From Paraburkholderia sp. HP33-1 (lineage in GTDB: Bacteria > Pseudomonadota > Gammaproteobacteria > Burkholderiales > Burkholderiaceae): a DNA stretch of 64,000 bases. The stretch is taken from assembly GCF_021390595.1 (NCBI RefSeq), contig NZ_JAJEJR010000002.1, forward strand, positions 496,001-560,000, read 5' to 3'. Positions 1 to 64,000 of this stretch are shown in pieces (position 1 is the stretch's first letter; each line of letters opens with the position of its first letter). The notes beneath the pieces were generated by a model. The model was not told the origin of the DNA, did no database searches, and was given only the letters and a program-made list of their open reading frames with translations. The position numbers and the translations under genes were made by a program.

Positions 1-93
1 TACTGCGGCGTGCCGGCCGCTAACTCCGCGTTCCATCTGGCCGACAAGCTGTTCCGCGAGGACGATGCGGCGGCCGCGGCGGCGAAGTCGTAA
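1..93 (+). CDS. C-terminal end of an unidentified protein (partial)
   Basis: The frame is open from base 1 to a TAA at 91-93 and gives 30 residues, starting YCGVPAANSAFHLADKLF and ending in an alanine-rich tail. The third-position GC pattern is that of a real gene. The start lies outside the window. I do not recognise the family from so short a piece. A hairpin about 40 bases downstream may end the transcript. Confidence 0.6.
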   Translation, partial: YCGVPAANSAFHLADKLFREDDAAAAAAKS

Positions 94-131
94 AGACTGC
101 GCATTGTAGTTTTCCGCTTCATTCAGCAAAC

Positions 132-155
132 GCGCGACGGACTTCTCCGTCGCGC
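132..155. terminator. Perfect hairpin after the first gene
   Basis: A perfect 10-bp stem (GCGCGACGGA / TCCGTCGCGC) closes a CTTC loop, 39 bases past the stop codon. No T-tract follows, so it is either a weak intrinsic terminator or an RNA 3'-end stabiliser. Confidence 0.4.
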
Positions 156-369
156 TGTGAGCGTCGACGCGCATGGTGTCGCGCTCATCCTCCAGCGCGA
201 CCAACAGCAGTTCAAATCAGTGGGCCGCCTTCGACACCGCGCGCAGTTCAACGAGCAGTTCCTGCGGCAGGTACTGGCGGTAGGAAGGGTTGCGGTGGCG
301 GCCGGCCATTTCAGTTCGTCCGTTCCGACCGGCTGCGACAGGTCGGGACTGTCTTGCGTTCAATGCAGG

Positions 370-471
370 TCAGCGGGCCAGGGCAATGAACCACAGTAGA
401 GTGACGTTCACCACCGGAATGAAGGCAAGCAGCGACCAGGCTCCCGCATATCCCGCCTTCTTCGGGATCAG
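370..471 (-). pseudogene. C-terminal relic of a small membrane protein
   Basis: On the minus strand the frame LIPKKAGYAGAWSLLAFIPV continues through a hydrophobic segment to a stop at 370-372. It resembles the last transmembrane helix of small integral membrane proteins, in which a GYxGxWxLLxFIPxVN pattern recurs. A TGA lies immediately before the fragment and no start or upstream coding part is present. I read it as a decayed gene end. The rest of 94-557 shows no convincing gene. Confidence 0.4.
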
Positions 472-557
472 TCATAGCGAGGCAGGGGCCCTACGACGCG
501 CCGCTCGGAGGCAAAAAAGACCCGCGCGATTCGGGTCTGGGTCTGAACGGGCGCGGC

Positions 558-950
558 TCATTCGATCTGCCTGTACCGAGTGTCCGCGCCGGCACGCTGC
601 AACTGTTTCGAAACGATAAGAAACTGTTCGTCACTAATCGTACACTCCCGTTCGCCTATCTCGTACACAGCAACCAGCTTGATCTTATTTCCGTTTCGCT
701 CCTCAAATGTAATCTGATAGACCCCGCGCCACATGGGTTCGCCGTCCTCATATTTACCGATCTTCTCGGACGCCAGTCGCACGGCCCTTGTTTTCGAGGC
801 ATCGAAATCCAGGGAGAGGATGTCAGTTTTTCGTAGCGCCATCTGAGCCAAATAGGCTGGGAACCGGTCGCCGCATGGCGGGTATGGTCCGGTTTCCGCT
901 AGGCATAATGCGGGAAGGGATAGCAGCAGGACTGCAAAAGCGTGTTTCAT
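558..950 (-). CDS. Periplasmic immunity-like protein, copy 2
   Basis: 130 residues starting MKHAFAVLLLSLPALCLA, a clear Sec signal peptide with cleavage expected after about residue 18. The longer frame to 1055 only adds sequence that overlaps the neighbour. It is a paralogue of the protein at 965-1354: both share a signal peptide ending LLLSLPALCLA, the block AV.LASEKIGKYEDGE.MWR.VY.ITF, an NGNK motif, and two conserved cysteines (after PP, and in the EC.IS/EC.MS motif) that could form a disulfide. It lies third in a minus-strand cluster led by a Tlde1-like L,D-transpeptidase. By analogy with the periplasmic Tldi1 proteins that protect cells from Tlde1, it is probably an immunity protein (inference). 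Confidence 0.65.
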   Translation of the reverse strand: MKHAFAVLLLSLPALCLAETGPYPPCGDRFPAYLAQMALRKTDILSLDFDASKTRAVRLASEKIGKYEDGEPMWRGVYQITFEERNGNKIKLVAVYEIGERECTISDEQFLIVSKQLQRAGADTRYRQIE

Positions 951-964
951 GGGTTCAAAGGGCC

Positions 965-1354
965 TCACTCTATCTGCTTGAACATTCTGTCGTTCTCGAC
1001 TCCTGGCAGCAAATGCTTCGAAACGACAAAGACCTCCACGGAACTCATCGAGCATTCAAATTCGCCAGCGTCGTTCACAGTAATCACCTTGACCTTATTT
1101 CCGTTTTTCTCATGGAAGGTAATGTGATAGACCTCACGCCACATTTGTTCGCCATCCTCATATTTTCCTATTTTTTCGGACGCGAGTTGCACGGCTTGGG
1201 TTTTCGTATAGTCGATATTGCCAAGCATGCCTGCGTCTTTTAGGCTGTTTTCGGCGATGTTGGTCGGCCACCTGTCGCATGGCGGGTTCGGTCTGCCTTG
1301 CGCCAGGCATAACGCGGGGAGGGATAGCAGCAGGGCTGCAAGAGCGCGTTTCAT
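965..1354 (-). CDS. Periplasmic immunity-like protein, copy 1
   Basis: 129 residues starting MKRALAALLLSLPALCLA, a signal peptide that exports it to the periplasm. Its ATG overlaps the stop of the L,D-transpeptidase-like gene by four bases (ATGA type), so the two should be translated together, as toxin-immunity pairs often are. It shares most of its central block (EKIGKYEDGEQMWREVYHITF) and two cysteines with the downstream paralogue at 558-950. I do not recognise a named family; the immunity role is inferred from coupling, size and periplasmic location. The base composition is less GC-rich than the flanking transporter genes, which fits horizontal acquisition. Confidence 0.7.
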   Translation of the reverse strand: MKRALAALLLSLPALCLAQGRPNPPCDRWPTNIAENSLKDAGMLGNIDYTKTQAVQLASEKIGKYEDGEQMWREVYHITFHEKNGNKVKVITVNDAGEFECSMSSVEVFVVSKHLLPGVENDRMFKQIE

Positions 1355-1722
1355 GGATGTTCCACCCTAAGCATTCTGTCGCCACTGTTCCAGATTTGCT
1401 TGCGATATGGCAAGTGCAGAACGATACATCCATTTGACGCGTTGCCGGGATCGGTCTGACTGTCGCCGTGGATCATGAAGGCGGAACGTTCGCCTAAGCA
1501 CGTTCCGCAAACAGGGTTAAGCCGCATCGAGAACGGTCCAGTTTTATGGTGCGGAAACGGTGCCGTAATTTCATACAGGCCAACGGGGATTGGTCCCCAG
1601 TCGCGGACATACTGGCTACTGTGTTTATTCTTGTGCTCTCCCTTGCCGGAATATCCCTTATCTGTGATTAATTTGTCGTTGTGATACAACAAGTGGCTCT
1701 CATGCTTGTAAATCCACACCAT
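1351..1722 (-). CDS. Tlde1/DUF2778-like L,D-transpeptidase, probable type VI secretion effector
   Basis: 123 residues beginning MVWIYKHESH; this ATG is preceded by a good GAGGAAAGG ribosome site, which the longer frame to 1752 lacks. The sequence has the DUF2778 layout: an early H..YHNDKLI segment, a PIP.GLYEI strand, then a catalytic block with His85 (MIHG) and Cys99 (ASNGCIVL). His and Ser-x-Gly-Cys are the YkuD-type L,D-transpeptidase signature used by Tlde1, which in Salmonella is delivered by type VI secretion and attacks tetrapeptide stems of peptidoglycan. There is no signal peptide, as expected for a secreted effector. Two periplasmic immunity-like genes follow. No VgrG, PAAR or T6SS core gene lies in the window, so delivery is unproven. 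Confidence 0.75.
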   Translation of the reverse strand: MVWIYKHESHLLYHNDKLITDKGYSGKGEHKNKHSSQYVRDWGPIPVGLYEITAPFPHHKTGPFSMRLNPVCGTCLGERSAFMIHGDSQTDPGNASNGCIVLHLPYRKQIWNSGDRMLRVEHP

Positions 1723-1759
1723 CGTCCTTTCCTCGCTGGTTGCACGAGCCAACGATTAC

Positions 1760-1774
1760 ACCAGACCGTCTGGT
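1760..1774. promoter_or_regulatory. Palindrome upstream of the effector gene
   Basis: ACCAGAC-C-GTCTGGT is a perfect 7-1-7 palindrome, 38 bases upstream of the effector start codon. The position fits an operator over the promoter of the effector-immunity cluster. The binding protein is unknown. Confidence 0.35.
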
Positions 1775-1888
1775 TGCACACAATTTTTAAGATGTGCGTC
1801 AGTTTGATCTGCATCCCCATGTGTCGTGTGACGGCCCCCGGTCTCCCGAGGTCCGCTTGGGGTCGGCGAACGGTCAAAATCACAGGGT

Positions 1889-2521
1889 GTGGTTATTCAA
1901 TTTCGTCCTTTGCGGTGGGCCGATTCGTGGGGAAGACAGAACTACGCCGCAACGATTGGCGGCGGGTGGGGGCCTCGCGAAAGAGACGATCGTCGGCAAG
2001 GATGGCTTGCACTGAAGCGCCGCGCAGTCGCGATCGAGGTGATCGATAATCCGTATGCGGGCCGCCATGAGCCGAAGCTCGACGCGTTGATCGAAGACGG
2101 CGAGGAACTCGGCGCGCTGCTCGGCAAGCGCTGCGTCGAGGCGCTCGGCATCGTGCCGGGGCAGGCGCAAAGTTACGGCAAGGCGGCGATTGTCGGCGAG
2201 GCGGGCAAGCTCGAACATGCGGCCGCGATCCTGCATCCGAAGCTCGGCGCACCGCTGCGCGCGGCGGTCGAGAAGGGCGCGGTGCTGGTGCCGTCGGCGA
2301 AGAAGATCGGCACCCTGGGCACCGCGATCGACGTGCCGCTCGGCCACCAGGACGCCGCCTGCGTGCGCAGCCATTTCGACGCGATCGAGACGCGCGTGGC
2401 CGACGCGCCGCGCGCGAACGAAATCGTCGTGGCGCTTGCGGTGGCCGCGTCGGGCCGGCCGCTGCCGCGTATCGGCGGCCTGCAGGCGAGCGAGATCAAG
2501 GGCGAGGACGGTATGCGCTGA
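1889..2521 (+). CDS. DUF1185 (amino acid synthesis family) protein, 5' end apparently replaced or frameshifted
   Basis: From about residue 42 on (RRAVAIEVIDNPYAGR) the protein follows the DUF1185/AA_synth family closely: GEELGALLG, QSYGKAAIVGE, LEHAAAILHPKLGAPLR, VPLGHQDAACVRSHFD, and a C-terminal GRPLPRIGGL..SEIKGEDGMR. Family members usually have about 30-35 N-terminal residues before this point that begin the fold. Here the preceding 41 codons read as low-grade sequence that does not match that pattern. The gene therefore looks truncated by the neighbouring insertion, or frameshifted near 2010, where another frame ends at a TGA. Its function is unknown; members are often placed beside amino-acid or amide transporters, as here before the liv genes. 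Confidence 0.6.
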   Translation: MVIQFRPLRWADSWGRQNYAATIGGGWGPRERDDRRQGWLALKRRAVAIEVIDNPYAGRHEPKLDALIEDGEELGALLGKRCVEALGIVPGQAQSYGKAAIVGEAGKLEHAAAILHPKLGAPLRAAVEKGAVLVPSAKKIGTLGTAIDVPLGHQDAACVRSHFDAIETRVADAPRANEIVVALAVAASGRPLPRIGGLQASEIKGEDGMR

Positions 2522-2694
2522 ACGGGCGCTTTGTCCCGCCGCTGTGTTGCCTTCGCTTGTTGCCTGGGTTGTTTCGCTGGTAGTGTCCTGCCGTTGACGC
2601 GGGCGCGCATGGTGCCGTCCGCGCTGCAACGTCCGCCGATCGGGCCGCTGCGCGTGTTGCGCAAGCGCCGTTCGGCGAGCTGCCGAGGGTCGCG

Positions 2695-4647
2695 ATGCTT
2701 TCGAATCTGCTGGTACAACTGGTCAATGGACTCGCCGACGCGTCGACGCTGTTTCTGGTCGCCGCCGGTTTGTCGTTGATCTTCGGCGTGACGCGCATCG
2801 TCAACTTCGCGCACGGATCGTTCTATATGTTCGGCATCTACGTCGCGTACAGCATCGCGAGCCGCTTCGGCCACACGGCGGGCGGCTTCTGGTTGTCGGT
2901 GCTGGCCGCCGCGCTCGCGGTTGCGGTGCTCGGCGCGCTCGTCGAAATCGTCGTGTTGCGGCGGATCTATCAGGCGCCCGAGCTGTTCCATCTGCTCGCC
3001 ACTTTTGCGCTCGTGCTGATCTTTCGCGATACCGCGCTATGGCTATGGGGCCCCGACGATCTGTTCGGCCCGCGCGCGCCGCATCTTGCGGGCGCGGTCG
3101 ATTTTCTCGGCCATCCGCTGCCCACTTACGATATCGCGCTGATCGTGATCGGCCCGGTCGTATTGCTGCTGCTGTGGTACGCGTTGACGCGCACGCGCTG
3201 GGGCACGCTGGTGCGCGCCGCGACCCAGGATCGCGAGATGCTCGGCGCGCTCGGCATCAATCAGGCGTGGCTGTTTACCGGCGTGTTCTTCGTCGGCGCG
3301 TTTCTCGCGGGACTCGGCGGCGCGCTGCAAGGGCCGCGCATGTCGGCGAACCTGTCGCTCGATCTCGAGACGATCGGCAATGCGTTCGTGGTCGTGGTGG
3401 TCGGCGGCATGGGTTCGATTCCGGGCGCGTTCGTCGCGGCGTTGCTGATCGCCGAGATCAAGGCGCTGTGCATCGGCATCGGGCACGTGACGATTTTCGG
3501 CATTGGTTTGTCGCTGAGCCGCTTCACGCTGGTGGCCGAATTCGTCGTGATGGCGGTCGTGCTGGTGGTGCGGCCGTGGGGGCTGCTCGGCCGCGCGAGC
3601 GCCGCGGTGCGCGCGATGGGCGCGCCGGAAACGCCGTTGCGCCCGGCGGGCAAGCGTCTGAAGTGGCTCGCCGCCTCCGCGTTGCTGGTGCTCGTGCTCG
3701 CGCCGCTCGCGGCCAACGCGTTTCCGTATATGCCGGTGCTGCTCGTCGAAATCCTGATCGCGGTGCTGTTCGCGACGAGCCTGCATTTCATCATGGGCCC
3801 GGGTGGCCTGCATTCGTTTGGCCATGCCGCGTACTTCGGACTGGGCGCGTATGGCGCGGCGCTGTTTCTCAAGGTACTGAATCTGCCGATGGAAGCCGCG
3901 TTGCTGCTCGGGCCGCTGCTCGCGGTGGTGGGGGCACTCGTGTTCGGCTGGTTCTGCGTGCGCCTCTCCGGTGTCTATCTCGCGATGCTGACGCTCGCGT
4001 TCGCCCAGATCGTCTGGTCGGTCGTGTTCCAGTGGGACGACGTGACCGGCGGCAGCAATGGCATTCTCGGCCTCTGGCCGTCGAACTGGCTGTCGTCGCC
4101 GGTCGCGTTCTACTACCTGACGCTCGCGTGCGCGGTGCTCGGTGTGTGGCTGCTGCGCCGCATGCTGTTCTCGCCGCTTGGGTTTGCGATGCGCGCGTCG
4201 CGCGATTCCGCGCTGCGCGCCGAGGCGATCGGCATCGACGTGAAGCGGGTGCAGTGGGCGTCGTTCGTGATCGCGGCGTTGTTCTGCGGGCTTGCCGGAT
4301 CGCTGTACGCGTTTTCGAAGGGCAACATCTCGCCCGAAGTGATCAGCGTGAGCCGTTCGGTCGATGGTCTCGTGATGGCGCTGCTCGGTGGCTTGCAGAC
4401 CCTGAGCGGGCCGATCGTCGGCGCGGCCGTGTTCACCTGGCTGCAGGATACGGTCGCGCGCCAGACCGACTACTGGCAGGCGCTGCTCGGCTTCGCGATC
4501 CTGCTGCTGGTGATCGCGTTTCCGCAGGGTATCGTCGGCTTCATTCGCGAGCGTTTCGGCGATTCGAATGGCGATCAGGCCGACAAGACCAACGGCGGCG
4601 CCGCGTCGCCGTCGCAACGGACCGCCGCGGTCAAGGAGGGCCTATGA
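2695..4647 (+). CDS. Fused LivH-LivM permease of a branched-chain amino-acid-type ABC importer
   Basis: 650 residues. Residues 1-300 are LivH-like (G..LIFGV.RIVNFAHGSFYM near the start, GGMGSIPGAFVAALLIAE in the C-terminal half) and residues about 330-630 are LivM-like (GPGGLHSFGHAAYFGLGAY, RLSGVYLAMLTLAFAQI, RASRDSALRAEAIGID). The two permeases, normally separate genes, are joined by a short hydrophilic linker near residues 300-325. Together they form the membrane channel of the importer. The stop codon overlaps the livG start (ATGA), and livF and livK follow in the same direction. The substrate is not fixed by sequence; HAAT-family systems take branched-chain amino acids, urea, amides or aromatic acids. 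Confidence 0.9.
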   Translation: MLSNLLVQLVNGLADASTLFLVAAGLSLIFGVTRIVNFAHGSFYMFGIYVAYSIASRFGHTAGGFWLSVLAAALAVAVLGALVEIVVLRRIYQAPELFHLLATFALVLIFRDTALWLWGPDDLFGPRAPHLAGAVDFLGHPLPTYDIALIVIGPVVLLLLWYALTRTRWGTLVRAATQDREMLGALGINQAWLFTGVFFVGAFLAGLGGALQGPRMSANLSLDLETIGNAFVVVVVGGMGSIPGAFVAALLIAEIKALCIGIGHVTIFGIGLSLSRFTLVAEFVVMAVVLVVRPWGLLGRASAAVRAMGAPETPLRPAGKRLKWLAASALLVLVLAPLAANAFPYMPVLLVEILIAVLFATSLHFIMGPGGLHSFGHAAYFGLGAYGAALFLKVLNLPMEAALLLGPLLAVVGALVFGWFCVRLSGVYLAMLTLAFAQIVWSVVFQWDDVTGGSNGILGLWPSNWLSSPVAFYYLTLACAVLGVWLLRRMLFSPLGFAMRASRDSALRAEAIGIDVKRVQWASFVIAALFCGLAGSLYAFSKGNISPEVISVSRSVDGLVMALLGGLQTLSGPIVGAAVFTWLQDTVARQTDYWQALLGFAILLLVIAFPQGIVGFIRERFGDSNGDQADKTNGGAASPSQRTAAVKEGL

Positions 4648-5456
4648 GCCTGCTGCGCGTAAGCGGTCTGTCGCGATCGTTCGGCGGACTGAAGGCAGTC
4701 GACGACGTTTCATTCGAACTCGAAGCCGGTCAACTGCTGGCGCTGCTGGGTCCCAACGGTGCGGGCAAGTCCACCTGTTTCAACATGGTCAACGGCCAGT
4801 TGCAGCCGTCGGCGGGGTCGATCCTGCTCGACGGTCATGAACTCGTCGGCATGCGGCCGCGCGATATCTGGCGACGCGGCGTCGGCCGCACGTTCCAGAT
4901 CGCCGCGACGTTCAACTCGATGACGGTGCTCGAAAACGTGCAGATGGCGCTGGTGTCGCGCGAGAAGAAGACCTTCGGCCTGTGGAAGCCAGCGCGCTCG
5001 CACTATGCCGACGAAGCGTTCGCGCTGCTCGAACAGGTCGGCATGGGCGCGCACGCGAAGCGTGCGTGCGGCGTGCTCGCGTACGGCGACGTGAAGCGCG
5101 TCGAGCTCGCGATCGCGCTCGCGAACCGGCCGAAGCTGCTGTTGATGGACGAACCGACCGCCGGCATGGCGCCGAAGGAGCGCAACGAATTGATGGCGTT
5201 GACCAAACGTCTCGTGACCGAACACAGGATCGGCGTGCTGTTTACCGAGCACAGCATGGACGTCGTATTCGCGTACGCCGACCGGATGATCGTGCTTGCG
5301 CGCGGCAAGCTGATCGCCGAGGGCGACGCTGACACGATCCGCAACGACGCGCGCGTGCAGGAAGTCTATTTCGGCACGGGGAAGACATTCCGGCCGCACG
5401 CGCCGCTACAGGACGCGGCGGACAACGCGCAGAACGGCCAGGGGACGTTGCAATGA
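4644..5456 (+). CDS. LivG-like ABC transporter ATP-binding protein
   Basis: 270 residues starting MSLLRVSGLSRSFGG; the ATG at 4644 overlaps the livHM stop and has GGAGGG just upstream. Walker A is GPNGAGKS (about residues 36-43) and Walker B is LLLMDEPTAGM. The ABC signature is the atypical LAYGDVKRVE instead of LSYGEQR, a change seen in a subset of LivG proteins of amide/aromatic-acid importers. It works with LivF as the cytoplasmic motor pair. A C-terminal tail of about 25 residues after YFGTG is variable. The stop overlaps the livF start by four bases. Confidence 0.9.
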   Translation: MSLLRVSGLSRSFGGLKAVDDVSFELEAGQLLALLGPNGAGKSTCFNMVNGQLQPSAGSILLDGHELVGMRPRDIWRRGVGRTFQIAATFNSMTVLENVQMALVSREKKTFGLWKPARSHYADEAFALLEQVGMGAHAKRACGVLAYGDVKRVELAIALANRPKLLLMDEPTAGMAPKERNELMALTKRLVTEHRIGVLFTEHSMDVVFAYADRMIVLARGKLIAEGDADTIRNDARVQEVYFGTGKTFRPHAPLQDAADNAQNGQGTLQ

Positions 5457-6166
5457 GCGAACCGATGCTGAAAGTCTCCGGCCTCAACGCGTTCTACGGC
5501 CGCGCGCACATCCTGTTCGACGTCGGCCTCGAAGTCGGCCGCGGCGAGGTGGTCGCGTTGATGGGCCGCAACGGCGCGGGCAAATCGACGACGATGAAAG
5601 CGGTAATGGGACTGCTGCCGCGCCGCCACGGCGAAGTGACGTTTCGCGGCCAGAACATCAGCGCGCTGGCGCCGTACAAGATCGCGCGCATGGGGGTCGG
5701 TTTCGTGCCCGAGGACCGTCGCGTGTTCGCGGACCTGACCGTGATGGAGAACCTCGACACGGGCCGCCAGCCGCCGCGCGAAGGCGCGCCGCAATGGACC
5801 CCCGAAAAGCTGTTCCGCCTGTTTCCGAATCTCGGCGAAATGCCGCAGCGCCCCGGCGGCCAGATGAGCGGCGGCGAGCAGCAGATGCTGACCGTGTCGC
5901 GCACGCTGATGGGCAATCCGCATCTGGTGCTGCTCGACGAACCGTCCGAAGGCGTTGCGCCCGTGATCGTCGAGCAGATGGCGAACATGATTCTCGAACT
6001 GAAACGCGAAGGGCTGTCCATTCTGTTATCCGAACAGAATCTGCACTTCGCCGAGCTGGTCAGCGACCGCGCGTATGTGCTCGAAAAAGGACAGATCCGT
6101 TTCAGCGGCACGATCGGCGAACTCGCACAGAACGAATCAGTGAGGCGCGCTTATCTGAGCGTGTGA
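5453..6166 (+). CDS. LivF-like ABC transporter ATP-binding protein
   Basis: 237 residues with Walker A GRNGAGKST, signature MSGGEQQML, Walker B LVLLDEPSEGVAP and the switch region SEQNLHF. The length and the EGVAP block are typical of LivF. It starts at an ATG overlapping the livG stop (ATGA), so the operon is translationally coupled. It pairs with LivG to energise the fused LivHM permease. Confidence 0.9.
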   Translation: MSEPMLKVSGLNAFYGRAHILFDVGLEVGRGEVVALMGRNGAGKSTTMKAVMGLLPRRHGEVTFRGQNISALAPYKIARMGVGFVPEDRRVFADLTVMENLDTGRQPPREGAPQWTPEKLFRLFPNLGEMPQRPGGQMSGGEQQMLTVSRTLMGNPHLVLLDEPSEGVAPVIVEQMANMILELKREGLSILLSEQNLHFAELVSDRAYVLEKGQIRFSGTIGELAQNESVRRAYLSV

Positions 6167-6445
6167 ATGCATCCGGTAGTCTCGGCGAAAGGAGAGGCAG
6201 GTGGCAGCGGGCCGCAACTGTTCGGCGCGACGCCGGACAACCTGATTCGCGTGATTCTCGACGGCATCGGCTCGCCTGGCCGGCCCGAACTCGGTACGAT
6301 GCCGGCTTACCGCGACAGCTTCAACGACGCCCAGGTCGCCGAACTCGTGTCGTACCTGCACACGCAGTTCGCGGGCGGCAAGCCGGTGTGGCAGGACGTG
6401 GCCGCGAGCGTGGCCAGAATTCGTGCGCAACCGCGCGAGCAATGA
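6167..6445 (+). pseudogene. Relic of a cytochrome c domain (dehydrogenase cytochrome subunit C-terminus)
   Basis: The frame starts with ATG directly after the livF stop and encodes 92 residues. The stretch NLIRVILDGIGSPGRPELG, then the MPAYRDSFNDAQVAELVSYL block ending in ARIR, matches the last part of the third cytochrome c domain in membrane-bound dehydrogenase subunits of the nicotinate or aldehyde dehydrogenase type. The CxxCH haem site that should precede it is absent, as is any signal peptide, so the product cannot bind haem. It is best read as the surviving 3' end of a deleted dehydrogenase gene. The frame has stayed open, so a new use cannot be excluded. Confidence 0.6.
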
Positions 6446-6529
6446 GCCGCCGATCGCCCATCTGTCCGCACGCTTGCACGTCCACACGTCTGACAAAAAC
6501 CACCATTCCTTCTGATAATGGAGAAACGC

Positions 6530-7738
6530 ATGACCACACGCGCAGGATGGATCTCTCGCCTTATGGTGACGATCGCGTGCTCGTTCGCCGCGCTCGGCGC
6601 GAGCGCCCAGCAGACCATCAAGATCGGCGAGATCAATAGCTACAAGGCACAACCTGCCTTTCTCGGGCCTTACAAGCAAGGCTGGAATCTCGCGCTCGAG
6701 CAGGTGAACGCGGCGGGCGGCGTGCTCGGCAAGCAGCTCGAAGTGGTTTCGCGCGACGACAACGCCAACCCCGGCGACACGATTCGCGTCGCCCAGGAAC
6801 TGATCGCGCGCGAGCAGGTGCAACTGCTGTTCGGCGGCTACCTGTCGAACACCGGCCTCGCGCTCGCCGACTTCGCGAAGCAGAAGAAGATCTTCTTCCT
6901 TGCGGCCGAACCGCTGACCGACAAGATCGTCTGGGCCGATGGCAACAAATACACGTACCGTCTGCGTCCTTCGACCTACATGCAGGTTGCGATGCTGGTG
7001 CCCGAGGCCGCGAAGCTGAAGAAAAAGCGCTGGGCGATCGTGTATCCGAACTACGAGTACGGGCAATCGGCGGTGGCGACCTTCAAGAAGCTGCTGACGG
7101 CTGCGCAGCCCGACGTGCAGTTCGTCGTCGAACAGGCGACCCCGCTCGGCAACGTCGACGCGGGCGCGGTGAGCCAGGCGATCGCCGATGCGAAGCCCGA
7201 TGCAATCTTCAACGTGCTGTTCGGCGCCGACCTCGGCAAGTTCGTGCGCGAGGGCAATACGCGCGGGCTCTTCAAGGATCGCGCGGTGGTGTCGCTCCTG
7301 ACCGGCGAACCCGACTATCTCGATCCGCTCGGCGCCGAAGCGCCGACCGGCTGGATCGTGACCGGCTATCCGTGGTATTCGATCGATACAGCCGCGAACC
7401 GGCAATTCGTCGACGCGTATCAGGCGAAGTATCACGACTATCCGCGGCTGGGCTCGGTAGTCGGCTATTCGGCGCTGATGTCGATCGCGGACGGGATCAG
7501 GAAGGCGGGTTCGACCGACCCGGACAAGCTCGCCGCCGCGTTCAAGGGGCTGAATGTTCAGACGCCGTTCGGGCCGATCATGTACCGAGCGCAGGACAAC
7601 CAGTCGACGATGGGCGCGTATGTCGGGGTCACCGGCCTGAAGGATGGCAAGGGCGTGATGACGTCGTACCGGTACGTGGATGGCGCGAGCGTGCAGCCGT
7701 CGGATGCCGAGGTGAAGAAGCTGCGGCCGGCGGATTGA
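6530..7738 (+). CDS. LivK-like periplasmic substrate-binding protein
   Basis: 402 residues. The chosen ATG at 6530 is preceded by a GGAGAA ribosome site; the ATG at 6518 would sit inside it. Residues 1-26 form a signal peptide ending GASAQQ. The mature part is a type I periplasmic binding fold (Peripla_BP_6): KIGEINSYKAQPAFLGPYKQ at the start, DDNANPGDTIRVAQELI, LFGGYLSNTGLALADFAKQK, and PDAIFNVLFGADLGKFVREG. It should capture the substrate and deliver it to LivHM. The lack of the usual lysine/serine-rich leucine-binding loop pattern suggests a substrate other than simple leucine, but this is inference. Confidence 0.88.
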   Translation: MTTRAGWISRLMVTIACSFAALGASAQQTIKIGEINSYKAQPAFLGPYKQGWNLALEQVNAAGGVLGKQLEVVSRDDNANPGDTIRVAQELIAREQVQLLFGGYLSNTGLALADFAKQKKIFFLAAEPLTDKIVWADGNKYTYRLRPSTYMQVAMLVPEAAKLKKKRWAIVYPNYEYGQSAVATFKKLLTAAQPDVQFVVEQATPLGNVDAGAVSQAIADAKPDAIFNVLFGADLGKFVREGNTRGLFKDRAVVSLLTGEPDYLDPLGAEAPTGWIVTGYPWYSIDTAANRQFVDAYQAKYHDYPRLGSVVGYSALMSIADGIRKAGSTDPDKLAAAFKGLNVQTPFGPIMYRAQDNQSTMGAYVGVTGLKDGKGVMTSYRYVDGASVQPSDAEVKKLRPAD

Positions 7739-7747
7739 GGACGTGGC

Positions 7748-7775
7748 GCGCGGCGGTCCGTGGTGACTGCCGCGC
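7748..7775. terminator. Hairpin after the liv operon
   Basis: GCGCGGCGGTC pairs with GACTGCCGCGC (one mismatch) just past the livK stop, followed by a short GGGTTTTG run. It could end the liv transcript and the convergent gene at 7805. Confidence 0.4.
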
Positions 7776-7804
7776 GATGGGTTTTGCTGCTGGCGGGGCG
7801 GAAA

Positions 7805-8056
7805 CTACTCTTCCGCGTCGTGCTCGGCGACGAAGCGCCTCAGATAGGCGAGCACGGCCGCCTCCATCGCGCGATGATCGGCGGTGTTTTTCGAGCCGGA
7901 GTTTTCTTCATCGCCGAACAGAGTGGAGGGCGCGTTGTGTACGTCCACTTCCTGCCCCTCGCGAAACAGGCGGATTTCGTGGGCCTCTTCGGCGTACTCC
8001 GCGACCCAGTGCACGCCTTCGATATGCGCGCCGGCGCGAACGGTGGTTATCTTCAT
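7805..8056 (-). CDS. Small conserved hypothetical protein
   Basis: 83 residues starting MKITTVRAGAHIEGVHW; the ATG is preceded by GGGAGA. The sequence is soluble, acidic and without signal peptide or membrane segment. The N-terminal half looks like a small beta domain (GVHWVAEYAEEAHEIRLFREG.EVDVH) and the C-terminal half like one helix (MEAAVLAYLRRFVAEHD). I do not recognise a named family. It is alone in its orientation between the liv operon and a DUF6496 gene. Confidence 0.6.
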   Translation of the reverse strand: MKITTVRAGAHIEGVHWVAEYAEEAHEIRLFREGQEVDVHNAPSTLFGDEENSGSKNTADHRAMEAAVLAYLRRFVAEHDAEE

Positions 8057-8241
8057 GGCTGTCTCCCTTGCACAGCAAGCAATGCTGTCGGAGCAGACCC
8101 TGCGCCGCCCCTTGTCCACAACCATACGCCGTCCCGCCGATGCACGCGAGTCCCTCCGCGCCGCGCCGAACTTCGGCCGGGGTGGGCGCTCCGGCACGCT
8201 CATTGCTGAACGATAAAGTCCCCCACAACCGGAGAATCGTC

Positions 8242-8766
8242 ATGCCAGAGCAGAAAACCTTGAAGCGTGCCGCGGCCGATAAACGAGCCGGCAAATCAGC
8301 GAGTACTCAAGCGGGAGAGTTCATCAAGGAACAGGTGGACAAGGTGCGCGCCGGCAAGCATGGCGTGCGTTCGCCGAAGCAGGCGATCGCGATCGGACTG
8401 TCCGAGGCGCGCCGCGCGGGCGTCGACGTCAAGCCGCCGAAGAAAGGCGCGACGAGCGAGGCGACCCGCAAGAAAGCGCAGAACGACAGCGCGGCGGGCA
8501 AGCAGGACCGCGTCGCGAAGAAGAGCGCGAGCACGGAGTCGAGTGCGAAACGCTCGCGCGTGAGCACCAGCGTCCTCAAGCGCGAGAGCAAGGCCGGGGC
8601 GTCGCCGGCGGCGATGTCGAAGCAGGCCAGGTCGGCGGCGGCCAAACGGCCTGCGGCGAGCCGCTCGGCGGCCGCGAAAAGAGCCGCTGCGACGAAGGGC
8701 GCGGCTGGTCGCTCCGCCGCCGCGAAGAAGGCCGCACAAACACGCGCGTCGCGCGCGCATCACTGA
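8242..8766 (+). CDS. DUF6496 protein with lysine/alanine-rich tail
   Basis: 174 residues starting MPEQKTLKRAAADKR; GGAGAA lies nine bases before the ATG. Residues 1-62 match the DUF6496 pattern: K..GKSASTQAGEFI, HGVRSPKQAIAIGLSEARRAGV. The remaining 110 residues are a highly basic, low-complexity Ala/Lys/Arg/Ser tail with repeated AAAK and RSAAAK units, like histone H1-type tails of bacterial nucleoid proteins. Binding to DNA or RNA is a reasonable guess, but no function is established. Confidence 0.7.
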   Translation: MPEQKTLKRAAADKRAGKSASTQAGEFIKEQVDKVRAGKHGVRSPKQAIAIGLSEARRAGVDVKPPKKGATSEATRKKAQNDSAAGKQDRVAKKSASTESSAKRSRVSTSVLKRESKAGASPAAMSKQARSAAAKRPAASRSAAAKRAAATKGAAGRSAAAKKAAQTRASRAHH

Positions 8767-8837
8767 CGTTGGGGCGCGCGGATTGCCTTCGTGAGAGGCC
8801 GGTATTGCTGAGCCGTTCGCGAAGACGCCCGCAAAGG

Positions 8838-8875
8838 AAAAGAGCGGCGCACGCCTACGCGTGCCGCCGCTCTTT
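8838..8875. terminator. Bidirectional terminator
   Basis: AAAGAGCGGCGCACGC-CTAC-GCGTGCCGCCGCTCTTT forms a long GC stem with A-runs on the left and T-runs on the right. It lies between two convergent genes (8242-8766 and 8909-10237) and can serve both. Confidence 0.75.
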
Positions 8876-8908
8876 GGTTGTCGCCGGATCGCGCGCTTTC
8901 GCGCGTTT

Positions 8909-10237
8909 TTACTGCACCGTCGCCAGCACCTCGCCAACCGTGCGGAAGATCCGCGCGATCTGCTCTTCGTCGATGATCAGCGGCGGCGAGAACGCAAGGA
9001 TGTCGCCGGTGAAGCGGATCAGCACGCCCGCCTCGAAGCATTTGACGAACGCCTCGTAAGCGCGTGCGCCCGGCGCGCCGTCGCGCGATTCGAGCTCGAT
9101 GCCGGCGACGAGGCCGAGGTTGCGCACGTCCTTTACGTGCTTCGCGCCGCGCAGCGCATGCGCGGCGGTTTCGAACGTCGGCGCGAGGCTGGCCGCGCGC
9201 TCGAACAGCTTGTCGCGACGATACAGGTCGAGCGTGGCGATCGCGGCCGCGGCCGCGGCCGGATGTGCCGAGTACGTGTAGCCATGGAACAGTTCGATCG
9301 CGCCAGGTGCGCCGCTACCTACGACCGTGTCGTGAATCGCGCGGCTCGCCGCGACCGCACCCATCGGAATCGACGCGTTGTTGATCGCCTTCGCCAGCGT
9401 AATCAGGTCCGGCGTGACGCCAAAGTACTCGCTCGCGGTTGCCTTGCCGACGCGGCCGAAACCCGTGATCACCTCGTCGAAGATCAGCAGGATGCCGTGC
9501 TTCGTGCAGATCTCGCGCAGCTTCTGCAGATAGCCTTGCGGCGGAATCAGCACGCCGGTCGAGCCGGCCACCGGTTCGACGATCACTGCGGCGATCGTCG
9601 AGGCATCGTGCAGCGTGACGATGCGCTCCAGTTCCTCGGCCAGATGCGCGCCCCACGCGGGCTGGCCCTTCGAGAACGCGTTGTGTTCGAGATTGTGCGT
9701 GTGCGGCAGATGATCGACCGCCGGCAACAGCGCGCCCGAAAACGTCTTGCGATTCGGCGCGATGCCGCCGACCGAAATGCCGCCGAAACCGACCCCGTGA
9801 TAGCCGCGCTCGCGACCGATCAGACGCGTGCGCTGACCTTCGCCGCGCGCGCGGTGGTAGGCGAGCGCGATTTTCAGCGCGGTGTCGACCGATTCGGAGC
9901 CCGAGTTCGTGAAGAAAATGCGATCGAGACCGGCCGGCATCAGCTCCGCGACCTTCGTCGCCGCTTCGAACGCCAGGGGGTGACCCATCTGGAAGGTCGG
10001 CGCGAAATCGAGCGTCGACAGCTGCTGCGTGATCGCGGCGACGATCTCGTCGCGGCTATGGCCGGCATTCACGCACCACAGGCCGGCGCAGCCGTCGAGA
10101 ATCTCGCGCCCGTCGGTGCTGCGGTAGTACATGCCCTTCGCCGACTCCAGCAGGCGCGGCGCGGCCTTGAACTGGCGGTTGGCGGTGAAGGGCATCCAGA
10201 ATGACGACAGATCGTCGATGACGGGGCGCGAAGTCAT
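8909..10237 (-). CDS. Class III omega-aminotransferase, beta-alanine--pyruvate transaminase type
   Basis: 442 residues starting MTSRPVIDDLSSFWMPFTANR, with a GAGGAG ribosome site; longer frames run into the divergent promoter. The family hallmarks are present: FWMPFT.NR.FK at the N-terminus, TNSGSESVDTALK (phosphate-binding loop), GYHGVGFGG, LIFDEVITGFGR (PLP aspartate) and LAKAINNASIPMGAV with the Schiff-base lysine near residue 283. The enzyme should move the amino group of beta-alanine or related omega-amino acids to pyruvate, giving malonate semialdehyde and alanine. No semialdehyde dehydrogenase lies beside it. It is divergent from a MocR regulator that probably controls it. Confidence 0.85.
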   Translation of the reverse strand: MTSRPVIDDLSSFWMPFTANRQFKAAPRLLESAKGMYYRSTDGREILDGCAGLWCVNAGHSRDEIVAAITQQLSTLDFAPTFQMGHPLAFEAATKVAELMPAGLDRIFFTNSGSESVDTALKIALAYHRARGEGQRTRLIGRERGYHGVGFGGISVGGIAPNRKTFSGALLPAVDHLPHTHNLEHNAFSKGQPAWGAHLAEELERIVTLHDASTIAAVIVEPVAGSTGVLIPPQGYLQKLREICTKHGILLIFDEVITGFGRVGKATASEYFGVTPDLITLAKAINNASIPMGAVAASRAIHDTVVGSGAPGAIELFHGYTYSAHPAAAAAAIATLDLYRRDKLFERAASLAPTFETAAHALRGAKHVKDVRNLGLVAGIELESRDGAPGARAYEAFVKCFEAGVLIRFTGDILAFSPPLIIDEEQIARIFRTVGEVLATVQ

Positions 10238-10283
10238 GGCATCTCCTCGAAGTTGGGGGGCTGAGGGCTTTTGGCGTAGCCAA

Positions 10284-10372
10284 AACTGTAGCGCCCGAGG
10301 TTTAATGGCGGCATAAACAGTTGACCAGGTGTGGTGCCAACTGTGCTGGCGGATTCGCGCGAACTGTGCCGG
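10284..10372. promoter_or_regulatory. Repeated AACTGT sites between aminotransferase and MocR genes
   Basis: The divergent promoter region holds two direct repeats, AACTGTGCTGG (10339-10349) and AACTGTGCCGG (10362-10372), 23 bases apart start to start, plus AACTGT at 10284 and its inverse ACAGTT at 10317. Direct repeats about two helical turns apart are typical operators of MocR/GabR-type dimers. The layout suggests autoregulation and control of the aminotransferase. Confidence 0.55.
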
Positions 10373-10424
10373 TAGGTGGGCGGTTCGCGGTTCATTTTTT
10401 TGCCCCTGGTTTTTTGCCCGAATC

Positions 10425-11840
10425 ATGATCGAACTGGACCTTCAACGCGACCGGCGTGCGGCGCCAACCCTCGTCGAACAGGTCGTGCAAGGCTTCGCGC
10501 GCGCGATCGACGCGCAGTCGCTGCGCGCCGGCGCGCTGCTGCCATCGGTGCGCCAGCTCGCGCAAAGCCACGCGCTGAGCACCTTCACGGTGACAGAGGC
10601 GTATAACCGGCTCGTGTCGATGGGGCTCGTGGTCGCGCGGCGCGGCTCCGGCTATCGCGTGGCGGCGCGCCTCGCGGCCACGCGCGCGGCCGTCGCCGAC
10701 TGGCAGCCGCCGAGCCTGACCGCGACGTGGCTGCTGTCCGACGTGTTCGCCGATCATTCGGTGCCGATCAAGGCCGGCTGCGGCTGGTTGCCGAGCGAAT
10801 GGATCAACGAGAGCGGCCTGCAGCACGCGTTGCGCGCGCTGAGCCGGGTGCCGGCCGCGCGCATTGGCGACTACGGCCATCCGTACGGTTTCGCGCCGCT
10901 GCGCGAGCGCATCGCCGAACAGCTCGACCGGCGCGGCCTGCCCGTCGACGTCGCGAACGTGCTGCTCACGCAAGGCGCGACGCAGGGGCTCGATCTGATC
11001 GTGCGTACGCTGCTGCGCGCGGGCGATGCGGTGATCGTCGAGGATCCCGGTTATTGCAACCTGCTGCAGATCCTGAAGCTCGCGGGGCTGGTCGTGCATG
11101 GCGTGCCGCGCACACCTGCCGGCGTCGATACGGATGTGCTCGCCACGCTGGTCGAGCGGCACAAGCCGAAGGCGATTTTCGTCAACACGACGCTGCAGAA
11201 TCCGACCGGCGCGACGTACGGCATGTCGGCCGCGTTCCGCTTGCTGCAGATCGCAGAGCGCGAGCGCATCTGGGTGATCGAGGACGACGTGAGCCGCGAA
11301 CTCGCGCCGGCCGGTGCGCCGCTCTTCGCGGCGATGGAAGGCCTGCAGCGCGTGCTGTACGTCGGCGGTTTTTCGAAGACGGTGACGCCGGCGCTGCGCT
11401 GCGGCTATGTGGTCGCCGAACAGGCGGTGCTGCGCGAGCTGGCGCGCACGAAGATGGCGGTGGGGCTGACGTCGTCGGAAACGATCGAGCGGATCGTCGA
11501 CAAAGTGCTGGTGGAAGGGCGCTACGCGCACCACGTCGAGACGGTCAACGAACGGCTGAAGCTCGCGCACACGGCGCTCGAAGAACGGCTCGACGCGCTG
11601 GGGCTCGAAGTGTTTCACCGGCCGCGCGCGGGGCTTTTCATGCTGGCGCGCCTGCCGATCGAAGCCGAGCGCGCCGCCGAGGTCGCGACCGCCGCGCTCG
11701 GGCACGGTATCTGGCTCGCGCCGGGCTCCTACTTCCGTCCTGACGACGCGCCGAGCGGCTGGTTCCGCTTCAACGCGCCGTATTCGACCGACGACGCGTT
11801 ATGGCGCTTCATCGAGCGGGTCGGGCAGGGCATGTGGTAG
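10425..11840 (+). CDS. MocR/GabR-type regulator (GntR HTH fused to aminotransferase-like domain)
   Basis: 471 residues from ATG at 10425 (MIELDLQRDRRAAPTLVEQV); the long upstream extension has no coding character. Residues about 10-75 are a GntR winged helix (G.LLPSVRQLAQSHALS, AYNRLVSMGLVVARRGSGY). Residues about 110-470 form a fold-type I aminotransferase domain with LLTQGATQGLDLI, EDPGYCNLLQI, NPTGATYG, IEDDVSRELAP and GGFSKTVTPALRCGY, where the lysine near residue 317 should bind PLP. Such proteins sense an amine or PLP adduct and switch metabolic genes; the divergent omega-aminotransferase is the obvious target. Confidence 0.85.
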   Translation: MIELDLQRDRRAAPTLVEQVVQGFARAIDAQSLRAGALLPSVRQLAQSHALSTFTVTEAYNRLVSMGLVVARRGSGYRVAARLAATRAAVADWQPPSLTATWLLSDVFADHSVPIKAGCGWLPSEWINESGLQHALRALSRVPAARIGDYGHPYGFAPLRERIAEQLDRRGLPVDVANVLLTQGATQGLDLIVRTLLRAGDAVIVEDPGYCNLLQILKLAGLVVHGVPRTPAGVDTDVLATLVERHKPKAIFVNTTLQNPTGATYGMSAAFRLLQIAERERIWVIEDDVSRELAPAGAPLFAAMEGLQRVLYVGGFSKTVTPALRCGYVVAEQAVLRELARTKMAVGLTSSETIERIVDKVLVEGRYAHHVETVNERLKLAHTALEERLDALGLEVFHRPRAGLFMLARLPIEAERAAEVATAALGHGIWLAPGSYFRPDDAPSGWFRFNAPYSTDDALWRFIERVGQGMW

Positions 11841-11858
11841 ACGCCGCTTTGCCTGCGC

Positions 11859-12482
11859 TCAGCCGCCAAGCCCAACCAGCTTGAGCGCGATCGGATACAG
11901 CGACGCCACGAGCAGGAGCGCCATCGCGATGTTGAAGACGCGCAGCCGCTTCGGACTCGACAGCACCTCGCGCATCGCCGTGCCGAAACCCGCCCACACG
12001 CAGATGCACGGAAAGCCGACTACATAGAACACCGCCGCCATCGCGACCGCGTTGATGCCGAAGCTGTTGCTGACATGAATCGTCGTCGCGGCGGTCAGCA
12101 CCATCATCCACGCCTTCGGATTCACCCACTGAAACGCGATCGCTTCATGAAAGCGCATCGGCCGGCGCTCGCCCTTCCTGAGCTTCAGCTCGCCCGATGT
12201 GCCGATTTTCCACGCGAGATACAGCAGATAAGCGACGCTGACGACTTCGAGCACCGTGTACAGGACAGGAAAGTGCACGAACGCCTCGCCGAGACCGATA
12301 CCGACCGACAGCATCAACAGCACCACCCCGACGCTGATGCCGGACAGATGCGGCAGCGTGCGGCGAAAGCCGAAATTGACGCCCGACGCGAGCAGCATCG
12401 TGTTGTTCGGACCGGGCGTGATCGAGGTGACGAGCGCGAACAGGATGCCGGCTGGCAGCGCGCTGAGAGTGACGAAAGACAT
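11859..12482 (-). CDS. LysE/RhtB family amino acid exporter
   Basis: 207 residues with about six hydrophobic segments. The N-terminal PGPNNTMLLASGVNFGFRRTLPHL block is the LysE/RhtB signature, and FQWVNPKAW in the middle is also conserved. These inner-membrane proteins export amino acids such as homoserine, threonine or cysteine derivatives by proton antiport. It converges on the MocR gene, ending 18 bases from it. It may relieve excess of an amino acid handled by the nearby aminotransferase, but that is inference. Confidence 0.85.
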   Translation of the reverse strand: MSFVTLSALPAGILFALVTSITPGPNNTMLLASGVNFGFRRTLPHLSGISVGVVLLMLSVGIGLGEAFVHFPVLYTVLEVVSVAYLLYLAWKIGTSGELKLRKGERRPMRFHEAIAFQWVNPKAWMMVLTAATTIHVSNSFGINAVAMAAVFYVVGFPCICVWAGFGTAMREVLSSPKRLRVFNIAMALLLVASLYPIALKLVGLGG

Positions 12483-12643
12483 GGGGGCTCCGGTGTCGCC
12501 AACAGAAAACGGTGAAGCTCATTCTAGCGATACGGCCCGGTACAGTACCTGTACGGTTTTGAGAATGGTGCCCGGTACGGATTGCCGGTGACTGAGTGGA
12601 CGGAAAGCATTTGCCGGCGTTGCGTTTCAACACTCGGTAGTTA

Positions 12644-12681
12644 ACATATGTTGCAATTATTTTTTTAATGGCAACATATGT
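12644..12681. promoter_or_regulatory. Long inverted repeat upstream of the binding-protein gene
   Basis: ACATATGTTGC (12644-12654) pairs with GCAACATATGT (12671-12681) across an AT-rich 16-base spacer. Each arm contains the self-palindrome ACATATGT. It lies 64 bases before the start codon at 12745 in a conspicuously AT-rich stretch. It is either a double operator or an RNA hairpin. Confidence 0.5.
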
Positions 12682-12744
12682 AGACGGCTGGCGAAGACGA
12701 TGCCCGCCATCAATCAAGAACTTACCGCACGATCGGAGAAACCC

Positions 12745-13647
12745 ATGAAAGTGATGAATTGGTCCGCTGCTGCCGCGCTCGTGGCGGCAACCTCGGTGAG
12801 TCCGGGCGCGTTCGCGCAGGACGCGACGTCCACGCTCGCGAAAATCCAGCAAAGCGGCGTCATCGCGATTGGCCATCGCGAGACTTCGGTACCGTTCTCG
12901 TACGTCGACGCGAACAACCAGGTGATCGGCTTTTCGCAGGACCTGTGCAACAAGGTCATCGATGCGGTGAAGGCGAAAGCGAAGCGTCCGGACCTCAAGG
13001 TGCGCTTCATCCCTGTCACCTCGCAGAATCGCATTCCGCTCGTGCAGAACGGCACGGTCGATCTCGAATGCGGCGTGACGACCAATCTCGCCGCGCGGCA
13101 AAGCCAGGTGACGTTTGGCGACACGTTCTTCGTCGCGACGACGCGTCTTCTGACGCGCAAGGATTCGGGCATCAAGGACTTCCCGGATCTCGCGGGCAAG
13201 ACGGTGGTGACGAATCAGGGCACGACGTCCGAGCGCATCCTGCGCAAGATGAATGAAGACAAAAAGATGAACATGCAGATCATCAGCGCGAAGGATTACG
13301 GCGAAGGGCGCCTCACGCTCGAGAGCGGACGTGCCGTCGCGTACATGATGGATGACGTGTTGCTTGCCGGCACGCGCACGCTGACCGCGAAACCGTCGGA
13401 CTGGATCATCACGGGCACGCCGCAATCGTCGGAAGCGTATGGCTTCATGATGCGCCGCGATGATCCCGAGTTCAGAAAACTCGTCGACGACACGCTCGAA
13501 CAGACGATGAAAGGACCGGAAATCCACACGATGTACGACAGATGGTTCATCAAGCCCGTGCCGCCGAAGAACATCAGCTTCGACTTTCCGATGAGCGATT
13601 CGCTGAAGCAGCTTTACGCGCAGCCGAACGACAAGGCGCTTGAATAG
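12745..13647 (+). CDS. Glutamate/aspartate-type ABC transporter substrate-binding protein
   Basis: 300 residues from ATG at 12745, which has GGAGA upstream; the frame begins at 12700 without a site. Residues 1-24 are a signal peptide (MKVMNWSAAAALVAAT...GAFAQ). The mature protein is a SBP_bac_3 domain: GVIAIGHRETSVPFSYVD, GFSQDLCNKV, VRFIPVTSQNRIPLVQNGTVDLECG, and DFPDLAGKTVVTNQGTTSERILRKMNE. The DLECG.TTN block and total length are typical of GltI. No permease or ATPase gene accompanies it, so it must work with a transporter encoded elsewhere, or act as a sensor. Confidence 0.85.
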   Translation: MKVMNWSAAAALVAATSVSPGAFAQDATSTLAKIQQSGVIAIGHRETSVPFSYVDANNQVIGFSQDLCNKVIDAVKAKAKRPDLKVRFIPVTSQNRIPLVQNGTVDLECGVTTNLAARQSQVTFGDTFFVATTRLLTRKDSGIKDFPDLAGKTVVTNQGTTSERILRKMNEDKKMNMQIISAKDYGEGRLTLESGRAVAYMMDDVLLAGTRTLTAKPSDWIITGTPQSSEAYGFMMRRDDPEFRKLVDDTLEQTMKGPEIHTMYDRWFIKPVPPKNISFDFPMSDSLKQLYAQPNDKALE

Positions 13648-13780
13648 CAGCGTTTATCGCGCCCGGTGCAAGCGTTTCGCGTTGGTGTGGCAATCCTTTG
13701 TTCTTTCCTCTATACCAGGAAGAGGCGATGCGTTCTGGTTGAACGCGTCGCCGAATTGGCGGGAACGGAGGTGCAAAGTG

Positions 13781-14176
13781 ATGAGGCCGATCGAACCTTC
13801 GCGGGACAAAAGGGTTTTTCTCAGTGGAGTTCTCAGCGGCGCGCTCGTGTTAGCAGGCGTTTTCATGGTGTCTGCGAACAGTGGCGCGGAGATGCGCGCG
13901 ATTACGATCGTCTCGGGCACCTATGGCGAGAATTGCGGCGCGCCGCGCGGCAATCTGACTCGCGAGCTTGCGCGTCATTGCAACGGACGCGAGACTTGCG
14001 ATTACGCGATGCCTGGCCTGCTCAAAGGCGGCACGACAATGGCGTGCGCAAGCAACTTCCACGTCGAATGGCATTGCGACCACGCGGACTTTCACACTGC
14101 TGCGCTGAGTCCCGGCGCGAAATCGGGCGATACGCTCGTGCTCGGTTGCGTCGAGCCGCGCGGGGCGGGCAAATAA
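13781..14176 (+). CDS. Secreted protein with SUEL-type lectin-like domain
   Basis: 131 residues from ATG at 13781, preceded by GGAGGTG. Residues about 12-34 form a signal peptide or anchor (VFLSGVLSGALVLAGVFMVS). The rest has a six-cysteine pattern: SGTYGENCGAPRGN, HCNGRETCDYAM, ACASNFHVEWHC, LGC. That order resembles the D-galactoside/L-rhamnose-binding (SUEL) lectin fold common in animal lectins and found in some bacterial exported proteins. The role is unknown, possibly glycan binding at the cell surface. A strong terminator follows, so the gene is probably monocistronic. Confidence 0.6.
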   Translation: MRPIEPSRDKRVFLSGVLSGALVLAGVFMVSANSGAEMRAITIVSGTYGENCGAPRGNLTRELARHCNGRETCDYAMPGLLKGGTTMACASNFHVEWHCDHADFHTAALSPGAKSGDTLVLGCVEPRGAGK

Positions 14177-14193
14177 CTGGCTGTGCAAATAGA

Positions 14194-14227
14194 AAGGCCG
14201 AGTCCCTCACGGGCCTCGGCCTTTTAT
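14194..14227 (+). terminator. Intrinsic terminator
   Basis: AAGGCCGAG (14194-14202) pairs with CTCGGCCTT (14215-14223), followed by TTTATTATTT. It ends the lectin-like gene. Confidence 0.85.
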
Positions 14228-14384
14228 TATTTCTCGTGGCTCATTTTTGGTTCTACATGAATTCGCGGAAAGGCGAATCCAGAAAGGTTTCCCAATTGTA
14301 GCTCCGGCACCGGATGCGCCACTCCCGGCGCCGGCTGCGAGACTGCGGGCGGATGACTATAACGGTTGCCCAGGGCGCCGACCG

Positions 14385-14900
14385 TCAATCTTCCTTGACT
14401 TCGCCGTCTTCGTCGACGGCCGGATCTACTGGATCGGCCGTTGGGTTCTCATCCGCGGGTTCGCCGGCCTCCGCCTCCGCACTTTCAGCTTCCGCCGCAT
14501 CCGCAGCGTCGTCTGACTCAGCTTCCGCCGAATCCGCAACGTCGGCTGACTCGGCTACCGCCGCATCTGCAGCGTCGCCTGACTCAGCTACCGCCTCTTC
14601 CGCAACGTCGCCTGATTCAGCTACCGCCTCATCCGCAACGTCGGCTGATTCAGCTACCGCCTCATCCGCAACGTCGCCTGACTCAGCTACCGCCGCATCT
14701 GCAGCGTCGCCTGACTCAGCTACCGCCTCATCCGCAATGTCGCTCGACTCAGCTACCGCCGCATCTGCAGCGTCGTCTGACTCGGCTACCGCCACATCAA
14801 CAACGTCGCCTGACGCATCGGGCTCCTGGATCGGCTCTTCCGTCGTCGTCGCAACAACCTCATCTGGCACGCCAGCCGTGCCGTCGTCGTTCGTAGTCAT
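14385..14900 (-). CDS. Acidic repeat protein built of 11-residue units
   Basis: 171 residues, made almost only of Ala, Asp, Glu, Ser and Val with a handful of other residues. The middle (about residues 36-140) is ten tandem copies of an 11-residue unit close to EAVAESGDVAD. No signal peptide, cysteine or aromatic residue is seen. Eleven-residue periodicity with A/V at fixed places suggests an amphipathic helix, as in LEA-like proteins. The ATG at 14900 has GAGGA upstream. The opposite strand also carries a long frame, but it is Ser/Ala-rich shadow without a ribosome site. The function is unknown. Confidence 0.6.
   Translation of the reverse strand: MTTNDDGTAGVPDEVVATTTEEPIQEPDASGDVVDVAVAESDDAADAAVAESSDIADEAVAESGDAADAAVAESGDVADEAVAESADVADEAVAESGDVAEEAVAESGDAADAAVAESADVADSAEAESDDAADAAEAESAEAEAGEPADENPTADPVDPAVDEDGEVKED
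14470..14795. repeat. 33-bp tandem repeat array
   Basis: About ten imperfect 33-bp units built on GACTCAGCTACCGCC and TCCGCAACGTCG blocks. They are in frame with the 11-residue protein repeat of the minus-strand gene. Copies differ mostly by substitutions, so copy number is likely to vary between strains by slippage. Confidence 0.75.
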
Positions 14901-15225
14901 CGAAAATCCTCATAAGGTCGAGTTATTGGTAGAAACCCCCAGGGATTCCCAATGAAATGTGCGTCGCCAACGGTCGACTTTTTTATCGCAGGCAGCTTGC
15001 CCGGCGTGGGAGAGCACATAGTCTCACACGGGTAGCCCGACAATGAATCACAGCATCGACGCATTTGATTAGGATCTGTTGGCAAGCGAACAAATCGCGT
15101 GACTCGCGCAAAAAGCCCGTGTGTTCCCCCCGAACGTCTGCTTGGTGAAGCGCAGGCGAGATTCCGTATGCCGCCGCTCGAGGGCCGATGGTTGCCGTCC
15201 CCGGAAAACCGCGAGGAACCTCTTT

Positions 15226-17025
15226 TTAGCCGGTTTTGCGAACTGGCGCGAAGCGCCGCTTGCCCAGCGACGGTCCGATGCGACGAAAGCGCTCCCGCTT
15301 GTGTTCTTCCTCGAAGTGAGCCAGTGACGGCTTGACCAGATCGCTACGCGACACGATACCGACCAGACGCATGCTGTTTCTATCGGCGACCACCGGCAGG
15401 CGTTCGAGACCCAGCACGGCAAGCCGCGTCGCCACGAGCCGGCATGTTTCGGAGGGCAAGGCAAAGGCGGGGTTATGCTGCGCGAACACGTCGGCGAGCG
15501 TCATTGCGTGTTTTCGCTCCGGGTCTTCGGCGCAGAAACGTTCGAGCAACATGCGCTCGGCCACGCCGATCACCGCGCCGTCGCGTACCACCGGATAGGC
15601 GCGGCGCAGCTGGGTCGCGCCGAACAGCGTCTGCAGTGTTGCGCCGACCGTCGTGGCGGCATCGACCGATTCGACCGAGCCGGTCATCACTTCGTCGACA
15701 TAGTGACGCTCGAGCGGATCGACGCCGTACTCGCGATAGATGTGATAACCGCGGCGCGCGATTTTCTCGGTCATGATCGAGCGTCGCATCACGACTGCGG
15801 AGAACCCGTGCGCGATCAGCGTCGCCGTCAGCAGCGGCAGCAGCGCGTTGGCATCGTGCGTGAGACCGAACGCGAACACGATGGCCGTCAGCGGCGCGCC
15901 GAGCGTCGCGCCGAGCGTCGCGGCCATGCAGACGAGCGGCCACAGCGCCGGCTCGCTGCCGGGCAACCAGTGCGCGAGCACCGTGCCGAGCCCGGCGCCG
16001 AGCATCAGCAGCGGTGCGAGCACGCCGCCCGACGTGCCCGAGCCGAGCGCGATGACCCACATCACCGCCTTCACGGCCAGCAACGCAAGCGCGACCTGCA
16101 CCGCAATGTGCTGATGCAGCAGATCGCCGATCACGTCGTAACCGACACCGAGCGCGCGCGGTTCGAGCCAGCCGCCGATGCCGACCACGATGCCACCGAG
16201 CGCCGGCCACCACATCCAGTGGATCGGCAGTTTGCCGAACAGGTCTTCCACCTTGTAGAGCGCGGCGGACAGGCCCGACGCCAGCGCGCCCGACAGCACG
16301 CCGGCAACCGCGCACGACAGCAGCGACCAGCCATCGGGCACGGCGGTCTGCAGCGGAAACAGCGGACCTGTACCGAAGAAAATCGCTCGGGCGAAACCGG
16401 CGACCGCACAGGCCACCGCGACCGGCAGAAAACTGCGCGGCCGCCATTCGAACAGCAGCAGTTCGACCGCGAGCAGCACGGCCGCGACGGGCGTGCCGAA
16501 CACCGCGGTCATGCCGGCCGCGGCACCGGCCACGAGCAGCGTCTTGCGTTCCGCCGACGTGACCTTCACGCATTGCGCGATCAGCGAGCCGAGTGCGCCG
16601 CCGGTCATGATGATCGGGCCTTCCGCGCCGAACGGCCCACCGCTGCCGATCACGATGCCCGACGACAACGGCTTGAGCACCGCCACTTTCGGCGACATCT
16701 TGCTCTTGCCGAACAGGATCGCTTCGATCGCCTCGGGAATGCCGTGGCCGCGAATCTTCTCGGAGCCGAAGCGCGCCATCAACCCGACGATCAGGCCGCC
16801 GATCACCGGCACACAGATCACCCACAGGCCGAGCGTGTTGGTGGCGGGCGAGCGGTCGACGAACGACAGCGTGCCGAAGAAAAACAGATTGGTGAAGAGG
16901 CGAATCAGGTTCAGCAGAGCAAAGGCGGCAAATGTGCTGACGACGCCGATGCACGCGGCGAGCGCGAAAATGCCGGGCAGCCGTGCGTTCGCCGCGAAGT
17001 CGCGTTTGTGGGAATCCATGCTCAT
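15226..17025 (-). CDS. ClC-type chloride channel/antiporter with C-terminal CBS domains
   Basis: 599 residues. About ten hydrophobic segments cover residues 15-430. Selectivity motifs are present in ClC order: GHGIPEA (for GSGIP), GSGGPFGAEGP (with the gating glutamate, so proton-coupled exchange is possible) and SGGVLAPLL. The C-terminal 150 residues hold two CBS modules (VDEVMTGSVESVDAATTV..., RLVGIVSRSDLVKPSL), which may bind nucleotides and regulate transport. The start at 17025 is two bases beyond the stop of the MarR-type gene, so the two should be co-translated. The histidine in place of serine in the first motif suggests altered anion choice. Confidence 0.88.
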   Translation of the reverse strand: MSMDSHKRDFAANARLPGIFALAACIGVVSTFAAFALLNLIRLFTNLFFFGTLSFVDRSPATNTLGLWVICVPVIGGLIVGLMARFGSEKIRGHGIPEAIEAILFGKSKMSPKVAVLKPLSSGIVIGSGGPFGAEGPIIMTGGALGSLIAQCVKVTSAERKTLLVAGAAAGMTAVFGTPVAAVLLAVELLLFEWRPRSFLPVAVACAVAGFARAIFFGTGPLFPLQTAVPDGWSLLSCAVAGVLSGALASGLSAALYKVEDLFGKLPIHWMWWPALGGIVVGIGGWLEPRALGVGYDVIGDLLHQHIAVQVALALLAVKAVMWVIALGSGTSGGVLAPLLMLGAGLGTVLAHWLPGSEPALWPLVCMAATLGATLGAPLTAIVFAFGLTHDANALLPLLTATLIAHGFSAVVMRRSIMTEKIARRGYHIYREYGVDPLERHYVDEVMTGSVESVDAATTVGATLQTLFGATQLRRAYPVVRDGAVIGVAERMLLERFCAEDPERKHAMTLADVFAQHNPAFALPSETCRLVATRLAVLGLERLPVVADRNSMRLVGIVSRSDLVKPSLAHFEEEHKRERFRRIGPSLGKRRFAPVRKTG

Positions 17026-17027
17026 GG

Positions 17028-17444
17028 TTAGTCGAGGTCGATCTGTGGAATCTGGAAGGAGCCTTCGAGTGATCTCAATTCGGCGCGGTGCAGTTCCGCG
17101 AGCCTCTCGAGTACCCGTTCCCCCGCTTTTTCAAGGTGGACTTCAACCTGGCGGCGATCGGTTTCGCTGACCTGGCGGCGCACCAGATTCAGTGCCTCGC
17201 AGCGCGATACCAGTGCGACGACGCCGTGATGCTGCGCCTGCAGACGCTCCGCGAGTTCACCGACGGTTGCCCAGTCGCGCTCCGGATAGCCCTTGATATG
17301 CAGCAACAACAGGTATTGCAACGGCGTGATGCCCTCGTTCTGCGCGGCCTGCTCCGAGAAGCGCTCGAAGCGCCGCATCTGGTAGCGAAACTTCGACAAC
17401 TGCTCGAAATCGCTCTTGACGAGCTTGCGAGTCCGTACTTTCAT
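17028..17444 (-). CDS. MarR family transcriptional regulator
   Basis: 138 residues from ATG at 17444 (MKVRTRKLVKSDFEQLSKFRYQMR). The winged helix runs about residues 30-115: GITPLQYLLLLHIKGYP, VGELAERLQAQHHGVVALVSRCEALNLVRRQVSETDRRQVEVHL. It lies between an HPP-CBS gene upstream and a ClC gene two bases downstream, all on the minus strand. A perfect palindrome 35 bases before its start suggests autoregulation, with ClC in the same transcript. Confidence 0.85.
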   Translation of the reverse strand: MKVRTRKLVKSDFEQLSKFRYQMRRFERFSEQAAQNEGITPLQYLLLLHIKGYPERDWATVGELAERLQAQHHGVVALVSRCEALNLVRRQVSETDRRQVEVHLEKAGERVLERLAELHRAELRSLEGSFQIPQIDLD

Positions 17445-17478
17445 GGGATATCCGCCGATGTGAAGAAACCGAAAATAT

Positions 17479-17491
17479 ATCACGTCGTGAT
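17479..17491. promoter_or_regulatory. Probable MarR operator
   Basis: ATCACG-T-CGTGAT is a perfect palindrome flanked by ATAT on the left and GTATAT on the right, 35 bases upstream of the MarR start codon. AT-rich flanks with a short central palindrome are usual for MarR sites overlapping a -10 region. Confidence 0.6.
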
Positions 17492-17560
17492 GTATATGGG
17501 TGAATTGCGGCTGTCGCAACGGCATCGCGCGGCAGGTCTCCTTGCTCTTTTAATTGAAAG

Positions 17561-18727
17561 TCAGGCCGCCTTGCGGGCTTGGGTGGCGGTTTGTCGATAC
17601 AGGCCGGAGATCAGGTCTACCTGCGTGATCATGCCGACCACGCGCCCCGCGTGATCGAGCACCGGGACGTGGTGATGACCGAAGTTCGCGAACATCGGCA
17701 CGAGTTCGGTGATCGGCGCGTTTGCCGCGACGCTGCAAACGTCGGTGGTCATCACGTTGCCGACATTCGGCGGGCGAAGCGCATCGCCGCGCAGCCAGCC
17801 GTCGAAATAGTTCAAGATCGGCGCGAGCACGCCGAAGCTTTTCCTGTCGACGAAATCGGCGCGCGTAACGATGCCGAGCAATTTCTGCCCGGCGTCGACG
17901 ACCGGCAACGCCTTCACGTTGTTGCGTTTGAACAGCTCCCATGCGATGGCGGCGCGCGTGTCCGGTGAGACCGACACGACATGGCGCGACATCACGTCTT
18001 CGCAGCGCAATTCGTCGAAACTGCGCGAGAAAGCCTGAAGCTGCGTTTCGCGCAGCAGCGAATAGAGGTCGTCCGCGTCGATGTCGAGCATTTCATCGCG
18101 GCGTGCGAGCACGGCCGTCACGTCGTCGCGCGTGAAGCCGACGCGTGCGGCTTCGTCGGCGGCCTGGCTCGGTGTCGGGCGGTCCTGGCGGCCCGCATGC
18201 GGATAGCGGTGGCCGGTCGCCGCGTGATAGACGAGCGCCGCGAACAGCAGCGCGGCCGACTGGATCGCGATAGGTTCGAGCACGAAGCGATAGCCGAGCG
18301 CGTGAATGACCGGGCCGCCCAGCACCGCGGTCAACGCGACCGCGCCCGACGGCGGGTGCACGCAGCGCAGCGCGAACATACCGCAGATCGACAGCGACAC
18401 CCCGAGAGCGGCCGCGAGCGTCGGATCGCTGATCAGCATCGCGCAGGTCACGCCGATCGTCGCCGATACGAGGTTGCCGCCGATGATCGACCACGGCTGC
18501 GCGAGCGGGCTCGCGGGTACCGCGAACAGCAGCACGGCGGACGCGCCCATCGGCGCGACCAGCAGCGGAATGTTCGCGGCGGGACCGAGCAGCAGAACCA
18601 TCAGACCGCCTGTGAACACGATGCCGAGCAACGCGCCGAGGCATGAACGCGCACGCTCGTGCCATTTCACGGTGACCGGGGCGGGGAGAAAGCTGGCAAG
18701 CCAGCCGGAAACAGATGTGCGGGACAA
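17561..18727 (-). CDS. HPP family membrane protein with two CBS domains
   Basis: 388 residues. Residues 25-170 contain four to five membrane segments with the HPP family motifs: PLLVAPMGASAVLLFAVP, SPLAQPWSIIGGNLVSA, and RCVHPPSGAVALTAVLGG, where the His-Pro-Pro gives the family its name. A linker is followed by two CBS modules (CEDVMSRHVVSVSPDT..., GNVMTTDVCSVAANAP...). HPP proteins are linked to nitrite or related anion transport; the CBS pair likely senses nucleotides. The frame only offers a TTG start at 18727; no ATG lies upstream. It precedes the MarR and ClC genes on the same strand with a 116-base gap. Confidence 0.8.
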   Translation of the reverse strand: MSRTSVSGWLASFLPAPVTVKWHERARSCLGALLGIVFTGGLMVLLLGPAANIPLLVAPMGASAVLLFAVPASPLAQPWSIIGGNLVSATIGVTCAMLISDPTLAAALGVSLSICGMFALRCVHPPSGAVALTAVLGGPVIHALGYRFVLEPIAIQSAALLFAALVYHAATGHRYPHAGRQDRPTPSQAADEAARVGFTRDDVTAVLARRDEMLDIDADDLYSLLRETQLQAFSRSFDELRCEDVMSRHVVSVSPDTRAAIAWELFKRNNVKALPVVDAGQKLLGIVTRADFVDRKSFGVLAPILNYFDGWLRGDALRPPNVGNVMTTDVCSVAANAPITELVPMFANFGHHHVPVLDHAGRVVGMITQVDLISGLYRQTATQARKAA

Positions 18728-19018
18728 GATAGGAGCAGAAAGTAGTCGATGATGCCGGGCCGGACATTACCGGGGAAACCCTGGCAACGCGAATACACTC
18801 TGGTCATGATTATATTTCAATATGATATAAAAAGTTCTCGACCCGGCTCGCGGCGCGGGAAATCTGTCGCCTATCGTAGACAGTCGGGAGTGCGGCCGAG
18901 GTCGTCCAGCATGGACCGCGATCGACTTCCGCGCGTTCTTTTCCATCATGGCGTGATATAAAATAATGACAGGGGGATTCGTTGGCCCGTTGTCTGATAT
19001 TTCTATCAAGGAGCCATC

Positions 19019-19336
19019 ATGATGATCACATTTCAATCGACGGCGTCGCCGGATGTCGTCATGCTCAGGGACCTCGCCCAATATCTGCTCGGCCTGATCG
19101 GCAAGCGGCTCAGCGAGCGCGGCGTCATTAGCCATGACGAGTTGCCGCATGCGATCGATCGGCTCGAAGCCGCCATCACCGAAGACGCTGCCGCGGAAAC
19201 GACGCTCGAAGCATTGCACTGCTCGGCCAGCAATCAGCGCGATTCGCCGAACCGGCTATCGCAGCGAGCGTGGCCGTTTCTGCACATGATGCGCGCGGCG
19301 CGAGCCTCGGACGCGGACATTATCTGGGGACTGTAG
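19019..19336 (+). CDS. DUF1840 domain protein
   Basis: 105 residues starting MMITFQSTASPDVVMLRDLAQYLLGLIGK, with AAGGAG before the ATG. It matches the DUF1840 layout: an N-terminal ITF.S.A..DV strand, a helix ending LLGLIGK, GVISHDELPHAIDRLEAAI, and a C-terminal RAWPFLHMMRAARASDADIIWGL. These small cytosolic proteins are common in beta-proteobacteria and of unknown role. An AT-rich GATATAAAATAAT stretch at 18954-18966 may hold the -10 region. Confidence 0.75.
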   Translation: MMITFQSTASPDVVMLRDLAQYLLGLIGKRLSERGVISHDELPHAIDRLEAAITEDAAAETTLEALHCSASNQRDSPNRLSQRAWPFLHMMRAARASDADIIWGL

Positions 19337-19541
19337 TTCGTTGAAAGAGTCGCGGTGAAACGACGTGCGTCGCGGCCACGTTTCGCAATCCTGCTTATTC
19401 AGGTTTGCGTGGGTCCGCTTATAGTGCGTTTTTCCACGGCGTTTTTGCAGGTACTAGCATGCGTGGCGCGGTGCGGTATATATCGCGAATCGACATATAC
19501 TTTGATAACGATGTGCCGCGCACCCGCGCAGGGAGGTTCTC

Positions 19542-20039
19542 ATGTCGAGCTTCAAGCGCATTCTTCTCTGTTACGACGGAACACGCGAAGGACAACACGC
19601 GTTGAAGGACGGTGCCGCTCTCGCGCAAGATCTGCAGGCGGAAGTGCACCTGCTTTCCGTGATCAACCATACGGCCTGGATGCAGGGCGCGGACATCACC
19701 TCCGCGGTGCCGGTCGATTTCATCAACGAATCCGCCAAAACGGTGCTCGACGAGGGCTTGCAGAAACTCGCCGCACGCGGAATTCGCGCGACCGGTCATC
19801 TCGCGATCGGCGAACCGCTCGATGAGATTCCGTACTTCGCCAACGATCTGAAGGCCGATCTGGTCGTCGTCGGGCATCGTCGCAGTCATGGACTCGCGCG
19901 CTGGTGGAGTGGCCGCCACGACGGGCTGCTGCTCGATCGCGTGATGTGCAGCGTGCTGGTGACGATGGGCGCGGCAGCCGATGCACCAGCCGTGGTCACG
20001 GGCACGGGCGAGACCGCGCGGTCCGCCGAACCTTCATGA
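19542..20039 (+). CDS. Universal stress protein (UspA family)
   Basis: 165 residues. The N-terminal strand KRILLCYDGTREGQHALKDGAALA and the motif DLVVVGHRRSHGLARWWSGRHDGLLLDRVMCSVLVT match the UspA fold; the G-2x-G-9x-G(S/T) ATP-binding motif is only partly kept (GHRRSHG...GRHDG). A GGAGG site precedes the ATG. Such proteins respond to oxygen limitation and stress. A short hydrophilic tail of about 20 residues follows the domain. Confidence 0.85.
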   Translation: MSSFKRILLCYDGTREGQHALKDGAALAQDLQAEVHLLSVINHTAWMQGADITSAVPVDFINESAKTVLDEGLQKLAARGIRATGHLAIGEPLDEIPYFANDLKADLVVVGHRRSHGLARWWSGRHDGLLLDRVMCSVLVTMGAAADAPAVVTGTGETARSAEPS

Positions 20040-20081
20040 GCGTCGTGTTCGTGTTGTGTTGCGTTTGCACGGAGGCACACC

Positions 20082-20219
20082 ATGAAAGACGTCGAGGAGC
20101 AGTTCAGGCATCCCCAGCCCGTCAAGCACAGCGATAACGAAAAAAGCAAGCTACCGCCGCGCGACGACGATCAGCAGCGGCTCAAGAAAAAACCCGAAGG
20201 TGAGCCGCCTGTCGAGTAA
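20082..20219 (+). CDS. Small hydrophilic protein, 45 residues
   Basis: ATG at 20082 is preceded by a strong CGGAGGC site. The product, MKDVEEQFRHPQPVKHSDNE and onwards, is rich in Lys, Asp, Glu, Pro and Gln and probably disordered. It lies 42 bases after the universal stress gene and is followed directly by a terminator, so the two may form one transcript. I do not recognise a family. Confidence 0.55.
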   Translation: MKDVEEQFRHPQPVKHSDNEKSKLPPRDDDQQRLKKKPEGEPPVE

Positions 20220-20224
20220 CACGA

Positions 20225-20252
20225 AGCGGCGTGGAGACTGTTCCACGCCGCT
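20225..20252. terminator. Hairpin terminator between convergent genes
   Basis: AGCGGCGTGGA (20225-20235) pairs perfectly with TCCACGCCGCT (20242-20252). It sits six bases after a stop codon and before the convergent gene ending at 20294. There is no T-run. Confidence 0.6.
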
Positions 20253-20293
20253 GCGCTATCTGACCGGGCTCGCAGCCGGCCCCGCTCAACCGC

Positions 20294-21085
20294 TTAGCTC
20301 TTCTGCGTGGCCTGCATCCAGCCGGCTTCGACACCAAACCGCGCGATCTGCTTCGCGACGGCATCGCCGAGGTGCTTCGCGTCGTCCGACACGCTCGCGC
20401 GCTTCGTTTCGGCCACACCATGCAGGCCCGCGCCCGCCGCGGCCGCAGTCGCGACGGTGCCGGCCGCCGCGCCGACCCCGGCGGTTTCGGCCATGCCCGG
20501 CATCTTGCCGCTGTCCGCGTTGGCCGTGAAGCTCTGCACGACGCGCGGCGCGCCTCCCGCGGGCTGGTAGACGAGCTGCACCGAGCTGCTCACCTCGCTC
20601 TTGCCCGCGCCGAGGCCGATCAGCGTGCGACGGCGGCGATTGCCTGCGTCGATCGTCTCGAAGCTGCCTTGCACGAGCAGCACGTTCTGGTCGGCGGGCA
20701 CCGGCGCGTCAGTGCGCACCGCGTGCAGACCCTTCGCCTGTAGCTGATGGACGATCTCGTCGGCGACCTGTTCGCGCACCTGGGCGGCATCCGCAACCTG
20801 CTTCTGCGCGTCCGACGAACCCGACATCTGCGTTTTCAGCTTCTTCAGCATGCCGCCGTTGTCGAGCTTGACCTGCTGCGGATCGGCATCGAACGTGTAC
20901 ACGTAGATCGTGTCCGGATGCATCGTCGATTGCGTGCCTGCGCCGGCGCTCGCGGACGTGCTCGCTGCGCTCAGATTCGTGACGCTGGCGCCAGCGCAGC
21001 CGCTCAGCAGCGCGCCGCCGCAGACGAGTGCGATGCAGGTGAAACGGGCGGCGTTCTTTTTGATGAAGTTCACTGAAGTCAACAT
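20294..21085 (-). CDS. DUF4410 lipoprotein
   Basis: 263 residues from ATG at 21085 (MLTSVNFIKKNAARFTCIAL), which has AGGA five bases upstream; the longer frame adds noncoding sequence. The signal peptide ends in the lipobox LLSGC, so the protein is lipidated. The mature part follows the DUF4410 pattern: DTIYVYTFDADPQQVKLD, VADEIVHQLQAKGLHAVR, LLVQGSFETIDAGNRRRRTLIGLGAGKSEV, then a Gly/Ala-rich helix and DAKHLGDAVAKQIARFG. The family is found in envelope proteins of unknown role. Confidence 0.8.
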   Translation of the reverse strand: MLTSVNFIKKNAARFTCIALVCGGALLSGCAGASVTNLSAASTSASAGAGTQSTMHPDTIYVYTFDADPQQVKLDNGGMLKKLKTQMSGSSDAQKQVADAAQVREQVADEIVHQLQAKGLHAVRTDAPVPADQNVLLVQGSFETIDAGNRRRRTLIGLGAGKSEVSSSVQLVYQPAGGAPRVVQSFTANADSGKMPGMAETAGVGAAAGTVATAAAAGAGLHGVAETKRASVSDDAKHLGDAVAKQIARFGVEAGWMQATQKS

Positions 21086-21409
21086 GATGATCCTGTCGTC
21101 GGCACGCGGTGCCAGTCTGTTCGAGTCCATCGCCGATGATCGGGCAACCGTGGGATCGTCGATCATCGGCGAAGGGATTCGCACGTGAAGCCTTTCGATC
21201 TCATGCGTCTGTGTTTCGTCACGCACCGGCAGCGAACGAAGTATGGGTGAGTCGCCCGCCGAACTCCATTCAACAATTATTTCGAGTGATGTCACGGCGA
21301 AATGAAGGCGCGAAGTGCGGGCGCGAGCGGCGTCATGCGCTGCGAAACAGCGAGGGAGTGCGACGAAGGAGAGGGCGTGGGCGGGACGACGCGAACGTCG
21401 GGCCGCCGA

Positions 21410-21493
21410 TCAGCTCAGAGCGAGCGTGACGATGCAGCACAGGACTAACACGAGCAGGGCGGCGGCAATGGCCATGTCCATCGGATAGCGCAT
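21410..21493 (-). CDS. Possible 27-residue single-helix membrane protein
   Basis: ATG at 21493 preceded by GGGGTGAAAGA opens a frame MRYPMDMAIAAALLVLVLCC and on to a TGA at 21410-21412. The product would be one transmembrane helix. Size and layout resemble known small membrane proteins, but there is no homology to support it. Confidence 0.35.
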   Translation of the reverse strand: MRYPMDMAIAAALLVLVLCCIVTLALS

Positions 21494-21748
21494 TCTTTCA
21501 CCCCGGCCTGATGTTGCGAAGCCCTTATCGTAATCTCCTGACGGAAGATGAAAAGCGCGAGTGAAGCGCCAATGTGGGACAGCCCACGCAGTCCCGGAAA
21601 GCCGCGCGGGGCGGGGCTGCGTGAGCGCTTCCAGTGGTCGGCGAGCGGAACCGGCTGGCCGGTTCGCCGGGCGCGCCCGCCCGCTTCGGCGTAAAAAAAG
21701 CGCCCGGTGGCGCGACGCTTCTCTTCGTTCGCAATTCGCGATGGAAAA

Positions 21749-22201
21749 TTATTGCGGTTGCGCAGGCGGCTGACCCGGGGGCACGACATGCGGCGCCTTG
21801 TTCACCGTCGCGAGATCCTCGGCGAGACTCGTGCGCAGTGTCGCGATTGCCTGCTCGGGATTCGCGGGCTTCAGCTGCTCGCGCGCCAGCGAGTCGTATA
21901 CGTAGTGACGCAGCATCGGGTCCTGAGTCTTGTTCAACACGTCGTGGTAGATCGCGACGATCTCGCCTTGATGGCCACTCAGCGCATACAGACGGCGCAG
22001 TTGCTCGAGATCATTGATCACCGCGAAGGTCGGGCTCATGTGGTCCATCATCGGACCATGCCCCGGCGGGCCGTCGCCGCGCGGGCCGCCACCGTGCAGA
22101 GCGGAGGGTGGGGGCGGCGGCATGCCGTCGTCGGCGAGCGCGGCCGTCGCGATGATGCCAAGAACCGCGGCCACGGCCGCTCTGAAGAATGCTTTTCTCA
22201 T
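21749..22201 (-). CDS. Exported hypothetical protein with proline/glycine-rich linker
   Basis: 150 residues with a Sec signal peptide (MRKAFFRAAVAAVLGIIATAALA) and a GGGAGC site before the ATG. A Pro/Gly/His-rich linker (residues 26-52) leads to a helical domain: AVINDLEQLRRLYALSGHQGEIVAIYHDVLNKTQDPMLRHYVYDSLAREQL. The helical part and periplasmic location resemble Spy/CpxP-like small periplasmic proteins in general shape only. The function is unknown. It is well coded and single. Confidence 0.6.
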   Translation of the reverse strand: MRKAFFRAAVAAVLGIIATAALADDGMPPPPPSALHGGGPRGDGPPGHGPMMDHMSPTFAVINDLEQLRRLYALSGHQGEIVAIYHDVLNKTQDPMLRHYVYDSLAREQLKPANPEQAIATLRTSLAEDLATVNKAPHVVPPGQPPAQPQ

Positions 22202-22553
22202 GATGTCGCTCCCATCGAAAACAGCACCGGCGCCACGGTGGGCCGGCTCCTTTCAAACGATAGTCGACACCCTGAGCCGGCGGGTTACAGACGCCATTCA
22301 GTAACTTACCGAGTCTTGCGCGGCGCGTGGCGCAGTCGTCGAAACGAGGCACGTCATGGCAGCGCTTTCGCGCCAGGGCGAGCCCACTGGCGCAACGCGG
22401 CCGGATAGCGCATGATTGGTCCGACGTGCCGTGCGACCCCAAAACCACCTCGCCGTGGCGGCGCGCGCGGCACACGCCGCCGCCGGCATCGGCGTCGCGC
22501 CTTACCCGGGCGGCGCAGAGGCGATGAGTCTTCAACCGCAAGGAGGATTTCGC

Positions 22554-22976
22554 ATGGACCGACCTGAAGCAGCCAATCCGTTTGGCGATCTCACCAAAAT
22601 GCTGGAGCAGTTCAAGCTCCCTGGCTTCGACGTGCCCGCCATCATGGAAGCGCGCCGCAAGGACATGGAAGCGCTGGTTCAGGCGAATCAGACCGCATTC
22701 CAGGGGATGCAGTCGCTCGCGCAGAAACAGGCCGACATGCTCCGCGCCACGATGGGCGAGCTACAGTCGCTGACGGCGCAGCTCACGGCGGCCGGCGCCA
22801 CACCGTCGAGCAAAACCGCGGAGCTTATCCAGCAGAGCCTGCACAAGGCGCTTGCCGACATGCAGCAGCTCGCGCAAGCGGCGTATCAGACGCAGGCGGA
22901 GTCGTATGCGGTGATTGCGAAACGCGTCGAGGAGAACGTGCAGGAGCTGAAGTCGCTTCTTCAGCAGAAGAAGTAA
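22554..22976 (+). CDS. Phasin family protein
   Basis: 140 residues from ATG at 22554, preceded by an ideal AAGGAGG. The protein is all helical, with a phasin_2-type start (NPFGDLTKMLEQFKLPGFDVPAIMEARRKDMEAL) and long coiled stretches rich in Gln and Ala (SLAQKQADMLRATMGELQSL). Phasins coat polyhydroxyalkanoate granules and help stabilise them. No PHA synthase gene is near. A strong terminator follows, so the gene is transcribed alone. Confidence 0.85.
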   Translation: MDRPEAANPFGDLTKMLEQFKLPGFDVPAIMEARRKDMEALVQANQTAFQGMQSLAQKQADMLRATMGELQSLTAQLTAAGATPSSKTAELIQQSLHKALADMQQLAQAAYQTQAESYAVIAKRVEENVQELKSLLQQKK

Positions 22977-23004
22977 CGCACGCGAGGCGTTCCAAACGAT
23001 CGAT

Positions 23005-23041
23005 ACCGCGGAGGGCCGACAAGCCATCCGCGGTTTTTTTT
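23005..23041 (+). terminator. Intrinsic terminator of the phasin gene
   Basis: ACCGCGGA (23005-23012) pairs with TCCGCGGT (23027-23034), followed by an eight-base T-run. Confidence 0.9.
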
Positions 23042-23218
23042 GTGGGGGCTTCGCGGATTTCGGGGGAGGCGGCTTGGAGACGGCTGTCATCGGCCATGAA
23101 CAATGCGATGGACTCCTCTTCCCCCAATTGCGCAGCGCGCATGCTCAGGGTTGTCGTGGCCCGGTCAACGAGAAGAAACTCGGGCCGGTGAAATTAAACT
23201 TGAAGAACGGGGCGCCGC

Positions 23219-23490
23219 CCGCCGCTGGTCAACAAGACGCCGGCGAACGCGACGAACCTCCGCCGTCAGCAGGCTTTCATCCCTGCGGTGGTGGCGTCGG
23301 GCGACGGCAATAGGATCGCGGCGACCTACTACGACTTTCGTCACGACACGAACACACCTGCCGGCTTCGAGGGCACCGACTATCTCGCACTGTTCTGCTC
23401 TACCGCCACCGCGTGCACAAACCCCGCCAATTGGGGCAATGAGCGGCAACTGACCGACGCCTGGTTCAACATACTCAACGCTCCGGTGTC
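23219..23490 (+). pseudogene. Relic of a sialidase/BNR-repeat-like exported protein
   Basis: The frame PPLVNKTPANATNLRRQQAF, then IPAVVASGDGNRIAATYYDFR and EGTDYLALFCST, with ERQLTDAWFNILNAPV, reads like the C-terminal part of an exo-alpha-sialidase-type beta-propeller (A-A-Y-Y-D-F-R is usual there). A TGA stands just upstream at 23201, there is no start region, and the usual C-terminal GDYxGL segment is missing. It is a decayed fragment. Confidence 0.45.
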
Positions 23491-23700
23491 GCCGCCCAGT
23501 CCTCCCTTGTCCGGTCCGGCCAGCGGATACAACTGCTTAACCGCCCACGGTACCGGGTTATCCCCACTTCGCACTGACCATCACAGCGAGAAAGAGCGGC
23601 GTTGGCTCCAGACTGCACCTCGCTGTCGATTCTGCATTTCTCGGTTCAGGTCATTGGAGGAGGGCTGTTGGCTGGCCCTGTTAGCGCTACCCGCAGGACC

Positions 23701-23943
23701 TTGAGGATAGCCGCCACCCAACGGATCGACATGGCCGCGTTCACGCGGGATAGCGTCGAGGCCTATTACCAACGTGGACTGACGAGCGAGCTCGCGGCGC
23801 TCGAAGCGCGCCAGCCTGTGATCGCGGAAAAGGTCGCGCTGCTCACGCTCAACGGCCAGATGCTCAGTCAGGAGATTGCGTTGACGAAGGCACTGGGCGG
23901 CGGCTATCGCGCCGATCCGCCCGTCGAACCGAAGCCGCGGTGA
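23701..23943 (+). pseudogene. C-terminal relic of an outer-membrane efflux factor
   Basis: The 80-codon frame LRIAATQRIDMAAFTRDSVE then AYYQRGLTSELAALEARQPVI and ends GGGYRADPPVEPKPR. This matches the last part of outer membrane factors of the TolC/NodT family, where AL.ALEARQ and TKALGGGY are typical. The other 400 or so residues and the lipoprotein signal are absent. The rest of 23491-24211 shows no convincing gene. Confidence 0.5.
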
Positions 23944-24211
23944 ATCGCGCCGTCCGCTCGCTTTCAGGCATCGGCAGATGCTACCGATGCGCCAGGCATC
24001 CGGTGCCTTTCCGGGTGTGAAGAGTCGCTCGACGTGCGGAATGTTGGCTAGCGCAGCACCCGATCTCCCGTTAGGTTGAAGCTACAAAGGGGGTGCGGCA
24101 AGATAAAAACTCGGGAAGGAGAGTCGTTCGGGCCGTCGTAGCGGAGACGATCCCCGGTGGATGATTCCATGTTTGACCTTGATAACGCGAATGCCGCCGC
24201 GCCCGCGCCAG

Positions 24212-24802
24212 TCATCGCGATAGGTTTTTCAGGATCGCCGCCGCAATATCACGGCTTACGGATCCTAGTGCACGGTCGTGAGCGGCGACAAGCGCGTCGT
24301 AGGCCTGCGCTTGCGCAGGCTCTTGCGCGAGCGTGTGCCCGACGATCGGTGTCGCCTTTCCCGGAGGCCAGATCGTCCACTGTGCGTCGATCGTTGCTGC
24401 CTTTCCCGGTACCGAATCGAATTGCATGATGTCGACGCGCACTCGCCACGTCGGGAAGCCGCTCGAAACCGCCTCATACACGGTGACATGCTCGGTGCCG
24501 AGCAGCGCCGCGAGATCTCCCGCGATCGTTCGCTGGATATTGCCCTTCAGCGGTTCCGCCCAGCGCTGAAACTCTTCAGGCCGCACCTCGTTGCCGGGAA
24601 GACTGGCGACGATCTGCGGCCGGTCGACCAGGGCGGGAATCGTGACCGGGTTGACGACGACATTCAGCGGCGCCGCAGCGCCCATGGTGGTGAGTGTCGC
24701 GTCCGGCTTCAAGCGGTAGAAGCTGGAGGCCGGTGAACTGCTGCAGCCGCCGAGCCACATCGCCAGAAGGGCAATCACGAGGGGCGCAAGGGCACGTGTC
24801 AC
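24212..24802 (-). CDS. pqiC: PqiC-like lipoprotein
   Basis: 196 residues with a lipoprotein signal ending in the lipobox WLGGC. The family layout (DUF330/ABC_trans_aux) is seen: SSFYRLKP, VVVNPVTIPALVDRPQIVASL, NEVRPEEFQRWAEPLKGNIQRTIAGDLAALLG, VRVDIMQFDSVPGKAATIDAQWTI. It is the third gene of pqiABC, overlapping the pqiB stop by four bases. PqiC sits in the outer membrane, facing the periplasm, and receives the PqiB tube in a lipid transport bridge. Confidence 0.88.
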   Translation of the reverse strand: MTRALAPLVIALLAMWLGGCSSSPASSFYRLKPDATLTTMGAAAPLNVVVNPVTIPALVDRPQIVASLPGNEVRPEEFQRWAEPLKGNIQRTIAGDLAALLGTEHVTVYEAVSSGFPTWRVRVDIMQFDSVPGKAATIDAQWTIWPPGKATPIVGHTLAQEPAQAQAYDALVAAHDRALGSVSRDIAAAILKNLSR

Positions 24803-26409
24803 GGGTGGGTCTCCTGCTGCTTGCCGCGAATCAACGCCTCCGGATGTCGCTCCAGATAGTCGGCGAGCGTACGGAAGGCCGTCGCAGTGCGCGAAAGCTC
24901 CTGCACCATGTCGCTCGCGTTTTGCTGCAGGGCGGAGTCCGGCTGCAACACGTTGTTGGCCGAGTCGAGCGCGGTATGGGCCGCGGCTAGCGTGCCCTGC
25001 GCCTGCGGGACGACCCCGGTGTCGAGATCATTGAGCAGCGTCGTCGCGCTCGCCAGCGTCTGCCGCGTGTTCTTGCCAATTGCATCGAACGGAATCGTGT
25101 TCAGCTTTGCCAGCAGTTGCGTGACGTTGTCTTGCAGCCTCTGCAGGTTACCGGGAATGCTCGGAAGTGTGGGAGGCGACGACGCCCAGTTGACAGTGGC
25201 TTTGGGCGCGTCGGGAAAGAAGTCGATGGCCAGGTAGAGTTGCCCGGTCAGCAGATTGCCCGTTCTGAGCTGGACACGCAGTCCCCTTGCGACAAGGCGA
25301 TCCGCCAGATCGTGAGGGTCGTTGGTCAGGCGGCCGCCGCCGTTGGTCTCGTAGCGCGATGTGAACAACTCTGGATACAGCTCTATTTCCACCGGAATGG
25401 TGAACCGGTCGGTCTTGGGATCGTAGTGTGTATAGATCGCGGTCACTTCGCCAACCACGATGCCGCGGAAGTCTATCGGTGCGCCCACGGTCAATCCTCT
25501 GACCGATTCGGTGAAGTCGGCAGCGAATTTGGCGACGATGTGATAGTGCGCCTTCATCGCGTCAGCCCGATCCGGGAACAAGGTGAAGGTCGACTCGTTC
25601 GCAGCGACCTGCTGGTCGAGCGAGTTCGGCGCCGACTCGAATGCGATGCCGCCGATCATGATCGACACGAGCGACTGTGTGTTGACCTGAATGCCATTCG
25701 AGCTGAGTGTGACGTCCACACCGCTCGCGTGCCAGAAGCGCGTGTCCGCAAGCACGAAGTTGTCGTACGGCGCGTTGATGAAGACCCGCAGCGTCACACC
25801 ATGCCCATCCGGATCGAGCTTGTAGCCGGAGATCTGTCCGACCTGAAGCCTGCGGAAATAGACCGGCGAACCGACGTCGAGCGAGCCCATATTGGTGCTT
25901 TTCAGAATGAATTCGCGCCCTGGCACACCGCTCGCGATCACCGGGGGCACCTCGAGGCCGACGAAGTCGCGACGTTCGGCCTTCGATTTTCCGGCATCCA
26001 TCTCGATGTACGAGCCGGACAGCAGCGTGCTGATACCGGACACCGAGCCGCCCGATATGCGAGGGCGCACGACCCAGAAGCGCGTGCTGTCGACGAGCAT
26101 GTTCGTCGCATTCTTGTTGATGTCGGCGGTCGCGATGACCCGTTCGTGGTCCGGCGTGAGCGTGACGGTCTTGACGAGCCCGATATCGACGTTCTTGAAC
26201 TTGATTTTCGTCTTGCCCGCCTCGAGACCGTCAGCGGTCATGAAGCTGATGGTAATCGTCGGTCCCTTCTCGACGACCGCCTTGATAGCGAGCCATCCCC
26301 CGATCAGGACCGCGAGAATAGGTACGAGCCACACGACCTGCAGGCGCCAGCGTGATCGCGGCACCGCATCGGCGTCGGGGAAATCAGGCTTTTTCTCCAG
26401 TTCTGGCAT
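24799..26409 (-). CDS. pqiB: PqiB-like MCE-domain lipid transport protein
   Basis: 536 residues: a short cytoplasmic start, one membrane anchor (residues about 22-43, VVWLVPILAVLIGGWLAI), then three MCE domains marked by TISFMTADGLEAGKTKIKFKNVDIG, GREFILKSTNMGSLDVGSPVYFR and FTESVRGLTVGAPIDFRGIVVGEV. A long helical C-terminus (residues 420-530) should build the needle-like channel across the periplasm. It overlaps pqiA by 26 bases and pqiC by four. The system maintains envelope integrity and is often induced by paraquat. Confidence 0.92.
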   Translation of the reverse strand: MPELEKKPDFPDADAVPRSRWRLQVVWLVPILAVLIGGWLAIKAVVEKGPTITISFMTADGLEAGKTKIKFKNVDIGLVKTVTLTPDHERVIATADINKNATNMLVDSTRFWVVRPRISGGSVSGISTLLSGSYIEMDAGKSKAERRDFVGLEVPPVIASGVPGREFILKSTNMGSLDVGSPVYFRRLQVGQISGYKLDPDGHGVTLRVFINAPYDNFVLADTRFWHASGVDVTLSSNGIQVNTQSLVSIMIGGIAFESAPNSLDQQVAANESTFTLFPDRADAMKAHYHIVAKFAADFTESVRGLTVGAPIDFRGIVVGEVTAIYTHYDPKTDRFTIPVEIELYPELFTSRYETNGGGRLTNDPHDLADRLVARGLRVQLRTGNLLTGQLYLAIDFFPDAPKATVNWASSPPTLPSIPGNLQRLQDNVTQLLAKLNTIPFDAIGKNTRQTLASATTLLNDLDTGVVPQAQGTLAAAHTALDSANNVLQPDSALQQNASDMVQELSRTATAFRTLADYLERHPEALIRGKQQETHP

Positions 26410-27673
26410 GATCTCGCTCCATTTCGTCCCATATCAGGCGGGGATCGAACGCCATCGCCGCGAACATCGTCAGCACCACCACAGCGCCGAATGCGATCGC
26501 CGCGTTACCGGCCTGGATCGTCGCCAGCGCCTGGAACTGCACGAGCGCGACGAGCATCGTGATCACGTAGATGTCGAGCATCGACCAGCGTCCCACGAAC
26601 TCGACCATCCGATAGATGCGTGTGCGCTCGGCGGCGTACCAGCGCGAGTGCATCTGTGTGGAGATCGTCAGGTATCCGAGTGCGACGATCTTGAGCATGG
26701 GTACTGCGATACTCGCGATGAACACGACGATCGCGAGCGGCCACGATCCCGATGTCCACAGATAGACGACACCGGAGAGAATCGTGTCGTTCTCGGTCCC
26801 GAAGAGGGAATTCGTGTACATCACGGGCAACATGTTGGCCGGGAGGTACATCACCATCGCGGCAATCAGGAACGCCCATGTGCGCGACAGGCTGGCGGGC
26901 TTGCGCAGATGCATGGCCGAACCACAGCGTTGACAGTTGAACGCGTGAGCATGAGCCGGCACGCTCGCGAGCAGTCCGCAATCGTGACACAGCGCGAGGC
27001 CGCATTGCGCGGCGGTAACCGCGCCTCGCAGCGACACCTCGTCCAGTTCCGGATCTGGGCCGGTGTGCTCGACGGCAGCGACGCGCGACCACAGGTTGCG
27101 TGTATCGAAAGCCGAACCAGCCGCCGCCAGCACGAACATCAGGGTTCCGAACGACCACAACGCAGGGCCCACGACTACGCCCGCGATAGCGGACAACTTC
27201 ACGAGCGCGACCAGCAGGCCGAGGATCAGCACCTCGGTCATTCCCCACGGCTGGCACAGGTGGCAAAGCCGGAATAAGGCCGGACCGCCCCACGGCACAT
27301 GGTTGAACTTGAGGGGTATCAGCAACCAAAGCATGCACACGGTCTGCAAGATCGGCATCAGGACCGTGGTCGCAAATACCAGCGCCGCGATGGGCCATTT
27401 CCCGTCCAGATACAGCACGCTCACGGCGCCTAGCAGCGTCGTTTCGACGACGTTCCCACTGACCGACAGGCCGACGATCGGATAGAGGTTGGACACCGCG
27501 AAGAGCACAACCGCGGCGAGAGAAAACGCGAGCGCCCTGTCGAGACTGTCGGGGAGTTCGCGGTAAAGCTCGGCGTTGCAGCGCCGGCATCGCAACGCTC
27601 CGCGCTCGGGCACGGTCACCTCGCGCTGCAGGAGATCGCATTCGTGACAGGCGATGAGTTTCCCGTGAGTCAT
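26384..27673 (-). CDS. pqiA: PqiA-like membrane protein
   Basis: 429 residues with two PqiA repeats. Each starts with a zinc-ribbon-like cysteine set: CHEC..CRRC near residues 9-33, and CHDC..CQRC near residues 230-255. Each is followed by about four membrane segments (residues 46-190 and 270-405). PqiA is the inner-membrane partner that feeds PqiB. The start at 27673 overlaps the stop of a small upstream frame. pqiABC is read on the minus strand and its promoter must lie above 27673. Confidence 0.9.
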   Translation of the reverse strand: MTHGKLIACHECDLLQREVTVPERGALRCRRCNAELYRELPDSLDRALAFSLAAVVLFAVSNLYPIVGLSVSGNVVETTLLGAVSVLYLDGKWPIAALVFATTVLMPILQTVCMLWLLIPLKFNHVPWGGPALFRLCHLCQPWGMTEVLILGLLVALVKLSAIAGVVVGPALWSFGTLMFVLAAAGSAFDTRNLWSRVAAVEHTGPDPELDEVSLRGAVTAAQCGLALCHDCGLLASVPAHAHAFNCQRCGSAMHLRKPASLSRTWAFLIAAMVMYLPANMLPVMYTNSLFGTENDTILSGVVYLWTSGSWPLAIVVFIASIAVPMLKIVALGYLTISTQMHSRWYAAERTRIYRMVEFVGRWSMLDIYVITMLVALVQFQALATIQAGNAAIAFGAVVVLTMFAAMAFDPRLIWDEMERDHARTGEKA

Positions 27674-27861
27674 TGCGGTACCTGTACAACAATGAATGCG
27701 TTCGACCCCTTCTGGGCGTGAATGCCGTGGGAGTGACCCGGCTGCGGCGGTTGTGGCAACGCGAAGGGCACACGATTCTGCACGTGCACCTGCGTGAGTT
27801 CCTGATTCGCGCCAATCTCGAAGAAAACATTGAGCGTCAGGTTGCCAATCGATGTACGCAA
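27670..27861 (-). pseudogene. Short frame coupled to pqiA, probably the end of a lost gene
   Basis: 63 codons from a TTG directly after an in-frame TAG, ending in ATGA shared with the pqiA start. The product begins MRTSIGNLTLNVFFEIGANQ and ends with a Pro/Gln/His-rich stretch. The four-base coupling is what a genuine upstream operon member would show. The lack of a proper start suggests a truncated gene, but it may be chance. I do not recognise it. Confidence 0.3.
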
Positions 27862-28526
27862 CTAATACTTACATATCTTGTTGTCTGCACCGTTCATCTG
27901 CTCGTCGACTTCCAGACATTCGACGAATGGACGCGCTGCGCATTGTCATTAGTCTGACTCAGGAGTTCACGGGCGCGGCAGAGGTGCGGAGCGCGCGCCC
28001 GTCCGCGTCCCTACTCAACGTCTCATTCAGTCGTCGGCGTGGAGGCACCGGGATCTGCGCACGAGACGAGGGGAGCCGAGATCACCAGGTCGCGAACAGG
28101 CCGGAATATGGCGCCGGCTCGCTTGTGTCATTTGTCAGCGGATTGCGAACCCACATGGCTGCCGCGGCCACCCTTGGTCAAGTCTGCGCGCCACTCGGAT
28201 GAAGCACAATGCGACTCTGGTCCGATATCCAAGCAGGGAGACGGTCGCACGCTATCTCGTCGTTCCTGGACCAAAACTGTCAACATTGATTGCCATCTCC
28301 CTGAGTTGAAATGAACACACCACTTGACGGACTGGTAAGAGTCTCATTTAGCCCGATGCGCGAGCCACTTGCCGTACTCGACCAGACATTGCGGGCACGA
28401 GAGTTCGGCGCGACGTCATGCCCTCCCGCCGTTGACACCGAAAGCCGCACCATTACCCTGAATGAATGGAAAGGCGCGAATAACGCCGGTCCAACGGTCG
28501 CGACGACCTCTTCGTCTTCCTAACCG
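27862..28526. other. Region without a recognisable gene
   Basis: Frames here are short, lack ribosome sites and have codon use unlike the neighbours. Base composition is lower in GC than the pqi genes. The upstream part should carry the pqiABC promoter. I see no tRNA, hairpin terminator or mobile-element feature. Confidence 0.5.
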
Positions 28527-29168
28527 TCATGGACTGATACGAGAGATCTTTGTTCCTCGCAGCGCTGTTCCGGCCATCAAGCCCTGCTGGTTGAAAATCA
28601 TTGCGTAGACATCCGACTGCGCCGTCGCGGTGTTAAGGTTTTTTGCGGTTCCCTCATCTACCACGACTACCGTTGGTCCGACGCCGATCTCGAAATCACT
28701 ACTCGTTTTTAGACTACTTAGCGCGGCATCAGTCATGAAAAGCATTAAATATGCGTATTGCTGCGCGCCTGCCTGGAGACCGTAGGATACCGACGTCGTG
28801 GCGTAATATCCCGTGACCTTGCCGCTCTCGATTAATTCGCCACTCCCATGCGAAACCCCGGCAAGAAAGCCGGCCCGCACCACATTTGGAAATATCAACA
28901 CTGCCTTCGCTTTGTGGGCCAAGGCGTCCATCTGGGGATGGGTTGATGCAAGGCTAGACAAGGCCGCTTGTGAGTCCGCGTCAAGCACACGTGTCGCGCT
29001 TGTCCCCTGCGTCTGCGCAGTCGTCGCCACCGCTGGCGGCACTGCTTCCGACGACTGAGCCGCGGTTGATGACGGCGTGACACTGTCGCTCATCGAACCA
29101 CCAGTCGTACATGCCACGAGGATTGCCAATCCAGAAATCGCGGCTAGCGCAGATCCAATTTTCGACAT
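28527..29168 (-). CDS. SYLF (Ysc84-like) domain lipoprotein
   Basis: 213 residues. The signal MSKIGSALAAISGLAILVAC ends in a lipobox. A Ser/Thr/Ala-rich linker to residue 65 precedes the SYLF domain: KAKAVLIFPNVVRAGFLAGVSHGSGELI, GYYATTSVSYGLQAGAQQYAYLMLFMTDAALSSL, FEIGVGPTVVVVDEGTA, DVYAMIFNQQGLMAGTALRGTKI. SYLF proteins bind lipids; bacterial ones are envelope proteins of unclear role. GC content and codon use are lower than in neighbours, a hint of transfer. Confidence 0.88.
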   Translation of the reverse strand: MSKIGSALAAISGLAILVACTTGGSMSDSVTPSSTAAQSSEAVPPAVATTAQTQGTSATRVLDADSQAALSSLASTHPQMDALAHKAKAVLIFPNVVRAGFLAGVSHGSGELIESGKVTGYYATTSVSYGLQAGAQQYAYLMLFMTDAALSSLKTSSDFEIGVGPTVVVVDEGTAKNLNTATAQSDVYAMIFNQQGLMAGTALRGTKISRISP

Positions 29169-30118
29169 GACGCGCTCCGTTAATTAACAACTGAGAAAGG
29201 CACGGACTCAATTTCAACGCTCTTCTCACATCGAATAGTCTAGTACGCTTCCAACTTCGATCCATTATCTTTATTCGTTTAGACGCAGGCACTGGGTTAT
29301 AGCAACGCCCCGCCAGTATCGACACAGACTGCTTTGTTAAGAAACGGCGCGTGGCTATTGAGCGATACTGGCATCGTGAGGTGCTCTGCAGGAAGATCGC
29401 CTCACCTGAGGTTCCCTCGGTTTTTCGCCGCCCAGACGGTCCCCGGTGATGCAGGCGTATCCTTGAGCCCGCCGAACCGCGGGCCAGTCGTGTATAAACT
29501 GAGTGGGCGACGTGAAGCGGCGATGGATGACGACGACTGCGGTTATCAACCATTTCAATGTATTCGAACAAGCCCGCCACGGCCTCGCAATCCTACGATA
29601 TCTCTTGCTGCGCATCCGCTCGTTCTTCAGACTGTAGAAGAAGCTTCCCTATACGTTCTGACGGTATGAGGGAACATTCCGCAGTGAGCCAGCCAAGGCG
29701 GTCAGCTGTCCGCTCCCTACTCGAAAGTTGCCACTGACCTACGTATTTCCGACTGTCCGTCCCGGGTCGAGTTGGGACGCCAGCGCTCCGCGTCGGCGGC
29801 GCGCTGGCGCCGCACGCCACTTCGTAGGCTTCGCAATCTTGTTGGTCACCGGATTCATGGCGGCACGACGTTACAGGGGCGATCACCCTGCACAGGCGAT
29901 GGCCCAGTGGCTCGATTTGTACCATATGGGTTGGTTGCACCGGCACGAACATTGATGCGACATTGCAAAATGAAACGCCCCGCATTCCAACGGGGCCTCG
30001 TGCGAAATGTCGGAACTTACATTCATCGGCAATGGCTCTCCTGCTTATCGCACTTGCGCGACGCGTGCGCGATACTTATCAACGACAGCCATCCATCGTT
30101 GTTGCCGAGGAGCGCACC
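29169..30118. other. Region without a recognisable gene
   Basis: About 950 bases of lower GC, with frames that lack ribosome sites and family resemblance. A GCCCCG/CGGGGC hairpin at 29977-29996 is followed on the minus strand by GTTTCATTTT, a weak terminator at best. The stretch also carries the promoter of the minus-strand SYLF gene. Confidence 0.5.
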
Positions 30119-30592
30119 ATGACCCTGAGCCTAACCTCGCAAGCTTTCCGGCAGAACGGAGAGATTCCCGCGCAGCACACCTGCCAAGGCGCTGATGTGT
30201 CGCCGCCGCTCGAGTGGTCCGGCGTGCCCGCGAACACAAAAAGCCTGGCGCTGATCGTCGACGACCCTGACGCGCCGGACCCGGCCGCGCCGAGAATGAC
30301 CTGGGTACATTGGGTGCTCTACAACATCCCGCCCACGGCAACCCGGCTGCCCGATGGCGCTGCTGCGCAGGCTTTGCCGGGCGGTACGCTCGAAGGCATC
30401 AATGACTTCAAGCGTGCCGCTTACGGTGGCCCGTGCCCGCCCGTGGGACGCCATCGTTATTTCCACAAGCTGTATGCGCTTGACACTGTACTGCCCGATT
30501 TGAAAAGGCCCAGCAAGGCGGCGCTTGAAAAGGCTATGCAGGGGCACGTAATAGCACACACGGAACTAATCGGCACCTATCAGAAGCGATGA
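30119..30592 (+). CDS. YbhB/YbcL family (PEBP, Raf kinase inhibitor-like) protein
   Basis: 157 residues from ATG at 30119 with GAGGAG upstream. The PEBP signature is complete: FRQNGEIPAQHTCQGADVSPPLEW, SLALIVDDPDAPDP...WVHWVLYNIPP, and YGGPCPPVGRHRYFHKLYALD. The bacterial proteins are cytosolic or periplasmic with an anion-binding pocket and uncertain role; no signal peptide is seen here. The gene is single. Confidence 0.9.
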   Translation: MTLSLTSQAFRQNGEIPAQHTCQGADVSPPLEWSGVPANTKSLALIVDDPDAPDPAAPRMTWVHWVLYNIPPTATRLPDGAAAQALPGGTLEGINDFKRAAYGGPCPPVGRHRYFHKLYALDTVLPDLKRPSKAALEKAMQGHVIAHTELIGTYQKR

Positions 30593-30650
30593 GCGATGCG
30601 TCGACGCATGAGTCGGGATTGAGGACAAAGTAAATCCGGTGGTGCCGACC

Positions 30651-32600
30651 CTATACACACTCGGCCGCCACAGCCGATGGCCGGATCTCGACGGCGAGCG
30701 TCAACACCGTCCCGCCTCCGGTCGAGCGGACGGTCAGGTTGCCACCGAGCCGCGCAGCACGCGTCTGCATACTGCGTATGCCAAGGCCGCGGCGCACCTC
30801 GGCCGCGGCAGGATCGAAACCCGCGCCGTTGTCTTCCACGACGAGCTGCAGCGAGCCGTCGAGATGGCGCAGATCGATCCGCACGCGCGTCGCGCCGCTG
30901 TGCTTGAGCACGTTGGTCAGGCTCTCCTGCAGCACGCGCAGCACGTCGAGATTCTGCGAAGCGGTGAGCCCGATGGTCTCGAGCCCCGACACGTGCCACG
31001 CACACTCGATGTCACGTCCTTCGAACAGACGCATCATCCTGTGCCGCAGCGGTGCGATCAGGTCGTCCAGTGCACGCTCGCCGTGCTGACGGCTCGATGC
31101 GGTGTCGATGATGATGCGCAAATCGTCGCGTAGCTCCTTGAGGATCGACAAGACGCGCCCCGGCGCAATGCTCTCGGGCGTATGCTCGAGCATCGCGATG
31201 CTGCTGACGAGCGTGCCGCCGAGCCCGTCGTGCAGATCGTGCGCGAGATCGAGCCGTTCTCCGAGCCGCGCGTTCACGACTTCGAGCTCATGCTGGCGCT
31301 GCAGCGTGGTCGCGAGGTCGGCGCGCGCTGCGTCGATCCGTTCCGTGAGCTCGTCGTTGAAACGCTCGATGCGACGCACGTTCGCAACGAAATGCCACGC
31401 GAGCACGAACGCCATGCCGACCATCAGGAACTGCGACGTGAATGCCGTGTAGTAGTGGTTGTCGCGCAGCACGCTGAACACCGTCAGCAGATCGTGGATA
31501 CCGGCCGCGATGAAGATCACGATACACACCGACAGGATCCGGTGGTCGGTGCGCCGGCTTTTCGCGGCCAGCCACAGGAACGTGAAGCAGCTCGCGAAAA
31601 ATATCGACGCCGCCGCGGGAATCAGCGCAATGCGCAGCGTCACCAGTTGCGCTTGCGGCAGCGCGACGACCGCTGCGACGCCCACAGCCACGCTGAGCCA
31701 CAGCACGCGCTCGATGCGCGGTGCGCGGCGATCGCAAAAGCGCAGCACGAAAATCGAAAAGGACACGCAGAAGACATAGAAGAGAAGCGCGTCGGCCGCC
31801 TCCCACATGTCGTTCGATGCGAACGGCCAGGTGGTCGTCACGATCTCGTCGACGGCCCAGCACCACCACGTGAGCGAAAGGATCGCGAACCACCCGTAGG
31901 CGCTCTCCCTGGGTCGCATCGACCACAGAGCAAGGAAGAAGCAGCCGAGCGTCGCGGTCACGGCAAGGCTGAAAAGCTGCAGATCTTGACGCACGAGCCG
32001 CGCGTGCCGGTAGATGTCCCACACGACGCCCGGAGCGCCGATCGTCAGCGGGCCGAGACCGGGCTGGTAGGCAGAGAGGCCGGATACGCGGACCAGCAGC
32101 GTGTTCTCGCCAGGCTGCAGTTCCCTCGTAGACAGCACGCGATACCACGGCGTATTCCACATCCGGCTGATCGGCTCGGCGAGGTGCTCGTCGCGGCGCA
32201 GCAGCGCGCCGTTCAGCCAGATCTCGCCGGCCATGTTGAGATAGTCGAGAGCAACAGCGGCCGGGTGCGATCCCGGCGTCTGGTTCCACCTCACGCGATA
32301 CCAGACAACGCCGTCGAAATGCGGCCATCGCTGGGTCCAGATATCCGGCAGGGTCACCGCGGTCCAGCCATCCTGCGGCGGCACTTGCGCTTGCCAGTCC
32401 GAGCGCGCCGCTTCGACATGCAGACTTGAAATGGCGTCGGTTTCTGCTGCGGGCGGCGGCACCGGCGCGGCACGTGCCGCGCCGTGATGCAGCAGGCCGA
32501 TGACGACGATCAGGGCAACAAGCCACGCGAACGCGCTTCGAACACGGCCTGGGTGCGCGAGTTGACCGCCAGTTTCTTGTAGATATTCTTGATGTGACAT
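30651..32600 (-). CDS. Sensor histidine kinase with jelly-roll sensor and seven-helix membrane domain
   Basis: 649 residues. After an N-terminal hydrophobic segment (residues 24-45), residues about 60-190 form a beta-rich extracytoplasmic domain (WTAVTLPDIW, GVVWYRVRWN, AGEIWLNGALL, NTLLVRVSG), like the galactose-binding/7TMR-DISMED2 type. About seven membrane helices follow (residues 210-410), then a coiled coil, and a HisKA_3 domain with DLHDGLGG, the phospho-histidine near residue 455, and an HATPase end (NVLKHSGATRVRI, DNGAGFDP, GLGIRSMQTRA). It should phosphorylate the regulator encoded just upstream. The only usable start lies 91 bases inside that gene. Confidence 0.85.
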   Translation of the reverse strand: MSHQEYLQETGGQLAHPGRVRSAFAWLVALIVVIGLLHHGAARAAPVPPPAAETDAISSLHVEAARSDWQAQVPPQDGWTAVTLPDIWTQRWPHFDGVVWYRVRWNQTPGSHPAAVALDYLNMAGEIWLNGALLRRDEHLAEPISRMWNTPWYRVLSTRELQPGENTLLVRVSGLSAYQPGLGPLTIGAPGVVWDIYRHARLVRQDLQLFSLAVTATLGCFFLALWSMRPRESAYGWFAILSLTWWCWAVDEIVTTTWPFASNDMWEAADALLFYVFCVSFSIFVLRFCDRRAPRIERVLWLSVAVGVAAVVALPQAQLVTLRIALIPAAASIFFASCFTFLWLAAKSRRTDHRILSVCIVIFIAAGIHDLLTVFSVLRDNHYYTAFTSQFLMVGMAFVLAWHFVANVRRIERFNDELTERIDAARADLATTLQRQHELEVVNARLGERLDLAHDLHDGLGGTLVSSIAMLEHTPESIAPGRVLSILKELRDDLRIIIDTASSRQHGERALDDLIAPLRHRMMRLFEGRDIECAWHVSGLETIGLTASQNLDVLRVLQESLTNVLKHSGATRVRIDLRHLDGSLQLVVEDNGAGFDPAAAEVRRGLGIRSMQTRAARLGGNLTVRSTGGGTVLTLAVEIRPSAVAAECV

Positions 32601-33208
32601 TCGACCGTCAGCCTGGACAAGGAAAGCAAACTGGAAATTTCCTGATTGGTCAGCCCCTTGCTGACGAAGGTCAGGATTTCAGCCTCGCGCCGAGTCAGCA
32701 GCGCCTCTGCCGCCTGCGGACCCTCGTGGCCGGGCGGCTTCCTGCCGGCGGCGCCGAGCAGCTCGAGAATACGTTTCGCAATGAACGGGTCGATCGGCGC
32801 GCCACCCCGTAGCGCGCTGCGCACCGACAGCGAGATCTCCACGTCGTCGCGCTCTTTCAGCAGATAGCCGGTCGCGCCGGCCTGCAACGCCGAGACGATC
32901 ACTTGCTCGGTGCTCCACGCGGAGATTACCAAAAGGGGCAGTGCGGCGTCCCGTTGATGCAGCGCACGGATCAGGTCGATGCCGTTGCCGTCCGGAAGCC
33001 CGACGTCGACGAGCGCGAGCGCGAACGGCTGCTCGTCGAACATAGCCTGAGCCTCCGCGATGCTCGCGGCGAACGACAAAGCGTCGTCGGTGTAGCCGAG
33101 CGTCGTGAGGATTGCGCGCAGGCGCAACTGCATCATCGGCTCGTCTTCCACGATGGCGACCGGACCGGGCAGCACCGGCTCCTGAAACAGTGAAAGAGGC
33201 TGGGACAT
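32510..33208 (-). CDS. NarL/FixJ-type response regulator
   Basis: 232 residues from the ATG of MSQPLSLFQEPVLPG. The receiver domain has EDE at 21-23, phosphoacceptor Asp68 in ALVDVGLPDG, and the conserved lysine in YLLKERDD. The C-terminal LuxR helix-turn-helix is LTRREAEILTFVSKGLTNQEIS...VECHIKNIYKKLAVNSRTQAV. It pairs with the overlapping NarL-type kinase gene downstream. The target genes are unknown; the TauE-type exporter and small gene nearby are on the other strand. Confidence 0.9.
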   Translation of the reverse strand: MSQPLSLFQEPVLPGPVAIVEDEPMMQLRLRAILTTLGYTDDALSFAASIAEAQAMFDEQPFALALVDVGLPDGNGIDLIRALHQRDAALPLLVISAWSTEQVIVSALQAGATGYLLKERDDVEISLSVRSALRGGAPIDPFIAKRILELLGAAGRKPPGHEGPQAAEALLTRREAEILTFVSKGLTNQEISSLLSLSRLTVECHIKNIYKKLAVNSRTQAVFEARSRGLLP

Positions 33209-33450
33209 TACCTGAATGCGGAAAACGGAAAGTTGATGGAACCCGCAACGAAACCCGAGGTAGCGCCGCCGGGCTACGCAACGCCGAACACAAGAACATG
33301 ACACGCACGTGGCGCCCGGGCCATACCTGGAATCTGGTAGACGCCACCACGTTACCAGGTTTCAGGGATTGAAGGCACGCATCCGCGGGACTTACACTGC
33401 GGCCGGTCGCAGATGATAAATCACAACACGCAGTGCAACGGGGGCCGTGG

Positions 33451-33699
33451 ATGGACCATCACTACATCGAGAAAGAAATAGCGCACCTGGAACAGGTGAT
33501 CACGCGCATTTCTGCGGCCGACCGCATCCCGTTGTCGTACTGGCGCGCGCGTGTCAATGAGATTGGCACGGCGAGGCTTGCCGCTGGGCAACACCGCCGC
33601 TGGTATCGCCTGCAGGAGAAGTTGCGGCAGATCGAGGTGCTGCATGCGCTCAGGCCCGCCGATACCGAACCGACGCTTTCTTGCGGCGTGACCGGTTAG
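33451..33699 (+). CDS. Small hypothetical protein
   Basis: 82 residues from ATG at 33451 (MDHHYIEKEIAHLEQVITRI) with a GGGGG-type site upstream. It is basic and helical, with no signal peptide or membrane segment. The order EIAHLEQVITRISAADRIPLSYWRARVNEI with QHRRWYRLQEKLRQIEVL suggests two helices around a short turn. The family was not recognised. The codon pattern supports coding. Confidence 0.55.
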   Translation: MDHHYIEKEIAHLEQVITRISAADRIPLSYWRARVNEIGTARLAAGQHRRWYRLQEKLRQIEVLHALRPADTEPTLSCGVTG

Positions 33700-33945
33700 C
33701 GCTTCACTGTCGGTTCACCTCAGCCGATGCGGCGCGAACGGTCATCGCGCCGTAACGCCCTCAAGCATGAGACGAACCCGCAGACCCGCCGTTGCCGAAA
33801 CCATCACGTACGGCATCCTCGACGACTTGTGGCGCACTCATGCTCACAGTACGCGCGCCTCGCCTCCACGCCTTTTGACGTCACGATGATTGGTCCTGAC
33901 GGCACCGATTCCAGAACCAACTTTTAAAAGCAGATCAGGACCGCA

Positions 33946-34767
33946 ATGAGCCTTTCAGCGTTATTTCAGTTGAGCCACACCAGCGTCGTCATTCTCATGA
34001 TTATCCTTTCCGTGTCCGCGGTCACCAGCGGGTTGTCGGGGTTTGGGTTTTCGGCGATAGGCGCTGCGAGCTTATGGCTGCTGCCACCCACCCTGGCGAT
34101 TCCGTTACTGATGGCCTTGTCGTCGGCCAATCAGTTGATGTCGCTAAAGCAGATCCAGAGCGACATGAAGCCGCTACGGCAGTGGTGGCCGAACGGTCCC
34201 GCTCCGTATATTCTCGGTGGCCTGCTGGGTGTTCCTCTCGGCCTCGAGATTTTGCATTCCCTGCCGACAGCTGTGCTGATGGTCTGCTTCGGCGCCTTCC
34301 TGGTGACTTACGCAGGCTACTCGATCCTCACGCGCTCGAAACAGCGCCCGAGCACAGGCGGATGGTCGACATCCGTTCTTGTGGGACTGCTGGGAGGCGT
34401 CATTGGCGGATTCACGGCCTTTCCTGGCGCACTGGTGGTGATCTGGATCGGTCGCAGCGGACTGCCCAAGGAAGAGTCAAGAGCCATTGTGCAGCCTTAC
34501 ATCTTTGCCATGCAGCTGGTTTCGCTCTGCCTGCTGGCAGTACAACATCCCTCGACGTTCGACGCCCGTTTCTGGAGCCTGTTCGCCACTGCTGTTGTGA
34601 TCGTCCTGCCTTCTACATTGCTGGGGGTGCGCATCTACAAGTCGCTTTCAGATATGAATTTTCGCCGCATCTGCTTCACGCTACTCGGCACGTCGGGTTG
34701 CGCAATTTTTTCGAAAGGATTGGGCGCACTAGGCATCGGTGCAGCGCTTGCACTGCTGGCACATTAG
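33946..34767 (+). CDS. TauE/SafE family sulfite-type anion exporter
   Basis: 273 residues with about eight membrane segments. TauE/SafE features are the start IILSVSAVTSGLSGFGFSAIGAASLWLLPP and a second, related half near SVLVGLLGGVIGGFTAFPGALVVIWIGRSGL. The two halves are typical of the internal duplication in this family, which exports sulfite, sulfoacetate or similar anions. The start has AGGA upstream. No sulfur metabolism gene lies beside it. Confidence 0.85.
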   Translation: MSLSALFQLSHTSVVILMIILSVSAVTSGLSGFGFSAIGAASLWLLPPTLAIPLLMALSSANQLMSLKQIQSDMKPLRQWWPNGPAPYILGGLLGVPLGLEILHSLPTAVLMVCFGAFLVTYAGYSILTRSKQRPSTGGWSTSVLVGLLGGVIGGFTAFPGALVVIWIGRSGLPKEESRAIVQPYIFAMQLVSLCLLAVQHPSTFDARFWSLFATAVVIVLPSTLLGVRIYKSLSDMNFRRICFTLLGTSGCAIFSKGLGALGIGAALALLAH

Positions 34768-34870
34768 TCGAATTCCTGTCACTGTCAGCCCGCAGCGCAC
34801 TGTAATCCGACATCCGGCAAAAAAGGAACAGCGCAGCGTTCGAATGGTGGCGGCCGATGGCCGGTCAGTT

Positions 34871-36094
34871 TCAGGCTTCGCCAGGTTCCAGCGGTTGCGC
34901 GGTGGCGAGAGATGGCCGCATCTCTGCGAATTCCGAATCAGCCGTCTGGGCGGTCGTGATGGCCTGGTCGGCGCTGGCGCGTGCTCCGACCGCGCGCATA
35001 TCGGCCAGCTTTTTCGCGAGACCCTTGGCGTAAAGCGCCATTTTTCCCCACCGCGTGGTAGCAATCTGAAAGCTGGTGTTCTGCAGGACATTGCCCCGGC
35101 TCCAGTACGCCTTAAAATCTTCCGTGCCGATGCCGAAGTCGACATCCATACGATTTTCCCATGCCCACTTGATGCAGCGCTCCATCATGATCGAACCGGG
35201 GGCGAACCTGGAAAACTTCGGGTCGAAGCCTGCGATCAGACCGTTCACGCACGTATGCCCCAAGCCTATGAGGCTCGCAGCGACCGGCGTGCCGTCGAGA
35301 GTCATCACGAAAAGTATTCCCATCGGCTGCGTGTGCGTGCCGTCGACGAGATTAATCAGAAAGTCCCGATAATCCTGCGAATAAAGCCAGGCCCCTTGTT
35401 TTTCGACGCGTTCCGCCCATTCGCGTTTGCGCGCGAGCATCCAGTCCACCCATTGGGCGTGCGCGTGCGTATCCTTGGCTTCGAGGGCGCGGATTTCCAG
35501 GGTGCCTTCCTTTTCGAAGCGCCTTTCACGCGCGCCAGGCTTCTTCTTCGACAACGTGCCGAGCGTGCGGCAGTAAGCCGTCCAGTCCGGCTCCTTGCGC
35601 AGTAACGCCATCGCGGAGACATTCTGCGTCGCCGCGACGAGGCCCGCGTGTCGCGATGCGAGATCGTAGAACGGCGCGTTCTTGCCTACGTACGGAACAT
35701 TGAAGATATCGGCGTGGGAGTACCGGGTCGCGGCGCGCCAGGCTGCATCGATCGCCCCACTCGCGTCGGCGGCGGCGAGGATGCTGGTGTATTCAGCGGT
35801 GCCGGGCGTAAGCGGTTCGAGCACGGTCCAGAAGAACTGTCGGCGGCTCACGAGCGGCCAGACGAGCACGAGTTCACCGTTTTCCCGATACACGATGCAG
35901 TGCAGCCGGCGACCGTGCGGCTTCGCCACCTGAGTCCAGCACAGCCAGCAGACGTCGAAAGCCTCGTGATGGCGTCCGTCGGCTTTCGACCAGAGCGTAT
36001 TCCATGCGTCTCGAAGCGCGAGGAAAGCATCGGGGTCAGTAATGATGTCGAGGCCGGATTGCTGGTTGCTCACATTTTCTTCTGATCGCTGCAT
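34871..36094 (-). CDS. FemAB/CelD-like acetyltransferase-fold protein (Acetyltransf_6)
   Basis: 407 residues from ATG at 36094 (MQRSEENVSNQQSG); the longer frame adds unlike sequence. The protein has the double GNAT-like fold of the CelD/BcsL group: ALRDAWNTLWSKADG..HEAFDVCWLCWTQVAKP at the start, LVWPLVSRRQFFWTVLEPL, then the C-terminal half with VDWMLARKREWAERVEK, FVMTLDGTPVAASLIGLG, CVNGLIAGFDPKFSRFAPGSIMMERCIKWAWE and MDVDFGIGTEDFKAYWS. The last two are the family core. Relatives join aminoacyl groups or acylate sugars. Its neighbourhood of amidoligase genes makes an amide-forming role attractive, but this is inference. Confidence 0.8.
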   Translation of the reverse strand: MQRSEENVSNQQSGLDIITDPDAFLALRDAWNTLWSKADGRHHEAFDVCWLCWTQVAKPHGRRLHCIVYRENGELVLVWPLVSRRQFFWTVLEPLTPGTAEYTSILAAADASGAIDAAWRAATRYSHADIFNVPYVGKNAPFYDLASRHAGLVAATQNVSAMALLRKEPDWTAYCRTLGTLSKKKPGARERRFEKEGTLEIRALEAKDTHAHAQWVDWMLARKREWAERVEKQGAWLYSQDYRDFLINLVDGTHTQPMGILFVMTLDGTPVAASLIGLGHTCVNGLIAGFDPKFSRFAPGSIMMERCIKWAWENRMDVDFGIGTEDFKAYWSRGNVLQNTSFQIATTRWGKMALYAKGLAKKLADMRAVGARASADQAITTAQTADSEFAEMRPSLATAQPLEPGEA

Positions 36095-36518
36095 GTCGTA
36101 GCTCAGGCTGGTCTCAAGTGGGTCTTCTCGCCTCTGTCCTGACGGTATCGCTCGGCGCGCTTCGGCGTGCGGGCTACCGGGTGCGAATTCGCGGTTTGCG
36201 AGAATTTGACGCTTGAGACAGGAAGCGTCCGTTCGGTAACCGACACACTTTTCAGTGCAAACGGTTGCCGCCAGGATCAATGCAGTTGCAAGGTCCACGA
36301 AGTGTCGAACCTGACAATTCGTAATCTGGCGAAGGCCGTGCGTCGACGGGCCGTATCGGCATCGCCGCTGCTCGCGTAACCGGCCTTCGTCACGTCGACC
36401 GCGTTCGACTGGGGGCTCCCGTTCTTCTATGGCCGTAACGTGTATGCAGCGATCGAGCAGCAGTCGACGCCGGGTGGGATGGGGCCTTACGTGGCTTACT
36501 GAGGTCGCGTTGTTGTTT
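36095..36518. other. Intergenic region upstream of the acetyltransferase-like gene
   Basis: 424 bases between two minus-strand genes. It should carry the promoter of the gene at 34871-36094. No coding frame with a ribosome site and no strong hairpin was seen. Confidence 0.4.
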
Positions 36519-37589
36519 CTATGCGCGCCTGTCTCCCGCCGCCGCGATCACGCGATGCACGAAGCGCAGCTTCTCGACCACCGGCGCGGCGAGCGTGAAC
36601 GGATAGCCGTCGGGCATGCCGAGACTGCGGTTCAGACTGTTCAGCGCACACGTCAGCGGAAACCAGCGCTTCATCAGATTGCCGAAGCTCGCATCCTCGA
36701 CCGGCGTGCGGTCGGTCAGCGTCGGCTCGCTCGGATCGTCGGGCAGCAGCGCGAGTCCGTACGACGTCGACGTATCGAGCACATCGACGATCAGCAGATA
36801 GTGCGCCCAGGTCTCCGCCCAGTCTTCCCACGGATGCATCGTCGCGTACGCACTGATATACGACGCCTGCCAGTCGGCCGGTGGGCCGTTCCAATAGTAG
36901 GCGTCGAGCGCTTCGCCGTAGTTGGCCTGCTCGTCGCCGAACAGCTGGCGAAACTGGTCGAGCCAGCGCGGCTCGGTTTCGATCAGCTGGCTGAAGAAGT
37001 AGTGGCCCGTCTCGTGGCGGAAGTGGCCGAGCAGCGTGCGGTACGGTTCGCCCATCGCGGTGCGGACTTTCTCGCGATGCGCGTCGTCGGCCTCGGCGAT
37101 GTTCAGCGTGATTAGCCCGTTGTCGTGACCGGTCATCACGCGTTCGCCGTCGCCGCCGTCGGCGAGAAATTCGAAGGCGAGCCCGTGCTCGGGGTCCGCG
37201 TCGCGCGATGGCACGTCGAAGCCAAGCCCCGCCAGCGTGTAGAGCAGACGCCGCTTCGCCACTTCGAGCCGGTACCAGTAGAGCCGGTTTTCCGGTTCGC
37301 TCAGGTTCGGAATCGTGCGGGTCAGCTGGCAGGCGTGGCACAGCGTGTCGGGCGAATCGGCGTGAATCATCCAGTTGCAGACGTTCTCGACCGCGTAGTT
37401 GTGGCATTGACGGAACAGCGCGCCGTTCGCCTGCGGATGCAGGCTGCGCCAGCGGCCGTTGCCGGCGTATTCGAAGGCGCTGATTTCCCGCTGTTCAGGC
37501 AGATAGCCGAGCAGCGACTCGCAGCGCTCGCAGCGGACGTTCTCGTAGAACACGAGTTGCGCGCAGCGATTGCAGTGAAAGGTTTTCAT
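36519..37589 (-). CDS. Zinc-ribbon plus predicted zinc metallopeptidase (COG4307-like)
   Basis: 356 residues from the ATG of MKTFHCNRCAQLVFYENVRC. Cysteines 6, 9, 20 and 23 form a zinc ribbon and a second set (62, 71, 84, 87) follows. Residues 185-200 contain LLGHFRHETGHYFF with the HExxH metallopeptidase motif at 192-196, and later EDWAETWAHYLLI may give the third ligand. There is no signal peptide, so it acts in the cytoplasm. It is divergent from the transglutaminase-amidoligase operon starting at 37872. Such peptidases recur next to ATP-grasp/alpha-E/transglutaminase genes, which suggests it trims or removes what that operon makes. Confidence 0.8.
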   Translation of the reverse strand: MKTFHCNRCAQLVFYENVRCERCESLLGYLPEQREISAFEYAGNGRWRSLHPQANGALFRQCHNYAVENVCNWMIHADSPDTLCHACQLTRTIPNLSEPENRLYWYRLEVAKRRLLYTLAGLGFDVPSRDADPEHGLAFEFLADGGDGERVMTGHDNGLITLNIAEADDAHREKVRTAMGEPYRTLLGHFRHETGHYFFSQLIETEPRWLDQFRQLFGDEQANYGEALDAYYWNGPPADWQASYISAYATMHPWEDWAETWAHYLLIVDVLDTSTSYGLALLPDDPSEPTLTDRTPVEDASFGNLMKRWFPLTCALNSLNRSLGMPDGYPFTLAAPVVEKLRFVHRVIAAAGDRRA

Positions 37590-37871
37590 CGGGCGGGCCT
37601 CGTGAGGAGTGCGATGTCGTCGGCGAAAGCCTGCCGCAATCTTCATGCCGCGATTGCCAGACTTCACCGCTTTAACGCACAGTACGGTCATGATCGTGCA
37701 ACGACGCTGCGCCGCTTTGGTGCACGCTCCGGCGCGGGCCAGCGGCAAGGCAAGCGGTACGCAAAACGCACACGCAGCTCAGGCAACATCAGGCGGTTCA
37801 CGCGAGTTTGTCCAGCAACGGCATAGAGCTTGCTTTTTTAGCAGGCTGCCCTTTTCGTCGAGGAGTCCGGA

Positions 37872-40800
37872 GTGTCCATACGCGTCGCGTTGCATCACGT
37901 TACTCATTACCGTTACGACAGGCTGGTTACGCTTTCGCCTCAGGTTGTGCGGCTACGGCCCGCGCCGCATTGTCGTACGCCCATCCTGTCGTACTCGATG
38001 CGCGTCGAGCCCGCGAAGCACTTTATCAACTGGCAGCAGGACGCGTTCGCCAACTATCAGGCGCGGCTCGTGTTTCCCGAGCAGACGCGCGAGTTCAAGG
38101 TGAGCGTCGATCTGGTCGCCGAAATGGCCGTCTACAACCCGTTCGACTTCTTTCTCGAACCGTCGGCCGAGCAGTTTCCGTTCGAGTACGCGCCGGAGCT
38201 GGCGGCCGAGCTCGCGCCCTACTGCGTGAAGCGGCCGATGACGCCGCGCTTCGCCGGGTTCGTCGCGAGCATCGACCGCACGCCGGCCCGCACCTCGGAC
38301 TTTCTCGTCGCGCTGAACCAGCGGCTGCAACATGAAATCCGCTACCTGATCCGGATGGAGCCGGGCGTGCAGACGCCCGAGGAAACCTTGACCAGCGCAT
38401 CGGGCTCGTGCCGCGATTCGGGCTGGCTGCTGGTCGAGACGCTGCGGCAACTCGGCTTCGCGGCGCGCTTCGTGTCGGGCTATCTGCTGCAGCTCGCGCC
38501 CGACGTCAGATCGATCGATGGCCCGAGCGGCACCGAGGTCGACTTCACCGACCTGCACGCGTGGTGCGAGGTCTATCTGCCCGGCGCGGGCTGGATCGGG
38601 CTCGATCCGACCTCGGGGCTGCTGGCGGGCGAAGGGCATATTCCGGTGGCCTGTACGCCGGAGCCAGGCAGCGCGGCGCCGATCTCGGGCGCGGTCGACG
38701 AATGCGAGGTCGAGTTCGAGCACGAAATGTCGATCAAACGCGTGCTGGAGTCGCCGCGCGTCACGAAGCCGTATAGCGAAGCCGCCTGGGAGGACGTGCT
38801 GAAGATGGGCGCGCGGGTCGACTATGAACTCGCCGACATGGATGTGCGACTGACGATGGGCGGCGAGCCGACCTTCGTGTCGGTGCGCGATCGCGACGAC
38901 GCCGAATGGAACACCGACGCGCTCGGGCCCACCAAGCGCGGCTATGCGGTCGCGCTGATGGACCGGCTGCGCGAACGCTACGGCGCGAACGGCTTCCTGC
39001 ATATCGGGCAGGGCAAGTGGTATCCGGGCGAGCAGTTGCCGCGCTGGGCGATGTCGCTGTACTGGCGCGCCGATGGCGAGCCGTGCTGGCACAACCCGGC
39101 GCTGTTCGCCGACGAACGCGAGCCGGGCCGCTACACGGCCGGCGACGCGCAACGCTTCATCGCGCACCTGGCCGCGAAGCTGTCGCTCGACGCGGACTGC
39201 ATCCAGCCCGGCTACGAAGACACCTGGTACTACCTGTGGCGTGAGCGTCGCCTGCCGGTCAACGTCGATCCGTTCGACGCGCGCCTCGACGACGAACTTG
39301 AACGCGTGCGATTGCGGCGCGTGTTCGACGCGGGGCTCGCGAGTCCGGCCGGCTACGTGCTGCCGATCGGCCGCGAGCGCGCCGCGCCGGGCATCGCGCC
39401 GACGTGGATCACGGGCCGCTGGTTCTTCCGCGACGAACGCATGTATCTGATTCCCGGCGATTCGCCGATGGGCTACCGGCTACCGCTCGATTCGCTGCCG
39501 TGGGTGTCGAAGACCGACTATCCGTATCAGCATGCGCACGATCCGTTCGCGCCGGCCGAGCCGCTGCGCACGGCCGCGCAGTTGCGCGTTCAGTACCAGG
39601 GCGAGCGCGAGGACCGGCAGATCGCCGCTGATGAGACCAGCGCACAGCAGGCGGCCGCGCTGTCGTTGTCGGCAGCCGATCTGCTGAGCGGCATGCCGCA
39701 CGGCGGTGTGCTCGCGTATGCACCGCCGCGCGGCGACGCGTCATTGCCGGGGCGCGGTGAGTCGTCGCCGGAGACGTTGCGCACCGCGGTGTGCGTCGAG
39801 GCGCGCGACCCGAAACGCGCGGCCGGCCCGAAAGCCGAAGCACATTCGTTCGGCAGCGGCCGCACGCTGCTGCACGTGTTCATGCCGCCGCTGACCGATC
39901 TCGACGATTATCTCGACCTGCTCGCCGCGGTCGAAGCGACGGCCGATGAGCTGAAGATGCAGATCGTGCTCGAAGGCTATCCGCCGCCGCGCGACGCGCG
40001 CCTGAAAGTGCTGCAGGTCACGCCCGACCCCGGCGTGATCGAGGTCAACATTCATCCGGCCGCGAACTGGGACGAACTCGTCGATCACACCGAGTACCTG
40101 TATCAGTCGGCGGCGCACAGCTACCTGAGCAGCGAGAAGTTCATGCTCGACGGGCGCCACACCGGCACCGGCGGCGGCAATCACTTCGTGCTCGGCGGCG
40201 CGACACCGGCCGACAGCCCGTTCCTGCGCCGGCCCGATCTGCTCGCGAGCCTGATCGCGTACTGGCACAACCATCCGTCGCTGTCGTATCTGTTCTCGGG
40301 CTTGTTCATCGGGCCGACGAGCCAGGCGCCGCGGGTCGACGAAGCCCGCAACGATCAGCTCTACGAACTTGAAATCGCGCTCGCCGAACTGCAACGGCAG
40401 GTCGATCTGCTCGGCGGCCGCGACAGCGGCAACCTGCCGCCGTGGATGATCGATCGAGCGCTGCGCAACATCCTGATCGACGTGACCGGCAACACGCACC
40501 GCGCCGAGTTCTGCATCGACAAGCTTTATTCGCCCGACGGGCCGACCGGCCGCCTCGGTCTGCTGGAACTGCGCGGCTTCGAGATGCCGCCACACGCGCG
40601 CATGAGTCTGGTGCAGCAACTGCTGCTGCGCGCACTGGTCGCGCGATTCTGGCGCACGCCGTACACGCAGCGCCTCACGCGCTGGGGCACCGAGCTGCAC
40701 GACCGCTTCCTGCTCGGCACCTTCGTGAAAATGGATTTCGACGACGTGCTCGCCGAGCTGCGCGAAGCGGGCTTCGCATTCGACAGCGCGTGGTTCGCGC

Positions 40801-41357
40801 CGCACTTCGAATTCCGCTTTCCGCTCGTCGGCGAGATGTCTTTGAGCGGCATCGATCTGACGATACGCAACGCACTCGAACCGTGGCACGTGATGGGCGA
40901 GGAGGGCGCTAGCGGCGCCACGGTGCGCTATGTCGATTCGTCGGTCGAGCGGCTGGAGGTGCGAGCGCTGGGCTTGAACGGCAATCGTCACGTGCTGAGC
41001 GTCAACAGCGTGCCGGTGCCGTTGCAGCCCACCGGCCGCGTCAGCGAGTACGTGGCCGGCGTGCGTTTTCGTGCGTGGTCGCAGCCGTCGGCGCTGCATC
41101 CGACGATCGGCGTGCATGCGCCGCTCACGTTCGACCTCGTCGACACATGGAGCGGCCGCTCGCTCGGCGGATGCCAGTATCATGTCGCTCATCCGGGCGG
41201 GCGCAACTATCAGACCTTCCCGGTCAACGCCTACGAGGCGGAAAGCCGGCGGCGCGCGCGTTTCTTCGCGTCGGGTCATACGCCGGGGCCGCTCGCCGTG
41301 GGCACGCCGCAGCGCAGCCTCGAGTTTCCGTTCACGCTCGATTTGCGGCACAGTTGA
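37872..41357 (+). CDS. Transglutaminase-like protease fused to DUF2126 putative amidoligase
   Basis: 1161 residues from a GTG at 37872 with GGAG upstream. Residues 1-290 are a bacterial transglutaminase module: a beta domain starting with RVALHHVTHYRYDR, then a papain-like core with Cys180 (GSCRDSGW), His229 (DLHAWCEVY) and Asp245 (GLDPTSG). Residues about 300-1161 are DUF2126, a putative amidoligase with glutamine-synthetase-like fold (LTMGGEPTFVS, WYPGEQLPRWA, ATADELKMQIVLEGYPPP, GTGGGNHFVLGGAT, RAEFCIDKLYSPDGPTGRLGLLELRGFEMPPH). The length is normal for this fusion. It heads a coupled three-gene operon. Substrate unknown; formation and cleavage of peptide or isopeptide bonds is predicted from the families. 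Confidence 0.9.
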   Translation: MSIRVALHHVTHYRYDRLVTLSPQVVRLRPAPHCRTPILSYSMRVEPAKHFINWQQDAFANYQARLVFPEQTREFKVSVDLVAEMAVYNPFDFFLEPSAEQFPFEYAPELAAELAPYCVKRPMTPRFAGFVASIDRTPARTSDFLVALNQRLQHEIRYLIRMEPGVQTPEETLTSASGSCRDSGWLLVETLRQLGFAARFVSGYLLQLAPDVRSIDGPSGTEVDFTDLHAWCEVYLPGAGWIGLDPTSGLLAGEGHIPVACTPEPGSAAPISGAVDECEVEFEHEMSIKRVLESPRVTKPYSEAAWEDVLKMGARVDYELADMDVRLTMGGEPTFVSVRDRDDAEWNTDALGPTKRGYAVALMDRLRERYGANGFLHIGQGKWYPGEQLPRWAMSLYWRADGEPCWHNPALFADEREPGRYTAGDAQRFIAHLAAKLSLDADCIQPGYEDTWYYLWRERRLPVNVDPFDARLDDELERVRLRRVFDAGLASPAGYVLPIGRERAAPGIAPTWITGRWFFRDERMYLIPGDSPMGYRLPLDSLPWVSKTDYPYQHAHDPFAPAEPLRTAAQLRVQYQGEREDRQIAADETSAQQAAALSLSAADLLSGMPHGGVLAYAPPRGDASLPGRGESSPETLRTAVCVEARDPKRAAGPKAEAHSFGSGRTLLHVFMPPLTDLDDYLDLLAAVEATADELKMQIVLEGYPPPRDARLKVLQVTPDPGVIEVNIHPAANWDELVDHTEYLYQSAAHSYLSSEKFMLDGRHTGTGGGNHFVLGGATPADSPFLRRPDLLASLIAYWHNHPSLSYLFSGLFIGPTSQAPRVDEARNDQLYELEIALAELQRQVDLLGGRDSGNLPPWMIDRALRNILIDVTGNTHRAEFCIDKLYSPDGPTGRLGLLELRGFEMPPHARMSLVQQLLLRALVARFWRTPYTQRLTRWGTELHDRFLLGTFVKMDFDDVLAELREAGFAFDSAWFAPHFEFRFPLVGEMSLSGIDLTIRNALEPWHVMGEEGASGATVRYVDSSVERLEVRALGLNGNRHVLSVNSVPVPLQPTGRVSEYVAGVRFRAWSQPSALHPTIGVHAPLTFDLVDTWSGRSLGGCQYHVAHPGGRNYQTFPVNAYEAESRRRARFFASGHTPGPLAVGTPQRSLEFPFTLDLRHS

Positions 41358-41386
41358 ATAACATGCATCACTGACACCACACGACC

Positions 41387-44008
41387 TTGGCCTTTCAATC
41401 GACTTTGCCCTTCGAGGCGTCCGCGCTGCCGGCGGACGCTTCGTCCATGTTGCGGTTGCTGCCGGGTCATGACGGACATTGGGACGAGTTGCGCGACGCG
41501 TCGGGCGCGCTGCGCGAGCCGTGGCGGCAGTTCTTCGCGCAACTCGGCGAAGGCGGCGTCGCGCGGCTCGCGGACCATCACGCGTCGATCGCGCAGCAGA
41601 TCCGCGACAACGACATCAGCTACAACGTCTACGCGGACAACGGCAAGTCGCGGCCATGGGCGCTCGACCTGCTGCCGTTCCTGATCAGCGAGGCCGAGTG
41701 GGCGCAGATCGAGCGCGGCGTCGCGCAGCGCGCGCATCTGCTCAACGCAATCGTCGCCGATATCTACGGACCGCAGACGCTGCTGGAATATGGGCAACTG
41801 CCGCCCGCGCTGGTGTTCGGTCATCCCGGCTATCTGCGTTCGGTGAAGGGCTTTACGCCGCCGGGTGGCCAGTATCTGCAGGTCGTCGCGCTCGATCTCG
41901 CGCGTACGCCGGGCGGCGAGTGGAGCGTGATCGCGCATCGCACCGAGGCGCCGTCCGGCCTCGGCTACGCGCTCGAAAACCGCCTGATCGTATCGACGCT
42001 GCTCGCCGAGCCATTCCGCTCGCTGCACGTGAGCCGGCTCGCGCCGCTCTATTCGCAACTGATCGCGACACACGTGCAGGCCGCGCAGGCGACGATGCGC
42101 GACGGTGAAGGCACCGACGCGTCGCCCCATATCGCGCTGCTCACGCCGGGGCCGTACAGCGAAACCTATTTCGAGCACGTGTTCCTTGCGCGCTATCTCG
42201 GCGTCACGCTGGTCGAAGGCAAGGATCTGACCGTGCGCGGCGACCGGCTCTATCTGAAGACCCTGGCGGGGCTCGAACGCGTGCATGTCGTGCTGCGCCG
42301 TCTCGACGACGCGTTCTGCGACCCAGTCGAACTGCGCGCCGATTCGACGATCGGCGTGCCAGGGCTGTTGCAGGTGATGCGCGCGGGCAATGTGATCGTG
42401 TCGAACGTGCCGGGCTCGGGCTTCGCCGAATCTCCGGCATTGCATGGTTTCATGCCGGGAATCGCAGAAGCCTTGCTCGGCGAGGAACTGCTGCTGCCCG
42501 GCGTGCCGACCTGGTGGTGCGGCGAAGAGGCCGCGCGCGAGCATGCGTTCGCGCATCTCGACGAGGCGTTCATCGTGCCGACCTGGCCGCTCGCCGGACG
42601 CGACGCCCCGCCCGGCATCGAGGGCGGCAGGCAGCCGGTCGCGGCATGGCGCGAGCGCATCGAGGCGGTGCCCGACGCGTTCACGATCCAGCAGGAGCAG
42701 CGCTTTTCCTGCACGCCGCGCTACGAGGAGGGCACGATCGGCGGCCGGGCGTCGGTGTTGCGGGTCTATGCGATTGCCGACGTCAACGGCGGCTGGCACG
42801 TGATGCCGGGCGGCTTCACGCGGATGGCCGCCGAGCGGCAAACCACGGTATCGATGCAGTACGGCGGCAGCAGCGTCGATACATGGGTGCTGTCGAGCCA
42901 GCCGACCTCGACGTTCACGCTGCTGCCTTCGCCGATGCAGCCCGCCGACCTCACGCGCAAGCATCGCACGGTGTCGAGCCGTGCCGCGGAGAACCTGTTC
43001 TGGGCGGGCCGCTACGGCGAGCGCGCGGAAAACAACGTGCGCCTGCTGCGGCTGATTCTCGGCTCGCTCGAAGGCAGCGACGCCGACGCGATGTTCGCGA
43101 CGCTGCTCGAACTCGCGACGTGGTGCGGCCTCGTGCAGGCGGGCGACCTGACGTCGCCGCGCGTGCCGGCGTCGCCGCAGACGTTCGAGCGCGCGCTCGT
43201 CTCGAATCTCGGCGAGAGTGCGGGCAGCGTCAGCATCAGCCAGAACCTGAATTGCCAGGCGCGCGCGAACGGCGAGGTGCGCGGGCGCTTGTCGAATGAT
43301 CATTGGCGCATGATCCTCGCGGCGCGCAACGACTTTGAGGACGCGTTGCAGGTGTTGCTGCCGGCCGTGGGCGCGGGCAATGACAACGCGAATGGCGGTA
43401 GTGCGTTCGATCGTTACGATCGCGTGACGCTCGTGAATGCGCTCGAGCATTTGTCGGTGCAGCTATCGGCAATCAGCGGCGCGCAGGGCGACCGCATGAC
43501 GCGCGATGAAGCGTGGCGGCTGCTGTTCGTCGGGCGTCATATCGAACGCGTCGCGAGCATGGCCGCGTTCATGCGCGTCGTCGCCGCGAACGGCCAGCTC
43601 ACGACGCCGGCCGGCTTCGATCTGCTGCTGCAAATGTTCGACAGCACGCTCACGTACCGAACGCTGTATCCAGGGCGTTTCGAAGTGCCCGCGCTGCTCG
43701 ATCTGCTCGTGATCGAACCGCACAATCCGCGCGGCATTTATGGCGTGTACGAGCGGCTGCGTACAAAGCTCGACGAGATTTCGATTGCGGCGGGCAGCCT
43801 GCGGCATCGGCCGTTTGCGGAGCTGCTGCCGTCCGTCGAGTTGATGCCGTCGCTCGAGTCGCTGTGCGAGGTCGACGAACACGGATCGCATGCCACGCTG
43901 ATCGCGCTGTGCGATCAGATCGGCGGGTTCGCGAACGCGGCCGCGCATGAGATCAGCGCGCGCTATTTCAGTCACGCGACCACGGTCGCCTCGCAGGTGT
44001 GGGCATGA
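41387..44008 (+). CDS. Circularly permuted ATP-grasp fused to alpha-E domain
   Basis: 873 residues. Residues about 30-510 are the circularly permuted ATP-grasp (COG2308 type): NDISYNVYADNGKSRPWALDLLP, AFVFGHPG-like ALVFGHPGYLRSVKG, EAPSGLGYALENRLI, LTPGPYSETYFEHVFLARYLG, LVEGKDLTVRGDRLYLKT. Residues about 527-873 are an alpha-helical alpha-E domain (COG2307/DUF403) from SRAAENLFWAGRYGERAENNVRLLR to SARYFSHATTVASQVWA. In most genomes these are two genes. The frame offers a TTG start at 41387; an alternative ATG is at 41447. It lies 29 bases after the amidoligase gene and overlaps the next by four. Predicted to ligate carboxylates to amines using ATP. Confidence 0.9.
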   Translation: MAFQSTLPFEASALPADASSMLRLLPGHDGHWDELRDASGALREPWRQFFAQLGEGGVARLADHHASIAQQIRDNDISYNVYADNGKSRPWALDLLPFLISEAEWAQIERGVAQRAHLLNAIVADIYGPQTLLEYGQLPPALVFGHPGYLRSVKGFTPPGGQYLQVVALDLARTPGGEWSVIAHRTEAPSGLGYALENRLIVSTLLAEPFRSLHVSRLAPLYSQLIATHVQAAQATMRDGEGTDASPHIALLTPGPYSETYFEHVFLARYLGVTLVEGKDLTVRGDRLYLKTLAGLERVHVVLRRLDDAFCDPVELRADSTIGVPGLLQVMRAGNVIVSNVPGSGFAESPALHGFMPGIAEALLGEELLLPGVPTWWCGEEAAREHAFAHLDEAFIVPTWPLAGRDAPPGIEGGRQPVAAWRERIEAVPDAFTIQQEQRFSCTPRYEEGTIGGRASVLRVYAIADVNGGWHVMPGGFTRMAAERQTTVSMQYGGSSVDTWVLSSQPTSTFTLLPSPMQPADLTRKHRTVSSRAAENLFWAGRYGERAENNVRLLRLILGSLEGSDADAMFATLLELATWCGLVQAGDLTSPRVPASPQTFERALVSNLGESAGSVSISQNLNCQARANGEVRGRLSNDHWRMILAARNDFEDALQVLLPAVGAGNDNANGGSAFDRYDRVTLVNALEHLSVQLSAISGAQGDRMTRDEAWRLLFVGRHIERVASMAAFMRVVAANGQLTTPAGFDLLLQMFDSTLTYRTLYPGRFEVPALLDLLVIEPHNPRGIYGVYERLRTKLDEISIAAGSLRHRPFAELLPSVELMPSLESLCEVDEHGSHATLIALCDQIGGFANAAAHEISARYFSHATTVASQVWA

Positions 44009-44895
44009 AGAAGGCGTCGACGGTGCTGTCGGTCTCGCATCGCACTACTTACCATTACTCGACGTATGTCGAAACCGCGCAGCATCTGGCGACGATCCGG
44101 CCGCTTGCGTGTCCGTGGCAACGTGTGATCTCGCGCAGCGAGCGGATCGAGCCGCAGCCGTCGTATCAGCATAGCCGTATCGACGCGTTCGGCAACGACG
44201 TGCTGTACTTCGCGCTCGATACACCGCACGAGCGCCTGCAGCTCGTCAGCGAAACCACGGTCGCGCTGACGCCGCGCTGGACCGACCTCGATGCCGAGGC
44301 CACCCCCCAGTGGGAAACCGTGGCCGAGGCGCTGCGGTTTCGCGTGGGCGGCGCGTTCCGTGCGGAGGCGGAGTATTGCTTCGCGTCGCCGAATATCACG
44401 CTGCGGCCGGCGCTGCGCGCCTATGCGTTGCCGAGCTTCACGCCCGGCCGGCCGCTCGTCGCGGGCGCGATCGATCTGATGCGTCGGATTCACGAGGACT
44501 TCGCGTACAAGCCGTCGGCAACGCTGTTCGATACGCCGGCCGAACGCGCGTTCGAACTGAAGAGCGGCGTGTGTCAGGATTTCGCGCAGGTGATGATCGG
44601 CTGTTTGCGTTCGCTCGGTTTGCCCGCGCGCTACGTCAGCGGCTATCTGCGCAACGATCCGCCGCCGGGCCACCCACGGCTGATTGGCGCGGATGCTTCG
44701 CATGCGTGGGTGTCGGTGCATTGTCCGGCCAGCGGCTGGATCGATCTCGATCCGACCAACGACGTGCTCGCCGATGTCGATCATGTGACGCTTGCGATCG
44801 GGCGCGATTACAGCGATGTGTCGTTGCTGCGCGGGACGATTCTTGGCGGCGGCGCGCATCGCATGGAAGTGGGAGTCACGGTACTGGAGTTGTGA
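44005..44895 (+). CDS. Transglutaminase-like cysteine protease
   Basis: 296 residues from ATG at 44005, which overlaps the stop of the ATP-grasp gene (ATGA). A beta-rich N-terminal domain (SVSHRTTYHYSTYVETAQHLATIRP) precedes a papain-like core with Cys190 in SGVCQDFAQ, His233 in ASHAWVSV and Asp249 in IDLDPTND, a complete triad. It is a COG1305 protein of the kind that always travels with permuted ATP-grasp and alpha-E proteins. It is cytoplasmic, with no signal peptide. It may hydrolyse or transfer the product of the amidoligases. Confidence 0.9.
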   Translation: MKKASTVLSVSHRTTYHYSTYVETAQHLATIRPLACPWQRVISRSERIEPQPSYQHSRIDAFGNDVLYFALDTPHERLQLVSETTVALTPRWTDLDAEATPQWETVAEALRFRVGGAFRAEAEYCFASPNITLRPALRAYALPSFTPGRPLVAGAIDLMRRIHEDFAYKPSATLFDTPAERAFELKSGVCQDFAQVMIGCLRSLGLPARYVSGYLRNDPPPGHPRLIGADASHAWVSVHCPASGWIDLDPTNDVLADVDHVTLAIGRDYSDVSLLRGTILGGGAHRMEVGVTVLEL

Positions 44896-44972
44896 TGGCG
44901 AATGCGGTTCGTTCCCGGAATTCGACTCAGTTCGGCCATAATGTCGAAAACGTCGCCGGAGTTCACCCCGCT

Positions 44973-45203
44973 ATGAAGTCCCTCTGCTTCGCAGCAGTTC
45001 TCGTCGTTCTCACTGCCGGCTGCACTTCGACCTCGTCGCCGGCGAATCCACAGACGGCGTACGCTACGGACACCTACATGCTGCACGCTCCCGACTCCGC
45101 ATCAAGACCACCGAGACTCACCGTCGGCACCAGCTATTCCGACACGCAACTGATTCTGCCGTGGTTCCTCAACGACATCATCAACTTCGTCAACTATCGC
45201 TAG
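44973..45203 (+). CDS. Small lipoprotein
   Basis: 76 residues from ATG at 44973. MKSLCFAAVLVVLTAGC is a lipoprotein signal with the lipobox LTAGC. The mature part is Ser/Pro/Thr-rich, then SYSDTQLILPWFLNDIINFVNYR. The family was not recognised. The gene ends 14 bases inside the tail-to-tail LysR gene. It follows the transglutaminase operon by 77 bases and may be its last gene. Confidence 0.6.
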   Translation: MKSLCFAAVLVVLTAGCTSTSSPANPQTAYATDTYMLHAPDSASRPPRLTVGTSYSDTQLILPWFLNDIINFVNYR

Positions 45204-46122
45204 GCATCGATCGCGTCGTGCGGCTCTTCACATGATCGATGAACGCACGCAGCTTCGGCATGATCTGGCGGCGGCTCGGATAGTAGAGAAACACGCCCGG
45301 GACCATCGGCGCGTACGGCTCCAGAACCTGCACCAGCTTTCCCGTTCGCAATCCCTCGGCGGTCATCGGCTCGGGTAGCTGGGCAAGGCCAATGCCTTCG
45401 ATCGCCGCGCCCAGCATGCTCGGATAATCGCTGGCGATGAAAGGACCGGAGACAGCGATCTCGATCGGCTGGCCGTTGTCGTTGAACGACCACAACGCGA
45501 GCGCGCCGCTGGAGCGTCGCCAGCGAAGGCATGCATGCTCGCGCAGATCATCCAGGTGCTCGGGGCGGCCGCGTGACGCGAAATAGCCGGGACTGCCGAC
45601 GACGACAAAGCGGAACGGCGCCGAGAGCGGCACCGCGACCATGTCGGCGGCGACGAACTGACCCAGCCGGATGCCGGCGTCGAAGCCTTCCGTCGCGAGG
45701 TCGATCAACTCCTTGCTGGCCGCGACTTCCACCTCGACCTCGGGATTGGCCTTGCAGAACGACGCGATCAGCGGCTCCAGCAGGATCGGCACGACCGCAC
45801 GCGGTACGGAAAGACGCAACAGGCCGGACGGTCGTTCGCCGAGTCCGCGCGCCACCTCGCTGGCGGCGACGAGTTCCTCGAAAGCCGGCTTGGCGCGAGC
45901 CAGAAAGCGCTCGCCGGCCTCGGTCAAGCCGACGCTGCGCGTGGTGCGGATGAACAGCGTCGCGCCGATGCGGGCTTCGAGCACACGCACCGCCTGACTG
46001 ACGGCCGACGGCGTCACGCCGAGTTGCGCGGCGGCGCCGCGAAAACTGCGCTGCTCGGCAACGCTGAGGAAGACCTCGACGCCATCGAGCGCGCCCTGCC
46101 TGACCGTGAAGTTCTGCTTCAT
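45190..46122 (-). CDS. LysR family transcriptional regulator
   Basis: 310 residues. The N-terminal winged helix is clear (GVEVFLSVAEQRSFRGAAAQLGVTPSAVSQAVRVLEARIGATLFIRTTRSVGLTEAGERFLA), followed by a two-lobed ligand-binding domain (residues 90-295) with ELIDLATEGFDAGIRLGQF, a sequence common in the CrgA-like group. It is divergent from a membrane protein gene at 46222, with 99 bases between, so it probably controls that gene and itself. Confidence 0.88.
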   Translation of the reverse strand: MKQNFTVRQGALDGVEVFLSVAEQRSFRGAAAQLGVTPSAVSQAVRVLEARIGATLFIRTTRSVGLTEAGERFLARAKPAFEELVAASEVARGLGERPSGLLRLSVPRAVVPILLEPLIASFCKANPEVEVEVAASKELIDLATEGFDAGIRLGQFVAADMVAVPLSAPFRFVVVGSPGYFASRGRPEHLDDLREHACLRWRRSSGALALWSFNDNGQPIEIAVSGPFIASDYPSMLGAAIEGIGLAQLPEPMTAEGLRTGKLVQVLEPYAPMVPGVFLYYPSRRQIMPKLRAFIDHVKSRTTRSMPSDS

Positions 46123-46221
46123 AGCCTGTCAACATTGTGAGGAATAGTCACTCGCGCGAGACGATGGTACACCTAACACCTGCGTGTCCAACGCGCGTCC
46201 AACATTTGATTAGGAGGCACC

Positions 46222-46755
46222 ATGTCACCGCGGCTTCTGTTCCAGTTGCACCTCGTTTTGGGCTATGTCGCCTGGCTGCTGTGCTTCGGCACCTACGTGT
46301 GGCCGAAGCTCAAGTCGATGGCTCCATTCGACGCGCAACGCGCGATCGCCACGTTGCACAGCTTCCGCTTCTTCGGGCTCGCCTTCCTGTTGCCTGGTGT
46401 CGTCAGTCCGCAGCTGTCCGCGAGCTTCGCCGCGTTCGCTGCCTATGGGGATTTCGCCACGGGCGTGCTGGCGCTGCTGGCGTTGCTGACGGCCCGGATA
46501 CGTCCGCTTTTCTGGTCGTTCGTCGTTGCTTTCAATCTTGTTGGTACGACCGATCTCGTCGTCGACTACTACCACGCGGTAGCGGTCGATCTGCCTGCAC
46601 GTCCAGGCGATCTGGGCGCCTTGTACGCGATTCCGATCATTTATGTGCCGGTGCTGGCGATCACGCATGTTGCCGCCTTCTATCTGATGTTGCGCCCTCG
46701 GCTGAAGCGGTTGCACGCTGTTCCTTCCCTCGGCCGTGACGTTTCCCAGATGTAG
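46222..46755 (+). CDS. Integral membrane protein, five segments
   Basis: 177 residues from ATG at 46222, with TTAGGAGG upstream. Hydrophobic segments lie near residues 5-25, 46-66, 74-92, 98-116 and 137-158. Charged TARIRPLFWSF and YYHAVAVDLPARPGD form loops. It resembles the general hypothetical membrane proteins controlled by divergent LysR regulators. No named family was recognised. Confidence 0.65.
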   Translation: MSPRLLFQLHLVLGYVAWLLCFGTYVWPKLKSMAPFDAQRAIATLHSFRFFGLAFLLPGVVSPQLSASFAAFAAYGDFATGVLALLALLTARIRPLFWSFVVAFNLVGTTDLVVDYYHAVAVDLPARPGDLGALYAIPIIYVPVLAITHVAAFYLMLRPRLKRLHAVPSLGRDVSQM

Positions 46756-47028
46756 CTTGCTTCACCTGCCGCAGTTCGGCCACCTAACGAAGAATCCGAT
46801 CAACATCGAGCGACGTTTTTACGCCTTCCACCTGCGTTATGCTGTCGGTCGTCGAGTCGATGCTCGCGGCCTGAACGAAGCAGGTGCGCAAACCCGGCCT
46901 GATGCGGCCGGGTGGTACCCTTCACTGGCACTTCCGGCTTTCGAGCATGCGACCTGATTCTCGCGTCCCTTCACCCGGCAACGAGAGCAGACGCCCGGAA
47001 CAACCACCGAACCCAGCGAGGTGCCGAC

Positions 47029-47841
47029 GTGAAATACTGGATGCTATTGCTGCCGCTCGTTCTCGCCGCCTGCGCACAGACACCCGAAGTGACAACGCCG
47101 GCGCCAGCGGCGACTACGGCCGCCGCGAACCCCGCGTCGCCGACCGGCACCGATCTGTTGACCCGGTACCATTGGCAACTGAACAACGCGATCGATAGCA
47201 ATGGCACGCACATCGATGCGCTGTTCGTCCGCCCGGACAAGCCAGTGCAACTCGACTTCAGTCCGTACCGGATCACCGTCGTCAATGGCTGCAATAGCAT
47301 GGGAGCGGGTTACACCGTCAGGAAAGGGTATTTGCAGATCGGCCCGATGGTCAGCACGATGATGGCTTGCCCCGATCCCGCGCTAGCCGCACTCGACGAT
47401 GCGATCTCGCAGCGTGTGCGGGGCAGCGTCAACGTGAACCTGCTTGCGCGTGACAACGCGGCGAGCTTGCAACTGGTCACTGATAGCGGCGACACGCTGA
47501 GCTTCACCGGCGTGCCTACGGCCGAGATGCGCTACGGCGGTCCCGGTCAAATAGCGTTTCTTGAAGTGGCGGCGCAGCCCGTGCCGTGCAACCATCCGTC
47601 GATGCCCAACGCGCAATGTCTGCTCGTGCGCGAACGCTTCTTCGACGAGCAGGGTCTCGCAACCGGCACGCCTGGACCGTGGCAACCGTTGAGTCAGGAT
47701 ATCGAAGGTTATACGCACACGCCGGGTATCCGAAACGTGGTGCGCGTGAAGCGTTTCACGATCAGGAACCCGCCTGCCGACGGGCCGTCGATCGCTTATG
47801 TGCTCGATCTGATCGTTGAATCGGAGAAGGTGGGGCAGTAA
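47029..47841 (+). CDS. META/HslJ-type lipoprotein with DUF4377-like domain
   Basis: 270 residues from a GTG at 47029, preceded by GCGAGG; no ATG fits the signal peptide. MKYWMLLLPLVLAAC is a lipoprotein signal. Residues about 40-160 are a META domain (YHWQLNNAID, NGCNSMGAGYTVRKGYLQIGPMVSTMMACPDPALAALDD, TLSFTGV) like HslJ, and residues 170-270 match the DUF4377 pattern (EVAAQPVPCNHPSMPNAQCLLVRERFFDEQG, WQPLSQDIEGYTHTPGIRNVVRVKRF). These are envelope stress proteins of unknown mechanism. Confidence 0.85.
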   Translation: MKYWMLLLPLVLAACAQTPEVTTPAPAATTAAANPASPTGTDLLTRYHWQLNNAIDSNGTHIDALFVRPDKPVQLDFSPYRITVVNGCNSMGAGYTVRKGYLQIGPMVSTMMACPDPALAALDDAISQRVRGSVNVNLLARDNAASLQLVTDSGDTLSFTGVPTAEMRYGGPGQIAFLEVAAQPVPCNHPSMPNAQCLLVRERFFDEQGLATGTPGPWQPLSQDIEGYTHTPGIRNVVRVKRFTIRNPPADGPSIAYVLDLIVESEKVGQ

Positions 47842-47850
47842 TGCTTGAAA

Positions 47851-47877
47851 CGTGCCGCCAACCACGTTGGCGGCACG
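47851..47877. terminator. Perfect 12-bp hairpin between convergent genes
   Basis: CGTGCCGCCAAC-CAC-GTTGGCGGCACG. It lies nine bases past the META gene stop and before the convergent gene ending at 47895. On the minus strand it is followed by TTTC. A shared terminator without a long T-run. Confidence 0.6.
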
Positions 47878-47894
47878 GCTCCCCGCCTGCGACA

Positions 47895-48185
47895 TCATCC
47901 CTTATGAATCAGCCGCCCGAGCGGCGCGAGCGGTCCCACCGGCAGGTACTCGTACTTCATCAGCCCGTCAGCCACGAGCGGCAATGCATTGAGTATTGCC
48001 TTGGCTTCGTCGACCGACTCGACGTTCATCAGAAAAATGGGCCCGGCCTGGTCGCGGAACCAGAACTGCTCGACCTTGCTGTCGAGATAAAGCTGGAGCG
48101 TGGCCGGCACCTCGTGGGGCAGGTGCTGCTGGAGCTTGTCGGGAGTGAGGGTCGGTTGCGCGGATGCGATGGCGAAAACTTTCAT
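47895..48185 (-). CDS. YciI/muconolactone isomerase-like small protein
   Basis: 96 residues from ATG at 48185, six bases after AGGAGG; a second ATG three bases earlier is too close. Features of the ferredoxin-like dimeric alpha-beta barrel superfamily are seen: MKVFAIASAQPTLTPDKLQQHLPHEVPATLQLYLDSKVEQFWFRDQAGPIFLMNVESVDEAKAILNALPLV. Such proteins are small enzymes or ligand binders. It is divergent from a GlxA-type regulator, 110 bases away, which may control it. Confidence 0.75.
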   Translation of the reverse strand: MKVFAIASAQPTLTPDKLQQHLPHEVPATLQLYLDSKVEQFWFRDQAGPIFLMNVESVDEAKAILNALPLVADGLMKYEYLPVGPLAPLGRLIHKG

Positions 48186-48267
48186 CATTGACCTCCTGGG
48201 TCGACGTCGGTTGCGGTGTACAACGGGGTTCACTGTAGCCCTCGGCCGGAAAAAGCTGTATCGTCGG

Positions 48268-48290
48268 AAATGACAACTTTAGGGTCATTT
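48268..48290. promoter_or_regulatory. Inverted repeat overlapping the regulator's ribosome site
   Basis: AAATGAC (48268-48274) and GTCATTT (48284-48290) form an inverted repeat five bases before the ATG at 48296 and over AGGG, the only ribosome-site candidate. It could be an autorepressor site or a regulatory hairpin. Confidence 0.45.
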
Positions 48291-48295
48291 ACGCC

Positions 48296-49261
48296 ATGCG
48301 AATCGCTGTGCTCGCCTTGCAGGGGCTGTTCGACACTGGCCTCACCGTCATGCTCGACGCCTTCTCCCTCGCCAACCGGTTCGCGGCCGCGAAGATGGGC
48401 GGGCGGTCGCACTTCGAACTGTCGGTCGTCGGCGTGCGCAAGAAGGTCCGCTCGGGGCAGGGGCTGGCCATACCCGTGCAAGCGATCACCCCGGACCTGA
48501 AGCCGGACTGGGTGATCGTTCCCGCGCTTAGTACCGGCACGCCGGACCAACTCGTGCCGGCGCTCGAACGGCCGGATGTGCGCGACGCCGGGGCGCAAAT
48601 GCTGGCGTGGCACGCACAGGGCGCGCTGATCGCCGCGTCGTGCATCGGCACGTTCCTCGTCGCGGAAACTGGACTCCTCGATCATCGCGAAGCGACCACG
48701 ACCTGGTTTCTGGGTCCATTGTTCCGGCAACGCTATCCGACGGTATTGCTCAACGAGTCGCGCATGCTGGTGCCATCGGATATCGGTGTGACGGCGGGCG
48801 CGGCGATGGGGCACCTCGATCTCGCGCTGTGGTTGATCCGCCGTGCGAGCCCCGAGCTGGCCACGCTGGTGTCGCGCTACCTGCTCGCCGACCTGCGCTC
48901 ATCGCAGGCGCCGTACATCATCCCCAACCATCTCGCGCAGGCCGATCCGCTGATTCAGCGTTTCGAGCGATGGGCGCGCGATCATCTGAAGGAAGGGTTC
49001 TCGCTGCAGCACGCGGCGGCCGCATTGGCGACGAGCGCGCGCACACTTCAGCGTCGCTGCCAGGACGTGCTCGGCAAATCGCCGTTGGCCTACTTTCAGG
49101 ACCTGCGTGTCGAGTACGCGCGGTCACTGCTGCATGGCAGCGGCCTCGGCGTCGACGCGATTGCGGCCGAGGTTGGTTATGTCGATGGAGCCACGTTGCG
49201 GACGCTGTTGCGCCAACGGCTCGGCAAAGGCGTGCGCGATCTGCGTGCGGATTTGCGTTGA
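48296..49261 (+). CDS. GlxA-type regulator (DJ-1/PfpI domain plus AraC HTH)
   Basis: 321 residues. Residues 1-200 follow the GATase1/DJ-1 fold (IAVLALQGLFDTGLTVMLDAFSLANRF, PDWVIVPALSTGTPDQL, GALIAASCIGTFLVAETGLLDHREATTTWFL), with Cys in ASCIGTFL at the nucleophile-elbow place. Residues 225-315 are an AraC-type DNA-binding domain (LQHAAAALATSARTLQRRCQDVLGKSPLAYFQDLRVEYARSLLH, IAAEVGYVDGATLRTLLRQRLG). It probably senses a small amine or aldehyde. It is divergent from the YciI-like gene. Confidence 0.88.
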   Translation: MRIAVLALQGLFDTGLTVMLDAFSLANRFAAAKMGGRSHFELSVVGVRKKVRSGQGLAIPVQAITPDLKPDWVIVPALSTGTPDQLVPALERPDVRDAGAQMLAWHAQGALIAASCIGTFLVAETGLLDHREATTTWFLGPLFRQRYPTVLLNESRMLVPSDIGVTAGAAMGHLDLALWLIRRASPELATLVSRYLLADLRSSQAPYIIPNHLAQADPLIQRFERWARDHLKEGFSLQHAAAALATSARTLQRRCQDVLGKSPLAYFQDLRVEYARSLLHGSGLGVDAIAAEVGYVDGATLRTLLRQRLGKGVRDLRADLR

Positions 49262-49310
49262 AGGCTGGCAGCGCGCTGCCATTGGCTGAGATCCTTTCAC
49301 GAGACGCTCC

Positions 49311-50063
49311 TCAACTGACATTGAAATGCACGCGGATGTCCTGCGTGCTTTCGACGGGCCGGCCATCGTGCAGCGCGGGGAAAAAGCGCCAGCGCCGCAA
49401 CGTGTCGAGCAGAAGCTGATTGAGGCGGGGGGTCGGCGTTGCCTGAATGAGTTCGACATCGACCGAGCCATCCACGTGGATCGTGAAGCGCGCGGTCGCG
49501 ACCGTTTGATAGGCCTGCCCGCGCAAGTCGTCTGGCAGGGACGGTAGCGGTTGCGAAATGGAGCGGGCGGCGGTGTTGGCGGTTGTCGAAGCCGCCGGCG
49601 CCGCGGCGTTCTGCGCGGTCGATTGCTGCGATCCTGCGATGGCCGTTTGTTCGGACGGCTCATCTTGCGACGGGCGTTGTGTCGAACTCGCAACCGGTGC
49701 GACCGGCGCGGACGGCGCCGCGGCGGCGGGCGTCTTCAGCGTCTGTGTCCTGGTCGGCACAGGCGCCATCGCGCGATGCCCTGATGTGCGCGATGGCGTC
49801 TGCGCATGAGGTAGCGCCTGATCCGCTGGAGCCGCCGCCGGAGTTTGCGGCCCACGAGAGTCAGGCGGCGCAGGTTCGTCGAGCACGACCACGCGCATAT
49901 CCAGTGGGGCAGGCGGCGGGGCCGGCCGGTTCGACTTCAGCAATCCGGAAGACAGCGCAGCCAGCGCCAGCAGCCAGATACCTAGCGCGACCAGACCAGC
50001 GATGGCGGTACGCAGCGTCCCCACCCCGTGCTCCTCTAGCGGCTCGCGGCAACCTTTAATCAC
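49311..50063 (-). CDS. tonB: TonB energy transducer
   Basis: 250 residues if the GTG at 50063 overlapping the ExbD stop is used; an alternative GTG at 50024 has a better GAGGAG site and would shorten the N-terminus by 13 residues. One membrane anchor (AIAGLVALGIWLLALAALSSGLL) is followed by a Pro/Ala/Thr-rich spacer (residues 45-170) and a TonB C-terminal domain (LRGQAYQTVATARFTIHVDGSVDVELIQATPTPRLNQLLLDTLRRWRFFPA). It carries proton-motive force energy to the receptor encoded upstream. Confidence 0.85.
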   Translation of the reverse strand: MIKGCREPLEEHGVGTLRTAIAGLVALGIWLLALAALSSGLLKSNRPAPPPAPLDMRVVVLDEPAPPDSRGPQTPAAAPADQALPHAQTPSRTSGHRAMAPVPTRTQTLKTPAAAAPSAPVAPVASSTQRPSQDEPSEQTAIAGSQQSTAQNAAAPAASTTANTAARSISQPLPSLPDDLRGQAYQTVATARFTIHVDGSVDVELIQATPTPRLNQLLLDTLRRWRFFPALHDGRPVESTQDIRVHFNVS

Positions 50064-50454
50064 GATGCACGGCGATCAGAAAGTGTTCGGCCCCCGCGCG
50101 TCGGGCCGCGAGCATCGCCTGCACGACCGCGCCGTGACCGGCGTGATCGTCGGCCGTGATGACGACGTTGCCGTCCGCGCGCAGAAGGCGCTTTACTTCG
50201 GGCTCGATCTGATCCGCGGGAACGACATGGCGATTGACCGCGACCTCGTCGTTGCCACTTACCGATATCGTCAGCGGCTCGCTCGCGCTGATCGGCTGTG
50301 CGCGTCCCGAAGGCAGGTTGATCCGCACTGCGTCCAGCCGCTGCATCGCCAGCGAGGCGAGCATGAACGTCGCAAGTAGAAAGAACATCACGTCGATCAT
50401 CGGAATGATTTCGATGCGGCCGCGCCGCGAGGTGCGCGAGCGTTTGAGTTTCAT
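50056..50454 (-). CDS. exbD: ExbD-type protein
   Basis: 132 residues: a short cytoplasmic basic start (MKLKRSRTSRRGRIEIIPMIDVMFFLL), one membrane helix with the essential aspartate in PMIDVMF, then a periplasmic domain. It overlaps the exbB stop by four bases and the tonB start by eight. With ExbB and TonB it forms the inner-membrane proton-driven motor for the receptor at 51096. Confidence 0.9.
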   Translation of the reverse strand: MKLKRSRTSRRGRIEIIPMIDVMFFLLATFMLASLAMQRLDAVRINLPSGRAQPISASEPLTISVSGNDEVAVNRHVVPADQIEPEVKRLLRADGNVVITADDHAGHGAVVQAMLAARRAGAEHFLIAVHRD

Positions 50455-51074
50455 CCGCGCTCTCCCCGCGCCTCGTGTTGCAGGCGCAGCGCGCTGAGGC
50501 GCGCGTTGGCGAACAGTTCGAGTTCATCCATCAGACGCTCAAGCCGCCGTGAAAAATAGTTGAACGCGAACAGCGCGAGAACCGCGACGATCAATCCGAT
50601 CGCAGTCGCTACCAGCGACTGTGCTACCCCGCCCGTGACACCACCCGGATCGACGAGCCCATTGCCGCCGAACAGCTGGAAGGATTTCATCATCCCGACG
50701 ATCGTGCCGAGCAAGCCGAGCAGCGGCGCCGCCGTGACGATCGTCTCGAGCAGCCACAAACCGCGGCCCATATCGCGCTCGATCTGTGAGGCGACAGATT
50801 GTGCCGACGCCTCGCGCAGCCATAGCGGCGAGTCCGACTCGGGCAGCCACGGCGCGGCCATGCGCCGGAACGCGTGATGCGGGGCGAGATCTTCGAGACG
50901 GTTGTCATCGCCTGACGTGGGTTGCCAAAGACGCGCCGGCGCGCTTGCGAAGCGGGCGAATACATAGGCCCGCTCGATGATGATCGTCAATGCGAGCACG
51001 CCGAGCAAGCTGAGCGGATACATGATCCATCCGCCGGTGCGCATCGCCGCGATAAAGTCTGTCCATTCCTGCAT
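50451..51074 (-). CDS. exbB: ExbB/TolQ-type proton channel protein
   Basis: 207 residues with three membrane segments: near residues 14-34 (WIMYPLSLLGVLALTIIIERAYVF), 108-128 (LWLLETIVTAAPLLGLLGTIVGMMKSF) and 148-172 (GVAQSLVATAIGLIVAVLALFAFNYF). The APLLGLLGTV.GM and TAIGL motifs are the MotA/TolQ/ExbB signature. It starts 21 bases after the receptor gene and overlaps exbD by four. Confidence 0.92.
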   Translation of the reverse strand: MQEWTDFIAAMRTGGWIMYPLSLLGVLALTIIIERAYVFARFASAPARLWQPTSGDDNRLEDLAPHHAFRRMAAPWLPESDSPLWLREASAQSVASQIERDMGRGLWLLETIVTAAPLLGLLGTIVGMMKSFQLFGGNGLVDPGGVTGGVAQSLVATAIGLIVAVLALFAFNYFSRRLERLMDELELFANARLSALRLQHEARGERG

Positions 51075-51095
51075 GATGGTTCTCCCAGCCGTCGA

Positions 51096-53444
51096 TCAGA
51101 AGTACTTGGTCACGCCCGCATAGACGGCAAAATGCGGACCGTATTGCGGCGCGCCGACGCCGATGCCCGAACCGTCGCGCAACTCGTAGACGCGATTGAA
51201 TGCGTTGATCACCACCAGACGTGCGTCGACCTTGCCGATCGTCGGCTCGTTGAAGTGCTGGATCACGCCGAAGTTGAACTGCGCATAGACGGGCAGGCGG
51301 TCGGTATTCGCAAAACCGCTGCGCAGGCCGGATCCGACGATACCGTCGAACGTGAAGGTGGTTTGGTGGAAGTCGTATGTCGCGCCGAACGACGCCGTCA
51401 CGCGCTGGTCGTGATCGAGAAACACCCAGTGGTTCGAGATGAACGCCAGTTCGTCCGCACTGAAGTTGAACTGCGCGGAGTTGATGTTCTTGCCTTGCGC
51501 GCGGCTATACGCGAGGTTCAGATACGCGGAAATGTTGTCGTGTTTGTAGCTGGCGGTGAATTCCACGCCATAGGTTCTGCCGTACTGGTAGTTGAACGGC
51601 GTGAAGATCAGCGCGGGGCCGAACTGTCCTTCGTCGAGCAGGTCGGTCGATTTCTTGTAGTACGCGTCGAGTCCGAGCGTGACGGCAGAGCCGAGCTTCT
51701 GCGTGATGCCGAGGTCGAAGTAGTGGCTGCGTTCCGGCTGTACAGGATCGTTCTGGGTCGTCGAACTCTGATTCGTGGTGCCGTCGAATTTCGATATCGT
51801 CGAGCCGGACACGAGTTCGAACGGCGGCGGCGTGAAGTAGCGGGCGTAGCCGACGTGCAGCGTCGTCGACGGCGTGGCCGTGTAGACGAGACCGACGCGC
51901 GGACTCAACTGGCTCGCGCTCGTGTACTCGTCCATACGGTCGTAGCGTAATCCATAGTTCAGCGTGAGCCGGTCGGTCAGCTTCCATTCGTCCTGTGCGT
52001 ACAGGCTGTACAGATAGCCGGTCTTGCTGCTGTTGTCCTGGATGTTGAAGGGCACGTTGGAGAACTGGTTGCCGTCCGCGTCGGCGGGAAAGACGGTCAC
52101 GCTGTTGTCGAATACCGCGTGCTCCTGCTGGAAGAAGATACCCGCGCGAACCGTGTGGCTGTCGTTGACGCGCCAGGTCGTATCGACCTGCACGCCGTTG
52201 GCCGTGTTGCTATGAAAGTCCTCCGATGCGACGCCGTTGAACATCAGGTCGCCAATCGGATCGGGGTTGAACTTCGTGCGTGTATAGCGCGTGAAAAAAG
52301 CGACCTGGTAATCGAGTGCGCCGCCGTTGGTGCCCTGAAGCGCGAGCGCCGCGAAATTGTTCAGCTCCGATTGCGTCTCGTTCAGTTGCGACGAGTCGAA
52401 CGTGCTATGGCCTGCGAGCGCGAAGTTCGGCGTCAGTCCTGGCGTGTTCGGAATCTCGAACTGGTTGTTGGTCGCGCCGAACAAAAGGCTCACGCGCGTG
52501 AGCGGATTGATCAGATACGACAGATAGCCGAACGCATTGCCCTGGCGCGTGTGATCGTGAATCGCATTGGCGCTCGCGGTCGGATTCTCGATGCCGAGAT
52601 TGTTCATGCCGAGCGAGCCGCTCAGGTAGTAGCTGAACGGTCCCTCGCTGCCGAACACGTCGGCACTCGTTTTGACGGTCTGATGGCTGCCGGCGAATAC
52701 GTCGATCGAGCCGCCGCTGCCCGTGTCGCCCGATTTGGTGCGGATGTCGACGATGCCGGCCGTGCGGTAGCCGTACTGCGCGGGCAGGGCGCCCGTGAGC
52801 AGGTTCATCTGATCGATGATGCGCGTGTCGAGCGACTGGCCGAAGCCGCTGATCGGCTCCGGGATGATGATGCCGTTGATCCGGTATTGCACATTGGCGT
52901 GCTCGCCGCGCACGTGCAACTGGCCGAACGAGTCGCTGGCGACGCCGGGCGCTTGCAGCAGCACCTGATTGAGCGGCGTGTTCGCGCCCGCCGGCATCGT
53001 GTCGATATCGGCCTGCGTGAAGCGGTAGACGCTGCTGCCCGTCTCGGGCAGCAAGCCGTTGCGCGCCGCGTTCAGACGTTGGGCGTTGACTTGCACGTCG
53101 AGCGTGTCGCTTTTTTGCAGTTGCACGCTGACGCTCGCCGGGGCGCCGGACTGGGCGGTCGCGATACTGCTGCCGCTTGCAAAACCGGCCGCGGTGAAGA
53201 CGACCGCGTACGTGCCGGGCGCCACGCCATCGATCGAGAAATGGCCTGCCGTGTCCGTGCTCGACGTGCTGACGGAGGCGCCGCTCGCGTCCTGTACCTG
53301 CACTTTCGCGTGAGCGACGGGCTGTCCAGCGGGATCGGAGACCGTGCCCGTGAATTCTGCGTTGCCGCCGGGCGCTCCCCATGCGCTCGAAACGCCGGCA
53401 CAGAACACGATCGCCGCCTGCGCGGCCAGGGTGCGTTTTTTCAT
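51096..53444 (-). CDS. TonB-dependent outer-membrane receptor with carboxypeptidase-regulatory-like N-domain
   Basis: 782 residues. A signal peptide (MKKRTLAAQAAIVFCAGVSSAWG) is followed by a CarboxypepD_reg-like domain (residues 25-115: EFTGTVSDPAGQPVAHAKVQVQD..., GHFSIDGVAPGTYAVVFTAAGF), a plug (residues 120-260: DIDTMPAGANTPLNQVLLQAPGVASDSFGQLHVRGEHANVQYRINGI) and a 22-strand-type barrel ending in the aromatic VTKYF. It heads the exbB-exbD-tonB operon. The extra N-domain is common in receptors for complex organic or peptide ligands (Oar-type) rather than classic siderophores. The substrate is unknown. Confidence 0.9.
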   Translation of the reverse strand: MKKRTLAAQAAIVFCAGVSSAWGAPGGNAEFTGTVSDPAGQPVAHAKVQVQDASGASVSTSSTDTAGHFSIDGVAPGTYAVVFTAAGFASGSSIATAQSGAPASVSVQLQKSDTLDVQVNAQRLNAARNGLLPETGSSVYRFTQADIDTMPAGANTPLNQVLLQAPGVASDSFGQLHVRGEHANVQYRINGIIIPEPISGFGQSLDTRIIDQMNLLTGALPAQYGYRTAGIVDIRTKSGDTGSGGSIDVFAGSHQTVKTSADVFGSEGPFSYYLSGSLGMNNLGIENPTASANAIHDHTRQGNAFGYLSYLINPLTRVSLLFGATNNQFEIPNTPGLTPNFALAGHSTFDSSQLNETQSELNNFAALALQGTNGGALDYQVAFFTRYTRTKFNPDPIGDLMFNGVASEDFHSNTANGVQVDTTWRVNDSHTVRAGIFFQQEHAVFDNSVTVFPADADGNQFSNVPFNIQDNSSKTGYLYSLYAQDEWKLTDRLTLNYGLRYDRMDEYTSASQLSPRVGLVYTATPSTTLHVGYARYFTPPPFELVSGSTISKFDGTTNQSSTTQNDPVQPERSHYFDLGITQKLGSAVTLGLDAYYKKSTDLLDEGQFGPALIFTPFNYQYGRTYGVEFTASYKHDNISAYLNLAYSRAQGKNINSAQFNFSADELAFISNHWVFLDHDQRVTASFGATYDFHQTTFTFDGIVGSGLRSGFANTDRLPVYAQFNFGVIQHFNEPTIGKVDARLVVINAFNRVYELRDGSGIGVGAPQYGPHFAVYAGVTKYF

Positions 53445-53657
53445 TGTTGTTGCTCGCTCAGTGCAGGATGCGTCGATGAATAGAAATGTTCGGCAAAAGC
53501 TCGCCCACCTCGCCCCTGAACGGCAGGGGAAGGAAAGGCGAACCAGGGCATCAGTTTCGAGAAATGTTATAACATATCATTCGCGGCTGGCAAGCCGGAA
53601 ACTGTCCGTCGCCGAAGCGCAACGGGCGAGGCATTGACCTGCTGCTAACAGAAAAAC

Positions 53658-53687
53658 TTGACGACGTGCATATGCACACATAAACTT
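53658..53687 (+). promoter_or_regulatory. Promoter and MarR operator, copy 1
   Basis: TTGACG (53658-53663) and TAAACT (53681-53686), 17 bases apart, look like -35 and -10 boxes. Between them lies the perfect palindrome GTGCATATGCAC (53666-53677), so a bound regulator would block RNA polymerase. The same palindrome stands upstream of the next MarR gene and, with one change, before the emrA-like gene. Confidence 0.7.
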
Positions 53688-53693
53688 CGCTGC

Positions 53694-54116
53694 ATGAACC
53701 GTCCTATCTCCTACGACGAATGCAACTGCTTCGCGCTGCGCCAGGCGGCACGGCACGTCACGCAGATCTACGAGCGCCATCTCGGCAGCGTCGGGCTGAC
53801 GGCTGCGCAGTTCACGATCCTCGCGAAGCTCGCGCGCACACCGAACCTGCCTATGGCGGAGCTCGCGGACGCGATGGTCATGGAGCGCACCACGCTGGTC
53901 CGCGCGATGAAACCGTTGCAGCGCGACGGCCTCGTGCTGGCCGAACCGGCGGACCACGACAACCGCACGTTGCTGTTCAGCCTGACGGAAAAGGGCGAGA
54001 CCACGTTCGATCAGGCTGCGGTCGCATGGCGCGCCGCGCAGGACGAATTCGAAAAGAAGTTCGGCCGCGCCCGCGCAAAGACCCTGCGCGCCGAGCTGTT
54101 CAGCATCACCGACTAG
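53694..54116 (+). CDS. MarR family regulator, copy 1 of 2
   Basis: 140 residues from ATG at 53694. Winged helix: GLTAAQFTILAKLARTPNLPMAELADAMVMERTTLVRAMKPLQRDGLVLAEPADHDNRTLLFSLTEKGE. The N-terminal CFALRQAARHVTQIYERHL keeps a cysteine (Cys12) at the place of the redox-active cysteine of OhrR-type MarR proteins. Its paralogue at 54199 is of the same length and pattern. Both stand before an EmrAB-type efflux operon and share an operator palindrome, so one or both should repress it. Confidence 0.88.
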   Translation: MNRPISYDECNCFALRQAARHVTQIYERHLGSVGLTAAQFTILAKLARTPNLPMAELADAMVMERTTLVRAMKPLQRDGLVLAEPADHDNRTLLFSLTEKGETTFDQAAVAWRAAQDEFEKKFGRARAKTLRAELFSITD

Positions 54117-54128
54117 ATCGCCTGTAGT

Positions 54129-54150
54129 AACCCGCTTCGGCGGGTTTATT
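54129..54150 (+). terminator. Intrinsic terminator between the two MarR genes
   Basis: AACCCGC-TTCG-GCGGGTT followed by TATT. The stable TTCG tetraloop and position 12 bases past the stop make it a likely terminator of the first MarR gene. Confidence 0.75.
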
Positions 54151-54162
54151 GCGACGCTTAAT

Positions 54163-54174
54163 GTGCATATGCAC
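54163..54174. promoter_or_regulatory. MarR operator, copy 2
   Basis: The perfect palindrome GTGCATATGCAC, identical to the one at 53666-53677, 24 bases before the second MarR start. Confidence 0.7.
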
Positions 54175-54198
54175 TAACGAGCAAGGGAAGAGCAGCGA

Positions 54199-54621
54199 AT
54201 GGAAGCGCTTTTAGACGACGACTGCTTTGCGATCCGCCAGGCCGCGCGTCACGTATCGCAGATCTACGACCGGCATCTGTCGAATGCCGGGCTGACCATC
54301 ACGCAGTATTCGCTGCTGGGGCGCCTGAAGCGCACCGGTCCGATGACGATGAAGCAGCTTGCCGAGGCCATGCGCATGCAGCGCACCACGCTGGTCCGCA
54401 CGATCCAGCCGCTGCGACGCGGCGGGCTCGTGTCGAGCGAGACGATGGGCGCGGATGCGCGCGCGCTGCTGATCTCGCTGACCGCCGAAGGGCAATCGCG
54501 GCTGAACGCGGGCCGCGCGCACTGGTATGCCGCGCAGGCCGAATTCGAACACCGCTTCGGCGAGGAGCGCGCGGCTGCGTTGCGCACTGAGCTGTTTGCG
54601 ATCACCCGAGATACGCTTTGA
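54199..54621 (+). CDS. MarR family regulator, copy 2 of 2
   Basis: 140 residues (MEALLDDDCFAIRQAARHVS), paralogous to copy 1 over its full length. Winged helix: GLTITQYSLLGRLKRTGPMTMKQLAEAMRMQRTTLVRTIQPLRRGGLVSSETMGADARALLISLTAEGQ. Cys9 matches the single conserved cysteine of copy 1 and may sense oxidants or electrophiles. The efflux operon starts 82 bases downstream. The pair may form hetero- or homodimers on the same operators. Confidence 0.88.
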   Translation: MEALLDDDCFAIRQAARHVSQIYDRHLSNAGLTITQYSLLGRLKRTGPMTMKQLAEAMRMQRTTLVRTIQPLRRGGLVSSETMGADARALLISLTAEGQSRLNAGRAHWYAAQAEFEHRFGEERAAALRTELFAITRDTL

Positions 54622-54680
54622 CATAAACGCTGAAGATGGCGGAGGGCCGGCGCGTTGCGCCGTTTTTTTCAATCTGAAGA

Positions 54681-54692
54681 GTGCATACGCAC
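54681..54692. promoter_or_regulatory. MarR operator, copy 3 (one mismatch)
   Basis: GTGCATACGCAC differs from the other two copies at one base and stands 11 bases before the emrA-type start codon. It covers the position where a ribosome site would be, so the emrA message may be leaderless or start within it. Confidence 0.65.
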
Positions 54693-54703
54693 ATATCGAC
54701 ATC

Positions 54704-55804
54704 ATGTCCACAACTCCTTCGACCGTCGCGCCGCCGAGCGTGGTGCAACCCGCCAGACAGGCGCGGCGTATTCCGTGGATGCTGCTCGCGATCCTCTCCG
54801 TTCTCGTCGTGCTGGCGCTGGCCGCCTCGTACTGGTTCTTCGTCGGCCGCTTCGTCGAGAGCACCGACGATGCGTACGTCGGCGGCGACGTCACAGTGAT
54901 GGCGCCGAAGGTCAACGGCTTCGTCACCGACGTGCTCGTGCACGACAACGAGTTCGTGCACGCCAACCAGGTGCTCGTGCGTCTCGATGCCCGCGACTAC
55001 GACGCACGCCTCGCCCAGGCCAACGCCGAAGTGGAGAGCGCGCAGGCCGCCGTCACCGAACTTGAAGCGAAAAAATCACTGCAACTCGCGGCGATCAACG
55101 AGCAGGCCGCCGAGGTCCGCGCGTCGGGAGCGGAGCTCACGCGCAGCGCCGCCGACCAGACGCGCTACCGCGAGCTCGTGAAAGACGACGCGGTGTCGAA
55201 CCAGGTCGTCGAGAAGGCCGACGCCGATCTGACCAAAGCGCGCGCCGCGGTCGATCGCAGCAGCGCGGCGCTGCTCGCGGCGCAACGCGAGATCGCGGTG
55301 CTCGACGCGCAGATCGGCGACGCCAAAGCGCGCATCGCGACCACGCAGGCCGCGCAGCGCGTCGCCGCGTTGAACGTCGAGTACACGACGATCCGCTCGC
55401 CGATCGATGGCTATGTCGGCAATCGCACTGCGCGGGTTGGGCTGCTCGCCAACACCGGCGTGTCGCTGCTGACCGTCGTGCCGGCGAGCGGTCTTTGGAT
55501 CGACGCGAACTTCAAGGAAGATCAGCTGCGCAAAATGCATTCGGGCGACAGCGTCGATATCGAACTCGACGCGTCGAGCACCAAGCTGCATGGCGTGGTC
55601 GACAGTCTTGCACCGGCGACCGGCGCGACCTTCAGCGTCTTGCCCGCGGAAAACGCGACCGGCAACTTTACGAAGATCGTGCAGCGCGTGCCGGTGCGCG
55701 TGCGCCTCGACGTGCCGAAGGACATGCAGGGCGTACTGCGTCCGGGCCTGTCCGCGACCGTGAAAGTGCACGTCGATGCGGGCCATCCGGCCGCGCAGGG
55801 ATGA
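54704..55804 (+). CDS. EmrA-type membrane fusion protein
   Basis: 366 residues from ATG at 54704. One N-terminal membrane helix (residues 22-44) is followed by the HlyD/EmrA fold: ESTDDAYVGGDVTVMAPKVNGFVTDVLVHDNEFVHANQVLVRLDARDYDARLAQANAEVESAQ, a long coiled hairpin to about residue 220, and YTTIRSPIDGYVGNRTARVGLLANTGVSLLTVVP. It bridges the EmrB-type transporter to the outer membrane factor of the same operon for drug export. No strong ribosome site is visible, unlike the next genes. Confidence 0.9.
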   Translation: MSTTPSTVAPPSVVQPARQARRIPWMLLAILSVLVVLALAASYWFFVGRFVESTDDAYVGGDVTVMAPKVNGFVTDVLVHDNEFVHANQVLVRLDARDYDARLAQANAEVESAQAAVTELEAKKSLQLAAINEQAAEVRASGAELTRSAADQTRYRELVKDDAVSNQVVEKADADLTKARAAVDRSSAALLAAQREIAVLDAQIGDAKARIATTQAAQRVAALNVEYTTIRSPIDGYVGNRTARVGLLANTGVSLLTVVPASGLWIDANFKEDQLRKMHSGDSVDIELDASSTKLHGVVDSLAPATGATFSVLPAENATGNFTKIVQRVPVRVRLDVPKDMQGVLRPGLSATVKVHVDAGHPAAQG

Positions 55805-55811
55805 ACCGGTC

Positions 55812-57383
55812 ATGACTCACGCTTTTGACAACCCCGCCGACCAGCCGACCCGCACCAAGGTCTTCGCATTCGCGCTGATGTGCCTCGGTTTTTTCATGGC
55901 GACGCTCGATATCCAGATCGTCGCATCGTCGCTGCGTGATATCGGCGGCGGACTGTCCGCGAGTCAGGATGAACTCTCCTGGGTGCAGACTTCGTATCTG
56001 ATCGCGGAGATCATCGTGATTCCGATGTCGGGGTGGCTCACGCGCGTGTTTTCGACGCGCTGGGTCTTCACGTTCTCCGCGTTCGGCTTCACGCTCACCA
56101 GCATGCTGTGCGGCCTAGCGTGGGACATCAACTCGATGATCCTGTTTCGCGGTCTGCAAGGCGCGCTCGGCGCCGCGATGATCCCGACTGTCTTCACGAC
56201 CGCGTTCGTGCTGTTTCCCGGCAAGCAGCGCCTGATTGCATCGACGACGATCGGTGCGCTCGCGTCGCTTGCGCCGACGATCGGGCCGGTGATCGGCGGC
56301 TGGATCACGTCGCAATGGTCGTGGCACTGGCTGTTCTATCTGAATCTCGTGCCGGGCGTTGCCGTCACGCTGCTGGTGCCGAAGTACGTAAATATCGACA
56401 GGGCCGATCTGTCGCTGCTGAAGAAGGGTGACTACTTCGGCATTCTGCTGATGTCGGGCTTTCTTGGCTGCCTCGAATACGTGCTCGAAGAAGGGCCGCG
56501 CAAGAACTGGTTCGGCGACGATGTGATCGTGCTGTGCGCGTGGCTCGCGGCGATCTGCGGGTTTCTGTTCATCGTGCATGCGTTCACCGCGAAGGAACCG
56601 ATCGTCGACCTGCGCGCACTGGCGTTGCGCAACTTCGGTATCGGCAGCCTGCTGTCGTTCATCACCGGGATCGGCATCTTCTGCACCGTGTTTCTGACGC
56701 CGGTGTTTCTAGCGCGCGTGCGCGGCTTCGATTCGTTGCAGATCGGCCTTGCGCTGCTGTCCGTCGGCTGCTTCCAGTTGCTCGCGCTCGCCGCCTACTC
56801 GACGCTCGCGCGCTTCGTCGATATGCGCATGCTGATGGTGTTTGGACTCGCGCTGTTTGGCATCGGCTGCTATCTGTACGTGCCATTGACGAACCAATGG
56901 GGCTGGCAGCAGTTGCTGATTCCGCAAGCGCTGCGGGGTATCGGCCAGCAATTCTGTATTCCGCCGATCGTGACGATGGCGCTCGGCGCTTTGCCGCCGT
57001 CGCGGCTGCGCTCCGCGAGCGGGCTGTTCAATCTGATGCGAAATCTCGGTGGTGCGATTGGCATCGCGGTCAGCAGCACGATGTTGAACGACCGTCTGAA
57101 CCTCCACTACGAACGGCTCGACGAACATTTGAATGCGGGCCGTCCGGTCGTCGAATCGATCTTGCAGAAGCAGGCCGAGTATCTGGCGGCCGTTGGTGGT
57201 GATGTCCTGAACGCCGCGAATGCGGGGCTCGCCGAATTGCACGCGGCATTGATGCGCGAAGCGCTGGTGCAGGCATTCTCCGACGCCTTTCTGGCGGTTG
57301 CGCTGTGCTTCGTGGTTGGCTTGTTGAGCGTCCTGTTCTCGCGCCCGTTCGGCAATACCGCACCGCCGCCCGATGCCCATTAG
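55812..57383 (+). CDS. EmrB-type DHA2 family multidrug transporter
   Basis: 523 residues with about 14 membrane helices. DHA2 signatures: FFMATLDIQIVASSLRDIGGGLSASQDELSWVQTSYLIAEII near the start, the motif A-like GWLTRVFSTRWVF, and LFRGLQGALGAAMIPTVFTTAFVLFP. It pumps drugs by proton antiport, together with the EmrA-like and outer-membrane proteins on either side. It starts seven bases after the emrA-like stop. Confidence 0.92.
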   Translation: MTHAFDNPADQPTRTKVFAFALMCLGFFMATLDIQIVASSLRDIGGGLSASQDELSWVQTSYLIAEIIVIPMSGWLTRVFSTRWVFTFSAFGFTLTSMLCGLAWDINSMILFRGLQGALGAAMIPTVFTTAFVLFPGKQRLIASTTIGALASLAPTIGPVIGGWITSQWSWHWLFYLNLVPGVAVTLLVPKYVNIDRADLSLLKKGDYFGILLMSGFLGCLEYVLEEGPRKNWFGDDVIVLCAWLAAICGFLFIVHAFTAKEPIVDLRALALRNFGIGSLLSFITGIGIFCTVFLTPVFLARVRGFDSLQIGLALLSVGCFQLLALAAYSTLARFVDMRMLMVFGLALFGIGCYLYVPLTNQWGWQQLLIPQALRGIGQQFCIPPIVTMALGALPPSRLRSASGLFNLMRNLGGAIGIAVSSTMLNDRLNLHYERLDEHLNAGRPVVESILQKQAEYLAAVGGDVLNAANAGLAELHAALMREALVQAFSDAFLAVALCFVVGLLSVLFSRPFGNTAPPPDAH

Positions 57384-57393
57384 GAGACCCCCC

Positions 57394-58818
57394 ATGAAAC
57401 GAATGATGATGAAGTTAGTGTCGAGCGCGGCGTTCCTGACGCTCGCGGCCTGTGCGGTGCAGCCCGCGACGCACGCGGATTTGCCGCATACGGTGCAGAC
57501 GCTCGCGCCGGCCGCGTGGAGCGTCGACGCGCCGCAAGACAGCGTGAACACCGGCGCGTGGTGGGCGCAATTCGGCGACCCGGTCATGCATCAACTGATC
57601 GAGTCGGTGTTGACCGGCAATCTCGACGTGCAGGCCGCGGCCGAGCGCGTGAAGCAGGCGCAGGACCTGGTGACGCAGAATCGCGCGGCGCTCGTGCCGG
57701 AGCTGGATGCGAACGCGGGCGCGTCGACTGAGCGGCAGAACACGCCGCCGCCTCTCGGTTATGTGCGGAAGGCCGGATTCGGACTCGCCGCGAGCTGGAC
57801 GCCTGACGTGTTCGGCGGCGAACGGCTCGCGGTGCTCGCCTCGCAGGCGCAGGTGTCGGGCAGTGAAGCGGCGTTGAACCAGTTGCGGCTCGCGCTCGCC
57901 GCGAACGCGGCAGCCGCGTATATCGATCTGCGCTGGGCGCAGGCGCAATTGCAGATCCTCGACGACAACGAGCAGATTCGCAGCCGCGCGCTGAAGCTCA
58001 CGCAGGAGCGCCTGCATTACGGCCTGTCGACGCAGCTCGACGTCTCCCGTGCGCTGAATCAGCTACAGGATTTGCAGGCGCAGATTCCGCGCGTGCAATC
58101 GGCGGTGCAGCATCAACTGAGTCTGATCGCCGTGTATTCGGGGCGAACGCCGGAAAGCGTCGATACGCTGGTGCTGTCCGACGCGCGCGAGATTCCGGTG
58201 CCCGCGCAAAGCGCGCCGCTCGTGTTGCCGTCCGACGCGTTGCTGCATCGGCCCGATGTGCGCACCGCGTATGCGCTCGTCGAGCAGCGCGCGGCGGAAG
58301 TAGGGGTATCGAAAGCGCAGCGCTATCCTCAGTTCAAGATCAATCTGACGAATGGACTGCTCGCGTCGTCGTACCTCGGTTTGCCGACGCTGACCGACAA
58401 TCTGTTCAGCGCCGCGTTGAATGCGACGAGCCCGATCTTCAACGCCGGACGCATCACCGCGAACATCGACGCGAGCGAGAGCCGCATGCGCGAATCGCAG
58501 CTCGGCTTGCAGCAGACGATGTTGCAGGCGCTAAAGGAAATCGAGGACAACCGCAGCGATCTTGTCAGCGGCGCGGTGCAGGTGCAGCGTCTGGGCGGTG
58601 CGCTCGATGCGTCGAATCACGCGCTGCGTTTGTCGACCGAGCTGTATAAGGGCGGTGCGTCGAGCTTCCTCGATGTGCTCGACGCGCAGGAAGCGTATCT
58701 GCGGGACTCGGAGTCGCTGAATCAGGCGCGCCGCGAGCACGCGCTTTCGGCGATTGCGTTGTACCGGTCACTCGGCGGCGGGTGGGATCAGGGGGAAACG
58801 GTGGCGGCGGGGCAGTGA
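57394..58818 (+). CDS. Outer membrane efflux lipoprotein (NodT/OprM-type)
   Basis: 474 residues from ATG at 57394, with GGAGA upstream. The signal MKRMMMKLVSSAAFLTLAAC has a lipobox. Two OEP repeats follow: AWWAQFGDPVMHQLIESVLTGNLDVQAAAERVKQAQ and the second from GVSKAQRYPQFKINLTNGLL to ELYKGGASSFLDVLDAQEAYLRDSES. It is the outer membrane exit duct for the EmrAB-type pump. It is the last gene of the operon. Confidence 0.92.
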   Translation: MKRMMMKLVSSAAFLTLAACAVQPATHADLPHTVQTLAPAAWSVDAPQDSVNTGAWWAQFGDPVMHQLIESVLTGNLDVQAAAERVKQAQDLVTQNRAALVPELDANAGASTERQNTPPPLGYVRKAGFGLAASWTPDVFGGERLAVLASQAQVSGSEAALNQLRLALAANAAAAYIDLRWAQAQLQILDDNEQIRSRALKLTQERLHYGLSTQLDVSRALNQLQDLQAQIPRVQSAVQHQLSLIAVYSGRTPESVDTLVLSDAREIPVPAQSAPLVLPSDALLHRPDVRTAYALVEQRAAEVGVSKAQRYPQFKINLTNGLLASSYLGLPTLTDNLFSAALNATSPIFNAGRITANIDASESRMRESQLGLQQTMLQALKEIEDNRSDLVSGAVQVQRLGGALDASNHALRLSTELYKGGASSFLDVLDAQEAYLRDSESLNQARREHALSAIALYRSLGGGWDQGETVAAGQ

Positions 58819-58993
58819 GGCAAACAGGACATGCGGCGTTGATCGCATGCGCGTCAAGGAGTGAATCCTATCCGGAACCGATCCGCAATCTTTGCTACAT
58901 TCCTGCACAAGCACCGCGTACGCGGCGCCTTCAGGATGCGTCCGCCAGCGACGCGCATGATCGCCAACATTGAAATCTTTCAAGAGGCTCAAG

Positions 58994-59929
58994 ATGCGGA
59001 TTCTGGTAGTCGGAGCGGGGGCGGTAGGCGGCTATTTCGGCGGACGCCTGGCGGCGGCGGGGCTGGACGTGACCTTCCTCGTACGCGCCGGTCGCGCGGA
59101 AAAGCTACAGCGCGAGGGTCTCGTTATCAACAGCCCGCGCGGCAATCTCGGGTTGCGCGACGTGAAGACGATTCTCGCCGGTGTCGCCGCCGAACCGTTC
59201 GACCTCGTGCTGCTTAGCTGCAAAGCCTACAGCCTCGACGACGCGATAGATTCGTTCGCGCCGTTCGTCGGCGAAGAGACGCTGATTCTGCCGATGCTCA
59301 ACGGCATGCGCCATATCGACGTGCTGATCGCACGCTTCGGCAAGGAGCGCGTGCTCGGCGGCCAGTGCGTGATCGCCGCGACGCTCAACGCCGAGCAGCA
59401 CATCGTGCATCTGAACGACTTGCACGCGATGACGTTCGGCGAACTCGTCGGCGGCATGTCGGAGCGGACCGAGGCGATCGCCGATGCGATGTCCGGCGCG
59501 AACTTCGACGTCTCGGTGAGTGACAACATCCTGCTGCGCATGTGGGAGAAATGGGTGTTTCTGGCCACATTGGCCGGGAGTACGTGCTTGATGCGCGGTT
59601 CGGTCGGCGATATTCTGGCTGCGCCTGACGGCAAGCGCGTGATCGAGAATCTGCTCGGCGAATGCCGCGCGGTGGCCGAGCACAACGGCTTCACGATGGA
59701 CGCGGACTTCGACGCGCGCGCCACCCAGGTGTTGCTGACGCCGTCGCCGCTGACCGCATCGATGTTGCGCGACGTCGAAAACCACTCGCATACCGAGGCG
59801 GATCATATTCTCGGCGACCTGATCGCGCGCGGCGGCGACGCGCAGAAGGGCGAGCACGGCCTGTCGCTGCTGCGCATCGCCTACAGTCATCTGAAGACGT
59901 ACGAAGCGCGCCAGACCCGCACTTCCTGA
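58994..59929 (+). CDS. Ketopantoate reductase family oxidoreductase (ApbA/PanE)
   Basis: 311 residues from ATG at 58994 with GAGG upstream. The N-terminal dinucleotide motif MRILVVGAGAVGGYFGGRLAAAG binds NADPH; VLLSCKAYSLDDAI and ILPMLNGMRHID follow, and the C-terminal domain carries NILLRMWEKWVFLATLAGSTCLMR (lysine of the catalytic WEK) and SMLRDVENHSHTEADHILGDLI. It reduces 2-oxoacids such as ketopantoate; many genomes carry extra members with other substrates, and the missing pan neighbours suggest that here. Confidence 0.85.
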   Translation: MRILVVGAGAVGGYFGGRLAAAGLDVTFLVRAGRAEKLQREGLVINSPRGNLGLRDVKTILAGVAAEPFDLVLLSCKAYSLDDAIDSFAPFVGEETLILPMLNGMRHIDVLIARFGKERVLGGQCVIAATLNAEQHIVHLNDLHAMTFGELVGGMSERTEAIADAMSGANFDVSVSDNILLRMWEKWVFLATLAGSTCLMRGSVGDILAAPDGKRVIENLLGECRAVAEHNGFTMDADFDARATQVLLTPSPLTASMLRDVENHSHTEADHILGDLIARGGDAQKGEHGLSLLRIAYSHLKTYEARQTRTS

Positions 59930-60004
59930 CGGCTCGCCGCGGCCGGCGCGAACGCGGATCGGGCGGATGGCGTGCCGCCGCAACCTGACGATCGGAGATC
60001 AAGC

Positions 60005-60304
60005 ATGCCTACTCCAACTGGTTCGGTGCCCGCGCTCAGTGCCGCTTCGGCGACCGTGTTCTCGATCGGCATCGTGTTTCTCGGCTACTGGGGCATGTAC
60101 GAGCCGACCGCCTGGCACAAGGCCGACATCGTGGTCTTTGTACTCGCGCTGGCCGGCTTCGCGTGCCTCGGCCTCGTGCCGTGGATGGCGACGAGTCCCG
60201 TCGAGCCGGAGAACAGCGACTCACGCGTGCGCATCGCGCGGCATCTGTTTCTCTCGGGCGTGACCGCGATCTGGCTCGCGGTGGCTGTCTCCGTGATCTT
60301 CTGA
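60005..60304 (+). CDS. Small membrane protein
   Basis: 99 residues from ATG at 60005, preceded by GGAG. Three hydrophobic segments (about residues 14-32, 43-62 and 78-97). MYEPTAWHKADIV and MATSPVEPENSDSRVRI form the loops. The family was not recognised. It follows the ketopantoate reductase gene by 75 bases and may be co-transcribed. Confidence 0.6.
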   Translation: MPTPTGSVPALSAASATVFSIGIVFLGYWGMYEPTAWHKADIVVFVLALAGFACLGLVPWMATSPVEPENSDSRVRIARHLFLSGVTAIWLAVAVSVIF

Positions 60305-60328
60305 CGCTGCCACGAAGGCGCGCGCCGC

Positions 60329-60448
60329 TTACTCCGGCATCTTCCTGAACGACACCGTAATCCGGTTCCAGCCGTTGATCGCAACGATCAGCAGCGTCAC
60401 CGCTTCCATGCATTCGCGCGTCGTCCATTCGCACGCGCTGAACGTGCT
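60329..60448 (-). pseudogene. C-terminal relic of a carboxymuconolactone decarboxylase family (AhpD-like) protein
   Basis: On the minus strand the frame SACEWTTRECMEAVTLLIVA and then INGWNRITVSFRKMPE runs to a stop at 60329-60331. INGWNRIAVS-type ends and REC.EAVTLLIAIN helices are typical of carboxymuconolactone decarboxylase family proteins. The catalytic CxxC half is absent and there is no start. It lies just before the divergent MocR gene, a usual pairing, so the regulator may have lost its target. Confidence 0.5.
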
Positions 60449-60521
60449 TGCATAGGAGTGTCCTCGTGAATGTCGGGGGCGCCCGGATGGGCGTCCGAGG
60501 AGGTAAGCTTACGTTCGCTAC

Positions 60522-60540
60522 TGGTCGTTAAAGATGACCA
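60522..60540. promoter_or_regulatory. Inverted repeat upstream of the second MocR gene
   Basis: TGGTC (60522-60526) and GACCA (60536-60540) flank GTTAAAGAT, in the style TGGTCGT...GATGACCA. It is 28 bases before the start codon and is a probable operator for this regulator or part of its promoter. Confidence 0.45.
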
Positions 60541-60568
60541 TTTGCCGTTCTTTGAGGTAACCACCCGA

Positions 60569-62056
60569 ATGGACATTCACATCGCGGTCGAAGGTCATCA
60601 CGATCTGTCCGGACAGATTTATCGTCAGTTGCGCGCGGGCATCCTCGAAGGACGCCTTGCCGGCGGCACGCGTCTGCCGTCCACGCGCGATCTCGCGACG
60701 CAGCTCGGCGTGTCGCGCAAGACCACGCTAGACGTGTTCGAGCGCTTGCTATCCGAGGGTTATCTGAGCGCCCGGGCCGGCTCGGGCACTTTCGTCGCCG
60801 ACGGGCTCGAACGCCTGCCCGCGGAGCGCTCCGCGCAGGCGCGCGCGGCGGATCGCACCCGCGAGCGGGCCGCGGCGCAAGCGAAGGCCGCCGCGCGTGC
60901 GCAGCCGTTGTGGGAGCGGATGCCCGACAGCCTGCCGTTGCCTCGGCCGTCGGTGCCGTCGCCGCTCGACTTCGTCGGCGGCGTGATCGACAAGACGCTG
61001 TTTCCATTCGACGTCTGGCGCCGCTGCGTGAATCACGCGCTACGCGGCCAGGCGCGCAGCCCCGGCACTTATCGCGAGGCGGCCGGTGACCAGCAACTGC
61101 GCCTCGCGATCTCGCGCTACCTCGCCTTCAACCGCGCGGTGTCGAGCAACTGGGAAGACGTGATCGTCACGCAGGGCGCGCAGCACGCGCTCGATCTGAT
61201 GGCGCGCATCACGTTGCGGCCCGGCGAAATTGCGGCGATCGAAGACCCCGGCTACCCGCCCGCGCATGCATGCTTTACGGTGACGGGCGCGCGGGTGGTG
61301 CCGGTTCCGGTCGATCGCGAAGGCCTGATCGTCAGTAAGCTGCCGGACAAGGCGCGGCTCGTCTACGTGACGCCTTCGCATCAGTTCCCGCTAGGCATGC
61401 CGATGAGCCTCGAGCGTCGCGTCGAGCTGCTCGAATGGGCGCAAAAGCGCGGCGCGGTCATCATCGAGGACGACTACGACTGCGAGTACCGTTTCGAAGG
61501 CCGGCCGATGGAGCCGCTGAAGAGCCTCGATCGCGCCGGCCTCGTTGCATACGTGGGTACCTTTTCGAAGACGATCTTCCCCGAGCTGCGGATCGGCTAC
61601 GTGGTGCCGCCGGCGTCGTTGCACGGCCCGCTGCTGAAGGCGCGGCAGATCGCCGATGGTCACGGCTGCACGCTGACGCAAACGGCGCTCGCGTCGTTCA
61701 TGCTCAATGGCGACTTCGCGCGCCATCTGCGGCGCATGCACAAGGCGTATGCGGCGCGGCGCGTCATGCTGCTCGAGCATCTGCAAGGGGGCCTCGCGCG
61801 CTGGTTCGAACCGATCGTGCCGACTGCCGGGATCCATCTGGCCGCGCGGCTGAAGGGGCCGTTGGCCTCGCTCGGCGAGGAGGCGCTCGTCGCCGCGGCG
61901 CGTCAAGCGTCGATCGGCCTCTATGGACTCGCGCCTTTTCACTATCGCGTGACGCCGCAGCCTGGGCTGATCTTCGGCTATGGCAGCATCACGGCCGAGC
62001 ATATCGACTCGGCTCTGACGACGCTCGCCGGCATCCTGCCGCGCATTGCACGCTGA
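60569..62056 (+). CDS. MocR/GabR-type regulator, second
   Basis: 495 residues from ATG at 60569 (MDIHIAVEGHHDLSGQIYRQL) with GAGG 11 bases upstream. Residues about 10-75 are a GntR winged helix (G.RLPSTRDLATQLGVSRKTTLDVFERLLSEGYLSARAGSGTFV). A charged linker (residues 78-120) leads to the aminotransferase-like domain with VTQGAQHALDLM, EDPGYPPAHACF, TPSHQFPLG, IEDDYDCEYRFEGRP and GTFSKTIFPELRIGY, with a PLP lysine near residue 333. The divergent gene has decayed to a carboxymuconolactone decarboxylase relic, so its present target is unclear. Confidence 0.85.
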   Translation: MDIHIAVEGHHDLSGQIYRQLRAGILEGRLAGGTRLPSTRDLATQLGVSRKTTLDVFERLLSEGYLSARAGSGTFVADGLERLPAERSAQARAADRTRERAAAQAKAAARAQPLWERMPDSLPLPRPSVPSPLDFVGGVIDKTLFPFDVWRRCVNHALRGQARSPGTYREAAGDQQLRLAISRYLAFNRAVSSNWEDVIVTQGAQHALDLMARITLRPGEIAAIEDPGYPPAHACFTVTGARVVPVPVDREGLIVSKLPDKARLVYVTPSHQFPLGMPMSLERRVELLEWAQKRGAVIIEDDYDCEYRFEGRPMEPLKSLDRAGLVAYVGTFSKTIFPELRIGYVVPPASLHGPLLKARQIADGHGCTLTQTALASFMLNGDFARHLRRMHKAYAARRVMLLEHLQGGLARWFEPIVPTAGIHLAARLKGPLASLGEEALVAAARQASIGLYGLAPFHYRVTPQPGLIFGYGSITAEHIDSALTTLAGILPRIAR

Positions 62057-62434
62057 AACGAAGCGGGCCGCAAGCGAGGCGCAGGCATCGTCGAAGCGTT
62101 GCGGGGCATGCGTCCTTTGACGTGTCAAACGAAGAAAATGCCTTGATTCATGGGGCGAAAATGCCAGGCCGCTCCGCGGCAACCGCCTCGAAGCCGCCGC
62201 CGAAACGAACTGTAACGTGCGTTACGCATGCATAGTAGAGACCTCTCCGCGTGCGTTTCACCCGCTAAAACAGGTGCTAAAACGTATGGCAGTGTCGGTG
62301 CCGCGCAAAAAACTTGATCCCAATACATAAAAGAGTCGCGCAAATCGCTTGAGCGCTTGTAGAATCCGGCGTTGAAGCGTGCACATGCGGTGTGCGCTTC
62401 GAGCAATTCACTGACCACAACAGGTAGGAGAAAC
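62057..62434. other. Intergenic region before the HU-like gene, with a palindrome
   Basis: 378 bases without a convincing gene. GTAACG-TG-CGTTAC (62212-62225) is a 6-2-6 palindrome that may be an operator. TAGAAT at 62360-62365 could be the -10 box of the HU-like gene. Confidence 0.4.
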
Positions 62435-62887
62435 ATGCCGACTTCCGCAAAAAAGGTGGCCAAGAAGGCTGCTGCCCCGGTACCGACCAAGAAGGTTGCT
62501 GCAAAGAAAGCCCCTGCGAAGAAAGCCGTCGCAGCCAAGAAGGTCGCCGTGAAGGCGTCTGGCGCACCGTCGCCGATCAAGGACACCTTCACGAAGGCCT
62601 CGTTGGCAGCTCACATCGCTGAACGCGCTGCAGTGGAACCGAAGACCGCCAAGGCTGTGCTGGCCGCGCTCGAAGACACGATCCTCGGCACGGTGCACAA
62701 GAAGGGCGCTGGCGAATTCACGCTGTCGGGTCTGCTGAAGATCGTCGTGCAGGCTGTGCCGGCGAAGAAGAAGCGCTTCGGCAAGGACCCGTTCACGGGT
62801 GAAGAGCGCTGGTTCCCGGCCAAGCCGGCAAGCGTGCGCATCAAGGCACGCGCGCTGAAGAAGCTGAAGGACGCAGCATCGGCCTAA
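62435..62887 (+). CDS. HU-like DNA-binding protein with lysine/alanine-rich tail
   Basis: 150 residues from ATG at 62435, with TAGGAG upstream. Residues 1-45 are a basic, low-complexity tail with repeated AKKA and AAKK units, like histone H1 tails. Residues about 48-145 are a HU/IHF-type domain (TFTKASLAAHIAERAAVEPKTAKAVLAALEDTILGTVHKKGAGEFTLSGLLKIVVQ, RFGKDPFTGEERWFPAKPASVRIKARALKKLK). This tail-HU combination is common in Burkholderia-type bacteria. It should bind and compact DNA. Confidence 0.9.
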   Translation: MPTSAKKVAKKAAAPVPTKKVAAKKAPAKKAVAAKKVAVKASGAPSPIKDTFTKASLAAHIAERAAVEPKTAKAVLAALEDTILGTVHKKGAGEFTLSGLLKIVVQAVPAKKKRFGKDPFTGEERWFPAKPASVRIKARALKKLKDAASA

Positions 62888-62987
62888 GCGCGTTGCTCGC
62901 TCCGCTCAGGTGTCGGCATGGCGCTTTTGCGTTTAACCATGCCTGACGTTTGAGTGCTTGAATTAGCGCCTGCATGCAGGTGATCGA

Positions 62988-63023
62988 AGTCCCCGTGGAG
63001 GCGAATCCACGGGGACTTTTTTT
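62988..63023 (+). terminator. Strong intrinsic terminator
   Basis: AGTCCCCGTGGA (62988-62999) pairs perfectly with TCCACGGGGACT (63006-63017), followed by a T-run of seven. It ends the HU-like gene. Confidence 0.95.
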
Positions 63024-63300
63024 ATGCGCACGCTTCGTAGTACCCGTCGAATCCATTGGCGAAACAGCCATCGCGCGTCTGATAGTGCGCTCCCTGATGG
63101 CGCGTGCGCACCTGACTGGCGCATCATGATCCACGGCAGTACGATCAAGGCATTGCGCTGCCCTGCGGATGCGCCGTTAGCGTGCACGTCAACACGCTCT
63201 ATCACGACAAATTCAATGGCATAGCGCTTGCTAGATTGAAGGTCGAGTACCGAATGCGCAGCGCATTCGCCTTCTATTTGACAACAAGACAGGGGCTGAC

Positions 63301-64000
63301 ATGCGATGCTATGACGAGATGCGTCATCACGACGATGGCGTACGGCCGCATTACGCGCGCTTTGAGCGATGGCTGGACAGTCAGGGCAATGAAGCGATCG
63401 CACGCAAGCGTGCGGAAGCGGACCTGCTGTTCCGGCGCGTCGGCATCACCTTCGCGGTGAACGGCGACCTGTCAGGCACCGAACGGCTGATTCCATTCGA
63501 TCTGATTCCGCGCATCATTCCGCGCGGCGAATGGCAGACGCTCGAAGCGGGTTTGCGGCAGCGCGTGCAGGCGCTCAATCTGTTTATCCACGACGTCTAT
63601 CACGATCGCAACATCGTGCGTGCGGGCATCGTGCCGGCCGAGCAGGTCTATACCAATGCGCAGTATCGCCCCGAGATGCAGGGCGTCGACGTGCCGCTCG
63701 GTGTTTACGCGCACATCGCGGGCGTCGACGTGGTGCGCGCCGGCGACGAGGGCGAGTTCTATGTGCTCGAAGACAACCTGCGTGTGCCGTCGGGCGTGTC
63801 GTACATGCTCGAAAACCGCAAGATGATGATGCGGCTCTTCCCCGAGCTGTTCGTGCAGAACCGCATCGCGCCGGTCGCGCACTATCCCGATCTGCTGCTC
63901 GATACGCTGCGCTCGGTCGCACCCGAAGGCGTCGACGATCCGATCGTCGTCGTGCTGACGCCGGGCATGTACAACTCCGCCTATTTCGAGCATACGTTCC
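63301..64000 (+). CDS. Circularly permuted ATP-grasp protein (partial, runs off window)
   Basis: At least 233 residues from ATG at 63301 (MRCYDEMRHHDDGVRPHYAR), with AGGGG six bases upstream. The sequence has the COG2308 N-terminal pattern: GITFAVNGDLSGTERLIPFDLIPRIIPRGEWQTLEAGLRQRVQALNLFIHDVYHDRNI, AEQVYTNAQYRPEMQGVDVPLGVYAHIAGVDVVR, FYVLEDNLRVPSGVSYMLENRKMMMRLFPELF, VVLTPGMYNSAYFEHTF. It is a second, unfused ATP-grasp of the same class as residues 30-510 of the 41387-44008 protein. In many genomes the next genes are an alpha-E protein, a transglutaminase and the proteasome-like peptidase Anbu, so these may lie past base 64000. Confidence 0.9.
   Translation, partial: MRCYDEMRHHDDGVRPHYARFERWLDSQGNEAIARKRAEADLLFRRVGITFAVNGDLSGTERLIPFDLIPRIIPRGEWQTLEAGLRQRVQALNLFIHDVYHDRNIVRAGIVPAEQVYTNAQYRPEMQGVDVPLGVYAHIAGVDVVRAGDEGEFYVLEDNLRVPSGVSYMLENRKMMMRLFPELFVQNRIAPVAHYPDLLLDTLRSVAPEGVDDPIVVVLTPGMYNSAYFEHTF

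Follow-up and report, generated by a model that had tools for sequence, protein, structure and literature searches.

A predicted DUF2126/ATP-grasp/Alpha-E amidoligase locus in Paraburkholderia sp. HP33-1, with a probably inactive fused ATP-grasp and sigma-54/NtrC-like sites

Gene content of the locus

The stretch of DNA analysed here (the window) is 64,000 nt of contig NZ_JAJEJR010000002.1, bases 496001-560000, from the 7.35 Mb genome of Paraburkholderia sp. HP33-1. Four genes lie at 36519..44895, and all of the domains that a sequence-only reading had named in them were assigned by Pfam, including DUF2126, ATP-grasp and Alpha-E, on whose recognition by HMM that reading had made its proposal depend. 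DUF2126, a permuted ATP-grasp, Alpha-E and transglutaminase are encoded together, and the locus is a Burkholderiaceae member of a widespread, predicted DUF2126/ATP-grasp/Alpha-E amidoligase system.

The largest gene (37872..41357, + strand) encodes a transglutaminase-like domain (Bact_transglu_N 4.6e-25, Transglut_core 9.8e-16) fused to DUF2126 (E=0, 1318 bits), a GS-fold amidoligase candidate, and its nearest database relatives are from Paraburkholderia, at 92% identity. The transglutaminase triad C180/H229/D245 stands at the positions where it had been read from the sequence and is invariant in 46/46 aligned proteins, as are E332, E387, E724, N726, H771, R821, E824, R826, R877, E879, E899 and R901 of DUF2126, candidates for an acidic/His/Arg catalytic set. 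A structure model of DUF2126 has a GS-like fold according to Foldseek, with weak E-values (best 0.1); Dop (5lrt, E 0.71) is among the weak matches, and YbdK and GmaS are among the fold matches. HHalign comparison with GS profiles gave no significant similarity (probability about 0.3% or less), from a low-diversity alignment (Neff 2.1-2.3). In one of the other loci (L121:6964-11457, + strand) the DUF2126 frame runs to 1498 aa, against the usual 1090-1200, which may reflect an additional domain or a false start upstream.

The next gene (41387..44008, + strand), which starts at TTG 41387 or ATG 41447, fuses a circularly permuted ATP-grasp (CP_ATPgrasp_2, PF14403, 6.7e-134) to Alpha-E (1.2e-50). 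The ATP-grasp part belongs to the CP_ATPgrasp family and matches PDB 3n6x (4.2e-69), the sole solved relative found for it, which is annotated as a putative glutathionylspermidine synthase; the Alpha-E part was modelled with a pLDDT of 88.6. It is followed by a second transglutaminase-like gene (43999..44895, + strand; Bact_transglu_N 2.6e-20, Transglut_core 1.4e-19), whose start is most likely ATG 44005, so that it overlaps the stop codon of the fusion gene by 4 nt (ATGA). This protein carries a C/H/D triad of its own, and each of the three residues is kept in 92/94 relatives that follow a fused ATP-grasp-Alpha-E gene, the others being mostly gaps.

Divergent from this core is a gene for a zinc metallopeptidase with a zinc ribbon and an HETGH motif (36519..37592, - strand). 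Its open reading frame extends to 37748 and matches Zn_ribbon_DZR_6 (2e-30) and Peptidase_Mx (3.7e-106), but judged from the translation a start at ATG near 37592 is likelier than TTG 37748. In the numbering of the 409-aa frame, C115, C124, C137 and C140, together with H245, E246, H249, E308, D309 and E312, are identical in 38/38 sequences; the HExxH motif is thus accompanied by conserved downstream acids, E308, D309 and E312, one of which may bind zinc. The nearest database relatives of the peptidase are again from Paraburkholderia, at 92% identity. A GNAT (Acetyltransf_6) gene lies downstream of it on the same strand (34871-36298), and no relative of that gene was found beside the system in the other fetched loci.

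Residue losses in the fused ATP-grasp

The fetched loci yielded 178 distinct ATP-grasp sequences, 105 of them fused to Alpha-E and 73 unfused, and a comparison separated the two groups at several positions. The E and N of a V-L-E-D-N motif are present in 73/73 unfused sequences. Among the 105 fused ones the E position is occupied by A (44), S (35), G (19), N (3) and by D, M, R and E (one each), so that E is lost in 104/105, and the N position is occupied by R (102) or H (3), with N kept in none. A GGYG loop is found in 72/73 unfused and 0/105 fused sequences, and a lysine adjacent to the loop in 73/73 and 61/105 respectively. The copy in the window has A-H-R in place of E-D-N, no GGYG loop and V in place of the lysine. 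D, R and DP residues elsewhere are conserved in both groups, and the fold is therefore probably kept. The lost E and N we take to be the counterparts of the magnesium ligands of E. coli glutathionylspermidine synthetase, an enzyme outside this alignment. Judged from these residues, the fused ATP-grasp is probably a dead enzyme; the likeliest role for the fusion would then be that of a scaffold or pseudo-ligase. In the literature searched, no paper on inactive or degenerate ATP-grasp proteins was found.

These losses divide an earlier claim. The sequence-only reading had counted two ligases in the operon and would have given way had both lost their ATP-binding residues: DUF2126, in which no such loss was seen, stands as a candidate, but the fused ATP-grasp, which has lost residues that its unfused paralogues keep, is doubtful.

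Distribution and gene neighbourhoods

Among 299 sampled genomes of the phylum, 84 matched DUF2126, 46 Peptidase_Mx and 156 Alpha-E. Alpha-E occurred in 84/84 DUF2126-positive as against 72/215 DUF2126-negative genomes, two or more copies being present in 76/84 of the former and 11/72 of the latter that have it, and it was also found in 45/46 Peptidase_Mx genomes (the exception being G086). Gene neighbourhoods of DUF2126 were examined in two sets, related loci within which are not independent: 40 loci from 40 of the 84 genomes and the best 80 of at least 593 named loci, one of which (L218) has an incomplete DUF2126 frame. In these two sets respectively the stretch around DUF2126 held the ATP-grasp-Alpha-E fusion in 37/40 and 69/80, several of the 11 named loci without it ending at a contig edge; unfused ATP-grasp and unfused Alpha-E in 14/40 and 38/80; Peptidase_Mx in 8/40 and 10/80; and Anbu in 5/40 and 1/80. 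In two Achromobacter loci (L202, L207) there is an overlap between the genes of the peptidase and the second transglutaminase, and in two from Marinobacter (L240, L251) the peptidase gene comes first in a joint row of genes. In loci without DUF2126 (L136, L144, L145, L146) it adjoins unfused ATP-grasp/Alpha-E genes, with or without Anbu, but in most of the remaining Peptidase_Mx stretches it stands alone. The peptidase is therefore a genuine partner, but one that is optional and in many cases unlinked. The domains, loci and alignments bear out the earlier description of one co-inherited set, made up of a candidate GS-fold ligase, a zinc peptidase and two cysteine enzymes of transglutaminase/protease-like type.

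Some further neighbours and arrangements were seen. A gene that by eye resembles RidA/YjgF (L211:17130-17588 and relatives) occurs in 17/119 DUF2126 loci, and a ComEC-like membrane protein, also recognised by eye (L195:8045-9904 and relatives), in 24/119, its gene in Comamonadaceae lying between ATP-grasp/Alpha-E and DUF2126 genes that point away from each other. In a published expression table an entry 'endoribonuclease putative', PP2689, is listed after PP2685-2687 (PMC3325844). Locus L109 (G267:C1:3604000-3623999) has the transglutaminase and a divergent DUF2126 as separate, overlapping genes and no ATP-grasp-Alpha-E fusion in the stretch; the Peptidase_Mx gene of that genome lies elsewhere, with unfused Alpha-E and ATP-grasp (L145).

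A sister Anbu operon and sigma-54/NtrC-like sites

The operon described above contains no Anbu gene, but a sister operon, which begins 18.4 kb downstream at 63301 and runs off the window (locus L092), does. Its first gene (63301-64710, + strand, within the window to 64000) encodes an unfused ATP-grasp with intact motifs, followed outside the window by Alpha-E (64870-65820) and transglutaminase (65833-66633) genes, all three being assigned by Pfam, and by Anbu (66735-67607). The Pfam Proteasome match of the last is weak, and its identity comes from PDB entries 5nyw, 5nyj, 5nyf and 5lox (E 2.3e-79 to 1.7e-69), the designed Anbu 5loy also being matched (4.7e-93). The gene order is that of the published Anbu operon (PMC6376114, PMC5666114). 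Only the first 700 bases of this operon had been available to the sequence-only reading.

Both operons are preceded by promoter-like elements, of which the earlier reading had made no mention and which were found here. Upstream of the DUF2126 operon there is an NtrC-like inverted repeat, TGCGCCGCTTTGGTGCA (37708..37724, + strand), with 1 mismatch to TGCAC-N7-GTGCA, and a sigma-54 -24/-12 promoter-like site, CGGCATAGAGCTTGCT (37819..37834, + strand), with 2 mismatches to TGGCAC-N5-TTGCW, the pattern in which GG and GC had to be kept. The sister operon is preceded by the repeat TGCGCCGTTAGCGTGCA (63170..63186, + strand; 1 mismatch) and the -24/-12 site TGGCATAGCGCTTGCT (63217..63232, + strand; 1 mismatch). 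The two -24/-12 sites lie just upstream of the two operons; over the window as a whole, sites of this kind are no more frequent than expected by chance. When five Paraburkholderia upstream regions are aligned, the repeat and the -24/-12 site before the DUF2126 operon are among the best-kept islands. The sigma-54 activator-interacting domain has two matches in the genome, on two contigs (G000:C1:408860-408994 and G000:C2:1070547-1070678).

Sites were then counted in the fetched loci within 250 bases upstream (60 inside) of genes that lead operons according to a simple gene model; DUF2126 loci led by some other gene do not enter the count of 76 DUF2126 leads. With at most 2 mismatches they precede 42/76 DUF2126 leads and 21/43 unfused ATP-grasp leads, as against 44/949 other leads (one-sided Fisher 7e-30 and 2e-15 respectively, uncorrected for relatedness); with at most 1 mismatch the figures are 20/76, 11/43 and 5/949. 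When the spacer was set to 3, 4, 6 or 7 at most 6/76 DUF2126 and 3/43 unfused ATP-grasp leads had a site. The hits with the unaltered spacer comprise 26 and 21 distinct 16-mers respectively. The site is missing in 34/76 DUF2126 leads overall, being present in 10/12 from the window's own GTDB class, 31/50 from named loci and 1/14 from other classes; for unfused ATP-grasp leads the corresponding figures are 6/16, 10/16 and 5/11. Named genera with sites include Paraburkholderia, Variovorax, Polaromonas, Limnohabitans, Rhodoferax, Zoogloea and Pseudomonas.

Published nitrogen-response data

Several published studies bear on the regulation of such operons. In Burkholderia cenocepacia H111 the genes I35_5080-83 are listed among the targets that NtrC and sigma-54 share; their expression fell in an ntrC mutant (fold changes of -8.2, -9.4, -9.4 and -6.0), and they are called DUF404/407, DUF403, transglutaminase-like and 'large protein containing transglutaminase-like domain' (PMC5491218). 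The last, I35_5083, is probably the DUF2126 protein, to judge from its name, which a DUF2126 hit (P0107) also bears, and from how the genes are ordered in a Burkholderia locus (L184). In Pseudomonas putida nitrogen limitation raised PP_2686-2688 by 11- to 15-fold in the wild type; in a relA/spoT mutant the rise was 17- to 37-fold, and in one lacking rpoN it was 14- to 20-fold. For PP_2685 (Anbu) the figures in the three strains were 1.12-, 4.81- and 1.45-fold. The operon is nevertheless placed under NtrB/NtrC by the authors, and the urea transport genes urtABCD were likewise induced in the rpoN mutant (PMC7801951). Strict sigma-54 dependence is therefore not fitted by the P. putida data. A second study of P. 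putida recorded PP2685-2687 as 6.6- to 11.1-fold up in one comparison (PMC3325844), and expression of the Anbu operon is described elsewhere as unchanged under various conditions with the exception of nitrogen limitation (PMC5666114). Urea transport genes share the nitrogen response with these operons (PMC5491218, PMC7801951), and a correlation in marine metagenomes ties the domains to urea metabolism (PMC3597751). From the P. putida and B. cenocepacia data it follows that nitrogen control of the Anbu operon was already known and that one probable DUF2126 gene had already been tabulated.

Comparison with known systems

Iyer et al. 2009 reportedly predicted these families as a peptide-tagging/modification amidoligase system, and the earlier description of the locus as a new system is accordingly too strong; the predicted system reportedly shares with the locus a neighbourhood in which peptidases accompany DUF2126, permuted ATP-grasp, Alpha-E and transglutaminase. 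That work is cited for the prediction in PMC6376114, PMC5666114 and PMC3597751. The closest comparison is with the Anbu operon (ATP-grasp, Alpha-E, transglutaminase and Anbu; P. putida PP_2685-2688 and Yersinia bercovieri), which has paralogous ATP-grasp, Alpha-E and transglutaminase and shares sigma-54/NtrC-type sites with the operon in the window. The latter differs in that it adds DUF2126, in that its ATP-grasp is fused to Alpha-E and degenerate, and in that a zinc peptidase is adjacent where the Anbu operon has Anbu. The Pup-proteasome system (PafA/Dop), which has a role in nitrogen stress, also employs a GS-fold ligase, and a proteasome relative is present in the sister operon, but here there are in addition transglutaminase-like enzymes and Alpha-E, and no match to Pup (PF05639) was found in the HP33-1 genome. 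In glutathionylspermidine synthetase/amidase a single protein holds both a cysteine amidase and an amide ligase, and the transglutaminase-DUF2126 protein resembles it in this pairing, except that the ligase there is an ATP-grasp and the candidate ligase here has a predicted GS fold. Finally, the rlo operon of Pseudomonas aeruginosa also combines an ATP-grasp, a transglutaminase-type domain and a peptidase, but, as described, its peptidase is aspartic, its transglutaminase domain is inactive and membrane-bound, and neither DUF2126 nor Alpha-E is present (PMC12239564). The literature search found no paper naming a substrate of the Anbu/DUF2126 amidoligase families. As far as these searches tell, and with Iyer et al. 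2009 set aside, two findings appear to be new: that a sigma-54-type signal is widespread upstream of DUF2126 operons, and that the fused ATP-grasp is degenerate.

Proposed mechanism and alternatives

Around an anatomy, a co-occurrence, a loss of residues, a GS-like fold of the model and a set of promoter-like sites that were all obtained by calculation, the following scheme may be drawn. Shortage of nitrogen would lead NtrC and sigma-54 to switch on both the DUF2126 operon and the Anbu operon 18 kb away, should the sites function as they appear to. DUF2126 would be the working ligase of the operon in the window, activating a carboxylate with ATP and then joining it to an amine, and the live ATP-grasp would be the unfused paralogue in the Anbu operon. 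Amide bonds would be cut or transferred by the zinc peptidase and the pair of transglutaminase-like cysteine enzymes, to which the sister operon adds Anbu, in a make-and-break cycle that would resemble that of the bifunctional glutathionylspermidine synthetase/amidase. The purpose we infer is the recycling of nitrogen through tagged peptides or proteins, and the bonds, the substrate, the product and the direction are likewise proposals. The whole reading, a make-and-break amide system induced by nitrogen starvation, with DUF2126 as ligase, the fusion as scaffold and hydrolase or transferase roles for the cysteine and zinc enzymes, is put forward tentatively, as somewhat short of probable.

An important consideration is whether proteins are involved at all, for the product might be a free metabolite of the gamma-glutamyl or polyamine-amide type, made and hydrolysed to store nitrogen or to serve as an osmolyte, in which case proteins would not be tagged. 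The annotation of 3n6x as a putative glutathionylspermidine synthase, the presence of YbdK and GmaS among the fold matches of DUF2126 and the nitrogen response held in common with urea transport genes are all consistent with such a pathway, but a proteasome relative (Anbu) and a zinc peptidase (Mx) suit peptides or proteins better, and no metabolite pathway tied to the core was recognised by eye in the 15 largest recurrent neighbour clusters, so that we regard it as unlikely, though a serious competitor. It has less in its favour that the system should be mainly degradative, the transglutaminase-like enzymes, Mx and Anbu scavenging nitrogen from peptides and the ligases merely recharging or regulating. 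Enzymes of hydrolase type do outnumber intact ligases in the operon, and the response to nitrogen limitation would fit, but the high conservation of DUF2126, with its acidic and basic residues intact, makes it probable that an ATP-spending step is retained; moreover, in vitro no peptidase activity was seen for the Anbu of Y. bercovieri, while the ATP-grasp of that species released phosphate from ATP (PMC6376114). We consider this reading quite improbable. At the other extreme lies a proteobacterial counterpart of pupylation, in which NtrC/sigma-54 induction on nitrogen starvation would let DUF2126 and the live ATP-grasp mark proteins with a tag other than Pup under the guidance of the dead ATP-grasp-Alpha-E pseudo-ligase, and the transglutaminase-like enzymes, zinc peptidase and Anbu would remove the tags or degrade the marked proteins for nitrogen to be recycled; a scheme as complete as this is at present a long shot.

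Two further alternatives concern parts of the proposal. The fused ATP-grasp could be alive by way of different metal- or nucleotide-binding residues, which would make two ligases after all, and it is true that the replacement is itself conserved (Arg in 102/105) and that both groups retain D, R, DP and further residues around it. The joint loss of E, N and GGYG (104/105, 105/105 and 105/105), as against their retention in 73, 73 and 72 of 73 unfused sequences, and the additional lack in the window's copy of the lysine that 61/105 keep, make a live enzyme doubtful. As to the promoter-like sites, they might not be functional sigma-54 promoters, the nitrogen response passing through another sigma factor, and the induction of PP_2686-2688 that persists in the P. 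putida rpoN mutant (PMC7801951) points this way. The enrichment over control genes is specific to the spacing, however, the footprint is conserved and sigma-54 dependence is stated for the B. cenocepacia cluster (PMC5491218); we consider this alternative quite improbable.

Significance

The DUF2126/Anbu amidoligase families are common, DUF2126 being found in 84/299 and Alpha-E in 156/299 sampled genomes. The promoter evidence widens the link with nitrogen, published for individual species, to many genera and points to nitrogen starvation as the condition to examine, and the residue evidence suggests, at the level of sequence, that DUF2126 and the unfused ATP-grasp likely carry the ligase chemistry and that the fusion likely does not. 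Taken together, the two lines of evidence make a long-standing question directly testable, the useful advances being a likely dead partner enzyme and a growth condition that can be tested.
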